Shown: piece after piece, positions 1-39,874 of the stretch | How positions within the stretch are numbered: the stretch's first letter is position 1 | Layout of the letters: every line of letters begins with the position of its first letter | IMG/VR virus record: IMGVR_UViG_3300047510_001154 | Location: 1-39,874 of that record | Origin: a virus | Direction: 5' to 3' (one strand) | Length of the DNA: 39,874 nt | Made by a program: the position numbers and the translations under genes | The notes under the pieces: model-generated | What the model was told of the DNA's origin: nothing | The model's input: the letters and a program-made list of their open reading frames with translations, nothing else | The model's database searches: none

Positions 1-2
1 TC

Positions 3-443
3 ATCTCCCTCATTGCCCGTGATGAGTCACAACATCTTGTATTGACTCAGAATATTCTAAACAAATGGAAAGAAGGTGATGATCCTGATATGAAGAAGAT
101 TGCCAAGGAACAAGAACCTTGGTTTATTGAGCAGTTCCAGAACTGTGTCAATCAAGAAAAGTCTTGGGCCGACTATCTGTTTAAAGATGGTTCCATGATT
201 GGTTTGAATGATAAGTTGCTCAGCAAGTATGTTGAGTGGGTTGCAAATAGAAGGATGAGAGCTGTTGGTCTGAAACCCATCTATGATGTTGCCGTGAAGA
301 ATAATCCTCTTCCTTGGACGGAACATTGGTTGTCTTCTAAGGGTCTTCAAGTTGCTCCTCAGGAAACTGAGGTTGAATCCTATATCGTTGGTGGTATCAA
401 GCAAGACGTTAGTTCTTCAATGTTCAGCGACTTCAAACTATAA
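3..443 (+). CDS. nrdB: Ribonucleotide reductase class I small (beta) subunit, C-terminal part
   Basis: The open frame runs in from the left edge, so only the last ~146 residues are present. Near its beginning it reads ARDESQHL, the E-x-x-H metal-ligand motif of the diiron R2 subunit, followed by the helical C-terminal half (EPWFIEQFQ, NRRMRAVGLKPIYD). The tail DVSSSMFSDFKL looks like the flexible C-terminal peptide that docks R2 on the large subunit. The enzyme makes deoxyribonucleotides for phage DNA synthesis; nrdA is expected just upstream, outside the window. A perfect T4-type late promoter octamer overlaps the stop codon, so the next gene is probably expressed late. Confidence 0.9.
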   Translation: MSLIARDESQHLVLTQNILNKWKEGDDPDMKKIAKEQEPWFIEQFQNCVNQEKSWADYLFKDGSMIGLNDKLLSKYVEWVANRRMRAVGLKPIYDVAVKNNPLPWTEHWLSSKGLQVAPQETEVESYIVGGIKQDVSSSMFSDFKL

Positions 444-446
444 ATA
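439..446 (+). promoter_or_regulatory. T4-type late promoter TATAAATA
   Basis: Exact match to the T4 late promoter octamer, overlapping the nrdB TAA stop and lying 25 nt before the next start codon. It suggests that the lysine-rich downstream gene is a late gene. Confidence 0.6.
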
Positions 447-471
447 CCTCCGTATAGGTATCTTACTTAAG

Positions 472-1296
472 ATGGATCTTTATAGAGGAATGGATCAACT
501 TCAAGAGTTGTCGAAGTTGTACATGGAAATGAAAAATCCTCCTGCTCAAACTACAGAAGAGGTTGAGCAGGTTGATGAAAAGGCAAAGGAACCCTATGCC
601 ATTGGCATGGCAGCTGCCATGAAATCTACAGGCGATAAACCTCCTTTAGAAAAGAGCACCATTACCAAGGCACATAAGATTGCCAAGAAGATTATTGCTA
701 AGGAAGAGGCTGAGAAAGAAGAGGTAGAGAAAGACGAAAAGGATGAAGGCGGTAAGCATAAAGAATACAAACACGCCAAAGGTAAAGAAGAGAAGGGTGA
801 GAAGAAAACTGAAAAGGAAATGAAAGAAGGCATCGACTTCAAGGGTGCTGCTCGTGAGCAAGCTCGCCGTGATGCTGAGCAAGAGAAAAAGGACAAGAAA
901 GTTCCTACTAACAAAGAGCGTCGTTTGGCGATGGGTCGTTTCCGTCCTGGTGCTTCTTCCGCTGAACGTGCTGAAGGTGGTCGTGACGCTCTGAAGCAAA
1001 AGGGTAAAGTTCCCACCAAGGGTGGCAAACCCATGTTCGATAACTTCGAGATCATGGTCGATTACTTGGTTGCTGAAGGTCAAGTAAACGATACGAGAGA
1101 AGCAGTTTATTTTCTCTCTGGCGCTCCTCAGGAGTTCCTTGAAGACGTTCTGGCATTCGCTGAGCACAGAATGATGTTCATGGCATACCTGGTCGAAACA
1201 GGACATTGTGCAGACCTCACAGAGGCAGCCGCTGTTTATGCAGAAAGTGATCCTGAGTTGGTTAGTGATGTCATCGAAAGCATTATCGCAGAGTAA
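472..1296 (+). CDS. Lysine-rich hypothetical, probable virion or prohead protein
   Basis: 274 residues from ATG 472; that start is chosen because the frame opens inside nrdB and the late promoter at 439-446 lies just upstream. The middle (roughly residues 60-150) is extremely rich in Lys and Glu, probably a charged helix. A basic segment follows (KKVPTNKERRLAMGRFRPG). The C-terminal third holds two similar helical units, one around FEIMVDYLVAEGQVNDTREA and one around MMFMAYLVETGHCADLTEA; I associate this kind of unit with cyanophage structural proteins, from memory. No enzyme motif is visible. Function is inferred from composition and the late promoter only. Confidence 0.6.
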   Translation: MDLYRGMDQLQELSKLYMEMKNPPAQTTEEVEQVDEKAKEPYAIGMAAAMKSTGDKPPLEKSTITKAHKIAKKIIAKEEAEKEEVEKDEKDEGGKHKEYKHAKGKEEKGEKKTEKEMKEGIDFKGAAREQARRDAEQEKKDKKVPTNKERRLAMGRFRPGASSAERAEGGRDALKQKGKVPTKGGKPMFDNFEIMVDYLVAEGQVNDTREAVYFLSGAPQEFLEDVLAFAEHRMMFMAYLVETGHCADLTEAAAVYAESDPELVSDVIESIIAE

Positions 1297-1735
1297 TTAT
1301 CCAAATCCTTGGATATATAATGGAGAAGTTTTTGACTCTGATCAAATTGGAGATTACTTCGGTTTTGTTTATCTGATTACCAATAAGTCGAATACTCGAC
1401 GTTATATTGGTAGAAAGTATTTCTGGTCGTTTAGAACACCTCCTGGTAAAAAACGGAAGGCTAAACAAGAATCTGACTGGAAAAAATACTACGGATCTTG
1501 TCCAGAGTTAAAAGAAGATCTCAAGATATTTGGTAAAGAATCTTTTACCCGAGAGATCTTGAGTCTTCACTTGACAAAAGGTCAATGCAACTACGAGGAG
1601 ACTAAGCAGTTATTCTTGAATGATGTTTTAGTCGAATCTCTTGACACAGGATTCCCGAGGTACTATAATAGCAACATACTCGGGCGCTACATGCGTAAAG
1701 ATTATTATGGATCCTTTGGAGCAAGCAGTTGCTGA
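1268..1735 (+). CDS. Putative GIY-YIG-like endonuclease
   Basis: 155 residues. ATG 1268 overlaps the upstream gene by 29 bp; upstream in-frame codons translate to low-quality sequence. Residues 32-37 (GFVYLI) followed by YIGRK at 46-50 match the two-part GIY-YIG nuclease signature in the form common to phage-borne free-standing nucleases. ESDWKKYYGSCPELK and FTREIL downstream also fit that family. Such genes often sit as mobile elements beside nrd genes in T4-like phages. No DNA-binding module is visible beyond the catalytic domain, so the protein may be a minimal or degenerate homing nuclease. Confidence 0.65.
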   Translation: MSSKALSQSNYPNPWIYNGEVFDSDQIGDYFGFVYLITNKSNTRRYIGRKYFWSFRTPPGKKRKAKQESDWKKYYGSCPELKEDLKIFGKESFTREILSLHLTKGQCNYEETKQLFLNDVLVESLDTGFPRYYNSNILGRYMRKDYYGSFGASSC

Positions 1736-1871
1736 CACTTATCATTGGGCTAAACTCAGAGTTGATCAACTTCTGATGGAAGAAAAGTATCAGGAAGCTA
1801 GCGACCTGTACGAAGAATTCCGAGAGTGGTTAGTTGAGACTGATGCTGATCACGAGATCATTTATGTTTGA
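1707..1871 (+). CDS. Small hypothetical protein, 54 residues
   Basis: Acidic, mostly helical protein (MDPLEQAVADTYHWAK...). ATG 1707 overlaps the end of the nuclease gene by 29 bp. I do not recognise the family. Dense helix-forming residues and no gap from its neighbours support real coding; no catalytic motif is seen. Confidence 0.55.
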   Translation: MDPLEQAVADTYHWAKLRVDQLLMEEKYQEASDLYEEFREWLVETDADHEIIYV

Positions 1872-1899
1872 TATATAATCTACGAGAGGTGAAAATCTA

Positions 1900-2559
1900 A
1901 TGAAAATTTTTCTTGATTCTGCTGATTCATTAGCAATTATTAAAAGATATGCAACTGGATTGATTGATGGAGTAACTACAAATCCATCTCTGATTGCAAA
2001 AACCCCCTATACAAAAGCAATTGATGTCATCTTGAATATCACTGACGGATGTTCAGAATTAGAAAGCGTTTCTATTGAAGTTCATCCAAGTGCTGCCAAT
2101 GACCCAGGAGCAATGCTCAATGAGGCGTTAGATTATCGAGCTCATAAAGCAATAACTACAAAACTTCCTTGCACTCCAGCTGGCCTTCAAGTGTGTAGAG
2201 AGTTAAAAGAGCGTGGGCAGAAGACTAACATCACTTTAGTATTCTCAGTTGCTCAAGCAATTCTTGCAGCAAAGGCTGGTGCAACTTATGTTTCTCCTTT
2301 TGTTGGTCGCACTGATGACAACTCTTATGACGGTCTGAAATTAGTTAGAGACATTGCTGCTGTTTACAGAGAGCATATGGTAACAACACAAATCTTGGCT
2401 GCTTCTGTTCGTAGTGTATCGCAAGTTTCTGAATTGTTTGCTGCTGGAGCAGACATTGTTACAATGCCAATCGAGATCTTTGATAAAATGTATGATCATG
2501 TTTTAACCAGAGAAGGTCTTGCTCAGTTTGAAAAAGACGCTGCTAAACTTAAGGGGTAA
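1900..2559 (+). CDS. talC: Transaldolase, TalC / fructose-6-phosphate aldolase type
   Basis: 219 residues, the normal length for the short TalC/FSA family. MKIFLDSAD at the N-terminus, GVTTNPSLI (24-32) and TTKLPCT with K88, the expected Schiff-base lysine, are all present, as is QILAASVRS. It interconverts pentose-phosphate intermediates (sedoheptulose-7-P plus glyceraldehyde-3-P to fructose-6-P plus erythrose-4-P) and is a known cyanophage auxiliary metabolic gene thought to pull carbon toward NADPH and ribose. GAGAGGTG at 1884-1891 is a good ribosome binding site. The stop codon forms part of a terminator loop. Confidence 0.95.
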   Translation: MKIFLDSADSLAIIKRYATGLIDGVTTNPSLIAKTPYTKAIDVILNITDGCSELESVSIEVHPSAANDPGAMLNEALDYRAHKAITTKLPCTPAGLQVCRELKERGQKTNITLVFSVAQAILAAKAGATYVSPFVGRTDDNSYDGLKLVRDIAAVYREHMVTTQILAASVRSVSQVSELFAAGADIVTMPIEIFDKMYDHVLTREGLAQFEKDAAKLKG

Positions 2560-2570
2560 ATCCCCTTTTT
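2551..2570 (+). terminator. Intrinsic terminator of talC
   Basis: AAGGGG / CCCCTT stem with loop TAAAT, then a T run ending one base before the tRNA-Thr gene. The talC stop codon is inside the loop. Confidence 0.75.
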
Positions 2571-2642
2571 GCCTCTGTAGCTCAGTGGTAGAGCAGCGGT
2601 TTTGTAAACCGCTGGTCGCAAGTTCGAATCTTGTCGGGGGCT
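2571..2642 (+). tRNA. tRNA-Thr (anticodon TGT)
   Basis: Full cloverleaf: acceptor GCCTCTG / CGGGGGC (two G-U pairs), D arm GCTC/GAGC, anticodon stem GCGGT/ACCGC with loop TTTGTAA, T arm GCAAG/CTTGT with TTCGAAT. CCA is not encoded. It starts immediately after the talC terminator, so its own promoter is not obvious. Confidence 0.92.
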
Positions 2643-2658
2643 TTACACATCAAATAAT

Positions 2659-3285
2659 ATGAAAGTAACTAACTATAACAAAGAAAACGAATTTCCTTTT
2701 ATTCTCATTGATGATGTGTTTACTGATCATGAACTCAATGGTATATGGCAAGAGTTGGAATTTTATTCCTACCCTGAAAAATTAAGACCTCCCGAAGAAA
2801 CTGGATCCTCTATGGATCAATATGGTAATCTATTGAAAAACAATCGAGGTCTTTCTCTTGATACTTTATATAAAGAGAATAGGATAGTTTCGAACATATT
2901 GTCGATTAATAGAAAAGTAATCACCGATAATACTATTATCCCAAATCACCCTAATTGGTGGTTTAAGAATTTATACGCAGACAAGGATTATACATTATTG
3001 TCTTATTATGAAGATGGTGACTATTATAAACCACATCAAGATATAGCTCTGGTGACTTGTTTGTTTTGGTTTTGGAAAGAACCTAAAAAATTTAAAGGAG
3101 GTAATTTATTCTTTCCTGATTTTAATATTGAGATTGAAGTAAAAAATAATAGAGGTATTATTTTTCCTGGTATGGTATGGCACTCTGTAGAATCTATTGA
3201 AATGGAAGAAGAAGATAGAGGTAAAGGTCTTGGTAGATGGTGTATGACGCAGTTTCTTCTCCCAAATACATGGGTCAACCCTTGA
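2659..3285 (+). CDS. 2-oxoglutarate/Fe(II)-dependent oxygenase (prolyl-4-hydroxylase-like)
   Basis: 208 residues with the double-stranded beta-helix signature: H126-x-D128 (YKPHQD), distal H175 (GMVWHSVE) and R193 (GRWCMTQF) for 2-oxoglutarate. These would hold Fe(II) for an oxidation or hydroxylation; the substrate cannot be read from sequence. Two other genes in the window (4789-5307 and 27451-28029) belong to the same broad superfamily. The TGA stop lies within the -35 box of the tRNA-cluster promoter. Confidence 0.8.
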   Translation: MKVTNYNKENEFPFILIDDVFTDHELNGIWQELEFYSYPEKLRPPEETGSSMDQYGNLLKNNRGLSLDTLYKENRIVSNILSINRKVITDNTIIPNHPNWWFKNLYADKDYTLLSYYEDGDYYKPHQDIALVTCLFWFWKEPKKFKGGNLFFPDFNIEIEVKNNRGIIFPGMVWHSVESIEMEEEDRGKGLGRWCMTQFLLPNTWVNP

Positions 3286-3310
3286 CAGACAAGTAAGAAC
3301 AGGTTATAAT
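3282..3310 (+). promoter_or_regulatory. Consensus sigma-70 promoter for the tRNA block
   Basis: TTGACA (3282-3287), 17-bp spacer, TATAAT (3305-3310). It contains the TGA stop of the preceding gene. The initial transcribed sequence AGGTAAGCAA (3315-3324) recurs at two other promoters. tRNA-Arg begins 16 nt after the -10. Confidence 0.85.
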
Positions 3311-3326
3311 AAGCAGGTAAGCAAAT

Positions 3327-3400
<74 letters not shown>

Positions 3401-3404
3401 CCTT

Positions 3405-3475
3405 GCGGGTGTAGTGTAGCGGTAACACGCCATCCTTCCAAGTTGGAATCACGGGTTCGATCCCCGTCACCCGCT
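3405..3475 (+). tRNA. tRNA-Gly (anticodon TCC)
   Basis: Cloverleaf with acceptor GCGGGTG/CACCCGC, D arm GTGT/ACAC, anticodon loop CTTCCAA, T arm ACGGG/CCCGT. The anticodon stem CCATC/GTTGG carries one T-T mismatch. It lies four bases after tRNA-Arg, so the two are probably co-transcribed. Confidence 0.9.
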
Positions 3476-3497
3476 TCCTCATATTAGAGGTTAAACC

Positions 3498-3671
3498 ATG
3501 AAAATAAATTTATGGTATTGTAGTGTTATGAATCAGTGGAGGTGGACATTAACTGATGATCGCCGCCCTGTTTGTAGACAAGAATCAGGTCAAAGACCAG
3601 ATTTAAGAGATGCAATGAATGACGTTGCAATTACAGTAGAATATATTCTACAACAATCCAATCCTTCTTAG
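3498..3671 (+). CDS. Small hypothetical protein, 57 residues, overlapping tRNA-Asn
   Basis: Starts MKINLWYCSVMNQWRWTLTD and ends QQSNPS. AGAGG at 3486-3490 gives a well-placed ribosome binding site. Trp-rich N-terminus, then a helical segment (RPDLRDAMNDVAITVEYIL). It resembles short conserved cyanophage proteins from memory, but the function is unknown. Its last ten bases, stop codon included, are also the 5' acceptor strand of tRNA-Asn, an unusual shared use. Confidence 0.65.
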   Translation: MKINLWYCSVMNQWRWTLTDDRRPVCRQESGQRPDLRDAMNDVAITVEYILQQSNPS

Positions 3672-3735
3672 CACAGTTGGTAGTTGCGCTGGACTGTTAA
3701 TCCGGATGTCGCTGGTTCGAGCCCAGCAGGAGGAG
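3662..3735 (+). tRNA. tRNA-Asn (anticodon GTT)
   Basis: Acceptor TCCTTCT/AGGAGGA, anticodon stem CTGGA/TCCGG with loop CTGTTAA, T arm GCTGG/CCAGC. The D stem is weak (one mismatch, 9-nt loop). The 5' end overlaps the end of the small gene at 3498-3671. Confidence 0.9.
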
Positions 3736-3738
3736 TTT

Positions 3739-3810
3739 GGGAGATTGGCGCAGTGGTAGCGCAGCTGCTTTACACGCAGACGGTCGTTGGTTCGAATCCG
3801 ACATTTCCCA
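3739..3810 (+). tRNA. tRNA-Val (anticodon TAC)
   Basis: Acceptor GGGAGAT/ATTTCCC, D arm GCGC/GCGC, anticodon loop TTTACAC, T arm GTTGG/CCGAC. The top pair of the anticodon stem is a G-A mismatch. Three bases separate it from tRNA-Asn. Confidence 0.92.
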
Positions 3811-3836
3811 TAATTGTTTAAGTTGAATGATCAAAA

Positions 3837-4085
3837 ATGTTATCTGCAAGATGCAAGGTATGCAATAAAGAATTGCATAGTACCGCAAAGGTACAGTGTT
3901 GCGGCTGTCCAAATCAAATGATGGTAGTTGATGATAAAGTCGGTGCCGTAGACTTATCTGAAGTTTTGTTACTAAACACTGAAGAAAAAATTAAGAAAAG
4001 TGGATTGTTGTCAAATGCTGACCTAAAATACCAAGAGGAACGCCGAAAAAGGCAAGTACGAAAACTCAACTACGAGGTTCGCTGA
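3837..4085 (+). CDS. Small putative zinc-ribbon protein, 82 residues
   Basis: The N-terminal CKVC and a CCGCP cluster about 15 residues later give two Cys pairs suited to one zinc ion. The C-terminus is very basic (EERRKRQVRKLNYEVR), which suggests nucleic-acid binding. It resembles a conserved cyanophage protein of unknown role, from memory. The TGA stop overlaps the next ATG by one base. Confidence 0.65.
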   Translation: MLSARCKVCNKELHSTAKVQCCGCPNQMMVVDDKVGAVDLSEVLLLNTEEKIKKSGLLSNADLKYQEERRKRQVRKLNYEVR

Positions 4086-4318
4086 TGATCAACCTGCACC
4101 AACGTTACAATCATTATCTTAACACGGGCAAAAAACATGACCGTGTTGGTGAGAGAGTGGTTAGTTATGGGTGGCGCGATAATGGTAAAGATATTATTGG
4201 ATATTACGTTATTACAGAGAACTGGGTATTGAATTATGATATGCGAGGCCAGTTTATCGGGAAAGACAGAAGAGAAACTGTCTACCCACTTGACTCAGAA
4301 ACCGTATCTGCGGTATAA
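4085..4318 (+). CDS. Small hypothetical protein, 77 residues
   Basis: Beta-rich, with many aromatic and charged residues (GYYVITENWVLNYDMRGQF). Coupled to the upstream gene by a one-base TGATG overlap. No family recognised. Its last 30 bases carry the promoter of the next gene. Confidence 0.55.
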   Translation: MINLHQRYNHYLNTGKKHDRVGERVVSYGWRDNGKDIIGYYVITENWVLNYDMRGQFIGKDRRETVYPLDSETVSAV

Positions 4319-4319
4319 T
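4290..4319 (+). promoter_or_regulatory. Sigma-70-like promoter
   Basis: TTGACT (4290-4295), 18-bp spacer, TATAAT (4314-4319), embedded in the end of the upstream gene. It is followed by AGGTAAACAA (4324-4333), the same initial sequence as at two other promoters in the window. Confidence 0.75.
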
Positions 4320-4341
4320 ACATAGGTAAACAAGCAAACCG

Positions 4342-4563
4342 ATGACCCTTTCAGAAAAGTTCAAGAAGCACATGGCAATCTTGCGGGATACCGTAGATGG
4401 TCGTTATGTTCTAGACATGCAGAATCCTAAACTTTATAAAAAAGTTTGTAAGTATCTGTCTGAAAATGGACTTGAATTCTCTGGTGATCCTTATGATGAC
4501 TATGAGATGTTCCTTGATCAACTTGCACTTGAACTCAACGTTGAGGAGACTGTCGAACAGTGA
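4342..4563 (+). CDS. Small acidic hypothetical protein, 73 residues
   Basis: Predicted helical and acidic (DPYDDYEMFLDQLALELNVEE). It begins 22 nt after the -10 box at 4314-4319, and no clear Shine-Dalgarno sequence is seen. The next gene starts at a GTG overlapping the stop. Function unknown; being first after a host-type promoter suggests early expression. Confidence 0.55.
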   Translation: MTLSEKFKKHMAILRDTVDGRYVLDMQNPKLYKKVCKYLSENGLEFSGDPYDDYEMFLDQLALELNVEETVEQ

Positions 4564-4802
4564 AAACTCAAGTCTTTCATGAGCGTTTTCCCTACCGTTA
4601 TGTTACTGTAGGGACACTTGAGATTAACGGTAAACCCGATTACCGCATTCAAAAGTTCAATGAGTGGACAAAGCGATATTGTGACATGTATCTGTGTGAC
4701 AATGGTATGCAATTTGAGACGGCTATGGAAGACTTTGAGTACACTAAATGGTTAGATCCTGATTGTGTACCTTGTTACATTAAAGATGATGAAAGTTATT
4801 GA
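4560..4802 (+). CDS. Small hypothetical protein, 80 residues
   Basis: The GTG start overlaps the preceding TGA by four bases (GTGA coupling). Aromatic-rich, with four Cys (YCDMYLCDNG, DCVPCYI) that could bind a metal or form pairs, though not in a standard zinc-finger spacing. Family unknown. Confidence 0.5.
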   Translation: MKTQVFHERFPYRYVTVGTLEINGKPDYRIQKFNEWTKRYCDMYLCDNGMQFETAMEDFEYTKWLDPDCVPCYIKDDESY

Positions 4803-5307
4803 TAATTTTCTTTCAAAACCTGACTTTGAAAAAATACAAAGTCAGATGTTGAGTAATTCTTTCCCTTGGTTTTATAATGAAAACGTTTCTGAACCAAGGG
4901 AAAGAACCTCAATAGAGAAAGAAATGTTTCAGTTCTTTCATCCTTTTTATTATTACTGGGAGTGGTGTTCTAACTATAAATCATTAGTAATGCCAGTTCT
5001 TGAACAGTTAAATGTTTTAACTCCTTTAAGGATTAAAGCCAATCTAACGTTTAAGATGAGTGATAACTACGAAACAGGTTATCATTATGATTATTCTGAT
5101 GGATGTATACCAAAATTTAATATTGCTCTTTTATATTTGACCACTACTAATGGGCCAACTAAATTTGAGAATGGAGATGTGTGTGATTGTGTAGAGAATA
5201 GATTAGTTTTATTTGATAATACAATCAAGCACACTGGAGTTATGGCAACAGATTCAAAACGAAGAGTTGTAATTAACTTCAATTACATAGACACGGATGG
5301 TCTATAA
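4789..5307 (+). CDS. 2OG-Fe(II) oxygenase superfamily protein
   Basis: 172 residues from MKVIDNFL; ATG 4786 would add one Met. YHYDYSDG supplies the H-x-D pair, IKHTGV the distal His and KRRVVINFNY the 2-oxoglutarate-binding Arg. The MKVIDNFLSKPDFEKIQ opening is typical of this family. Substrate unknown; a role in modifying virion or host proteins is only a guess. The start overlaps the upstream gene by 14 bp. The end of this gene (from 5292) already carries the first copy of the downstream repeat. Confidence 0.7.
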   Translation: MKVIDNFLSKPDFEKIQSQMLSNSFPWFYNENVSEPRERTSIEKEMFQFFHPFYYYWEWCSNYKSLVMPVLEQLNVLTPLRIKANLTFKMSDNYETGYHYDYSDGCIPKFNIALLYLTTTNGPTKFENGDVCDCVENRLVLFDNTIKHTGVMATDSKRRVVINFNYIDTDGL

Positions 5308-5475
5308 CAGTACTGGTGGAGTCATCCTCATTATGCCCGTCACGGATGGACGTTAACAGCACTGGTCGGGATGGGTCTTCAACCCCTCGGAGTTTCCTGC
5401 TTCTCTCAAAAGCAGGTGGTGCGGATGGGGCAACCCCGCCTGGTTTCTTGTTTCCAGTCAAAGAACAAGTGGCGA
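5292..5475 (+). repeat. Degenerate tandem repeat of hairpins; probable structured RNA
   Basis: CACGGATGG occurs at 5292 and 5341, each followed by a similar TAACAG(T/C)ACTGGT stretch. A ~50-nt unit then repeats at about 5369 and 5423: GGATGGG/ACCCC small hairpin, then a GTTTC-led second hairpin ending in GGTGG or AGTGG. The second hairpin is CCTGCTT/AAGCAGG (5396-5402 with 5410-5416) in copy one and CTTGTTT/GAACAAG (5447-5453 with 5463-5469) in copy two. Two of the base pairs differ by paired C-G to T-A changes. Most of this lies in the ~250-bp gap 5308-5558, where I see no convincing gene. Confidence 0.65.
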
Positions 5476-5497
5476 GCCTGCAACTTCAGAACTACGA

Positions 5498-5531
5498 GGC
5501 GGTTGACAACAACCGCCTTTTTTGGTATTAT
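5498..5531 (+). promoter_or_regulatory. Interlocked terminator and promoter upstream of the glycan operon
   Basis: The hairpin GGCGGTTG/CAACCGCC (5498-5505 with 5510-5517, loop ACAA) followed by six T is an intrinsic terminator. The -35 box TTGACA (5503-5508) spans the end of its left arm and the loop. TATTAT at 5526-5531 follows after exactly 17 bp. The glycan operon starts at 5559. Confidence 0.8.
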
Positions 5532-5558
5532 ACATAAGAAGAAACCATTTATTATTAG

Positions 5559-6617
5559 ATGACTGCTTACACTAAAAAGGCACTGGTTCTGGGTGCTGGT
5601 GGATTTATTGGGTCACACATGGTCAAGCGACTGCGATCTGAAGGGTACTGGGTGCGTGGTGTAGATCTTAAGTATCCTGAATTTTCTAAACACGAAGCAA
5701 ACGAATTTGTTCTTGGCGATCTTCGTGATGTAGATTTTGTTCGACGTGTCCTTGAATATAAAGGAGATCGTGGTAATTTTTATCACTCCGTTCCTTATCG
5801 TTACATTCAGCCTTTCGATGAGATCTATCAGTTTGCTGCTGACATGGGTGGAGCAGGTTTCGTCTTTAGTGGCGAAAACGATGCTGATATCATGCACAAC
5901 TCTGCTACTATTAATCTGAACGTTCTTGAAGAGCAACGTAAGATGAATGAGCGAGTTGGAAAGAACTCTACTAAGATCTTTTACTCTGGTTCTGCTTGCA
6001 TGTATCCTGAGCATAACCAACTTGATCCTGACAATCCTAACTGCCGTGAAGAATCTGCATACCCCGCTAATCCTGATAGCGAATATGGATGGGAAAAACT
6101 CTTCTCCGAGAGACTTTATTTTGCCTATAATCGTAATTATGGCATCCCTGTCCGCGTTGCTAGGTATCACAATATCTTTGGCCCTGAAGGCACCTGGGAC
6201 GGTGGAAGAGAAAAAGCTCCTGCAGCAATCTGCCGAAAGGTTGCCTACCTCCCTCAGACAGGTGGATCCATCGAGGTGTGGGGAGACGGCTTACAAACTC
6301 GTTCCTTCCTGTTCATTGATGAATGCATCGAAGCAACGCGGCGAATGATGGATAGTGACTTCATGGGCCCTGTGAATATTGGTTCTGAAGAGATGGTGAC
6401 TATCAATCAACTGGTAGAGACTGCCGCCAAGGTGTCTGGTAAAGTTGTTCAGAAGAACTACAAACTCGATGCTCCTCTTGGTGTTCGCGGCCGCAACTCC
6501 AACAATGATCTCATCCGTGAGAAACTTGGTTGGGACTACTCTCAGACTCTGGAAGAGGGTATTCGCAAGACTTATGCATGGATTAGTGAGCAGATCAATG
6601 CAAAAACTGAGGCTTAA
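5559..6617 (+). CDS. GDP-mannose 3,5-epimerase-like NAD-dependent epimerase
   Basis: 352 residues, extended SDR fold. GAGGFIGSH (12-20) is the NAD-binding loop. SACMYPE with C147, YGWEK (Y176, K180), HNIFGPEGTW and GGREKAPAA with K219 match the plant GDP-mannose 3,5-epimerase signature, including the second catalytic Cys/Lys pair. GDGLQTRSF and GVRGRNSNN also match. It would make GDP-L-galactose or GDP-L-gulose from GDP-D-mannose. Relative to the plant enzyme there seems to be a ~25-residue insertion near residues 60-85. First gene of a 16-gene overlapping operon. Substrate is inferred from family. Confidence 0.82.
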   Translation: MTAYTKKALVLGAGGFIGSHMVKRLRSEGYWVRGVDLKYPEFSKHEANEFVLGDLRDVDFVRRVLEYKGDRGNFYHSVPYRYIQPFDEIYQFAADMGGAGFVFSGENDADIMHNSATINLNVLEEQRKMNERVGKNSTKIFYSGSACMYPEHNQLDPDNPNCREESAYPANPDSEYGWEKLFSERLYFAYNRNYGIPVRVARYHNIFGPEGTWDGGREKAPAAICRKVAYLPQTGGSIEVWGDGLQTRSFLFIDECIEATRRMMDSDFMGPVNIGSEEMVTINQLVETAAKVSGKVVQKNYKLDAPLGVRGRNSNNDLIREKLGWDYSQTLEEGIRKTYAWISEQINAKTEA

Positions 6618-7401
6618 TCTTGTAGGTGATACCTTTACTCATCTCACTGGTGGAAACAAAGGATACTCTGTCCATGGTAAAGTTTCCGAACATATTGAGT
6701 GGGTAAAGGATGGTGGAGAGGGTACATTCTACATTGATAGTACCCTTCCCTGGGCGTGGATTGAACCTAAACCAGGCCCAAAGTATGCTTGGTTGTTAGA
6801 ATCTAAGTATATTACCCCTCAGATTGTGGACTCTGTGAAGATGAATCCACAAAAATATATTGATGCGTTTGATCTGATCTTCACTCACAACCAAGAACTT
6901 CTGAATCTTCATCCAAAATTTAAGTGGGTTCCCGCCCAAGGATTCTGGATTAAAGAACCAAAGATCTATGAGAAATCTAAACTGATCTCGATGATCTCTT
7001 CTAATAAGAGAATGTGTCAAGGTCATATCGATCGTCTCCAGTGGGTAGAAGCAATCGGTGATCAAGTTGATCTTTATGGTAGAGGATTCCACGAAATTGA
7101 ATTCAAGGAAGAAGGTCTATGTGATTATATGTTCTCAGTAGCCATTGAGAATGGACAGTATCCAACATACTTCACAGAAAAACTTCTCGATTGTTTCGCA
7201 ACTGGCACTATTCCTGTTTATCTTGGTGCTCCTGACATTGGAAAGTATTTCAACATGGACGGAATCATTACCCTGTCGGAAGAATTTGTAGTCAGCGAAG
7301 ACCTGTATAAATCAAAAGAAGAAGCAATCAAAGATAATCTAGAGATTGCTAAAACAATGGAAGTTCTTGAAGACTTTATTTACACTACTTACTTGAAATA
7401 A
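6598..7401 (+). CDS. GT10-family (alpha-1,3-fucosyltransferase-like) glycosyltransferase
   Basis: 267 residues from ATG 6598 (20-bp overlap with the epimerase gene; codons further upstream only shadow it). The C-terminal block YFTEKLLDCFATGTIPVYLG with a following AP matches the GDP-fucose-binding motif of GT10 enzymes. The N-terminal half is a Rossmann-like domain with no signal peptide. It may use the GDP-hexose made by the upstream epimerase or host GDP-fucose; the acceptor is unknown. Confidence 0.72.
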   Translation: MQKLRLNLVGDTFTHLTGGNKGYSVHGKVSEHIEWVKDGGEGTFYIDSTLPWAWIEPKPGPKYAWLLESKYITPQIVDSVKMNPQKYIDAFDLIFTHNQELLNLHPKFKWVPAQGFWIKEPKIYEKSKLISMISSNKRMCQGHIDRLQWVEAIGDQVDLYGRGFHEIEFKEEGLCDYMFSVAIENGQYPTYFTEKLLDCFATGTIPVYLGAPDIGKYFNMDGIITLSEEFVVSEDLYKSKEEAIKDNLEIAKTMEVLEDFIYTTYLK

Positions 7402-7403
7402 CA

Positions 7404-8036
7404 ATGGGACAGATTAATCATCCTGTACAACTGAATAAATTGATCGAAGAATATGGCATCAAAAACTATGTGGAGACTGGTGTTGGTGATGGAACCAGCA
7501 TGGACATTGTTCTATTCACTGAACAGGTTGATAATCTGTATGGAATCGAGCTTGACAAAGAACTTTATTCCAATCTAAAGATTGCATACAAAGTTGCTTC
7601 GGATATGGTTCACCTCTATCAAGGTTACACTGTCGATAAGATGTCCGAAGTCATGGCAGATGTAGATGAAAAACCTACTCTGTTCTGGTTAGATGCTCAC
7701 TTCCCTGGTGCTGATTACAAGGGAGAAAGTTATGGTATTGAGAAAGATGATACCAAGCGTCTTCCTATGGAAACCGAACTTCGTATCATGGCTGAGAAGA
7801 GAGATCTTTCTAAAGATGTAATCATCATGGATGATCTTCGCATCTATGTTCATCGCGACTTTGAAGGTGGTTGTTGGGAAGGTAGAATTGAATATGGCGG
7901 CGATGGATATGACTTTGTAGAGGAGATCATTGGGGAAACTCATATCCTTGTTGAGCATCTCTCTGATCAGGGATACCTGCTTGCATTCCCAATTGGTTCA
8001 TCTGAAGAACAAATTCGTTCGGTGCTGCGAGTATGA
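7404..8036 (+). CDS. Putative SAM-dependent methyltransferase-like protein
   Basis: 210 residues. YVETGVGDGTS (22-32) resembles the SAM-binding motif I loop, YGIELD motif II, and TLFWLDAHFPG and DVIIMDDLR the later strands of a Rossmann-type methyltransferase. The FWLDAH form recalls FkbM-like or sugar-modifying enzymes. The gene begins 2 bp after the GT10 stop and overlaps the next gene by 4 bp. Acceptor unknown; O-methylation of a glycan is an inference from context. Confidence 0.55.
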   Translation: MGQINHPVQLNKLIEEYGIKNYVETGVGDGTSMDIVLFTEQVDNLYGIELDKELYSNLKIAYKVASDMVHLYQGYTVDKMSEVMADVDEKPTLFWLDAHFPGADYKGESYGIEKDDTKRLPMETELRIMAEKRDLSKDVIIMDDLRIYVHRDFEGGCWEGRIEYGGDGYDFVEEIIGETHILVEHLSDQGYLLAFPIGSSEEQIRSVLRV

Positions 8037-8746
8037 ACCTAGTTGTTCTTCAACAAGGAGGATTGGGGGACATCTTCTTCATTCAGAAACTTCTTAAAGA
8101 GTTTCATAAAAAGCATGAAGTGTATCATCCAGTCACGAAAGAGATGTGGGATGCTGGTTGTTGTCAACTGAAGACTCCAGTCAACACTGGTTGGAATCTT
8201 CAGATTCCCAGAACAGATGTATTTGCATATGATTGTAGCAATCAACCATTACCAAATGGTTCTGCTGATATCATGACTTCTAAGTATGCTGGTGCAAATC
8301 TTGATTGGTCTGACTGGGCTCAATACTTTTCTTATGAGAGGGACTATGAAAGAGAGTATGATCTCTTCAACAAACTAGGATTGAATGATGGGCAACCATA
8401 CATCTTTGCTAACTCCTGGTACAGTTTCAGGAAACCTCATCATGGTGTTCAACTAACCATTCCTGAGGATTATGATGGTAAGGTAATTTGGATGGATCCA
8501 AACCTGACAGAGAGAGTGTTTGACTGGTGCTCTGTCATCGAGAATGCAGAACAAATTCACATCGTTGATACTTGCCTAAATTATATTATAGACACGTTGA
8601 GCATTCAGGCTGACACACTTATTTGTCATCCAAGACACTACAAAAATACTGAAGAGTGTGTTGGGAAATTATTCAGTGCTCCTTGGCAATGGGTAGATTA
8701 TGATCGATGGTTGTGGCGTGAAAAAGTACCTCAGGAATTAGAATGA
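8033..8746 (+). CDS. GT-B-like putative glycosyltransferase, copy 1 of a tandem pair
   Basis: 237 residues. It opens with VVLQQGGLGDIFFIQK, like the GLGD N-terminal loop of heptosyltransferase-type GT-B enzymes. It shares LDWSDW, LGLND, FDWC.VIE and overall order with the following gene, so the two arose by duplication. The His/Asp set of typical heptosyltransferases is not obvious. ATGA coupling at both ends. The glycosyltransferase call is an inference from the GLGD motif and operon. Confidence 0.5.
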   Translation: MNLVVLQQGGLGDIFFIQKLLKEFHKKHEVYHPVTKEMWDAGCCQLKTPVNTGWNLQIPRTDVFAYDCSNQPLPNGSADIMTSKYAGANLDWSDWAQYFSYERDYEREYDLFNKLGLNDGQPYIFANSWYSFRKPHHGVQLTIPEDYDGKVIWMDPNLTERVFDWCSVIENAEQIHIVDTCLNYIIDTLSIQADTLICHPRHYKNTEECVGKLFSAPWQWVDYDRWLWREKVPQELE

Positions 8747-9501
8747 AAACAGCACTGATTTACCAACCATGTGGTTTGGGAGATATATTATTCCTTCAGA
8801 AGGTTGCGTACACTCTGAAGGAAGCAGACTATGAAGTCTGGTGGCCTGTGGTTCATGAGTTCAAGTGGTTATCTGAATACATTCCAGACTTTAACTTTGT
8901 CTCATGGAATGATGATGATAGTCCAGTAAACGGAAGCACACAACCTGTTCCTGAGTCTTGTCAGTTTCCGTATAGAGAAGAGTACGTTCATGGTGCTCCA
9001 TCTAAAATTACTGATGAATTATTTTTCTTCCAAGGATTTGGTGATTACAAACCTATCATGGCTGGAAAGTATGATCATGTGGGTCTTGATTGGTCTGATT
9101 GGAGAAACTATATTCTCTTCAATCGCAATCATGAAAAAGAAGACGAACTCTATTACAAAGTTTTAGGTCTTAACGATGATAGTACATATGTCCTAGTAAA
9201 TCGTTATTGGTGCACTAGACCAAAGATTGAAATCTGTGATAGAATATCTGTTAACCCAGATGATTATGGTGGTGCTCAAGTGGTAGAAACCAGACACATT
9301 CCTGGTTACACTTTGTTTGATTGGTGCAAAGTCATTGAGAAAGCAAGTGGATATAACTTTATTGAGACTGCATGGAACTACTTGTTTGAGAGTCCTCATC
9401 TGTTTGATAAAGTAAAAGACAAACCAATGCTCTTACACCACAGATGGGGTAACTGGTCAGAGGTACAATATTTGTTCAATCTTCCTTGGAAATACTTATG
9501 A
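8743..9501 (+). CDS. GT-B-like putative glycosyltransferase, copy 2 of a tandem pair
   Basis: 252 residues; MKTALIYQPCGLGDILFLQK matches the start of the previous protein, with shared LDWSDW, LGLND and FDWCKVIEKA. It is slightly longer in the middle (residues 60-110). The divergence is large enough that the copies probably have different acceptors or donors. ATGA overlaps couple it to both neighbours. Assignment rests on the same weak GLGD evidence. Confidence 0.5.
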   Translation: MKTALIYQPCGLGDILFLQKVAYTLKEADYEVWWPVVHEFKWLSEYIPDFNFVSWNDDDSPVNGSTQPVPESCQFPYREEYVHGAPSKITDELFFFQGFGDYKPIMAGKYDHVGLDWSDWRNYILFNRNHEKEDELYYKVLGLNDDSTYVLVNRYWCTRPKIEICDRISVNPDDYGGAQVVETRHIPGYTLFDWCKVIEKASGYNFIETAWNYLFESPHLFDKVKDKPMLLHHRWGNWSEVQYLFNLPWKYL

Positions 9502-9989
9502 TTCAAACTATCAATTATCGTGGAGTAGATTATCCCGCATTTCAAACTATTGGTAACGCCTCTCAGTTTGCGATTCCATTCGCGCAACAAGTTTGTTCTG
9601 GTGTTGGGTATGATGTGGGGTGTATGAAACAGGAATGGGCTTTTCCTGGTGCTCGTGCTGTTGACCTTGATTTTCCTGATGACTATCATGCTCTGAATCT
9701 TCCTGAGGAAGAACCTGATTATATTTTTTCTAGTCATTGTCTCGAACATACTGATGACTGGATTGAAGTCATGGATTATTGGTATGAGAGACTGAAAGAG
9801 GGTGGAACTTTATTCTTATATCTTCCAGATTTTAGTCAAATGTATTGGAGACCGTGGAATAATCGTAAGCACAAACATGCCTTCACCTCTGGAATTATTA
9901 GAGCATACATGATTGATCGTGGATATAAAAATGTATTTGTTTCTCAAACTGATCTGAACAATTCATTCATGGCCATGGGAGAAAAGTAA
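9498..9989 (+). CDS. Class I SAM methyltransferase (methyltransferase-11 type), short
   Basis: 163 residues from ATG 9498, whose last two bases begin the previous TGA. VGYDVGCMKQEW is a modified motif I, ARAVDLDF motif II, DYIFSSHCLEHTDDW motif IV, and LKEGGTLFLYLP the post-motif strand. It is shorter than typical (200-250), and motif I lacks the normal GxGxG, so binding may be weakened. A sugar or lipid methylation role is inferred from the operon. Confidence 0.6.
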   Translation: MIQTINYRGVDYPAFQTIGNASQFAIPFAQQVCSGVGYDVGCMKQEWAFPGARAVDLDFPDDYHALNLPEEEPDYIFSSHCLEHTDDWIEVMDYWYERLKEGGTLFLYLPDFSQMYWRPWNNRKHKHAFTSGIIRAYMIDRGYKNVFVSQTDLNNSFMAMGEK

Positions 9990-10474
9990 TGGGTAAGGTT
10001 GTATTTACCAACGGATGTTTCGACATTCTTCATCAAGGTCACTATGCTCTGTTTGAATATTGTAGAGAGTTAGCTGGAGAAGATGGCAAGGTTATTCTTG
10101 CACTTGATACTGATGAAAGAATTCGTCAAACAAAGGGAACTTATGTTCTTGGAAATGAAGATCCAATGAACCATGCTAGAAGACCTTACAACAATGAGAT
10201 TGAACGTCAAATTAATCTCACCCCACCACGGAAAAATCCTTTGAATAATGAACCGTTTGCAGACATTATTAGGTTTTTTAGTACAGACGAAGATTTAGTT
10301 AGACTTGTTGAACAAGTTAAACCTGATATAATGGTCAAGGGAACTGATTGGGAAGGTAAACACATTATCGGTAGTGAACATGCAAAAGAAGTCAAGTTCT
10401 TTAGGATTGTCGGAAATTTTTCAACGACTCGAATCCTTAAAAATATTGCTGATTGGGGAGAGATGCCAGGATGA
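9989..10474 (+). CDS. Cytidylyltransferase-like nucleotidyltransferase (HldE C-terminal domain type)
   Basis: 161 residues. FTNGCFDILHQGHYALFEY carries the H-x-G-H nucleotidyl-transfer motif, LALDTDERIRQTKG follows, and FSTTRIL stands where the ISTT motif of the family lies. In HldE/RfaE this domain activates heptose-1-phosphate with ATP. Here it is a separate gene placed before the kinase, the reverse of the fused bacterial order. The Gly/Asn/Pro-rich insert around residues 55-85 looks longer than usual. Confidence 0.72.
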   Translation: MGKVVFTNGCFDILHQGHYALFEYCRELAGEDGKVILALDTDERIRQTKGTYVLGNEDPMNHARRPYNNEIERQINLTPPRKNPLNNEPFADIIRFFSTDEDLVRLVEQVKPDIMVKGTDWEGKHIIGSEHAKEVKFFRIVGNFSTTRILKNIADWGEMPG

Positions 10475-11210
10475 GTATCATTACGGGACGGTGAACAGGA
10501 TTAGTCCTGAGGCACCTGTTCCCGTATTTGATTATGAACGTACCGAGGTTAAACCTGGTATGGCTGGCAACGTTTATCATAACCTTCTTTCGTTTGGGTG
10601 TGAAGTTGATTTCATAACAAACGATGAAGGTGATTTTATTAAGAGGAGATTCGTTGATTCTAGATTAAGTCAACAACTTCTTCGTGAGGATATCGGTCAT
10701 GGCGTAGATGCTTTACCAATCTCTAGCATACCTGATCTTTCTAAGTATGATGCTATTGTTTTTTCAGACTATGCGAAAGGACTGATTAGTTGGGACTTCG
10801 CAAATAAAGTGTGCAGGCAGACAAAATCTCCCATCTTTGTTGATTCTAAACAAATTGATTTGTCCTGCTATCCCAACTCTGTGATTAAAATCAATCAAAA
10901 AGAAATTGATCAAGGCCCTTGTTTTGCTCAACCCTATGAATTGATTATCACGAAAGCAAAGGATGGTGCGGTATGGAGAGATCGTGAGTATAAAGCACCG
11001 CCAGTAAGTGTCTATGATGTTAGTGGAGCTGGAGATGTATTTCATGCTACTCTGTCAGTCATAACAACAGTAACTGGAAATCTTGAGACTGGAATTAAGT
11101 GTGCTGTTAAACTAGCAACAAAGTCTGTAGAACACGTCGGAACTTATTGTATAACTAAAGAAGATATCATGGAGGTGTTAAGTGAAAGTTTTGAACTTTC
11201 TGAGGCCTGA
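10380..11210 (+). CDS. PfkB-family sugar kinase (HldE N-terminal domain type)
   Basis: 276 residues from ATG 10380; GTG 10374 and TTG 10446 are alternatives. RISPEAPVPVF and PGMAGNVYHNLLSFG match the heptose-7-phosphate kinase half of HldE. DYAKGLIS and DVSGAGDVFHATL supply the kinase core with the catalytic Asp of GAGD. It is somewhat shorter than bacterial HldE1 (~318), mainly between the substrate loop and QQLLRED. Homology begins at LESLKILLIGERCQDEYHYG, which is still inside the previous gene, so about 95 bp appear to code in two frames. Confidence 0.72.
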   Translation: MQKKSSSLGLSEIFQRLESLKILLIGERCQDEYHYGTVNRISPEAPVPVFDYERTEVKPGMAGNVYHNLLSFGCEVDFITNDEGDFIKRRFVDSRLSQQLLREDIGHGVDALPISSIPDLSKYDAIVFSDYAKGLISWDFANKVCRQTKSPIFVDSKQIDLSCYPNSVIKINQKEIDQGPCFAQPYELIITKAKDGAVWRDREYKAPPVSVYDVSGAGDVFHATLSVITTVTGNLETGIKCAVKLATKSVEHVGTYCITKEDIMEVLSESFELSEA

Positions 11211-12060
11211 GAACGGTCTAACAGAAGATCCCCTTTATTATTTGGGATTTGAAAAGTATGAAGAGGTTGCTAGAGATTGTTATCTCTTCATGGCTGACTT
11301 CTATGGTGATCTTTATTCTGGAAGGTACGATGATAAGGAGAAGGTTGTTCTTACATTAGAAGAACCTAACTTCTGTGTTGCTGGTGGTGACAAGGAAAGA
11401 CTGCATGAAGTAGCGGATAAAATTCTCACCATCTGTCCGTACACTGCAGAACTATTTGATAATAGAGAGTTTGTTTTCTTTCCTTTCGGTGAGGATTGGA
11501 TTCCTCCTTCAATGGAAAAGACCATTGATGTTTCTTACTTCGGTAGTTTCCCTAAGGCTATTCCTTGGGAAAGTTATATGAGGAACGTAGTTTCCAAATA
11601 TGACTTTAGGTTTGGGCATTATAGTATGGGCAATGTTCCTCGTTGTTCTTACAGAGATAAGATGATAATGCTTGCTCAAAGTAAGGTTGCGATTGTGCAC
11701 GGTCTGTGTAATATCAATCCAGAAACTGAAGAGCGTTATCTTAATTTCCCTAAAGGTAGAGAGAATAAAGCATTCAGTCACCTGAAAGATGGTATTGCAC
11801 CTCAGATTAAATCTAGAATGTTTGAGGCCGCATTCTCTAAGTGTGTAATTCTTTGTCAAAGAGATCCTTGGAATCCAATTGAGTACTTCTTTGAACCAGA
11901 GAAAGAATTCATTTACTTCTCTGATGAAGCAGACTTGGAAAAGAAACTGGATCACATCATTAATAACTTCTCTGAATTTGACAACATGAGAGAATCCGCT
12001 TATAATAGGGCAGTGGAAAACTATACAACCAAGTCCTTCGTAAAAAATTATCTTCTGTGA
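11182..12060 (+). CDS. Glycosyltransferase, family-1-like C-terminal domain
   Basis: 292 residues from GTG 11182, supported by GGAGG at 11171-11175. PQIKSRMFEAAFSKCVILCQ, then FFEPEKEFIYF and a C-terminal AVENYTTKSF, match the Glyco_trans_1_2 (CgeB-like) nucleotide-sugar-binding domain. The N-terminal half contains VSYFGSF and a string of aromatic residues. It overlaps the kinase gene by 29 bp. Donor and acceptor unknown. Confidence 0.62.
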   Translation: MKVLNFLRPENGLTEDPLYYLGFEKYEEVARDCYLFMADFYGDLYSGRYDDKEKVVLTLEEPNFCVAGGDKERLHEVADKILTICPYTAELFDNREFVFFPFGEDWIPPSMEKTIDVSYFGSFPKAIPWESYMRNVVSKYDFRFGHYSMGNVPRCSYRDKMIMLAQSKVAIVHGLCNINPETEERYLNFPKGRENKAFSHLKDGIAPQIKSRMFEAAFSKCVILCQRDPWNPIEYFFEPEKEFIYFSDEADLEKKLDHIINNFSEFDNMRESAYNRAVENYTTKSFVKNYLL

Positions 12061-12986
12061 TGTCTAAAAAGTTTGTTGTAACTACAACGATCAATCCAGT
12101 CCAAGAAGCCACTGCACGTTATGCTGCAATGCGCGATTGGACTTTGATTGTTGTTGGAGATAAAAAAACTCCTCATAAAGAGTATGAAGATCTGAATTGC
12201 ATTTATCTGCATCCAGATTATCAGCATTCAGAGTATCGTCTTGTAAGCGATGCTATTGGATGGGGTTCTATTCAACGTCGCAACATTGGTTTCCTTGAAG
12301 CATATAAACTTGGAGCCGAAGTTGTAGCAACCGTTGATGATGATAACATTCCATATGTTGACTGGGGTAAAGATCTATTGGTTGGAAAGACCGTAGAGTG
12401 TGATCTTTGGGAACCAGAGGCAGATGTCTTTGATCCTCTGTCAGTGACTAATAGTAATAGTGTATGGCATAGGGGATATCCAATTGAACTTGTTCCTGAG
12501 CGACATAGAGTTCAGTATAAAGGAAAGACACTGCGTAAAGTTCTGGTGCAAGCAGATTTGTGGGATGGTGATCCTGACATCGATGCCATGGCTAGACTAT
12601 CTCAGAAACCATGTGTTAAGTTTGATGAGATCACTGGGCCTTATTGTTCAAATAAAATCTCTCCGTTTAACAGTCAGAACACTTTCTTGCATAGAGATGT
12701 TCTTCCTTTCTATGCAGTGCTTCCTCACATTGGTAGAATGGATGATATCTGGGGATCTTATATCCTTCAGTATTTGATTCCCAATTGCGTTGTCTATAAC
12801 AAAGCATCTGTTTATCAGGACAGAAATGTTCAAGATCTTGTTACTAATCTTGAGAATGAGATCATTGGTTATCGTTTGACTTATAAGATGTTGCATGATA
12901 TGGATCACTACGGTGAGTATCTGACTGACCATGCAAAGATGTTCTGGTTCCAATATAGGAAGGCTTATGAAAACCTATGTGATTGA
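12060..12986 (+). CDS. GT-A-type glycosyltransferase-like, DUF288/STELLO-like
   Basis: 308 residues. TTTINPVQEAT, WTLIVVGDKKTPHKEY, RRNIGFLEAYKLGAEVV and ATVDDDN match the pattern of the DUF288/STELLO group, and more distantly the UDP-arabinopyranose mutase-like GT75 group. DDD is the metal/nucleotide-sugar motif. GRMDDIWGSYILQ would be the later catalytic block. TGATG coupling with the previous gene; a GTG three bases earlier is the alternative start. Confidence 0.58.
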   Translation: MSKKFVVTTTINPVQEATARYAAMRDWTLIVVGDKKTPHKEYEDLNCIYLHPDYQHSEYRLVSDAIGWGSIQRRNIGFLEAYKLGAEVVATVDDDNIPYVDWGKDLLVGKTVECDLWEPEADVFDPLSVTNSNSVWHRGYPIELVPERHRVQYKGKTLRKVLVQADLWDGDPDIDAMARLSQKPCVKFDEITGPYCSNKISPFNSQNTFLHRDVLPFYAVLPHIGRMDDIWGSYILQYLIPNCVVYNKASVYQDRNVQDLVTNLENEIIGYRLTYKMLHDMDHYGEYLTDHAKMFWFQYRKAYENLCD

Positions 12987-13296
12987 TATTGACGGAACTA
13001 TTTGTAATAATACTTTCGGTGACTACGAAAGCGCAATTCCTTTTGAGGATCGGATTGCACATCTAAATAAATTATACGACGAGGGCAACACTATCATATA
13101 TCTCACCGCCAGAGGTATGGGTAGACATAAAAACTCTCGTATGCTGGCACATCAGAACTTCTTTGACCTTACATATAACCAGTTACAGTCTTGGGGTTGT
13201 AAGTTTCATGAATTACATTTGGGTAAACCAGCAGGAGATGTATATGTAGACGACAAAGGAGTGTTTTCAGATGAGTTTTTCGTGCATGAAAAATAA
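12967..13296 (+). CDS. HAD-superfamily phosphatase, small
   Basis: 109 residues from ATG 12967 (20-bp overlap). DIDGTICNN gives D7-x-D9, IIYLTARG motif II, and LGKPAGDVYVDDKG the Lys and acidic motif III. No cap domain, as in capsule/LPS phosphatases of the HAD family. In the operon it could supply the phosphatase step (GmhB-like) between the sugar kinase and the nucleotidyltransferase; that link is inference. Confidence 0.75.
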   Translation: MKTYVIDIDGTICNNTFGDYESAIPFEDRIAHLNKLYDEGNTIIYLTARGMGRHKNSRMLAHQNFFDLTYNQLQSWGCKFHELHLGKPAGDVYVDDKGVFSDEFFVHEK

Positions 13297-13651
13297 GGCC
13301 GCCGAACCAATTAAGGTTGTCTCTAAAGGATGGGGACACGAGAAGTGGATTGTAAATTGCCCAGAGTATTGTGGCAAACTCCTTTACTTTATCAAGGGTA
13401 AAAAGTGCTCCTGGCACTACCATGAAAAGAAAGATGAAGTATTCTATGTTCACTCTGGTAGACTTGTTGTATACTATAGTGAAGATGATGATTTTGGATC
13501 TGCGGCTAGACTTGAACTAAATCCTGGTGATAAGTTTCATGTTCCTACTGGTCTCAGACACCAGATGAAAGCACTGGAAGACACCGTTATGTTTGAGTTT
13601 TCTACGGAACACTTTGATGAAGACAGTTACAGAGTTAACAAGGGGGATTGA
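13271..13651 (+). CDS. Cupin, mannose-6-phosphate isomerase type II-like
   Basis: 126 residues. SKGWGHEKWIVN, KKCSWHYHEKKDEVFYVHSG with the metal-binding H-x-H...E, and LNPGDKFHVPTGLRHQMKA form both cupin motifs. Start 13271 is preferred over 13286 because AAAGGAG sits 9 bp upstream. Possible isomerisation or binding of a sugar phosphate; it could feed mannose-6-P toward GDP-mannose, the likely substrate of the first gene, but that step is not demonstrated. Confidence 0.72.
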   Translation: MSFSCMKNKAAEPIKVVSKGWGHEKWIVNCPEYCGKLLYFIKGKKCSWHYHEKKDEVFYVHSGRLVVYYSEDDDFGSAARLELNPGDKFHVPTGLRHQMKALEDTVMFEFSTEHFDEDSYRVNKGD

Positions 13652-14496
13652 TGACACTTTCATATAATGCTTTAGGATCTAACGGGCGACTTGGTAATCA
13701 AATGTTTCAGTATGCAGCCCTTCGTGGCATTGCTGCATATCATGGATATGATTTTTTAGTTCCCCCTGATGACAATTATGGTAGATCTAACTATGGTCTA
13801 TTTGATTGTTTCAAAATGACTGGTGTTGAGAGAAAGAATAAAGGATACTTCAACACTCCGAGAAATCTAGCTACTGGTCAGTTTCATTTCAGTGAAGACT
13901 TTATGAAGTCTTGCCCTGATGATTCTAACCTGCATGACTACTTTCAATCTGAGAAGTGGTTTAAGCATATTGAAGATGTTATTCGTGAAGATTATACTTT
14001 TATCGATGACATTCTTGAATCATGTCAAGAAGTAATTGCCGAGTTTCATAATCCAATCTTTATGCATGTGAGACGGGGAGATTATATTAATCAACCTCAG
14101 TATCACCCCTTTACTGGAATTGAATACTATCAAAGAGCAAGAATGTTCTTCCCAGAAGATGTTCAAGTCTTAGTATTCTCTGATGATCTTGAGTGGTGCA
14201 GACATCAAGAATTTTTCCAAGGAGATGAATATTTCATCTCTGATTTTGATACTAGATATACACAGACAGCAGATACAAATGATGGGCCTGAGCAATCTCT
14301 TGTTCCTTATTATGATCTCTGTATGATGTCTCTATGTAAGGGTGGAGTCATCGCCAACAGTTCTATGAGTTGGTGGGGAGCCTGGTTAATTAAAGATCCA
14401 GAGTATCCTATCGTTGCTCCTAAGAGATGGTTTGGTGAGGCATATGCCGATTATGACATGAGTGATTTGCTCCCAGAAAAATGGATTGAGGTTTGA
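13651..14496 (+). CDS. GT11-family (alpha-1,2-fucosyltransferase-like), copy 1
   Basis: 281 residues. NGRLGNQMFQYAALRG is the N-terminal hallmark, MHVRRGDYINQ the GDP-fucose-binding H-x-R-R-x-D motif, and NSSMSWWGAWL the C-terminal motif. AGGGGG precedes the start. TGATG coupling with the cupin gene and again with the next gene. The enzyme would transfer a 6-deoxyhexose or GDP-hexose to a glycan. Confidence 0.82.
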   Translation: MTLSYNALGSNGRLGNQMFQYAALRGIAAYHGYDFLVPPDDNYGRSNYGLFDCFKMTGVERKNKGYFNTPRNLATGQFHFSEDFMKSCPDDSNLHDYFQSEKWFKHIEDVIREDYTFIDDILESCQEVIAEFHNPIFMHVRRGDYINQPQYHPFTGIEYYQRARMFFPEDVQVLVFSDDLEWCRHQEFFQGDEYFISDFDTRYTQTADTNDGPEQSLVPYYDLCMMSLCKGGVIANSSMSWWGAWLIKDPEYPIVAPKRWFGEAYADYDMSDLLPEKWIEV

Positions 14497-15317
14497 TGGA
14501 TTTAACGTATATCATGCCGGTCAGGATTGAATCCGCTGACCGCTTAAGGAATGTAATTACATCTGTAACGTATCTTCTGAAGACCTTACCTGATGCAAAG
14601 GTAATCGTCAAAGAAGTGGATAAGGAAAGTGTATTTGCTCAGCAAGCACTTCCTGTCATTGAAAAGTATGTTGATAAGACCAAAGCAAATCTTCTTCATG
14701 TATTTGAGAAGAGTGACTCTGATCTATTTCATAAGACTCGCATTCTCAATGACCTGATTGAGATGGCTCCTACAAACATCATCTGCAGTCATGATGTTGA
14801 TGTGGTTTATCCGCTCAAGAGTCACATCATGGCATATGAAGTGATTAAGAGTGGGAATTGTGATGTCGTCTATCCCTATGGATGTGGAGTCTATCAATAT
14901 CAGGTTACATATCCACAGAACATCTATGAGAAGTTCATAGCAAGTGATTTTGATATTAGGGTCTTTGAGAATCACATGCGTACAGAGTCCTCTACAATTG
15001 GGTGGACTCAGTTCTACCGTAGAAAGACTGCTATTCAAGCAGGTTGGTGGAACGAAAACTTCTTGTCTTGGGGTGCTGAGGACTGTGAGTTCTACTATAG
15101 AATGAACGCTCTTGGGTATAAGGTAAGTAGAGTTGAAGGGCCTATCTGGCACTTAGAGCATGGTAGAACTCATAACTCTCACTACCACAATCCTAAGTTC
15201 ATGGAGAACCATCAGTTGTGGCAACACATTCGTACATGGGATAAAGATCAACTGCTGAAGTATTATCGCAGTCAAGCATATGTGAAACAGAGGTTTGAGA
15301 AAAATGTTAGCCGTTAA
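14496..15317 (+). CDS. GT-A glycosyltransferase with galactosyltransferase-like C-terminal block
   Basis: 273 residues. YIMPVRIESADRLRNVITSV is the GT2-type start, ICSHDVDVVYP carries the DxD metal motif, and FLSWGAEDCEFYYRMNALGY matches the GT7C/GT27-type W-G-x-E-D-x-E/D block. It lies between the two GT11 genes, which suggests ordered assembly of one oligosaccharide. Confidence 0.72.
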   Translation: MDLTYIMPVRIESADRLRNVITSVTYLLKTLPDAKVIVKEVDKESVFAQQALPVIEKYVDKTKANLLHVFEKSDSDLFHKTRILNDLIEMAPTNIICSHDVDVVYPLKSHIMAYEVIKSGNCDVVYPYGCGVYQYQVTYPQNIYEKFIASDFDIRVFENHMRTESSTIGWTQFYRRKTAIQAGWWNENFLSWGAEDCEFYYRMNALGYKVSRVEGPIWHLEHGRTHNSHYHNPKFMENHQLWQHIRTWDKDQLLKYYRSQAYVKQRFEKNVSR

Positions 15318-16098
15318 TTATCTTGGGAAACTTGGTCGTCTGGGTAACCAGATGTTCCAGTATGCCGCACTGAGAGGCATCGCTCATAATCGTGGTTATG
15401 ACTTTGGTATTCCTCCTTCGACAGGTGAGGATGAATGGAATGATCATCAATTGTTTCAGGTGTTTGAATTACCTCATCTGAATCCTCAGAACATCAAACT
15501 TCTTGATCGTGGTCATGCTCCTGCGGCAAGAGAAAGATTCTTTGAGTTTGATCAAGAACTCTTTGACAAGTGTCCTAACGATGTTTCTCTTCTTGGATTC
15601 TTCCAGTCGGAAAGATACTTTGTAAACATTAAAGATAGTATCAAAGAGGACTTCACTTTCTTACCAGAGATTAGTGAACCTGTCGATGAGATGGCCAAAG
15701 AATTGAATCATCCAATCTCACTTCATATTCGTCGCACTGACTACTTGACCAACAGTGCCAATCATGCTAATCTGTCTATGGATTATTATAGACAGGCACT
15801 AGAACAGTTTGATGCCACTCGTCAGGTTATCATCTTCTCTGATGATCCTGAATGGTGTAAGCAGCAAGAAATGTTTTCGGATGATCGCTTTATGATTTCC
15901 GAATCTGGTGATAATGCAGTTGACCTTTGCCTGATGACAAAGTGCTCTGGGCATATCATTGCCAACTCTTCCTTCTCTTGGTGGGGTGCATGGCTTGCAG
16001 ACTCTAAGAAAGTTATTGCACCTAGTATTTGGTTTGGCCCAAACAATGCTGACAAGACCACCCGCGATTTGATTCCTGAAAGATGGCATATTATCTGA
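15304..16098 (+). CDS. GT11-family (alpha-1,2-fucosyltransferase-like), copy 2
   Basis: 264 residues from MLAVNYLGKLGRLGNQMFQ. It has all three GT11 blocks: GRLGNQMFQYAALRGIA, LHIRRTDYLTN and NSSFSWWGAWL. Paralogue of the gene at 13651-14496, with RRGD changed to RRTD. ATG 15304 overlaps the preceding gene by 14 bp. Distinct acceptor specificity is likely but unproven. Confidence 0.82.
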   Translation: MLAVNYLGKLGRLGNQMFQYAALRGIAHNRGYDFGIPPSTGEDEWNDHQLFQVFELPHLNPQNIKLLDRGHAPAARERFFEFDQELFDKCPNDVSLLGFFQSERYFVNIKDSIKEDFTFLPEISEPVDEMAKELNHPISLHIRRTDYLTNSANHANLSMDYYRQALEQFDATRQVIIFSDDPEWCKQQEMFSDDRFMISESGDNAVDLCLMTKCSGHIIANSSFSWWGAWLADSKKVIAPSIWFGPNNADKTTRDLIPERWHII

Positions 16099-16901
16099 GC
16101 GAAGAGAAGAATAAGTCTAAGTTTAAACTTGATGGTCTTCCTGAAATCTATTACATCAACCTTGATGATAAGGTTGAGCGTAAAGAATACATGGAAGGCC
16201 AGTTTAAATACTGGGGCATTACAAATTACACTAGGATTTCTGCACAAGATGGTAGGAATGATAGTCTTGCAGACACCCTAGTCGGTGAGTATCCCCCCAA
16301 TGTAACTCATGGTGAGATTGGATGCCTGACTAGTCATCTGAAAGCATTAAAGCATTGGTTAGAGCACGGCACGGGAGATCATCTTCTGGTGATGGAAGAT
16401 GATTGTGATCTTGAAACTGTAAAGCATTGGAAGTTTAAGTGGTCTGACTTTATGTCAATGGCTCCTTATGACTTTGATGTCCTGCAACTTGCAATTATTA
16501 ATCCTGGTATTCTTGCAATTAGAATGCACAAGAGATTTGTAAATGATTTCTCCACTGCATGTTATCTTATTACTCGCCACCATGCCGAGAAGGTTGTACG
16601 TCTTCACTGCGAGGGAGATAAGTATCGTTTAGATCAGAAGATCAAACCAAGAGCCGTTGCTGATGATGCAATCTATAACAGTGGATTGACATTTGCTATT
16701 CCTCTCTTTCTTTATAAGATTGATATGGGATCTGATATTCATGCCGAACACATTGATATGTTCCATAGATCCAGTTATGAAGGTCTTTGGAAGTTCTGGA
16801 AAGAGACCGCTCCCATGATTGATGACTGGAAAGGTATGTTTGATTATGATCCTTTCTACGGACAACTTCCTCCAGAAATGCAAAGAGGCGAGGGCGGTTA
16901 A
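16083..16901 (+). CDS. GT25-family (LPS glycosyltransferase-like) protein, last gene of the glycan operon
   Basis: 272 residues. EIYYINLDDKVERKEYM, HGEIGCLTSHLKALKHWLE and HLLVMEDDCDLE match the Glyco_transf_25 pattern (galactosyltransferase/LgtB-like), with EDDCD as the metal motif. It overlaps the GT11 gene by 16 bp. No terminator hairpin is seen directly after it; a new promoter starts 10 bp downstream. Confidence 0.8.
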   Translation: MAYYLSEEKNKSKFKLDGLPEIYYINLDDKVERKEYMEGQFKYWGITNYTRISAQDGRNDSLADTLVGEYPPNVTHGEIGCLTSHLKALKHWLEHGTGDHLLVMEDDCDLETVKHWKFKWSDFMSMAPYDFDVLQLAIINPGILAIRMHKRFVNDFSTACYLITRHHAEKVVRLHCEGDKYRLDQKIKPRAVADDAIYNSGLTFAIPLFLYKIDMGSDIHAEHIDMFHRSSYEGLWKFWKETAPMIDDWKGMFDYDPFYGQLPPEMQRGEGG

Positions 16902-16910
16902 CCGAAAGGC

Positions 16911-16945
16911 TTGACATAATCCCAAAGAGAATGTTAAAATAAATA
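16911..16945 (+). promoter_or_regulatory. Promoter: sigma-70 boxes plus late octamer
   Basis: TTGACA (16911-16916), 18-bp spacer, TAAAAT (16935-16940), and an overlapping AATAAATA late octamer (16938-16945). It would drive the small outer-membrane-like protein gene. Confidence 0.65.
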
Positions 16946-16992
16946 CATTCAAGTGATGAAACCTCAAATACTCGTTGAGTCACTGAATCAAC

Positions 16993-17035
16993 GGAGTTTG
17001 TCGAAACTCCTTACATCCGCAGGTATTACTCTGCG
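16993..17035 (+). promoter_or_regulatory. Two hairpins in the 5' leader
   Basis: GGAGTTT/AAACTCC with a GTCG loop (16993-17010), then CGCAG/CTGCG with an 8-nt loop (17018-17035), inside the ~115-nt leader of the next gene. Possible mRNA-stability or translation-control elements; no known riboswitch recognised. Confidence 0.5.
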
Positions 17036-17056
17036 AGAAACTATTGAGGTACAATT

Positions 17057-17437
17057 ATGTTTAAATCCGCAATCGCAGCTGTTGCTGCTGCTCCTTTCCT
17101 TGCTTCGGCTGCATTTGCTGGCCCTTATGTTGAAAGCAAGACCACTGCTGCTGGCACTATCACCGATGGTGGTGATTTCCGTGGCGCTCAGACCGAAGTC
17201 CGTGCTGGTTATGAGCAAGCAGTTGGCACCGCTGGTGTGAAAGTTTATGGTGAAGTTGGCCCTGGTTATGAGTGGAACAACGGTGGCACCGATGAGTACG
17301 TGACCGTTGGTGAGATTGGTGTTGCTGCTCCTCTTGCTGATAAAGTGTCTCTGAAAGCCAAAGTGACTGGTGAGTATGGTGGTCGTTCTGAGGTGTTTGA
17401 CCTGGGCGGTGAACTGAAAGTTCGTTACTCTTTCTGA
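17057..17437 (+). CDS. Small secreted, outer-membrane beta-barrel-like protein
   Basis: 126 residues with a clear signal peptide (MFKSAIAAVAAAPFLASAAFA, cut before GPYVES). The mature part alternates polar and hydrophobic residues (VKVYGEVGPGYEW, VSLKAKVTGEY) and ends LKVRYSF, a C-terminal Phe typical of outer-membrane barrel proteins. GAGGT at 17046-17050 is the ribosome binding site. At ~105 mature residues it is small for a closed barrel and may oligomerise. It is probably inserted in the host outer membrane during infection; role unknown. Confidence 0.65.
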   Translation: MFKSAIAAVAAAPFLASAAFAGPYVESKTTAAGTITDGGDFRGAQTEVRAGYEQAVGTAGVKVYGEVGPGYEWNNGGTDEYVTVGEIGVAAPLADKVSLKAKVTGEYGGRSEVFDLGGELKVRYSF

Positions 17438-17461
17438 TAATCAGTTAGCAAACTGAAACAT

Positions 17462-17498
17462 GGGGGTGCTTGACACCCCTTTCTTTTTGCTATATAAT
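17462..17498 (+). promoter_or_regulatory. Interlocked terminator and promoter upstream of hli
   Basis: The hairpin GGGGTG/CACCCC (17463-17468 with 17474-17479, loop CTTGA) plus a T-rich run terminates the previous gene. TTGACA (17470-17475) occupies the loop and the first two bases of the right arm. TATAAT lies at 17493-17498 after exactly 17 bp. The hli start is at 17522. Confidence 0.85.
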
Positions 17499-17521
17499 GT
17501 TGTAAATCTTTACAAAACCTT

Positions 17522-17725
17522 ATGACTGTAACAACTAATGACCGTGGTCAACAAAACATGTGGGCCAAAGAACCTCAAATGGTTTACCAAGAGTACAATC
17601 GCAAAGGTCTTCTGACCCCTATGCAAACTACGGAAATGTATAATGGTCGTTGGGCAATGATGGGCATCATCTTTGGTGCTGTATCTTACCTCGCCACTGG
17701 CAAACTTTTCTTTGGCATCTTCTGA
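17522..17725 (+). CDS. hli: High-light-inducible protein
   Basis: 67 residues. TEMYNGRWAMMGIIFGAVSY is the single chlorophyll-binding helix of the HLIP/LHC family (E-x-x-N-G-R-x-A-M-x-G). It protects photosystem complexes from excess light in the thylakoid. The soluble N-terminal ~35 residues (VYQEYNRKGLLTP) are typical of cyanophage HLIPs. Downstream are ferredoxin, peroxiredoxin and a second hli. Confidence 0.93.
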   Translation: MTVTTNDRGQQNMWAKEPQMVYQEYNRKGLLTPMQTTEMYNGRWAMMGIIFGAVSYLATGKLFFGIF

Positions 17726-17732
17726 CAGTAAC

Positions 17733-17761
17733 TTGACAATGGCTGAAATCTGTTTTACAAT
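17733..17761 (+). promoter_or_regulatory. Sigma-70-like promoter for ferredoxin
   Basis: TTGACA (17733-17738), 17-bp spacer, TACAAT (17756-17761). Transcripts from it would start near 17768 and lead into petF at 17825. Confidence 0.7.
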
Positions 17762-17825
17762 AACATCCGTTGCCTTTTTTGTTTTATTGGCAGCATCCGT
17801 TGAAAAACTTTGCGAGACTTACTGA
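17739..17825 (+). CDS. Possible 28-residue single-helix membrane peptide
   Basis: ATG 17739 to TGA 17825 encodes a hydrophobic helix ([20 protein letters not shown], then VEKLCETY), coupled to petF by TGATG. The size and single membrane span resemble small photosynthetic subunits, but I recognise no family. Against it: no Shine-Dalgarno site, and the start lies upstream of the predicted promoter start site, so it could be made only from read-through of the hli transcript. Confidence 0.4.
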
Positions 17826-18118
17826 TGACCGTTTACAGTGTTACCCTTCAATCCCCCGATGGAACCGAAACGACTATCGAATGCCCTAGTGACCAATATA
17901 TTCTCGACGCTGCTGAAGAAGCTGGCGTTGATCTACCTTCCAGTTGCCGTGCTGGTGCTTGTTCTGCTTGCGCTGGAAAACTTCTCAGCGGCACGGTAGA
18001 TAATGAAGAGCAATCTTTCCTTGATGATGAGCAAGTTGCTGAAGGTTGGGTGCTAACTTGTGTGGCATATCCTACCAGCGACTGTGTGATTCTGACTGAA
18101 CAGGAAGAGAACCTGTGA
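17825..18118 (+). CDS. petF: Plant-type [2Fe-2S] ferredoxin
   Basis: 97 residues from ATG 17825. [13 protein letters not shown] gives C41, C46 and C49, and TCVAYP gives C79, the four cluster ligands in standard spacing. It accepts electrons from photosystem I and could supply phage redox enzymes, including phycobilin-pathway enzymes known from cyanophages, or the ribonucleotide reductase system. Length matches host PetF. The stop overlaps the next GTG start by four bases. Confidence 0.95.
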
Positions 18119-18318
18119 GTTCTGATATGCTAGGCAGGTTCAACACTGCCCTTCAAGAACTCGTTGAGAGTGGTGCCTGGGATCGAGATGTAGAACTAGA
18201 AGTCAAAATCGCTGGCACTCTCAAGAATGATAAGTTTATCGTCATCAAACCTATCAAAGAAAAAATTAATTCTATTCCTAATCCTGAACTGAAACAAAAA
18301 CATGACCCGAGTACCTGA
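18115..18318 (+). CDS. Small hypothetical protein, 67 residues
   Basis: GTG start overlapping the ferredoxin stop (GTGA), with AGGAAGAG just upstream. Amphipathic helix ([15 protein letters not shown]), then a short beta segment ([12 protein letters not shown]). Family unknown; its place between petF and the peroxiredoxin suggests redox or light-stress context only by association. Confidence 0.55.
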
Positions 18319-18838
18319 AGTTACTTTCCACACACGTATCAAAGACATTAGTGTAGAAGGCCCCAACCCATATCGTTGGCAAGATGTAACCACTGCTGAC
18401 TACTTTGCTGGTAAGCGTGTGGTTGTATTCTCGCTTCCTGGGGCATTTACTCCTACCTGTAGTAATTATCAACTCCCTGGATACGATACTCTTTATAGTG
18501 AGTTTGAAGAACTCGGTATTGATGAAGTATATTGTATTTCTGTGAATGATTCCTTTGTTATGAACGCTTGGTTTAAACAGCAAGGAGTTAAAAATGTCAA
18601 ACCCATTCCTGACGGTAGCGGTGAGTTTACTTACGCTATGGGTATGTCTGTCACTAAAGCGAACCTAGGTTTCGGTTTCCGATCCTGGCGTTATGCCATG
18701 GTGGTTAATGATGGAGAGATCGAACAACTTTTCGAGGAGCCTGGTAAGGTGGGTAACTGCCCTGTCGATCCTTATGAAGTGAGTGATCCTGACACTGTAC
18801 TTAATTATCTTAGAAACAACTATTCAAAGGAGAACTAA
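18302..18838 (+). CDS. Peroxiredoxin, Prx5/AhpC-TSA type
   Basis: 178 residues. SLPGAFTPTCSNYQLPGY holds the P-x-x-x-T-x-x-C active site with peroxidatic C53, and RYAMVVNDGEI the conserved Arg region. It reduces hydrogen peroxide or organic peroxides using thiol or glutaredoxin donors and fits with photoprotective hli genes on both sides. It overlaps the upstream gene by 17 bp; the next hli start follows within 2 bp after an AAGGAG site. Confidence 0.9.
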   Translation: MTRVPEVTFHTRIKDISVEGPNPYRWQDVTTADYFAGKRVVVFSLPGAFTPTCSNYQLPGYDTLYSEFEELGIDEVYCISVNDSFVMNAWFKQQGVKNVKPIPDGSGEFTYAMGMSVTKANLGFGFRSWRYAMVVNDGEIEQLFEEPGKVGNCPVDPYEVSDPDTVLNYLRNNYSKEN

Positions 18839-18839
18839 A

Positions 18840-18959
18840 ATGAAATTCGGTTTTACCCCTGAGGCCGAGATCCTCAACGCTCGTCTGGCAATGATTGGAT
18901 TCGTTGCTGGTGTCGGTGCTTATCTCACCACTGGACAACTCATTCCTGGTGTGTGGTGA
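18840..18959 (+). CDS. hli: High-light-inducible protein, short form
   Basis: 39 residues: MKFGFTPEAEILNARLAMIG followed by FVAGVGAYLTTGQL. It holds the HLIP helix motif (A-E-x-x-N-A-R-x-A-M-x-G) with almost no soluble leader. AAGGAG precedes the ATG. One base separates it from the peroxiredoxin stop. Short HLIPs of this length are known in cyanophages and cyanobacteria. Confidence 0.9.
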   Translation: MKFGFTPEAEILNARLAMIGFVAGVGAYLTTGQLIPGVW

Positions 18960-18968
18960 TCATGACTT

Positions 18969-19003
18969 GGGGGCTTGACTGCCCCCTTTTTTTGTGCTAT
19001 TAT
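18969..19003 (+). promoter_or_regulatory. Interlocked terminator and promoter after the second hli
   Basis: The hairpin GGGGGC/GCCCCC (18969-18974 with 18981-18986) has a six-base loop that is exactly TTGACT, the -35 box. A seven-T run follows, then TATTAT (18998-19003) after 17 bp. The RlpA-like gene starts at 19029. Confidence 0.85.
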
Positions 19004-19028
19004 ACGTCACGACAACATTGAATTTTGA

Positions 19029-19331
19029 ATGATTCTTGCTAGTCTGATGTGCGGAGTCGCAACCTTCTACGGAATGGGCGACGGATTTCATGGTCAACTT
19101 ACTGCAAATGGAGAACGCTTCGATGCTTACCGTTGGACTGCTGCTCACCCTTACCTTCCTATGGGAACTAAAATTAGGGTTACAAACCAAGACAATGGTA
19201 AGCAAGTGATCGTAAGAATTAATGATCGCGGGCCTTATTCTCATGCAGATCTTGATCTGAGTTACGCTGCATTTGCTCATATCGAATCTACTCGAAGGGG
19301 TAATGCCACTGTCTGTTATCGTATAGTCTAA
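19029..19331 (+). CDS. RlpA-like double-psi beta-barrel protein
   Basis: 100 residues. GVATFYGMGDGFHGQLTANG, TAAHPYLPMGTKIRVTNQDN and RINDRGPYSHADLDLSYAAF match the RlpA/DPBB fold, including the Asp of NDRGPY. RlpA proteins cut naked glycan strands or bind peptidoglycan. No SPOR domain and only a weak hydrophobic N-terminus, so export, if any, is unclear. It opens a cell-wall-enzyme block. Confidence 0.78.
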   Translation: MILASLMCGVATFYGMGDGFHGQLTANGERFDAYRWTAAHPYLPMGTKIRVTNQDNGKQVIVRINDRGPYSHADLDLSYAAFAHIESTRRGNATVCYRIV

Positions 19332-19356
19332 ATAAAGTGCCCTCTCTTCTGGCACG

Positions 19357-20058
19357 ATGACTGTAGACTTACACAATTTTTTCAGATTTTATAAACACGA
19401 AAATCCTCAGCACGTTAAAGCAGTGCAGTGGTTAGAAGATAACCTTCCTGCTGAGTATCTTGATGAAGACGCTGAATGGGTTAAGACTTTTAGAAAAGCA
19501 GTAGCAGGAGCTGCTGGCATTACAAATCCTCTCAAGGTTCCTTACTACCCTCAGACAGATAACTACACTAACGCTGAGCGTACTTGCAATTCTTCTTCTT
19601 GTGCAATGTGCCTAGCGTACTTCAAACCAGGCGCACTCCCCGCAGGGCCTAAAGGTGATGATGCTTATGTCAAGGAAGTCTTCAAGATTGGTGACACTAC
19701 TGACCACGCCGTTCAGACGAAAGTTCTGGAGAAGTATGGCGTCAAGTCCCATTTTTCCTACAATCTTACCTTTGCTGATCTTGACAAACAGCTTGCTGCT
19801 GGTAAACCCGTTGTTATCGGTATTCTCCACCGTGGTCCTATTAGTGCTCCTCGTGGCGGTCACATGTGTGTAGTCATCGGTAAGAAGGGTGAAGATTACA
19901 TCGTTAACGATCCTTATGGTGATCTGAACGATGGTTACTCTTCCGATGTACATAATGGTAAGGGTGCTGTTTATAAGAAGTCTGAACTGAAGGCACGTTG
20001 GTGTCCTGGTGGTAGTGATGGTTGGGGACGTATCTTTGACCAAGAACTCCCAAAGTAA
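19357..20058 (+). CDS. C39-like (papain-fold) peptidase; upstream half of a probable frameshift fusion
   Basis: 233 residues in the zero frame. VPYYPQTDNYTNAERTCNSS then SCAMC presents the catalytic Cys (probably C82), GGHMCVVIGKKGE the His (H169), and YIVNDPYGD the Asp (D185): the C39-like peptidase layout (PF13529 type). It would cut peptide cross-links in peptidoglycan or another protein substrate. The last codons CTC CCA AAG TAA contain the slippery heptamer CCCAAAG directly before the stop, and a strong hairpin follows. A -1 slip would extend it through a Pro/Ala-rich linker into a GH24 lysozyme, giving 408 residues. Confidence 0.72.
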   Translation: MTVDLHNFFRFYKHENPQHVKAVQWLEDNLPAEYLDEDAEWVKTFRKAVAGAAGITNPLKVPYYPQTDNYTNAERTCNSSSCAMCLAYFKPGALPAGPKGDDAYVKEVFKIGDTTDHAVQTKVLEKYGVKSHFSYNLTFADLDKQLAAGKPVVIGILHRGPISAPRGGHMCVVIGKKGEDYIVNDPYGDLNDGYSSDVHNGKGAVYKKSELKARWCPGGSDGWGRIFDQELPK

Positions 20059-20089
20059 CTGGCGGTAGCAGTGTTCCTGCTGCTGCCGC
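20049..20089 (+). promoter_or_regulatory. Candidate -1 programmed ribosomal frameshift signal
   Basis: Slippery heptamer C CCA AAG (20049-20055) in frame with the peptidase, the TAA stop immediately after, a 6-nt spacer (20056-20061), then stem GCGGTAGCAG (20062-20071) pairing with CTGCTGCCGC (20080-20089), with one G-T pair and an 8-nt loop. All parts fit standard -1 frameshift geometry. Confidence 0.75.
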
Positions 20090-20582
20090 TCCCACAGGTG
20101 AATCCAAGACTGATCCCAGTGAAGTTCCTGCTGCTGGACTTAAGTTGATTAAAGAATTTGAAGGTTGTAAACTGGAGGCCTATCCTGACCCTCTTTCAGG
20201 AGGGCCCCCAATCACAATCGGATGGGGGTCCACAAGAGATAAAAACGGAAACCCCTTCAAATTGGGAGACAAGATTAGTCAAAATGAGGCAGATTCCTTA
20301 CTCGTGGACGAATGCCGTAAGCACTTTTTACCTTCGCTGCGTAAGATTCCATTTTGGGACGAAATGAGCGATGGACAACGAGGTGCCTTACTTTCTTTTG
20401 CTTATAATCTTGGCGCTGGTTTTTACGGCGGCTCAAATTTCAATACGATTACCAAGAGATTGAAGGAAAAAGATTGGGGTAATGTCCCTGATGCTCTCTT
20501 CCTTTATCGTAATCCTGGTAGTCATGTAGAAGCAGGTCTCGCAAGACGCCGTAAGGCTGAAGGCGAACTTTGGAAGTCTTAG
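20055..20582 (+). CDS. Pro/Ala linker plus GH24 lysozyme; downstream half of the probable fusion
   Basis: 175 codons in the -1 frame. The linker (VTGGSSVPAAAAPTGE... to about 20141) leads into LKLIKEFEGCKLEAYPDP, IGWG, LLSFAYNLGAG and RRRKAEGELW, the GH24 phage lysozyme pattern with catalytic Glu in KEFEG and the following Asp and Thr. The enzyme hydrolyses peptidoglycan glycan strands. No ATG or GTG exists in this frame upstream; the only candidate start is TTG 20145, which lies within the first helix of the domain and lacks a clear Shine-Dalgarno site. Independent translation is therefore doubtful, and a frameshift product is favoured. Confidence 0.75.
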   Translation, partial: VTGGSSVPAAAAPTGESKTDPSEVPAAGLKLIKEFEGCKLEAYPDPLSGGPPITIGWGSTRDKNGNPFKLGDKISQNEADSLLVDECRKHFLPSLRKIPFWDEMSDGQRGALLSFAYNLGAGFYGGSNFNTITKRLKEKDWGNVPDALFLYRNPGSHVEAGLARRRKAEGELWKS

Positions 20583-20593
20583 ATCTAAATAGT

Positions 20594-21085
20594 ATGCACA
20601 TTAATTTTTTAAAGAAAATGCTACCTAAGGTTTCCGAAGGAGCAGACCGCGAAGAAAAAAGAGAATGGTTAAGTGATCTTGTTAGAATTGTGATTCTGAT
20701 TTGGTCTGCAGGCTTGCTCACTGCCTCATATGTGAGACTCCCTGGTGGTCAGAAAGTCATGGACTTTGATCCCACTTTCATCGCTTCTGTCTTCTCTGGA
20801 TCCCTTGCAGGATTCGGTGTAGCTGTTGCTAGCAAAACTGCAATGAACAATGGTGGCAGCGCCTCTGCTCCTGCACTTGATTCTGCACCAGTTTATGCTA
20901 GACCAAAAGAAGAAGAGGAAAGAACGGAACCCGAAGTTCAACCAGTATGGACTGAACCAGAACCAACTCCAGAACCTACCGTTAATTTAGAGCAACGTGT
21001 AGAAGCTTTGGAAGCAAAGGTTGAAACTGGTGAAGAACCACCTTCTGAGGAAGGATTTGTTCAACCCAGAAGAGGAGATCTCTGA
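20594..21085 (+). CDS. Two-helix membrane protein with acidic tail; holin-like candidate
   Basis: 163 residues from MHINFLKKML. Two hydrophobic segments, residues ~29-47 (LVRIVILIWSAGLLTASYV) and ~62-80 (FIASVFSGSLAGFGVAVAS), are followed by a long Pro/Glu-rich tail with a short coiled-coil-like helix (LEQRVEALEAKVE). Membrane topology and position just after a lysozyme gene suggest a holin or lysis accessory protein, but no holin family is recognised. A TCTAAATA sequence, one base off the late octamer, precedes it. Confidence 0.55.
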   Translation: MHINFLKKMLPKVSEGADREEKREWLSDLVRIVILIWSAGLLTASYVRLPGGQKVMDFDPTFIASVFSGSLAGFGVAVASKTAMNNGGSASAPALDSAPVYARPKEEEERTEPEVQPVWTEPEPTPEPTVNLEQRVEALEAKVETGEEPPSEEGFVQPRRGDL

Positions 21086-21130
21086 TATACAATGATTCAT
21101 TGATTTTGTTCTTTGAATCTACATAACAAG

Positions 21131-21203
21131 GTGCTTCGGTAACTTGGTGATAACTTAATTAAACATTATGTTTCGTTAAGAAAACCATCAATTATCGAAG
21201 CAC
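21131..21203 (+). repeat. Long-range inverted repeat in the autotransporter leader
   Basis: GTGCTTCG (21131-21138) pairs perfectly with CGAAGCAC (21196-21203), enclosing 57 bases. The right arm and a TTTT run end directly at ATG 21208, so the stem could act as a terminator/attenuator or occlude the start. Confidence 0.45.
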
Positions 21204-21207
21204 TTTT

Positions 21208-22836
21208 ATGGATTACGCTAGAAGGGCGCTAGCTGCGGCGTCTGCTCTGTTACTTGGAGCGCCAGCAGCATTAGCACATACCAACTCTTTAGGATATGTT
21301 GGTTCTGGTAATGGAACTGTTACTTTTTGGTATGGTTCTTGGCATCAAGGAACCACCTTTACAGAAGGTTCCATGACTCTACAAGGTGTTAATGGAACAA
21401 CCTTTGCACCAACTACAGTTAACTGGACTTTACTTCAGAATACTGAACCAACTGGATTAATTCCTGGAACAAACTACTTCATGTCTGATGGAGTAAATCT
21501 CATTCCTTATGGAGATCCTGCAGCATTATACGGTTCTACGCAAAGTTATACTTGGCAGGGTGTAACATTTACTGGACTTGCTGCTGGAGATTATCAGTTT
21601 ACATATAATCCAATTGCACAACCAACGATGGATTGGGATCCATCATCTCAGGTTATTCGTACTGGAACCGTTACTCTTTCGGCCGCGGCACTTTCTGGTG
21701 ATGCAAACCAGAATGGTATTCTCGATATCTACGAGACTGGCGGCGCACCGACTCTGGTAAGTTCTGCTCTTACTTATAATGTGGTTGCCAGTGTTGCTGC
21801 TCCTACATTCACTTCAAATACTGTTGTCACTCATACGTCTTCGGAGAATGGTGGAGTACAAACAATCAATCGTGATTCTGCTACAACCGTTACTGCCACA
21901 ACTGTAACAACAACAACTACAACACCAGTCACAACTGATACTTATAGTGACAACTCAACTGTTGTTACAAATGGAACACCAGTGGTTACTACAAGCAGCG
22001 CAAGTCAGTCTTCTACTTCGCACGATTATGCTAATTTTTCTGGCCGTGTAGATCAGTATGAAGTTCTAGAAAGTATTGGTGGTCTTGGTAGTGGATTACA
22101 AGGTCTTCTGAACCACGAACCAACTGAACCAACCACCGATAAGGTCAGAGTATTCAGTAAGAATTATTATGCTTGGTCTTCTGCTGATAATGGATACACT
22201 GCCAAGTCATTTATCTATGGCGGTGGATTAGAGATTGATCTCAAACCAACTTGGACTATTGGAGCACAATATAATAATGCGGACATTGATCTTGATGGTG
22301 TTGATAGTACTTCCTCATTGAACAAGAGTCACATTGGTGTCTTCAATATGTTCCGTGGTAAAACTCTTTCTTTATTAACAAACGGTGGACTTTCTCAAAA
22401 CAAGTATAATGTTTCCAGAAATGTTCAAGGTGTATTTAATAATGAGAGTTCTACCACTGGACAAGAGTGGTGGGTGAATAACAGACTCTTCTGGCACGTT
22501 CACAAGAACATAACACCTTTTGTTGGATACACTGTTGGAAATACTCGTAGAGATGGCTTTACAGAGTCAGGTTCTATTCAGTCTGCAAGAAGTGTCGCAG
22601 CAGTAGATGAGACCTCACATGTTGGTGAGGCTGGTCTTAATCTTTCTCATCGTTTTGGTGGTAAGAAAAAGGATCTCTTTGGAGTCGGTGTAAAAGGTTC
22701 TTATGCGACTGATAACTCTGTTGAGGTTGCTGCTTCTGTTGATTATAAGGAGATGATTATTATTGAAGGAATTCATCAGATTTCTGATGGCGTATCAAAC
22801 ACTGCTGTGTCTGCCAACGTCAAGTTCAGATTTTGA
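21208..22836 (+). CDS. Autotransporter-like outer-membrane protein
   Basis: 542 residues. Signal peptide MDYARRALAAASALLLGAPA with a likely cut after ALA near residue 23. The passenger region holds SGDANQNGILDIYE, a dockerin-like calcium loop, and a Thr-rich stalk (~225-270). From ~315 a beta-barrel-like domain follows (KSFIYGGGLEIDLKP, IGAQYNNADIDL, GEAGLNLSHRFG), ending ANVKFRF with terminal Phe. This is the layout of type V secretion proteins, rare in phages. It probably appears on the infected cell surface; alternatively it is a virion decoration. Confidence 0.68.
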   Translation: MDYARRALAAASALLLGAPAALAHTNSLGYVGSGNGTVTFWYGSWHQGTTFTEGSMTLQGVNGTTFAPTTVNWTLLQNTEPTGLIPGTNYFMSDGVNLIPYGDPAALYGSTQSYTWQGVTFTGLAAGDYQFTYNPIAQPTMDWDPSSQVIRTGTVTLSAAALSGDANQNGILDIYETGGAPTLVSSALTYNVVASVAAPTFTSNTVVTHTSSENGGVQTINRDSATTVTATTVTTTTTTPVTTDTYSDNSTVVTNGTPVVTTSSASQSSTSHDYANFSGRVDQYEVLESIGGLGSGLQGLLNHEPTEPTTDKVRVFSKNYYAWSSADNGYTAKSFIYGGGLEIDLKPTWTIGAQYNNADIDLDGVDSTSSLNKSHIGVFNMFRGKTLSLLTNGGLSQNKYNVSRNVQGVFNNESSTTGQEWWVNNRLFWHVHKNITPFVGYTVGNTRRDGFTESGSIQSARSVAAVDETSHVGEAGLNLSHRFGGKKKDLFGVGVKGSYATDNSVEVAASVDYKEMIIIEGIHQISDGVSNTAVSANVKFRF

Positions 22837-22893
22837 CACCAAATAAATAATCTGGTATAATGGAAGAGACCCGCTACCCAAAGTGGCGGGTCT
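22833..22893 (+). promoter_or_regulatory. Promoter with a hairpin at the predicted start of transcription
   Basis: TTGACA (22833-22838) contains the stop of the autotransporter gene. TATAAT (22856-22861) follows after 17 bp, with AATAAATA (22842-22849) inside the spacer. An 11-bp hairpin AGACCCGCTAC/GTGGCGGGTCT (22867-22893, loop CCAAA) begins at the expected +1. The ~100 bp after it, up to 22995, hold nothing I recognise. Confidence 0.7.
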
Positions 22894-22995
22894 TATATTA
22901 TGAGATCGTGATTTGATTTTAGAGCCGAGGAAGGTGCCTGCTGAGAAGTTAGGTGTACCCCCCTTCTATTCGGATGTAGAGTTCAATTAAATTTA

Positions 22996-23625
22996 GTGCA
23001 AAATTTCTTTACTGTAGCCCTGCCTCTTCTGGCATCGGTTACAACCAACGTGGCAACGATGCCGATCTTTCCTCCTTTAACGACGCCACCCGCGCCGTTT
23101 TCTATTATCAAGGAGTTTGAAACGACAGCGACCAAAGAGGTTGCTCCTGAAAAACCAAAAGAAAAAAGGCTAATTTGTAAAGGGTGTACAGAACATGAAA
23201 ATACCGCTCTGGAATATTTCCAAGAGAGAGGTATTACTGACAGAAACGCCCTTGCTACCATCATGGGTAACATCAAGCAAGAATCTATGTTCTTGCCTAA
23301 CATTTGTGAAGGTGGTAGTAGAGTCAGTTATCATTCCTGCTACGGCGGTTACGGACTGATTCAATGGACATCTGCCAACAGATATTATGGATTGGGTGAT
23401 TTTGCTAAGAAGTTTGGTGGTTCACCATCATCGCTTCACACGCAGCTTCGTTATCTGACAAATGAAGTTCAGTGGCAAGAGATTGAAGATCGAATGAAAG
23501 TTCCTGGTAAATCTATCAATCGTTACATGAACTATGCGTATAGTTGGATTGGTTGGGGCATTCATGGTGCTCGCACACATTATGCCCATGAGTATGCTAA
23601 CCGACTGATCACGGTAGAAGTTTAA
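22996..23625 (+). CDS. Phage tail-lysozyme-like (Phage_lysozyme2) peptidoglycan hydrolase
   Basis: 209 residues from GTG 22996. Hydrophobic N-terminus (MQNFFTVALPLLASVTT), Pro-rich spacer, then YFQERGITDRNALATIMGNI with KQES, GYGLIQWT and SSLHTQLRYLTNE, the lysozyme-like pattern of the Phage_lysozyme2 family, with Glu of KQES as likely acid. The signal-like start could export or anchor it. It differs in family from the GH24 enzyme at 20055-20582. No strong Shine-Dalgarno site is seen. Confidence 0.68.
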   Translation: MQNFFTVALPLLASVTTNVATMPIFPPLTTPPAPFSIIKEFETTATKEVAPEKPKEKRLICKGCTEHENTALEYFQERGITDRNALATIMGNIKQESMFLPNICEGGSRVSYHSCYGGYGLIQWTSANRYYGLGDFAKKFGGSPSSLHTQLRYLTNEVQWQEIEDRMKVPGKSINRYMNYAYSWIGWGIHGARTHYAHEYANRLITVEV

Positions 23626-23642
23626 TACAATAGAATAAAAAT

Positions 23643-23674
23643 AAAGGGAGTGCTGCAGACCTCCCTTTTATTTT
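23643..23674 (+). terminator. Intrinsic terminator before psbA
   Basis: AAAGGGAG/CTCCCTTT stem (23643-23650 with 23661-23668), 10-nt loop containing CTGCAG, then a T-rich tail. Confidence 0.75.
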
Positions 23675-23685
23675 GCCCACAGGGC

Positions 23686-23719
23686 TTGACGCGAGGGGTA
23701 AATCGTACTATAATAAATA
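23686..23719 (+). promoter_or_regulatory. psbA promoter, sigma-70 boxes overlapping a late octamer
   Basis: TTGACG (23686-23691), 17-bp spacer, TATAAT (23709-23714), with AATAAATA at 23712-23719 sharing bases. This would allow both host-type and late transcription. AGGTAAACAA (23719-23728) follows, as at two other promoters. Confidence 0.75.
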
Positions 23720-23882
23720 GGTAAACAAATGTTACGAACCTTAAAGAGTTTGTAATAATGTTAAACACCCGTTAACCGAGACCTATGGGTGTATAAATTA
23801 CGTCTCTCATATCCCGCCTGAGGGTGGCGGGAGCATAGTATCACCACCATTTCCCTGATGGTCTTACTACTTGTACATTTCA
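23720..23882 (+). promoter_or_regulatory. Structured psbA 5' leader
   Basis: Three hairpins: ACACCC/GGGTGT (23765-23770 with 23787-23792), CCCGCC/GGCGGG (23813-23818 with 23826-23831), ACCAT/ATGGT (23846-23850 with 23858-23862). Two very short reading frames, 8 codons at 23729 and 5 codons at 23758, lie upstream of the first. psbA itself lacks a clear Shine-Dalgarno site, so translation may depend on this leader. Confidence 0.5.
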
Positions 23883-24968
23883 ATGGCTCAATCTACTCTT
23901 TCACGTCAACAATCACAATCGAATATTTGGGAACAGTTCTGCAACTGGGTAACTTCTACCGATAACCGTCTCTATGTTGGTTGGTTCGGGGTTCTGATGA
24001 TTCCTTGCTTGCTTGCTGCAACCACTTGTTTCTTGGTTGCTTTCATCGCTGCTCCTCCTGTGGACATCGATGGTATCCGTGAACCCGTTGCTGGTTCACT
24101 CATGTACGGAAACAACATCATCTCTGGTGCTGTGATTCCTTCGTCCAATGCAATTGGACTGCACTTTTATCCCATCTGGGAAGCTGCTTCCCTAGATGAG
24201 TGGCTTTACAACGGTGGCCCTTTCCAACTGGTCGTCTTCCATTTCCTGATTGGTATCTATGCTTACATGGGTCGCGAGTGGGAACTCTCCTACCGTCTGG
24301 GTATGCGTCCTTGGATTTGTGTTGCTTACTCTGCTCCTGTTGCCGCTGCTTCTGCAGTTTTCCTTGTCTATCCTTTCGGTCAAGGTTCCTTCAGTGATGC
24401 AATGCCTCTCGGAATCTCGGGCACGTTCAACTACATGCTCGTCTTCCAAGCAGAACACAACATTCTCATGCATCCTTTCCATATGCTCGGCGTGGCTGGG
24501 GTATTTGGTGGCAGCCTCTTTAGTGCTATGCACGGAAGTCTGGTTACGTCTTCTTTGGTTCGTGAAACTACTGAAAACGAATCCCAGAACTACGGTTACA
24601 AGTTCGGACAAGAAGAAGAAACCTACAACATTGTAGCCGCTCACGGTTACTTTGGTCGTCTGATCTTCCAATACGCTTCGTTCAACAACTCTCGTTCGCT
24701 GCACTTCTTCCTTGCTGCATGGCCTGTAGTTGGTATCTGGTTCACTGCTCTTGGTGTTAGCACTATGGCATTCAACCTCAACGGTTTCAACTTCAACCAG
24801 TCCATCATCGACTCTCAGGGTCGTGTGCTCAACACCTGGGCAGATGTTCTGAACCGTGCTGGTCTCGGAATGGAGGTAATGCACGAGCGCAACGCTCACA
24901 ACTTCCCTCTTGACCTTGCTACTGCTGAGTCCACCCCCGTGGCACTCACCGCACCTGCTATCGGTTGA
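23883..24968 (+). CDS. psbA: Photosystem II D1 reaction-centre protein
   Basis: 361 residues from ATG 23883. Nearly every D1 hallmark is intact: [73 protein letters not shown], and a C-terminal HNFPLDLA followed by a 15-residue extension of the kind removed by CtpA. The residue equivalent to cyanobacterial position 130 is Glu ([10 protein letters not shown]), the form linked with high-light D1:2. No intron interrupts it, unlike psbA of phage S-PM2. It replaces turned-over D1 during infection. Confidence 0.98.
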
Positions 24969-25026
24969 CAAACTGAGGTTTATGACCTATAATACGGAGA
25001 CCTCCTGATGGGAGGTCTCTTTTTTT
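24965..25026 (+). promoter_or_regulatory. Promoter in the psbA stop, with a terminator at its start site
   Basis: TTGACA (24965-24970) includes the psbA TGA. TATAAT (24988-24993) follows after 17 bp. The hairpin GAGACCTCC/GGAGGTCTC (24997-25005 with 25011-25019) and a seven-T run come next. Transcripts from this promoter would begin near 25000, inside the left arm, whereas psbA read-through would carry the full hairpin. Confidence 0.8.
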
Positions 25027-25035
25027 ATTTGATTC

Positions 25036-25578
25036 ATGCCTGCTCTCGACAATCTGAAAACACGTCTTAAAGAATATGATATGTCTCAGTATGTTTATGA
25101 TCCTCTTTTAGATCCTTTTGAGAATCGTGGACTGTTTCTTGCAAGTCGTATTGCACAAATGATTGGTGAATATATTGAGGAAGTTATTCCTGAGTGGGAT
25201 CCAGACCCTGAAGCAAAACATCTTGGGAAAGGATGTAAGACTGATTGGGAAAACTCTAAAATTGTGGTAGAACAGAAGAAGAATACTGGAACTGATAATT
25301 CTTCTTCTAAAAAAGCTAACAATATTAAATTAAAAGAATCTGCTGCAGAAAAGAATAAGATTCCTATTTATGCATACTGGGAAGATCGAAAGAAGAATGA
25401 TTATATGAAGGATGATATTCGTCATCTCCATGGTATTGCTATCTTTAAATACCTTGGCGTTGAGAATAAGTGGGAAGACTTTCTTTCTCATGTAAATGAT
25501 GTTAAAATTTTGATCAGAGACGAACTGAAGAATAAGTATAATGAATACTACAAATCCTCTCTCATCTCTACTGTTTGA
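25036..25578 (+). CDS. PD-(D/E)XK restriction-endonuclease-like protein (Eco47II/Sau96I-like region)
   Basis: 180 residues. D70 (KTDWENSK) and E79-x-K81 (VVEQKKNTGTDNSSS) form a D-x8-E-x-K active-site pattern. The following NTGTDNSSSKKANN resembles the N-T-x-N-S-S-S stretch that follows the active site in Eco47II/Sau96I-type enzymes. ENKWEDFLSHVNDV and a helical C-terminus fit the same scheme. It may be a homing or mobility nuclease, as other phages carry between psbA and psbD, or the toxin half of a restriction-like pair with the overlapping next gene. Confidence 0.55.
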   Translation: MPALDNLKTRLKEYDMSQYVYDPLLDPFENRGLFLASRIAQMIGEYIEEVIPEWDPDPEAKHLGKGCKTDWENSKIVVEQKKNTGTDNSSSKKANNIKLKESAAEKNKIPIYAYWEDRKKNDYMKDDIRHLHGIAIFKYLGVENKWEDFLSHVNDVKILIRDELKNKYNEYYKSSLISTV

Positions 25579-26197
25579 GGAACTTGATTGTAGAGATGCT
25601 AATGTAAAAGATTTTGTAGTCAAACCGACCACTATTCAATACGTTAGAGACTTTGTTGAAACTTGGCATTATTCTTCTAATGTCAATGGTCTTAGAATCT
25701 CTAATGTTTTTGGTTTATTTTACAATGACAATCTTATTGGTGCTATGATCTACGGCCCTTTAGGAATGGCTAATACTTGGAAAAAATATGCAGATTCTGA
25801 GAATAAAGTTGTAGAATTACGTCGTCTTTGCTGCATTGATAATACTCCCAGAAACACTGAGAGTTATTTTATTGGAAAAACTTTGAGGTGGTTAAAGAAA
25901 AACACATCATACAAGGTTGTTGTATCTTACGCAGACACGTTTCATAATCACCAGGGTACAATCTACAAGGCATCCAACTTTGAACATTGTGGCATGACTG
26001 CCAAGGGCCGTGTTATTGATTATGATGGTAAAATTTATCACGATAAATGTATCCGAACTTATCATGTAGATAGGCATGGCAATAAAAACTTAAAGCCATT
26101 TGCACAAAGAGTGAAAGATGCCCTAGAGAGTGGTGATGCAAAGTATGTAGAAACTCCTGGCAAACACATTTATGTTTATAGACTTAACTGGGATTGA
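25541..26197 (+). CDS. Mom-like (GNAT-fold) DNA-modification-type protein
   Basis: 218 residues, overlapping the nuclease gene by 38 bp. VVELRRLCCIDNTPRNTESY then FIGKTLRWLKK, VVSYADTFHNHQGTIYKASN and FEHCG follow the pattern of phage Mu Mom and its relatives: E-L-x-R-L, S-Y-A-D, G-T-I-Y-x-A-x-N. Mom changes adenines in phage DNA so that restriction enzymes no longer cut. A tRNA-wybutosine or other acyltransferase role is an alternative. Pairing with a nuclease gene suggests self-protection; this is inference. The stop codon is part of the psbD -35 box. Confidence 0.6.
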   Translation: MNTTNPLSSLLFEELDCRDANVKDFVVKPTTIQYVRDFVETWHYSSNVNGLRISNVFGLFYNDNLIGAMIYGPLGMANTWKKYADSENKVVELRRLCCIDNTPRNTESYFIGKTLRWLKKNTSYKVVVSYADTFHNHQGTIYKASNFEHCGMTAKGRVIDYDGKIYHDKCIRTYHVDRHGNKNLKPFAQRVKDALESGDAKYVETPGKHIYVYRLNWD

Positions 26198-26227
26198 CTT
26201 TAACATTAAGATATGTTAAGATAAATA
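26194..26227 (+). promoter_or_regulatory. psbD promoter with late octamer
   Basis: TTGACT (26194-26199, containing the upstream TGA), 17-bp spacer, TAAGAT (26217-26222), overlapped by the late octamer GATAAATA (26220-26227). psbD begins at 26249 after AAAGGAGGAT. Confidence 0.68.
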
Positions 26228-26248
26228 TGAGAAATAACAAAGGAGGAT

Positions 26249-27307
26249 ATGACTTCTTCTACTCTTACACAAACTTCACAAAGAGGATGGTTCGATGTCC
26301 TTGACGACTGGCTTAAGAGAGATCGTTTCGTTTTTGTTGGTTGGTCTGGATTACTTCTTTTTCCCACAGCTTATCTTGCTCTTGGTGGTTGGCTTACTGG
26401 GACAACTTTCGTTACGAGTTGGTACACTCATGGCCTTGCATCCAGTTATCTTGAGGGTGCAAACTTTCTTACTGCGGCAGTTAGTACGCCAGCAGATTCT
26501 ATGGGTCATTCTCTTCTTCTTCTCTGGGGCCCTGAGGCTCAGGGAGATATCGTCCGCTGGTTCCAACTTGGGGGACTCTGGACTTTTGTGGCGCTCCACG
26601 GAGCCTTCTCTCTTATAGGTTTCATGTTGCGTCAGTTTGAGATTGCTAGATTGGTCGGAATCCGTCCTTATAACGCAATCGCATTTTCTGGTCCCATTGC
26701 AGTATTCGTTTCTGTATTCCTGATGTATCCACTGGGACAATCCAGTTGGTTCTTTGCTCCTTCATTTGGAGTTGCCGCTATCTTCAGGTTCCTTCTGTTC
26801 CTTCAGGGTTTCCACAACTGGACTCTCAACCCCTTTCATATGATGGGAGTTGCTGGTATACTGGGTGGAGCACTGCTCTGTGCCATTCATGGTGCTACCG
26901 TTGAGAATACTCTATATGAAGATAGTGAACAATCGAATACTTTTAAAGCGTTTGAACCGACTCAAGAGGAAGAGACATATTCTATGGTTACGGCTAACAG
27001 ATTCTGGTCTCAGATCTTTGGTATTGCTTTTAGTAATAAACGTTGGTTGCATTTCTTTATGCTTTTTGTTCCAGTTATGGGCCTCTGGACTTCCTCTATT
27101 GGCATCATCGGTCTTGCTCTTAACCTTCGTGCGTACGACTTTGTATCTCAGGAGATTAGAGCGGCAGAAGATCCGGAGTTTGAAACGTTCTATACAAAGA
27201 ACATCCTCCTTAATGAGGGACTTCGAGCGTGGATGGCGCCGGTAGATCAACCTCATGAGAACTTTGTATTTCCAGAAGAAGTTCTTCCTAGAGGAAATGC
27301 TCTCTAA
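26249..27307 (+). CDS. psbD: Photosystem II D2 reaction-centre protein
   Basis: 352 residues, standard D2 length. [80 protein letters not shown] and the C-terminal [20 protein letters not shown] are all conserved. Heterodimer partner of D1 in thylakoid photosystem II. A very strong Shine-Dalgarno site (AAAGGAGGAT) sits directly upstream. The last codons overlap a 43-codon gene. Confidence 0.98.
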
Positions 27308-27428
27308 GGATACGCCTGATAAGTTGAGGGAAATTATTCGAGATACTTTCCCCAACTTATATCGTCCTCCAAAGGACTGGAAGCCTCCTTCTGAGGTTGA
27401 CAAGAGAAAGAAAACAAAATATAATTAG
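27297..27428 (+). CDS. Small basic hypothetical protein, 43 residues
   Basis: [20 protein letters not shown], then [20 protein letters not shown] and KYN. AGAGGA four to nine bases before the ATG gives a good ribosome binding site. Overlaps psbD by 11 bp. Helix, Pro-rich middle, Lys-rich end: looks like protein rather than chance. A promoter and the start of a hairpin lie within its end. Family unknown. Confidence 0.6.
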
Positions 27429-27450
27429 AGGGGTAACACCCTCTTTTTTT
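27397..27450 (+). promoter_or_regulatory. Promoter with a terminator at its start site, upstream of the 2OG oxygenase
   Basis: TTGACA (27397-27402), 17-bp spacer, TATAAT (27420-27425), then the hairpin AGAGGG/CCCTCT (27427-27432 with 27439-27444, loop GTAACA) and a seven-T run ending directly at ATG 27451. Expected transcription start near 27432, at the end of the left arm. Confidence 0.8.
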
Positions 27451-28029
27451 ATGGAAATACTCCCTATTTTTCCTACCCTTATTTTTAAAACAAATATTCC
27501 AATTCCTGATGGTATGGATAAGTGGTGCGAAAAATATTCTACAGTGAACAAGAGTGTTCAATTTTCGAATCGTGGAGGGTATCACTCTCCAATGAACATA
27601 TTGGATAATAAAGAATTTAGGGATAAATTTTTTACTCCTTTCATAACAACTCTTAGTGAAGAATCTATTCTTCCAACATTTAGAACGAATGCCGTGTGGT
27701 TTATTGTCAATCGTCAAGGAAACTATAATCATCCACATAGACATCCCAATTGCGATTACACTTTTGTTTGGTATGTAAAGTGTTCTGATAATACTTCTCC
27801 AATTACTTTTGAGAATCCTCAACAGTTCTCAAGGTTTAATCATTTTGTAATGATGAATCAGCAGCTGCGGGAAGACTATAATTATGCTGGAACGTATTAT
27901 TGGAATCCTATTCCTGGAGATGTTTTAATGTTCCCTTCGGATCTTTCTCATTATGTTGAAGCAAGTTTCTCTAGAGAAACAAGAATCGTTGTGTCTGGCA
28001 ATATAGTTTTCGAACAAGAAAACAAATAA
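27451..28029 (+). CDS. Putative 2OG-Fe(II) oxygenase (2OG-FeII_Oxy_5-like)
   Basis: 192 residues from MEILPIFPTLIFKTNIPI, the usual opening of this family. NHPHRHPNCDYTFVWYVK supplies a His-rich metal site, and PGDVLMFPSDLSHYVEASFS with RETRIVVSGNIVF supplies the distal His and Arg. Start chosen because the region before it is a terminator. Only ~19 nt of leader and no Shine-Dalgarno site follow the predicted transcription start, so initiation may be nearly leaderless. Substrate unknown. Confidence 0.72.
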   Translation: MEILPIFPTLIFKTNIPIPDGMDKWCEKYSTVNKSVQFSNRGGYHSPMNILDNKEFRDKFFTPFITTLSEESILPTFRTNAVWFIVNRQGNYNHPHRHPNCDYTFVWYVKCSDNTSPITFENPQQFSRFNHFVMMNQQLREDYNYAGTYYWNPIPGDVLMFPSDLSHYVEASFSRETRIVVSGNIVFEQENK

Positions 28030-28072
28030 ACGTAAAAAAATTTCCGGAGATTTTTACCCCCCTAAGGGTTTC

Positions 28073-28080
28073 GATAAATA
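28073..28080 (+). promoter_or_regulatory. Late promoter octamer GATAAATA
   Basis: NATAAATA match 37 bp before the first giant tail-fibre gene, with AGGAG at 28105-28109 as its ribosome binding site. Confidence 0.65.
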
Positions 28081-28117
28081 GAAGGAGAATCCATGGGCGA
28101 TTGATATAGGAGTATAA

Positions 28118-31100
28118 ATGGCAACTCCCATCCGAATTAAACGATCATCTGTACCGGGCAAAGCACCAACAGTAGATCAGTTACAGGCAGGTGAATTAGC
28201 CGTCAACTTTTATGACGGTAAAGTTTATATCAAACAAGACACTGGTAATGCCGGAATTACCACTCGTGTCGTACAAGTTGGTGTTGCCGCTTCTACTGGT
28301 AAGACTATCTTTGTTACCAAAGAAGGTAACGACCAAAACACTGGATTGAGTGAAGGAGATGCTTTTGCATCTATTCAGAAGGCTCTTTCAATCGTCAAGA
28401 GTGATGAGATTATTAAGGTAGGTGCAGGGGAGTATTACGAAACCTGCCCAATGACCATCCCCAAAAATGTATCTCTTCAGGGCGATGGTATTCGTGCTAC
28501 AACAATCCTACCAACAGACGCAACTAGAACACAAAATATTTTTTACGTCGATAATGGTGTAACCTTATCCGACTTTACTGTTAAGAATGGATTGTATGAT
28601 TCCAGTGCTGATACTGGATATGTTTTCCAATACAATCCAGCTGGCATTGCTATTACAACCAGATCTCCATACCTGCAGAACATTACTGTTCTGAATAGAG
28701 GTAGTCTTGTTGCTGCTCAAGATCCTTATGGATTTGATTCTCCCGATAACCCACCTGTAACATATCTTGCTGGTAGAGGTGCAAGATTTGATGGTCGATA
28801 TGTGAACGGGCCTAACAGTCTTGAAGCGGGAGTCCTGTTTAATGAGGTTACATTCTTTACTCCAAATAGTAATGGTCTGATCTTAACTAATGGTGCAAGA
28901 GCAGAGTATCTGAACTCTTTCCATTACTTTGCATCTGATGCTATTACTGGTGTTGCGGGAACAGTTGGTGTCGGTGCAACTGGAACAGTCAGACTTAAGA
29001 TTACCGGAGAGTCTGGAAGTGTAGGTGCTGGTGATACTCTTGTTGTATATAATCCTCTTGGTGTTGGCATTGCCACTGCTACAATTGTTTCTAATGATGG
29101 AACATATGTAAGACTCCGTGGTCATAATGTAGGGGCTGGAAATACTCAGGGTGTTGGACTCGGCACATTCTCAGTTCTTGCCGATAGATCTGCCAAGACG
29201 GTTACAGTTGTTGGAACAACAACGATCACTCAGTATGATAAGGTCTTTGGTACAGGATCTCTTGCTTTTGATGGTGCAGATGCAAATGCTGTGGTTCTTT
29301 CCAGTTCTTCTGGATTTGGATTTGGAACAACAGATTTCTGTGTTGAAGGATGGTTTAAACTTACTGGATTAGCAAGCACAGAATCTTTCATCTATGATGG
29401 AAGAACTGCTAATGGAAACACGGCTGGATCTCTTTCCATTGGCAACACTGGTATCATTCAATATAATGTTGGCGTAAGTAGTATTATCGTTGGTGTTAAT
29501 ACTATTCTTACGAATCAATGGTATAACTTTGCAGTAAATAGAAAGAATAATAGCACTGTTCTTTACCTTAATGGTATTGGAGTTGGAACCGCTGCAGATA
29601 CTAACGATTATGGTAGCAGCAGACCTCTTACTATTGGTGCAAAGAACACTCAAAACTTTGCAATTCAAGGTTACATCGATGATCTTGAAGTTAGTAATGT
29701 TTCTAGACATTCTACTGGATTTACGACTTCATCTTCGGCTGCAACTGGAGATTCTGCAACTGTATATCTGAGTCACTTTGATGGTGCTGATGGATCTACA
29801 ACTATCACTGAAGATGTAGTAGTATATCAAGATATTAGAACTGTATCTGGTCTTGGTACTGCAACTAAGATTACTCTTGCTGATTATAAAGAATTTGGTG
29901 CTGACCTTCGCTCTGTTGGTTGTGCGATTGAGTATGGTACAAGAGGCGTTGTTGGTGATGGTAAAGGTGTTTCGCTGCGACTCTTCGCACTTAACTTTAA
30001 CCATGTAGGAACTGGTAAAGACTTTAGCAATGATCCTACTGAAGTTATTCAATCGAACGAAGTTACTGAGATTAATGGAGCAGAAGTCTCTTATGTAAGC
30101 ATTGACCAGGGCGGTAATTTTAGAGTTGGTGAACTGTTCTTTGTCGATCAGGAATCTGGTAGTGTAAGTTTTGCTGCCACGGCTTTTGATCTCAGTTCTG
30201 TTAATGATCTTACAGTTACTGGCGGTATCGTTGCTAACAATGCTACTCTCGGAAACGTAGTTATTTCCGATAACACAATTGAAACCACTGGTGGAGATCT
30301 GACTCTTGATCCTGGTGGTGCAAACGAAGTTATCATTCAAGGTAACCTGAACGTAGTTGGTGTTCTGACTGCAACGGGTATTCAACTTGATAGTTTCTCA
30401 AAAGGTAATACTTCAGTCGCTCTGTTTGATACTGGAGTTGGTAGCGGTCAGATTGAATTCTTCACTGACGGCACCAAGGCAATGCTCATTGATGCTGGCC
30501 AGAGGGTCGGTATTAATAGTGCATCTCCAACTTCGGCTCTGTCTGTTGGTGGTGATGCTGTTGTTTCTGGCGCACTGACAGTTGGTAGAATTAGAATTGA
30601 TGGAACACTTGGCGTAGGTGGTACATCTGACTTTGAAGATGTTGTTGTTGGTACACACTTCGTAGTTGCTGGTGTTAACACTATTAATGCTGGTGGTCTG
30701 ATCGTAACTGGTGTTGTTACATCATCCCTCTTCGTTGGATCTGGTGCTGGTCTGACTGGTATTAACCCCTCTCCTGTTGGTGATAATACCCAGTTACAAT
30801 TTAACAACCAAGGATTTGCTGGTGCATCTGAGTTCCTTGTCTATGATGCTGCCACTGGAGCCACTGGTATTGGTAGCACACAACCAAATGGTGATGGTGG
30901 AGTAGATGGTGAGGATGTAAGAGTTGATGTTCTTGGTATTGTTCGTGCCTCAAGATTTGTCGATCGCGATGGTAACGATGTTGGCGGACTTTACAAGTTA
31001 CTGAACTCTAACGTTGGCCTTGGAACTTCTGCTGCAGGATCTGGAAACTTAGTTGTTGTAAGTAAGTATCTTATTGATACAACTAATGGGCCATGCACTG

Positions 31101-31330
31101 TATATCTCCCTCAATCTGGTCTACAAACCGGACACTGGATTGAGATCTTAGATCAAGGAAGTTCTTGGAACATAAATAATGTAACGGTGTATTCTGGTAT
31201 TGGATCACAATTCCAAAACCAACTCTTAAACATATCTGATGGTCCTTTATACCTAGACGCTCCTGCACAGGTTAAACTGATTTGGAGCGGTTCATTATGG
31301 AAAGTCTTTGCAAATCCAGTAGGAATTTAA
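28118..31330 (+). CDS. Tail-fibre-like virion protein with beta-helix and LamG-type domains
   Basis: 1070 residues. The N-terminus RIKRSSVPGKAPTVDQLQAG and ELAVNFYDGKVYIKQD is the virion-attachment start common to tail fibres. Residues ~60-330 look like a right-handed beta-helix (GDAFASIQKALSIVKSDEII, VSLQGDGIRATTILP). Residues ~370-535 form a LamG/concanavalin-type domain (FCVEGWFKL, WYNFAVNRKNNSTVLYLNG, GYIDDLEVSNVSRH). QGGNFRVGELFFVDQ near 660 recurs in the second giant protein. The C-terminus has many GVG-type beta repeats and a compact end domain. Likely binds host surface glycans. No protease signature seen. Confidence 0.8.
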   Translation: MATPIRIKRSSVPGKAPTVDQLQAGELAVNFYDGKVYIKQDTGNAGITTRVVQVGVAASTGKTIFVTKEGNDQNTGLSEGDAFASIQKALSIVKSDEIIKVGAGEYYETCPMTIPKNVSLQGDGIRATTILPTDATRTQNIFYVDNGVTLSDFTVKNGLYDSSADTGYVFQYNPAGIAITTRSPYLQNITVLNRGSLVAAQDPYGFDSPDNPPVTYLAGRGARFDGRYVNGPNSLEAGVLFNEVTFFTPNSNGLILTNGARAEYLNSFHYFASDAITGVAGTVGVGATGTVRLKITGESGSVGAGDTLVVYNPLGVGIATATIVSNDGTYVRLRGHNVGAGNTQGVGLGTFSVLADRSAKTVTVVGTTTITQYDKVFGTGSLAFDGADANAVVLSSSSGFGFGTTDFCVEGWFKLTGLASTESFIYDGRTANGNTAGSLSIGNTGIIQYNVGVSSIIVGVNTILTNQWYNFAVNRKNNSTVLYLNGIGVGTAADTNDYGSSRPLTIGAKNTQNFAIQGYIDDLEVSNVSRHSTGFTTSSSAATGDSATVYLSHFDGADGSTTITEDVVVYQDIRTVSGLGTATKITLADYKEFGADLRSVGCAIEYGTRGVVGDGKGVSLRLFALNFNHVGTGKDFSNDPTEVIQSNEVTEINGAEVSYVSIDQGGNFRVGELFFVDQESGSVSFAATAFDLSSVNDLTVTGGIVANNATLGNVVISDNTIETTGGDLTLDPGGANEVIIQGNLNVVGVLTATGIQLDSFSKGNTSVALFDTGVGSGQIEFFTDGTKAMLIDAGQRVGINSASPTSALSVGGDAVVSGALTVGRIRIDGTLGVGGTSDFEDVVVGTHFVVAGVNTINAGGLIVTGVVTSSLFVGSGAGLTGINPSPVGDNTQLQFNNQGFAGASEFLVYDAATGATGIGSTQPNGDGGVDGEDVRVDVLGIVRASRFVDRDGNDVGGLYKLLNSNVGLGTSAAGSGNLVVVSKYLIDTTNGPCTVYLPQSGLQTGHWIEILDQGSSWNINNVTVYSGIGSQFQNQLLNISDGPLYLDAPAQVKLIWSGSLWKVFANPVGI

Positions 31331-31331
31331 G

Positions 31332-31688
31332 ATGTCGCTTAGTCTAAGTAATCTATCTGGTAGCATCGCTAACTCAGCGAACTACTTTATCTACGCTCTC
31401 CGTAGAGATTCGGATGATATGCTTTATTTGACTAAGATCAATACAGCTTCAAATGAAACTGCTATTGATTTGCATAGAACAGATGGAACCCAAATTCCTG
31501 GAGTTACTGAGGGTGTAGATTACGTTGAAGAAACAACCGCTGAAAAGCAATCTCTCAATAACCCAGCAGATAAATATCAACAGATACGTTTCGATTCGCG
31601 CAACTTGAATTATTTTATTGATAGTGATGGTTATTTTGTCCTGAAAATTGGCGGGACATATGACTATGATAGCGTTGGACCAAAATAA
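31332..31688 (+). CDS. Hypothetical virion-associated protein, 118 residues
   Basis: Starts one base after the giant fibre gene and ends 15 bp before the next. Serine/asparagine-rich N-terminus (SLSLSNLSGSIANSANYF), then a beta-rich body (YFIDSDGYFVLKIGGTYDYD). Position between two fibre genes suggests a connector, hinge or chaperone for them; no family is recognised. Confidence 0.5.
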   Translation: MSLSLSNLSGSIANSANYFIYALRRDSDDMLYLTKINTASNETAIDLHRTDGTQIPGVTEGVDYVEETTAEKQSLNNPADKYQQIRFDSRNLNYFIDSDGYFVLKIGGTYDYDSVGPK

Positions 31689-31703
31689 AAACGACGGAGA
31701 ACA

Positions 31704-34700
31704 ATGGCTGAATTTCGTTTAGGGCGTTTAAAATTTAATTGGACAGGGAACTGGACTCCCTCGACGGCGTATGTCATCGACGACATTATGCGCTTTGGTC
31801 CTAACAACTATGTTTGTATTACCAATCACACCTCTACGGGTATTGGTACTACTGCATGGGCATCGACCGACTCTGCCTATTGGCAACTTCATGTAGAGGG
31901 TTTTACCTTTAAGGGAGCCTTTAGTACTGTCACAAACTATGTTGTCAATGATATTGTAAAACTTGGCGGTAATCAGTATATCTGTACCTCCAACCATGTA
32001 TCCGTTGCTGACACATCTAACTGGGCGTCTCAGAACCAAGCACAGTATTGGTCAACCTATAACGAAAATGTCACTCCTGTTGATGAGTGGACAGTAAATA
32101 CTTATTATAATGTAAACCAATTAGTTAGCATTGGAGGCAACGTTTATCGTTGTAACCAAGCTCATGCTGGTGCTGCAACAACTACAGCGTGGTATTCTAC
32201 TGATTTATCAAAGTGGACAAGATTTGTTCCCGGCATTGATCATGTTGGTGCTTATACTACGTCAGTACAGTATGGCCCCAATGATGTAATTAAAATCGGG
32301 CCTAAGCAGTATAGAGTTGTAACTCCATTTAATGCTAGTGGATCTCTGACTGGTGAGTACTCAAATCTCTCTGTTCTCACGGATGGTGTCGAAAGTCGTG
32401 GAGGATGGATTGCTACTGGGATTTATTATCCTGGCGATTTAGTTGAGTTTAATGGTAATGCTTATGTTGCAATCGCCCAAAACGATAATAAGCAACCAAA
32501 TCTTAATACTAGCGATAGTTTCTGGAATGTTCTTGCTGTAGGTCTCGGAACTACGGCTGCAGTAGGAACTTACAGCAGCACGACTGTTTATAATCAGTCT
32601 GATCTAGTTACCCTTGGTGGTAATACTTACCGAGTTATTTCTCCTCAGGTTAGTGGTATTAATCCAATTGGAGTTGGTAGCGCACAAAACTGGCAACTCG
32701 TAGTTAAGGGTCTTAACTTCGCTGGAACTTGGGCAACTGCAACCACATATGAACTCAACGACATTGTTGAGTATGCATCGTCTGCTTATGTTTCGGTAGC
32801 GTCCTCTAACATGAGTACGATTCCTGGAACTGATGCTTCGAAGTGGGCTGCATTTGCTATTGGTGATAGCACTGCTCTTCTTACAACCAGAGGTGATCTT
32901 CTTTATAGAAATGCCTCTGCTCCTGCAAGACTGGGTATTGGATCTCTTGGTACTGTTCTTACATCTGACGGAACCGACGTATTCTGGGATTATTCTGGTG
33001 TTCAAACCAAGGTTCTGTATGTAGATTCTATTTCGGGCAGTGATGCTGAAACTGGTACATCTGCTGCTACTGCATTTAAAACTCTTGGAGTTGCTCTGAC
33101 TAGTGCCACTGGCCCTCAGGGAATTACGAATATTGTTCACACCGGAGCAACAGGTTTTGCTACCATCACTGTTCCTAATCACGGAATTCTTTTCAATGGA
33201 TCGAGAGTCAGACTTGATAATGTTGCATTCTCTACCGCAACGTTAGTTAACCAAGTTGGATTCTCCAGCAATATTTTCCCTGCAGTTAATGGTCAACAAC
33301 TTGGCGGAAGAAGTGGCCAAGGTGGTGGTGGATCTTTCTTTGATGTTATTAGTATTGTTGGCGTCAATACTATTGTTGTTAATATTGGTACTGCTGTTAC
33401 CGACCTTGCATATGTTCAGGGTGGAACTGTTACTGATGTATCTCCTGTTATTTTCAAACTGTCTGCTGGAGACTTCTTCGAGCAACTTCCTATTAGATTG
33501 AATCCCAACGTATCTGTTGTTGGTGATTCTCTGAGAGGAACCACTATTCTTCCTGCGGCTGGACTCTCGACTGACGGTGTTACTCCTAACAGCCGTAAGC
33601 AAATGTTCCAATTGTCTGACGGATGTGTTCTTCAAGGACTTTCTCTGAAGGGCATGACTGGATTTACCTATAATACAAATGCTCCTTTTGATATTGGACA
33701 AACAAACATTCGTGTTGGAACTGGAACCACCGCATGTGGTATCTTCTGTGCTCTGAATCCCGATTCTCCTATTCTGAGAAAGTCTCCTTATCTTAAGGAT
33801 TGTACCACTTTTTCTCATGGTGGTGTAGGTGTGTTCATTGATGGTGGTATTCATACCACTGGAAACAAGTCGATGGTATTCGACTCCTTTACTATGATCA
33901 ACAGTGATGGTGCAGGATACATTCTTGATAAGGATGCTCGTGCTGAGATCGTTTCCTGCTTCACCTACTACTGCTCTTGGGGATACTTTGCTGGTGAAGG
34001 TGCAAGAGTTCGTTCGGTTGGTGGTAACAACTCCTACGGTGATTACGGTGTAATTGCTTCTGGATTCTCCACTTCCGAAACTCCAAGAACCGCTGCTGTT
34101 TATGGCGATAGACTTGAGACAATCACTGGTACTGTGGTTAACGGCCCTCTGGCTGTTGGTCTTGCAATGACTGGTGCCACCTCTGGTGCTCGCGCCACAC
34201 TGATCAACGATCAAACTGCTGGTGATTATATCATCTTCAAGTATAACGCTGGATATGGTGATCCTTCCATCGGTATCGGAACCACATCTTTTATTCCTGG
34301 CGAAACAATTAACATCGCTGGTGGTAGAAGTGTTGGTGTTGTCTCCGCTACTGGATCTGTTGGTGGACAAAAAGGTGTTCTGATTGAAGTTTCTGGACTC
34401 TCCACAACTCCTAGAGTTGGAGATAACGTGGCCTTCACCACAACTACAGTTCAGTCTGGTGTCAGCACTGATAATAACTACTACATTATTGCTGCTGTTA
34501 CTGGATTTACAACAGCAACTGGACGTGCTACACTGAGTATTGCTCCTGAGAAGACACTCAGAACAATTGATGACGGAACTAGCACTTCTCTCATTCAAAT
34601 GAGAACCAACTTCTCGCAGATGCGTCTCACAGGACACGACTTCTTGAGTGTTGGTACTGGTAACTCTGTTACAACTAATTATCCAAACGTTAATGAGGAT

Positions 34701-35171
34701 ACAGTTCAGCAGGGTAATGAGACAAATGTAAGACTTGGTGGTAAAGTGTTCTTCGTATCCACTGACCAAGGTGGTAACTTCCGAGTTGGTGACTTCTTCT
34801 CGGTTGACCAGTTGACTGGTAGAGCAACCCTGGACGCTTCCGCGTTCAACCTGTCTGGTCTGACTGAACTGAGACTGGGTGCTATCGGTGGTCAGATTGG
34901 TGAATCGATTAACGAATTCTCCTCTGACGGAACTCTGTCTGGTAACTCTAACCAGGCTGTACCTACCGAGCAAGCAGTTAAGACCTACGTCGATACTCTC
35001 GCTGCCGGACTTAACTCCACTCTGGTTGCTAGATCTGGAAGCACAATGACTGGATCCTTGACTCTCTATGCTGATCCCGGCCCTGGATATGGTGCTAGCA
35101 TGTATGCTGCAACACGTCACTACGTTGACGATCAAGTCGGCCCCTCTCAGTATTTCTCTGGATCTATTTGA
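31704..35171 (+). CDS. Giant tail-fibre-like protein with carbohydrate-binding-like repeats
   Basis: 1155 residues. Residues ~12-400 hold about seven repeats of the CBM5/12-like type (WTPSTAYVIDDIMRFGPNNY, FSTVTNYVVNDIVKLGGNQY, YNQSDLVTLGGNTYRV, TATTYELNDIVEYASSAYVS). Residues ~430-800 look like a beta-helix (VSVVGDSLRGTTILP, FVQ-like segments). DQGGNFRVGDFFSVDQLTGR near residue 1020 mirrors the first fibre. The end SMYAATRHYVDDQV is typical of fibre tips. Probably attaches to chitin-like or LPS glycans on the host. GGAG precedes the start. Confidence 0.78.
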   Translation: MAEFRLGRLKFNWTGNWTPSTAYVIDDIMRFGPNNYVCITNHTSTGIGTTAWASTDSAYWQLHVEGFTFKGAFSTVTNYVVNDIVKLGGNQYICTSNHVSVADTSNWASQNQAQYWSTYNENVTPVDEWTVNTYYNVNQLVSIGGNVYRCNQAHAGAATTTAWYSTDLSKWTRFVPGIDHVGAYTTSVQYGPNDVIKIGPKQYRVVTPFNASGSLTGEYSNLSVLTDGVESRGGWIATGIYYPGDLVEFNGNAYVAIAQNDNKQPNLNTSDSFWNVLAVGLGTTAAVGTYSSTTVYNQSDLVTLGGNTYRVISPQVSGINPIGVGSAQNWQLVVKGLNFAGTWATATTYELNDIVEYASSAYVSVASSNMSTIPGTDASKWAAFAIGDSTALLTTRGDLLYRNASAPARLGIGSLGTVLTSDGTDVFWDYSGVQTKVLYVDSISGSDAETGTSAATAFKTLGVALTSATGPQGITNIVHTGATGFATITVPNHGILFNGSRVRLDNVAFSTATLVNQVGFSSNIFPAVNGQQLGGRSGQGGGGSFFDVISIVGVNTIVVNIGTAVTDLAYVQGGTVTDVSPVIFKLSAGDFFEQLPIRLNPNVSVVGDSLRGTTILPAAGLSTDGVTPNSRKQMFQLSDGCVLQGLSLKGMTGFTYNTNAPFDIGQTNIRVGTGTTACGIFCALNPDSPILRKSPYLKDCTTFSHGGVGVFIDGGIHTTGNKSMVFDSFTMINSDGAGYILDKDARAEIVSCFTYYCSWGYFAGEGARVRSVGGNNSYGDYGVIASGFSTSETPRTAAVYGDRLETITGTVVNGPLAVGLAMTGATSGARATLINDQTAGDYIIFKYNAGYGDPSIGIGTTSFIPGETINIAGGRSVGVVSATGSVGGQKGVLIEVSGLSTTPRVGDNVAFTTTTVQSGVSTDNNYYIIAAVTGFTTATGRATLSIAPEKTLRTIDDGTSTSLIQMRTNFSQMRLTGHDFLSVGTGNSVTTNYPNVNEDTVQQGNETNVRLGGKVFFVSTDQGGNFRVGDFFSVDQLTGRATLDASAFNLSGLTELRLGAIGGQIGESINEFSSDGTLSGNSNQAVPTEQAVKTYVDTLAAGLNSTLVARSGSTMTGSLTLYADPGPGYGASMYAATRHYVDDQVGPSQYFSGSI

Positions 35172-35195
35172 TTCTGGACTTATTGTCTTTACAAA

Positions 35196-35212
35196 ACCCC
35201 CCTCTGGGGGGT
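35196..35212 (+). terminator. GC-rich hairpin between fibre and adhesin genes
   Basis: ACCCCCC/GGGGGGT with a TCT loop. There is no pure T run after it (ATTATTATAAATA), so it may be a weak terminator or an mRNA-end protector. Confidence 0.55.
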
Positions 35213-35217
35213 ATTAT

Positions 35218-35225
35218 TATAAATA
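35218..35225 (+). promoter_or_regulatory. Late promoter octamer TATAAATA
   Basis: Perfect T4 late consensus directly after the hairpin and 35 bp before the next start; it should drive the adhesin-like module genes. Confidence 0.75.
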
Positions 35226-35260
35226 ACAATAACTGCACAAACGCAAGGAAAGATTAGAAA

Positions 35261-35596
35261 ATGGCTGGTGCTAACTATAATAAGTTGAACATTACATCAG
35301 CGACGGATCAAACTTTGGTTCCCGCGATGGCATCGAATACTTATTCCGTCGTTACTGTTTCGATGGTAAATAGATCTTCGACTCAGTGTAAAGTCAGAAT
35401 TGCTCTTACTAACACTGCAGGATCTCCTGCTGCTGGTGAGTATCTTGAGTATGATGCTCTTTTAAACACTGGTGGTGTTCTTGAAAGAACTGGCATTGTT
35501 GTTGCTTCTGGCAAGTCAATCACTGTTTCGGCAACTGCAGTTACGGGATCTCTTACTGTTTCAGCAGTAGCATACGGAATCGAGGGGGTATCGTAA
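35261..35596 (+). CDS. Hypothetical structural protein, 111 residues
   Basis: Ser/Thr/Ala-rich beta protein (VSATAVTGSLTVSAVAYG). First gene after the late promoter; AAGGAAAG lies 7-14 bp upstream of ATG. One base separates its stop from the first adhesin-like gene. Probably a small virion protein that anchors or caps the following adhesins; no family recognised. Confidence 0.52.
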   Translation: MAGANYNKLNITSATDQTLVPAMASNTYSVVTVSMVNRSSTQCKVRIALTNTAGSPAAGEYLEYDALLNTGGVLERTGIVVASGKSITVSATAVTGSLTVSAVAYGIEGVS

Positions 35597-35597
35597 T

Positions 35598-36389
35598 ATG
35601 CCTATTCATTACATTGTTGACGCCAATTGTTGTCAACCACATGGAGTTTCTTGCTGTTGGATTGTTCCTGATGGTGTAAGACACGTCACCTTTGAGATTT
35701 GGGGTGGCGGCGGTGGCGGCGGTAACGGTGGAACTAACTGTAACTGCTGTCAATATGGAGGCCCAGGACTCGGTGGCGCTTACGCAAGAAAATCCATTAA
35801 CGTAACCCCTGGTGATTATTATTATGTTTGTGCTGGTGCCGGTGGTATGTCCAAGAATGATAGTGAAATATCTGGTTCACCTCTTAATCTTTGCTGCAAT
35901 GGAATCAGTGGTGGCAACAGTTATGTAATTGGTGTCGGTCTGACCAACTTCTGTGCAGAAGGTGGTTGTGGTGGAAGAAGTGACTTTGGTATTAACTGCT
36001 ATTCTTATTGTGGTTGCAACTTCTTCTCTAGTGGAACACCTGGAATCAGTGCTACTGCTTATGGTTATGACTACCATTCCCATAGTACCAGTGCTACTGC
36101 TTTCCTTTATGGAGATACTGGAAACCCATACACTAACAAAGCCTTTGGTGGGCCTGCAGGTGGCCTTCAAGGCGGCGGAGCAGGATTTAATCACTCTGGA
36201 TACTATAACTGCTGGGGTGGTGTTATGGGTGATAACAGTTGGGGTAAATATGTTGGTCCTGTTGAACCTATGATGCACGGCAGAATTCCTGGCGGCGGAG
36301 GAGCAGGACAACACTTCCAGTCTGGTTGCAACTGCAACGTAGGTAGAAGTGGAATCGGTGGCCCTGGCATGGTTAAAATTACATACTGA
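35598..36389 (+). CDS. Glycine/cysteine-rich adhesin-like protein, copy 1
   Basis: 263 residues with about 18 Cys and many Gly. CCWIVPDGVRHVTFEIWGGG is the W-x-V-P-x-G-V...E-x-W-G-G-G signature of glycine-rich tail-tip domains. CC, CNCC and CGC clusters suggest disulfides or metal sites, unusual for a cytoplasmically assembled virion. Ends GPGMVKITY. Paralogues at 36986 and 38435. GAGGGGG gives the ribosome binding site. A role in receptor binding, as for gp38-type adhesins with polyglycine helices, is inferred. Confidence 0.65.
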   Translation: MPIHYIVDANCCQPHGVSCCWIVPDGVRHVTFEIWGGGGGGGNGGTNCNCCQYGGPGLGGAYARKSINVTPGDYYYVCAGAGGMSKNDSEISGSPLNLCCNGISGGNSYVIGVGLTNFCAEGGCGGRSDFGINCYSYCGCNFFSSGTPGISATAYGYDYHSHSTSATAFLYGDTGNPYTNKAFGGPAGGLQGGGAGFNHSGYYNCWGGVMGDNSWGKYVGPVEPMMHGRIPGGGGAGQHFQSGCNCNVGRSGIGGPGMVKITY

Positions 36390-36397
36390 GAACGACA

Positions 36398-36979
36398 ATG
36401 GCAGACTATAAAGTATTAGTAAATACGACTACTGGTAGGATCGGTCCTTATCCTATTGTCGAAGTAGGCACTGAACCTCCAGTTCCTAGTGGTTATCAGT
36501 ATGTAACTCTTGAAGAAGGAACACCAGTGTACGATGTTCTTCTGGCAATTGAAGGAAGACCTCACTTTGATATTGACATCTGGAAATCCACATATAATTT
36601 TGAATCTCAGGAATGGGATTATGCGATTAAAGAATGTGAGATTACTTGGAATGATGTAATTACTAATAGAAATGCTCTATTAGATCAAAGTGATTATAGT
36701 TATGCCACTGCAATCGTTCATGAAGTTGATTATGCACAAAAAATGTGGAAAGATTACAGAGCTCATCTGAGAATCTTGTTTGATAATGTTGATTTTGAGA
36801 AAGACAATCCTTGCGAGTTTGAGTTCCCTGAGGGCCCATTTGAAATTGAAGCAATGTCAGAATATATTCAGGCTGGAAATGCCAACATGAAAGTTATCGC
36901 TGATTCTAAAGTGAGAAGAGGTGATGTCTGGTATACTGAAATGTATCAGCGTCTTGGTATTAGCACAACAGGAGTATAG
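36398..36979 (+). CDS. Tail-fibre-assembly-like partner protein, copy 1
   Basis: 193 residues. ITWNDVITNRNALLDQSDYS then MWKDYRAHLRILFDN resembles the R-x-x-L-L-x-x-(S/T)-D-(W/Y)...W-x-x-Y-R-x-x-L-R motif of tail-fibre assembly chaperones. It follows the first Gly/Cys-rich gene by 8 bp and is paralogous in position to the genes at 37837 and 39208. Probably folds or attaches its neighbour. Confidence 0.6.
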   Translation: MADYKVLVNTTTGRIGPYPIVEVGTEPPVPSGYQYVTLEEGTPVYDVLLAIEGRPHFDIDIWKSTYNFESQEWDYAIKECEITWNDVITNRNALLDQSDYSYATAIVHEVDYAQKMWKDYRAHLRILFDNVDFEKDNPCEFEFPEGPFEIEAMSEYIQAGNANMKVIADSKVRRGDVWYTEMYQRLGISTTGV

Positions 36980-36985
36980 TAAACA

Positions 36986-37828
36986 ATGGGAAGACATTCA
37001 ACAAAAGGATACGACTGTAATCTAGCATGTACCGGAGTTTTCTGGTTAACTCCTCACGACAGTGATAGAGCTACCACGCAAGGTCTTGGTAACGTAACGA
37101 GATGCTGTCTCTGGACAGTTCCTGATGGAGTTTACTGCGCTACCTTTGAAGTCTGGGGTGGCGGAGGCCAAGGAAATAACAAGTGCTGTTGTTCTTGCTA
37201 TCCTGGTGTCGCTGGTGCTCCTGGTGGATATGCATCTAAGACAATTAAAGTTCAACCTGGTTGGCAGTATACTCTCTGTGCTGGCGGCGGCGGTTGGGAT
37301 GCTTGTTGGAATGCTAACCAAATCGGTGCTTGTCAGTGTAGAGGTTGTGGATCCTTTGTCAAAGGATGCAACATAGGATATGATTGTAACAACCAACGAG
37401 GCGAAGCTGATTGTACTGGTGGAAAACTTTATGCTGACGGTGGACTCGGCGGTGGTTGGTGTAATGATTGCGCTAGTTTTGGATCATGTACTGGTGGTTG
37501 GTTTAGAAGTGCTGAGAAGTGCGGCTGTGCTCATGGCGGTGATATTAATTTAAATGGTGGTTGGATAAGTAATTTTACTTGCTTTGAGAACTGTATCATT
37601 AGTGCTGGTTGGGGAGCTCCCATGGGAGGCCCTGATAACTGGGGAGGTAGAGTTTGCTGCTGTTATCAGTGTGGACAAGGACGTGGTGCAGGTGATGGAT
37701 CCTGCGGATGCTGTGGGTCTTTCCCTGGTGGCGGTGGAAGTGTTAACCCCATGGCGGGTGACAGTCATTGTGATGGTTGTGCTTGCTCTGGCAGGGGCGG
37801 CAACGGTTTGATTAGAATTACATACTGA
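36986..37828 (+). CDS. Glycine/cysteine-rich adhesin-like protein, copy 2
   Basis: 280 residues with about 34 Cys, the most extreme of the three (KCCCSC, VCCCYQC, SCGCC). CLWTVPDGVYCATFEVWGGG is the shared signature, and the end is GNGLIRITY. Long Gly runs suggest polyglycine-II-like packing, and the Cys pairs could be disulfide cross-links. An AGGAG site lies in the end of the previous gene. Confidence 0.65.
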   Translation: MGRHSTKGYDCNLACTGVFWLTPHDSDRATTQGLGNVTRCCLWTVPDGVYCATFEVWGGGGQGNNKCCCSCYPGVAGAPGGYASKTIKVQPGWQYTLCAGGGGWDACWNANQIGACQCRGCGSFVKGCNIGYDCNNQRGEADCTGGKLYADGGLGGGWCNDCASFGSCTGGWFRSAEKCGCAHGGDINLNGGWISNFTCFENCIISAGWGAPMGGPDNWGGRVCCCYQCGQGRGAGDGSCGCCGSFPGGGGSVNPMAGDSHCDGCACSGRGGNGLIRITY

Positions 37829-37836
37829 GGAGAAAA

Positions 37837-38442
37837 ATGGCAACAACAAAGTATTGGGCACTAGTTTACAGACAAACTCACCTTGACGAGGGTTATTTCT
37901 ATCGTAAGGTTGCCAACGTTGTTCCTACCTCAGAAAAGTGGGAAGCAGATCAACTGGCAACATGGATCGAAGTCACTGGAGATTTAAAAACATCCATGAC
38001 TGATTCATCCGATACTAGAATCGTCGATGATCAGAGAACTAGATACGATTTTGTATCTAAAACTTGGAATGCAGTTTTTGTTAAACCAAAAGTTGCAGAA
38101 CTTACTCCTAACGATCCTCAACAACATGCATTTGAAAATGCTCTTTCTGCAAAAGAAAGACTTCTAAAGGAAGCGGCGATTCGTAAAAAAGTAAGGGACA
38201 TTACTCCTGGATTTTCCGAAGCTATTGATGCATATGTTGAAGAACTAAATAATCTTGAGATCGTAAAAGGTCAAGTTTCTGATATTGTTTGGCCTATTCA
38301 ACCATGGTCAACTTCGAACACTCCAAATCACGAAGCAAAACTTGCTGGTGATTCTGGAGTATACTCGAAACATTATGCACAAACTGAATTTGCTCCTGGT
38401 GTAACACCTAGATTTAGCTCAGAGGGATACGTTAATGGCTAG
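37837..38442 (+). CDS. Tail-fibre-assembly-like partner protein, copy 2
   Basis: 201 residues, AGGAG just before ATG. N-terminal beta-rich part (KYWALVYRQTHLDEGYFYRK), then a long helical region (FENALSAKERLLKEAAIRKK, AIDAYVEELNNLEIVKGQ) in the position of the chaperone motif, though without the strict R-D-x-L-L form. It overlaps the next gene by 8 bp. Assignment depends mainly on context. Confidence 0.5.
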   Translation: MATTKYWALVYRQTHLDEGYFYRKVANVVPTSEKWEADQLATWIEVTGDLKTSMTDSSDTRIVDDQRTRYDFVSKTWNAVFVKPKVAELTPNDPQQHAFENALSAKERLLKEAAIRKKVRDITPGFSEAIDAYVEELNNLEIVKGQVSDIVWPIQPWSTSNTPNHEAKLAGDSGVYSKHYAQTEFAPGVTPRFSSEGYVNG

Positions 38443-39199
38443 AAATTTATATTCTGCTTCCACTTATCAAGACGCTTGTGGTAGGTGTATTGATGACAAC
38501 GATAAGACAGGTTGTCAGATTCGGTGTGTCCGTATGGTTGACTTCTGCGAAGCAGGAAGTTATACCTGGACTGTTCCTACTGGTGTAAGTAGAATGGTCA
38601 TCGAAGCCTGGGGTGGCGGCGGTGGTGGATCTGCTCGTTGCTGCTGTGATTGCTATCACCATGGTCACGGTGGATCTGGTGGTGGTTATAGTGCCGTTTG
38701 TATTTCTACTACTGCTGGGTGTCAGTACACTGTTTGTGTGGGACGTGGTGGTAATGAAGACGTAACTGGTAAGTTAGGTCGCCACTGGTGCTGCTGGGGT
38801 AAAGACGGCGAAACTTCTTATGTAACTGGATATAATCTTTCTTCTTTCTGTGCTACCGGTGGCGGTGGTGCAGACATGGCTGGAAACGGTTGTTATGGTC
38901 ACTGCGGTTGCCACTCCAATCAACCTGGATGTGGATCTGGCGGAACCATTTATGGAAATGGTGCAGTCGGTGGACAAACTGGATACTCTGATGCTCAATA
39001 TTATTCGATTGGTTGGGCTGGTGGAGCAGCATTTACTGCTGGTACAAAGTGGTTTTCTCATGAGCACTGCTGCCAGTGTCGCCCTGGTGACCCTGGTCAC
39101 CTTCCTGGCGGCGGTGGCGATGGCCCCCGCAACTACAACTGTTGCTGCTATCAGGCTGGTAACGGTGGTACTGGTCTTGTCCGCATTAGATTTGAATAA
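38435..39199 (+). CDS. Glycine/cysteine-rich adhesin-like protein, copy 3
   Basis: 254 residues with about 25 Cys. YTWTVPTGVSRMVIEAWGGG is the shared signature; RCCCDC, NCCCYQ and HCCQC are the Cys clusters. Ends LVRIRFE. Extra N-terminal Cys (DACGRCIDDNDKTGCQIRC) distinguish it. Divergence from copies 1 and 2 outside the signature suggests different ligands. Confidence 0.65.
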   Translation: MARNLYSASTYQDACGRCIDDNDKTGCQIRCVRMVDFCEAGSYTWTVPTGVSRMVIEAWGGGGGGSARCCCDCYHHGHGGSGGGYSAVCISTTAGCQYTVCVGRGGNEDVTGKLGRHWCCWGKDGETSYVTGYNLSSFCATGGGGADMAGNGCYGHCGCHSNQPGCGSGGTIYGNGAVGGQTGYSDAQYYSIGWAGGAAFTAGTKWFSHEHCCQCRPGDPGHLPGGGGDGPRNYNCCCYQAGNGGTGLVRIRFE

Positions 39200-39207
39200 G
39201 GAGAACA

Positions 39208-39720
39208 ATGGCAAAGTTTGGTTTAATGCTTCAGGAAGCGAACGGTTATTGTTTTAACACCTGGGCTTATAGAGAAAACGAAGAACCACCTGCAGAGGCA
39301 ATTCCTGAAGGTGTAAGATTCGTTTGGATCACTGATGAGCATCCTCAGTGGGAACAAGCATATAGAATTTGTGTCGATGATGACACAGAAGGTGAATCAC
39401 CTTGGGCAGAATACCTGGGCCCTAGTACAAATGGTGGCCCAAAGTATGACTTTGCCACTGGTACTTTTACGTTCCCTAAAATTAATAGAACTGAAACTCT
39501 TTTAGAAGAGTGCCGTAGAATTCGCGATGAACAACTTGATGCCAGTGATTATTTCATGCTTCTCGATGATGTTCCTGAGACCATGATGAATGCAGTAATT
39601 GCATGGAGACAAGAACTCAGAGAAATGCCTGGTAAAGTTGAGAGTGGTGAGTGGACTCACAGTAGAGATATTATTTTCTCTACTCCCCCAACTGGTCTAT
39701 TCAATCACGTAAAACTCTGA
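39208..39720 (+). CDS. Tail-fibre-assembly-like partner protein, copy 3
   Basis: 170 residues, AGGAG upstream. The C-terminal EECRRIRDEQLDASDYFMLL and MMNAVIAWRQELREMPGKV form the classic R-D-x-x-L-x-x-S-D-Y ... W-R-x-x-L-R assembly-chaperone motif, the clearest of the three. The stop codon abuts the stop of a convergent gene on the other strand. Confidence 0.65.
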   Translation: MAKFGLMLQEANGYCFNTWAYRENEEPPAEAIPEGVRFVWITDEHPQWEQAYRICVDDDTEGESPWAEYLGPSTNGGPKYDFATGTFTFPKINRTETLLEECRRIRDEQLDASDYFMLLDDVPETMMNAVIAWRQELREMPGKVESGEWTHSRDIIFSTPPTGLFNHVKL

Positions 39721-39874
39721 TTAAATAGAACCAAAGAAGAATGCAACAGCCGCACTCTCTGCAGCCTCGTTTTTAACGTACTGCACAGAGGCGGCTCTTT
39801 GAGTATCTGCTGCTCCTGTACGAACGTCTGGTGTATCAGCAGTTAATCTGACTGCTTGATTGAATGTAGCAACA
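39721..39874 (-). CDS. Convergent gene, C-terminal part only (probable structural protein)
   Basis: On the - strand an open frame enters from the right edge and ends at TAA (complement of 39721-39723). The ~50 visible residues begin VATFNQAVRLTADTPDVRTG and end AESAAVAFFFGSI. The FFFGSI end recalls the FSGSI end of the giant fibre protein. No spacer and no terminator lie between it and the + strand gene. It is the only - strand gene detected. Confidence 0.55.
   Translation of the reverse strand, partial: VATFNQAVRLTADTPDVRTGAADTQRAASVQYVKNEAAESAAVAFFFGSI

Follow-up and report, generated by a model that had tools for sequence, protein, structure and literature searches.

A predicted array of tandem pseudoknots ending in the wcaG RNA lies between a stop codon and a terminator in a virus of marine cyanobacteria

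In a virus of marine cyanobacteria, the wcaG RNA forms the 3′ portion of a longer array, at approximately positions 5287-5483 of the DNA analyzed here, in which four units of about 50 nt follow one another and the last two make up wcaG. Covariation among viral homologues shows that the predicted fold of this array, a series of tandem pseudoknots, is maintained. On comparative grounds, the array would most likely be a structured 3′ end at a boundary between gene cassettes, rather than a 5′-UTR switch of the glycan operon that follows it. The wcaG part was known already, as a described family. What appears to be new relative to Rfam is the extension into a modular array, the covariation of pseudoknots in both unit types, and the context of stop codon and terminator with promoter.

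Weinberg et al. 2010 (PMC2864571) described the wcaG RNA from marine sequences and cyanophages, considered it probably cis-regulatory and a candidate riboswitch, and reported it from potential 5′ UTRs of exopolysaccharide or high-light genes. Later cyanophage papers annotate wcaG and go no further. Our literature searches for an experimental test or a ligand of wcaG, as well as for a wcaG pseudoknot or pseudoknot arrays in cyanophages, returned only the 2010 description and annotation mentions.

Results

Family identity and distribution

The window, i.e., the whole stretch of DNA that was analyzed, is an IMG/VR virus record of 39,874 bases. Using cmscan, we found a match to the wcaG RNA (RF01761) at 5388-5483 on the + strand (102.5 bits, E 9e-19, cut-off 42), which is full length and covers model positions 1-98. 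The window also contains a PhotoRC-II RNA, five tRNAs and a talC-type transaldolase, a combination that fits a T4-like cyanophage. The PhotoRC-II RNA (RF01717, 83.3 bits) is located at 23753-23846 (+), just 5′ of a 365-aa ORF at 23871-24968 that is a psbA candidate by position. Elsewhere in the window, a 630-aa ORF at 33243-35135 (-) lies antisense within a 1155-aa ORF at 31704-35171, probably as an effect of base composition.

We found wcaG in 69 phage records, all of them cyanophages, with one locus in each phage record tested, sometimes accompanied by a weak adjacent second match. The positive control of the covariance search was recovered in 12 of 12 phage records, and the covariance-model search with stricter filters gave a match in 0 of 386 genomes of the cyanobacterial phylum. 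A loose-pattern search of GTDB genome contigs yielded 119 matches, which on inspection were only chance GC-rich ones. A motif search of positions 1-99900 of phage S-H35 identified no second array.

Layout of the array

Each unit follows the same plan, in which a small H-type pseudoknot is succeeded by UGGU or UGGC and then by a hairpin or tail. The units start at 5289, 5338, 5389 and 5440, i.e., at spacings of 49, 51 and 51 nt. In units 1 and 2, the opening element is a small hairpin whose loop has 7 nt (AGAC-ACGGAUG-GUCU and CGUC-ACGGAUG-GACG, respectively), followed by an A-rich tail and CUGGU; between them, two P1 pairs are changed on both sides, one from A-U to C-G and the other from A-U to U-A. 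Unit 3 opens with GAG-UUU-CCUGCUU-CUC-..AA-AAGCAGG-UGGU, and unit 4 with CUGG-UUU-CUUGUUU-CCAG-UCAAA-GAACAAG-UGGC. Hairpins with a GGAU internal loop lie between the pseudoknot elements, at 5367-5389 and 5421-5439. The first ~100 nt of the array have no Rfam match. The features of the region, in window positions, are as follows.

4765..5307 (+): upstream ORF of 180 aa without a Pfam hit; unit 1 supplies the final codons (..I-D-T-D-G-L-stop)
5287..5316 (+): unit 1, predicted pseudoknot-type element of class II (class II loop-tail covariation, 71/73)
5289-5292 / 5300-5303 (+): unit 1, P1 AGAC/GUCU, extendable to 5287
5293-5299 (+): unit 1, 7-nt loop ACGGAUG
5304-5312 (+): unit 1, A-rich tail; loop C5294 pairs with G5310
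5313-5316 (+): unit 1, CUGG
5317..5337 (+): unit 1, putative linker or hairpin of G type (GGAGUCAU...AUGCCC); the pattern CTGGTGGAGTCA..TGACCC recurs in at least 120 viral stretches
5338..5365 (+): unit 2, predicted pseudoknot-type element of class II (class II covariation)
5338-5341 / 5349-5352 (+): unit 2, P1 CGUC/GACG
5342-5348 (+): unit 2, loop ACGGAUG
5353-5361 (+): unit 2, tail; loop C5343 pairs with G5359
5362-5365 (+): unit 2, CUGG
5366..5389 (+): unit 2, hairpin D, CG [GGAU] GGGU-CUUCA-ACCC [CU] CG
5388..5483 (+): wcaG RNA, RF01761 (102.5 bits, E 9e-19)
5389..5416 (+): unit 3, H-type pseudoknot H1 (pseudoknot scan and covariation)
5389-5392 / 5403-5406 (+): H1, first helix, GGAG (at least GAG) / CUCU
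5393-5395 (+): H1, UUU loop
5396-5402 / 5410-5416 (+): H1, second helix, CCUGCUU/AAGCAGG
5417..5439 (+): unit 3, UGGU linker and hairpin C, GC [GGAU] GGGG-CAA-CCCC GC
5440..5469 (+): unit 4, H-type pseudoknot H2 (pseudoknot scan and covariation)
5440-5443 / 5454-5457 (+): H2, first helix, CUGG/CCAG, with a UUU loop after CUGG
5447-5453 / 5463-5469 (+): H2, second helix, CUUGUUU/GAACAAG
5458-5462 (+): H2, A-rich loop
5470..5483 (+): end tag of the array, UGGCGAGCCUGCAA (in homologues, UGGCG[A/U]GC[C/A]UG)
5496..5523 (+): intrinsic terminator, GAGGCGGUUG-ACAA-CAACCGCCUU, then a T run
5503..5531 (+): sigma-70-type promoter, TTGACA-17-TATTAT, nested in the terminator
5559..6617 (+): first glycan-operon gene, a member of the NAD-dependent epimerase / GDP-mannose dehydratase family (PF01370, 5.9e-36; PF16363, 1.3e-25)

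The initial annotation of this region had described two ~50-nt copies, each with a GGG/CCC hairpin and a second hairpin of 7 bp, preceded by a further repeat of 30 nt. We locate the copies at about 5367-5417 and 5418-5470, and their GGG/CCC hairpins at 5373-5376/5382-5385 (GGGU/ACCC) and 5427-5430/5434-5437 (GGGG/CCCC). The 7-bp helices are likewise present (5396-5402/5410-5416 and 5447-5453/5463-5469); they belong, however, to pseudoknots rather than plain hairpins, because the bases that immediately precede UUU pair with their loops as well (GAG/CUC and CUGG/CCAG, respectively). Exactly two C-G pairs of the first copy are U-A pairs in the second, as had been proposed. The preceding repeat does recur, over 26 nt from 5292 and 5341 with 85% identity, but it is not a separate element and forms part of the same four-unit array; that is, the two repeats perceived earlier are units 1 and 2 and units 3 and 4.

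A generic pseudoknot scan of both strands of the whole window produced five hits, the top two of which are 5389-5416 and 5440-5469. The folding energy of 5288-5530 is not unusual (z -0.47); this value and those of single units are uninformative, since pseudoknots lie outside the energy model. With the plain folding energy ordinary, the evidence for the fold is comparative, not energetic.

Covariation of the pseudoknots in the wcaG part

Homologues were collected by sequence pattern. At least 120 IMG/VR viral stretches contain the core pattern, a few of them as chance matches, and the invariance of GTGGTGCGGATGGG in the alignment is a product of the search pattern and not evidence. For the last unit, the four bases after CCGC were taken regardless of pairing and compared with the loop. 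These bases are the Watson-Crick complement of the loop in 89 of 92 non-redundant loci, compared with 42 on average, and at most 51, for shuffled loops. Six pair combinations account for these loci: CUGG/CCAG (60), CAGG/CCUG (9), CCAG/CUGG (8), CCUG/CAGG (5), CUAG/CUAG (4) and CGAG/CUCG (3). Unit 3 gives a weaker but still clear pseudoknot signal, with three bases complementary in 63 of 92 loci (shuffled mean 26.6, maximum 40).

When 86 sequences are aligned with MAFFT, pairing is kept in 98.1% of the cells of the combined structure, which strongly supports the earlier proposal of a structured RNA with compensatory changes; its covariation score is 0.548, against 0.230 when shuffled (exceeded in 0 of 500) and at most 0.153 when slid. 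The nested RF01761 model consists of three hairpins without pseudoknots, and each of its three helices is paired in 98.0-98.2% of cells across 86 loci. The conserved helices include 75 G-U as opposed to 13 A-C cells, which favors the + strand as the RNA, and the T runs of the terminators are on this same strand. The single-stranded bases UUU, AAA, UGGU and GGAU are strongly conserved.

The region had also been said to code for nothing convincing. No + frame is consistently open, in agreement with that statement; the first ~20 nt are nevertheless coding, because the ORF at 4765-5307 ends at the TAA at 5305-5307, within unit 1. Short ORFs are annotated over the array in some records, and a coding sequence or a spurious repeat was therefore a conceivable reading. 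Homologous loci, however, preserve the pairing and not a reading frame: the loops of the C hairpins are 5, 6, 7, 8, 9 or 10 nt long and share no common open frame. Together with the strong conservation of pairing, this refutes the coding or spurious-repeat reading, to which we assign a negligible probability.

Covariation and variants of the upstream units

To the units of the first type we applied an analogous analysis, using 166 distinct elements from 439 loci that were chosen by the stem, the third loop base and the AA of the tail, and not by the contacts tested. Elements whose loop does not start with A were assigned to class I (n=93); class II (n=73) is the class of units 1 and 2 in the window. 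In class I, a pair between loop base 5 and tail base -4 is present in 92 of 93 elements (A-U 48, G-C 39, U-A 5; shuffled maximum 55), and one between loop base 2 and tail base -3 in 91 of 93 (C-G 60, U-A 31; shuffled maximum 63). In class II, the latter contact is formed in 71 of 73. The 61 ungapped class I sequences are 99.7% paired, with a score of 0.641 compared with 0.222 when shuffled and at most 0.106 when slid.

Because related sequences can inflate covariation tests, we also carried out a control within arrays. Among 100 pairs of neighboring elements, loop base 2 and tail base -3 both differ in 34, only one differs in 1, and neither differs in 65. Given the loop-tail covariation and these 34 versus 1 within-array differences, the upstream element is predicted to be a miniature H-type pseudoknot, in which two conserved bases, mostly GG, are bulged between the contact pairs. 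The second helix is longer in some variants, e.g., that with loop GUCGG and tail CCGAC at locus L246.

Array size and content also vary. At four loci (L030, L079, L123 and L124), the array has at least six units and the UGGCGUGCAUG end tag appears in its middle as well, followed by a G/C hairpin; these arrays look as if two complete ones had been joined, and their last unit runs into a tRNA-Leu gene. In eight others (L020, L024, L025, L054, L059, L061, L076 and L097), a small ORF separates the wcaG part from a K-G unit upstream of it. Such ORFs inside arrays are ~65-85 aa long and include the families MSKTPYELRFEIF.. and MATKGTAAK..; it looks as though the array had taken up cargo genes.

Placement relative to stop codons, tRNAs and terminators

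In 86 of 97 non-redundant loci, the distance from the stop codon of an ORF (50 aa or longer) to the array start is -12 to +27 nt, while 19.6% of random positions in the same contigs lie within ±40 nt of one. Five of the 11 other arrays (L050, L098, L110, L112, L117) start 0-25 nt after a tRNA; overall, tRNA adjacency is near background (15 of 97 metagenomic loci, compared with 11% at random). The stop codon is often inside the first unit, in different frames, and a unit-encoded C-terminus, DTDGL, is common to unrelated upstream proteins, including the product of the window's ORF at 4765-5307 (..DTDGL-stop). An 80-aa ORF at 4560-4802 resembles the genes directly before the array in other phages; here, the 180-aa ORF intervenes and ends on the array's own stop codon.

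On the downstream side, 77 of 100 loci have a terminator-like hairpin and its T run at a distance of no more than 190 nt, compared with 29 of 300 random pieces, and in about a quarter of the loci there is no terminator and the array is simply intergenic. In a second set, 45 of 71 loci with a terminator have a promoter nested in the hairpin, with TTG 16-18 nt before a TATAAT-like box (TANNNT). The same interlocked arrangement of terminator hairpin and early promoter, a PeSL-type feature, is found in the window at 5496-5531. An interlocked promoter had been noted after the segment; it is present, but its location is within the intrinsic-terminator hairpin at 5496-5523. With regard to the potential 5′ UTR, exopolysaccharide or high-light genes are often next, yet the terminator and nested promoter usually lie between, and the array directly adjoins the stop codon upstream.

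The flanks are mosaic, with 44 combinations of upstream and downstream families among 78 loci. Relatives of epimerases and GDP-mannose dehydratases make up 39 of 94 downstream proteins, and many others act on sugars; this bias may reflect either the genomic site or a real link. In named phages, talC and small conserved genes lie upstream of the array in several cases, and it is frequently followed by a tRNA, hli or tail fiber gene. As the next feature, tRNAs are common (S-H35, S-CAM1, S-RSM4, S-CREM1, S-IOM18 and S-CAM3), as are epimerase genes (S-SM2 and Bellamy). In S-CREM1 (L454, 2215-2650), the manA RNA (RF01745), another proposed 5′-UTR RNA, lies inside the tRNA cluster and fills the gap between tRNA-Leu and tRNA-Asn, starting 2 nt after the one and ending at the first base of the other; an abiF RNA follows.

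Comparison with known systems

As a full-length member of RF01761 from a cyanophage, located 5′ of exopolysaccharide-type genes, the RNA at 5388-5483 resembles other wcaG RNAs. It differs from the RF01761 model in that it comprises the last two of four units and contains pseudoknots, and from a simple 5′-UTR wcaG in that the array has a stop codon before it and, after it, a terminator in which a promoter is nested. PeSL cassettes of T4-like phages, as cited in PMC4503421 (Arbiol et al. 2010; Comeau et al. 2014), combine a hairpin terminator with an interlocked early (sigma-70) promoter at the junctions between genes that are exchanged. The array shares with these cassettes the terminator with nested sigma-70 promoter and the shuffled flanking genes; insofar as PeSLs are described by that citing paper, the structured RNA array in front is found here only. 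The STAXI motif (RF01728; Weinberg et al. 2010, PMC2864571) is also a pseudoknot in tandem, with two or three copies; unlike the window's array, it is enterobacterial, lies near DNA-handling genes and has UUCG tetraloops. STAXI had no match in 5200-5600, even at E up to 10.

In phage T4, the stable RNAs rnaD and rnaC come directly after tRNA-Arg (L459, 909-1248), and the arrays of L050, L112 and L117, directly behind a tRNA, resemble them in position only. As relatives of the array units, rnaC and rnaD were rejected, as no convincing likeness was seen when the sequences were read by eye. REP/BIME arrays are modular repeated structures just after stop codons, in enterobacterial 3′ UTRs. The present array is similar in its modular repeats just after stop codons and between genes; REP/BIME elements, however, are simple hairpins in many genomic copies, whereas the array consists of predicted pseudoknots at one locus per phage.

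Discussion

Our preferred explanation, to which we give a little less than an even chance, is that the array would be the structured 3′ end of transcripts of the upstream (talC-side) operon of a T4-like cyanophage, and thus both a boundary and a 3′-cap. More generally, and just as tentatively, the wcaG RNA could be the terminal part of a phage-specific modular RNA and not a stand-alone 5′-UTR riboswitch. In such an RNA, one to six or more H-type pseudoknot units would be fused to the 3′ ends of genes or tRNAs and capped by a promoter within a terminator, as a boundary for translation, transcription and RNA stability, or a protein-binding scaffold, at a gene-exchange junction. The array would supply stop codons in several frames, so that translation ends; its compact folds would fill the whole 3′ UTR and shield the mRNA 3′ end from 3′-to-5′ decay or, alternatively, hold a protein that does so. 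With the terminator and promoter, it would close one gene cassette and restart transcription for the next, letting unrelated genes be exchanged on either side. Three observations argue against a role at the 3′ end. The downstream bias to sugar-nucleotide enzymes (39 of 94) is not predicted unless the genomic site is itself biased; there is one array per genome, unlike a general mRNA-stabilizing repeat; and about a quarter of the loci have no terminator. In addition, the conserved single-stranded UUU, AAA, UGGU and GGAU suggest a specific binding partner, for which a passive cap would have no need.

That downstream bias, and the invariant single-stranded bases, could be explained if the array were a riboswitch or attenuator of wcaG type, sensing a metabolite or protein on read-through RNA of the upstream operon and gating the terminator before glycan or auxiliary genes. 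Weinberg et al. 2010 (PMC2864571) named the family as a riboswitch candidate, and a terminator does follow the array in 77 of 100 loci. Nonetheless, we regard this explanation as unlikely. In 45 of 71 cases the promoter nested in the terminator would start the downstream gene without the array; the terminator is missing in about a quarter of loci; the next gene in named phages is often a tRNA, hli or tail fiber gene; and it is the upstream stop codon to which the array is fused. Nor did complementarity compared with shuffles give a clear signal of antiterminator pairing between array and terminator: the 3′ arm of the terminator is slightly high (5.99 vs 5.64, above all 15 shuffles), but the 5′ arm has no extra complementarity to the array (7.44 vs 7.37). 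An equally improbable reading, again based on sequence comparison, is that the array is processed from a 3′ UTR, or from behind a tRNA, into a stable RNA that would act in trans, e.g., by binding a host or phage protein; it would then correspond in position to rnaC and rnaD, the small stable RNAs of phage T4. The single array per genome with its variable neighbors and own terminator is consistent with this possibility, as are the five loci that start 0-25 nt after a tRNA, much as T4 rnaD follows tRNA-Arg, and the cluster that the array shares in S-CREM1 with tRNAs and the manA and abiF RNAs. Overall tRNA adjacency, however, is close to background (15/97 vs 11%), and by eye no sequence relation to rnaC or rnaD was seen.

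The mosaic flanks, the fused C-termini, the cargo ORFs between array parts, and the nested terminator and promoter, as in the PeSLs of T4-like phages cited in PMC4503421, could also be accounted for at the level of DNA, if the array were a shared intergenic sequence for PeSL-like cassette exchange with no role as RNA. If only DNA identity counted, however, double compensatory changes would not be expected throughout the array and between neighboring units, and the G-U bias marks one strand as the RNA. As the sole role of the array, a recombination linker is therefore disfavored, and we consider it very improbable; it may be an additional role.

The wcaG RNA has been an orphan riboswitch candidate since 2010, and the placement of the chain casts doubt on the published idea of a switch for the next gene. 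If wcaG is indeed the tail of a chain on the preceding gene, ligand searches would be aimed at the wrong gene, and perhaps at the wrong kind of partner. The array offers clear, testable base pairs in the cultured Synechococcus phages S-H35, Syn1, S-RSM4 and S-CAM1, and could show how cyanophages swap cassettes of glycan, tRNA and photosynthesis genes without upsetting the transcription of their neighbors.

Follow-up and report, generated by a model that had tools for sequence, protein, structure and literature searches.

Programmed -1 ribosomal frameshifting very probably joins a GH24 lysozyme to a C39-like peptidase in cyanophages

Introduction

How can a complete lysozyme be translated from a reading frame that offers it no ordinary start codon? 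The question is raised by a viral DNA of 39,874 nucleotides (IMG/VR record IMGVR_UViG_3300047510_001154; this whole stretch is called the window below), in which the gene of a C39-like peptidase ends at a TAA while the -1 frame runs past this stop into a GH24 lysozyme domain (Table 1). The original prediction, made from the letters alone, was that a programmed -1 frameshift fuses the two enzymes. Our answer is that in the window virus and dozens of relatives including phage S-PM2, one gene very probably gives either the peptidase alone or a peptidase-lysozyme fusion, because some ribosomes slip back by a single base where the peptidase gene ends. What we observe are the signals, their conservation, the complementarity of the hairpin arms and the existence of relatives fused in frame. 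This comparative evidence supports the prediction, while slippage itself, its efficiency and the roles of the products are inferred from sequence.

Table 1. Features at and around the peptidase-lysozyme junction of the window
Feature	Positions	Strand	Basis
RlpA-like double-psi beta-barrel protein, possible third wall enzyme	19029..19331	+	PF03330 E 2e-23
C39-like peptidase ORF, zero-frame product (233 aa)	19357..20058	+	PF13529, fold model, invariant residues
N-terminal module, residues 1-46 of the C39 protein	19357..19494	+	tblastn, translation
-1 open frame; predicted to be used from GTA 20055-20057 after the slip to TAG 20580-20582; +175 residues	20040..20582	+	translation
Slippery heptamer C_CCA_AAG	20049..20055	+	sequence; codon invariance; A_AAA_AAG in most relatives
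Pro/Ala/Ser-rich linker of the predicted fusion, -1 frame	20055..20135	+	translation
Zero-frame TAA stop, directly 3' of the heptamer	20056..20058	+	sequence
5' arm of putative stimulatory hairpin, GGCGGTAGCAGTG, 5 nt past the heptamer	20061..20073	+	RNAfold; local scan; clade pair counts
3' arm of putative stimulatory hairpin, TGCTGCTGCCGCT	20078..20090	+	RNAfold; local scan; clade pair counts
GH24 phage lysozyme domain, -1 frame	20151..20561	+	PF00959 E 2e-22, residues 34-170 of the -1 product
DUF6450 protein, hydrophobic segments	20594..21085	+	PF20048 E 3e-26; hydrophobic stretches by eye

The junction in the window

The peptidase frame ends as ...QELPK*, and its last codons CTC-CCA-AAG-TAA place CCCAAAG in the X_XXY_YYZ phase with the stop directly behind it, just as had been predicted; this first observation is confirmed as real. 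Read in the -1 frame, the junction gives ...PK-VTGGSSVPAAAAPTGESKTDPSEVPAAGLKLIKEFEG..., then the linker and a complete GH24 lysozyme, and no ATG or GTG precedes the domain in this frame of the window. The sole start-like codon is a TTG at 20145, on the edge of the domain, and for these reasons an independent lysozyme start was rejected as the main route in the window. A recount (233 + 175) arrives at the 233 and 408 residues proposed for the two products, whose production itself is inferred.

As to the hairpin, a stem downstream of the heptamer is present as claimed, whereas its dimensions had to be revised: RNAfold pairs 20061-20072 with 20079-20090, which makes 12 pairs (13 with a terminal G-U) in place of 10, and the spacer is 5 nt instead of 6. 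Segment 20049-20110 folds with an energy of -22.5 kcal/mol (z -2.9), and 3 of 200 shuffles folded equally well. A downstream structure at a short spacer is one criterion for programmed frameshifting, and it is met by a hairpin that is predicted and conserved, its stimulatory effect being inferred. Upstream, no clear Shine-Dalgarno stimulator comparable to the one in dnaX was seen.

The two enzymes and their neighbours

The peptidase half belongs to Peptidase_C39_2 (PF13529, E 3e-14, 54 bits against a curated cut-off of 24), and its AlphaFold2 model (mean pLDDT 79) matches the C39 peptidase domains of PCAT1, ComA and a Bacillus C39-like protein, C39 domains being the top fold matches, with TM about 0.45-0.5 on the query. 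A sequence-profile search for solved structures found no match. C77, H169 and D185 are invariant among 20 relatives. The lysozyme half reaches 80 bits against PF00959 (curated cut-off 22.3), and E37, D46 and T55 of the -1 product fit, by eye, the E/D/T pattern of T4 lysozyme. Both enzyme activities are inferred from the families and these catalytic residues, and both products are probably peptidoglycan hydrolases for lysis or local opening of the wall. PHROG matches include families annotated as endolysin, and lysis of the host wall is again only inferred, without activity data.

The N-terminal module of about 46 residues also heads stand-alone GH24 lysozymes (DSL-LC02, DSL-LC03 and IMG/VR loci, by tblastn and translation). 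Therefore each enzyme carries a copy of its own at loci where the two are separate, while at the frameshift loci one copy serves both; its target is inferred to be the wall or the virion. At some loci (L162, L164, L048-L079) the C39 protein and a separate GH24 protein each have the module, which looks like a duplication. Other combinations of domains were also encountered (L169 1006-2187, L281 1003-2229, L170 1483-2751). In S-CREM1 GH24 precedes the N-terminal module and C39, in PSS2 a longer protein ends with the C39 domain, and in MA01 this domain is in frame with what appears by eye to be a chitinase-type (GH19-like) domain.

The RlpA-like gene upstream and the DUF6450 gene downstream, whose product could by inference be a membrane partner in lysis, possibly make this neighbourhood a wall-lysis cluster. 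Also near the junction are an outer-membrane-like beta barrel of cyanophage type (PF24653), a redoxin and a GT25 glycosyltransferase (window positions 17057-17437, 18302-18838 and 16083-16901).

Conservation of the heptamer and of the -1 frame

Is the arrangement peculiar to one sequence? Viral contigs in IMG/VR were scanned with four queries (the window C39 and GH24 and the C39 of S-PM2 and S-CAM7), annotated phages were added, and junction duplicates among the 283 loci collected were removed before classing. Sixty-eight distinct junctions have a heptamer in phase, GH24 in the -1 frame without exception (68/68) and no start at the stop; 53 carry A_AAA_AAG, 13 C_CCA_AAG and 2 U_UUU_UUU, with the zero-frame stop 0, 3 or 6 nt past the heptamer. 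The other classes are a heptamer with an ATGA or GTGA overlap (11), ATGA without a heptamer (5), in-frame fusion (10), a separate downstream gene (18) and other kinds of overlap (4), and at 42 loci of the deduplicated set no GH24 was found nearby.

Heptamers at the C39 stop occur beyond chance: AAAAAAG or CCCAAAG stands there in 75 of 150 C39 ORFs and in none of 1,028 other ORFs at the same loci. C39 proteins without an overlapping -1 GH24 mostly end in ...GRIF(D/T/S/K/A), and those of the frameshift group have only an extra short tail (for instance DVKK, DAKK or DQELPK), inside which the heptamer lies. In the CCCAAAG clade no more than 15% of the degenerate codons for invariant amino acids are themselves invariant; CCA and AAG are invariant nonetheless, and so is CTC wherever that Leu occurs.

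The lysozyme frame behaves likewise. Across 65 anchored junctions the linker takes 13 different lengths and the GH24 phase is identical (-1) throughout, and shuffling predicts 26 stops in the 656 linker codons of 38 homologous junctions, where none is found. A -1 frame that is continuous from the heptamer, conserved and devoid of its own start is a further criterion, and it is satisfied.

It has to be considered here that the lysozyme might be a separate gene, translated from a rare start codon of its own or by termination and reinitiation at the C39 stop. The 11 relatives that combine a heptamer with ATGA or GTGA and the five with ATGA alone speak for such a route, as do the GTG or TTG codons inside some linkers and the TTG of the window. 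However, 40 of the 65 junctions lack ATG, GTG and TTG in the lysozyme frame altogether (ATG occurs in 3), the start-like codons that do exist in linkers nearly all lack a Shine-Dalgarno-like motif, the linker is free of stops, and a separate gene would require neither a heptamer nor complementary arms; we leave it only a very slim chance. Homologues with a good lysozyme start and no slippery site had been named in advance as what would refute the frameshift. The homologues that do have a good start, an ATGA overlap, mostly have a weak hairpin.

The hairpin among relatives

The median stem score is 26.3 at the junctions versus 12.5 at random positions of the C39 genes, and 93% of the junctions exceed the 95th percentile of that control. 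For the 53 AAAAAAG junctions, arms taken from the same sequence score 24.6 versus 15.0 for swapped arms, and 0 of 10,000 permutations scored as high as the true pairs; as the sequences are related, such figures are not true probabilities. The 3' arm of this group lies mostly within the codons for the beginning of GH24 (...G-V-E-L-I-K), and the 5' arm tracks it. In a family of 17 ungapped sequences, 98.7% of the cells are paired and 4 of the 14 pairs have changed on both sides in a compensatory manner, compared with 30-48% paired if the partner is slid by 1 to 3 columns.

The window's own clade of 13 CCCAAAG junctions is less informative, having only wobble-type changes in the stem and no two-sided covariation, and its stem also pairs at slides of +-3 because of the GCT repeat of the Ala linker, which weakens the pairing test. 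L030 and L230 show little complementarity in the tested arm regions, with a short local hairpin in L030.

Among the 11 relatives with both heptamer and ATGA or GTGA, most hairpins are weak. Whereas 6 ATGA relatives examined first showed no complementarity of the arms, all 11 together have a weak excess (13.3 versus 11.0), and complete absence of complementarity is therefore not claimed. Thus the hairpin goes together with the lack of a lysozyme start, and the heptamer, being kept in the ATGA class, may serve there for more than frameshifting. The check proposed with the original prediction, whether heptamer and stem are conserved at homologous loci, comes out positive, as many homologues keep the heptamer, the zero-frame stop and the hairpin.

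Fused relatives and the origin of the signal

In-frame fused homologues, which had also been listed beforehand as something to look for, do exist. Two of them, L042 and L229, differ by one A in the slippery run: with AAAAAAAG they read in a single frame ...FDVKKVENSTP and ...FDIKKVESP, which is the product predicted for the slip, and both sit among AAAAAAG members in the C39 tree. The same extra A, turning the frameshift pair into a single-frame fusion, was noted in L042, L045 and L229, and the 5' arm sequence persists in L042.

Could the frameshift then be nothing but a mistake of sequencing or assembly, or a fusion gene that broke recently? The fusions in ACG-2014f and its relatives would suit such a view, but a one-base error, listed beforehand as a possible refutation, is ruled out as a general explanation by the recurrence of the layout in 68 distinct junctions, identically in two records of S-PM2 and in three isolates of S-CAM7, and the lysozyme frame is open and conserved across relatives. 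We regard this possibility as practically negligible.

In the C39 tree, CCCAAAG forms one supported clade, AAAAAAG makes up most of another, and the TTTTTTT pair (S-CAM7 and L253) lies elsewhere, inside the in-frame clade of ACG-2014f and seven contigs. The seven junction states require 17 changes on the tree versus 55 when shuffled (bootstrap values are rough); judged from this tree, the state of the junction is inherited, yet it has changed several times.

Slippage of RNA polymerase on the A6 or T8 run, giving transcripts longer by one base, would produce the same fusion without any ribosomal frameshift. Most relatives do have A6, S-CAM7 has eight T in a row, for which reason polymerase slippage is a fair alternative in that phage, and natural A7 variants do give an in-frame fusion. 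Bacterial transcript slippage is, however, described for runs of about nine A or T in passages of a frameshifting review (PMC5009743), and the CCCAAAG of the window, kept by a single clade of 13 junctions, contains only A3; a heptamer without a long homopolymer run speaks for a ribosomal route that the whole family shares. A hairpin at a short spacer and X_XXY_YYZ phase are, besides, hallmarks of ribosomal slippage. For the family as a whole, transcript slippage appears very unlikely.

We are accordingly left, with high confidence though without expression data, with a putative programmed -1 ribosomal frameshift cassette yielding a 233-residue peptidase and a 408-residue peptidase-lysozyme, most likely by tandem slippage of the type known for dnaX and lambda G/GT. 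The majority of ribosomes, as we assume, would make the N-terminal module and the C39-like peptidase and terminate at TAA. A fraction would be held up by the hairpin while peptidyl-tRNA(Pro) occupies CCA and tRNA(Lys) occupies AAG, shift back so that the two tRNAs read CCC and AAA, bypass the stop in the -1 frame, and append the Pro/Ala linker and the GH24 lysozyme, so that the two products would share an identical N-terminal module.

Comparison with known systems

In lambda G/GT, too, ribosomes slip by -1 on a heptamer shortly before the upstream ORF ends, and a short protein is made alongside a fusion with extra C-terminal sequence. Those are tail chaperones, unlike the C39 and GH24 proteins here, and the cyanophage locus has a strong, conserved hairpin; sites in certain tailed phages seemingly work without stimulators (PMC5009743). 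E. coli dnaX shares the A_AAA_AAG heptamer of most relatives and a stem-loop a few nucleotides downstream. The dnaX frameshift gives the shorter product, whereas the cyanophage slip would give the longer one, with no clear upstream stimulator seen. According to the same passages, A_AAA_AAG shifts far more readily in E. coli than do related heptamers of A and U (PMC5009743).

Also described there are phage coat and tail proteins extended by Ig-like domains, optional C-terminal additions made by frameshift and found in frame in relatives (PMC5009743); the cyanophage locus resembles them in both respects and differs in adding a lysozyme to a wall peptidase. The fusion of ACG-2014f (PHROG 3617) has identical domains in the same order, both halves being homologous, but in one reading frame with the fusion as its only product. 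Lytic loci with several polypeptides are also known from PlyC, phivML3 and Ms6 LysA; as summarised in PMC3111421, these arise from separate genes, from a small protein encoded in an overlap or from a gene embedded in the same frame, none of them by a heptamer-hairpin frameshift.

For double-stranded DNA phages the frameshifts listed in the review are those of tail chaperones, coat proteins and Ig-like extensions, and no mention of lysozyme or endolysin was found in the portion of it available (PMC5009743). Full-text literature searches, covering titles, abstracts and selected passages, also turned up no comparable frameshift in an endolysin or lysozyme gene, and a closed-access report could have been missed. 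The cyanophage case would thus be a new use, a phage lysozyme on a wall peptidase, of a known mechanism.

What the junction may mean for cyanophages

Across dozens of distinct sequences, a wall-degrading enzyme would join the tail and capsid proteins among the products of frameshifting in double-stranded DNA phages. As the model phage S-PM2 is among the carriers, a direct test is possible. The annotation of the 'lysin' of S-PM2 (S-PM2p154) and S-CAM7 is also corrected, since it is currently short and begins within the lysozyme domain; its true N-terminal part is to be found upstream of that start, within the C39 gene's -1 frame (L163 2274-2492, L167 2445-2717, L277, L278, L279).

It is conceivable, and we put it forward as tentative, falling somewhat short of an even chance, that the efficiency of the slip determines, either constantly or depending on conditions, how much wall peptidase T4-like cyanophages make relative to peptidase-lysozyme, that this ratio is selected for lysis or wall penetration, and that lineages have swapped frameshift, ATGA overlap, in-frame fusion and duplicated N-terminal modules to tune or to abandon it. 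The close relatives that use an ATGA overlap, are fused in frame or keep the genes separate offer a natural experiment on why the fused enzyme should be rationed, in which a single extra A in the slippery run switches one state to another.
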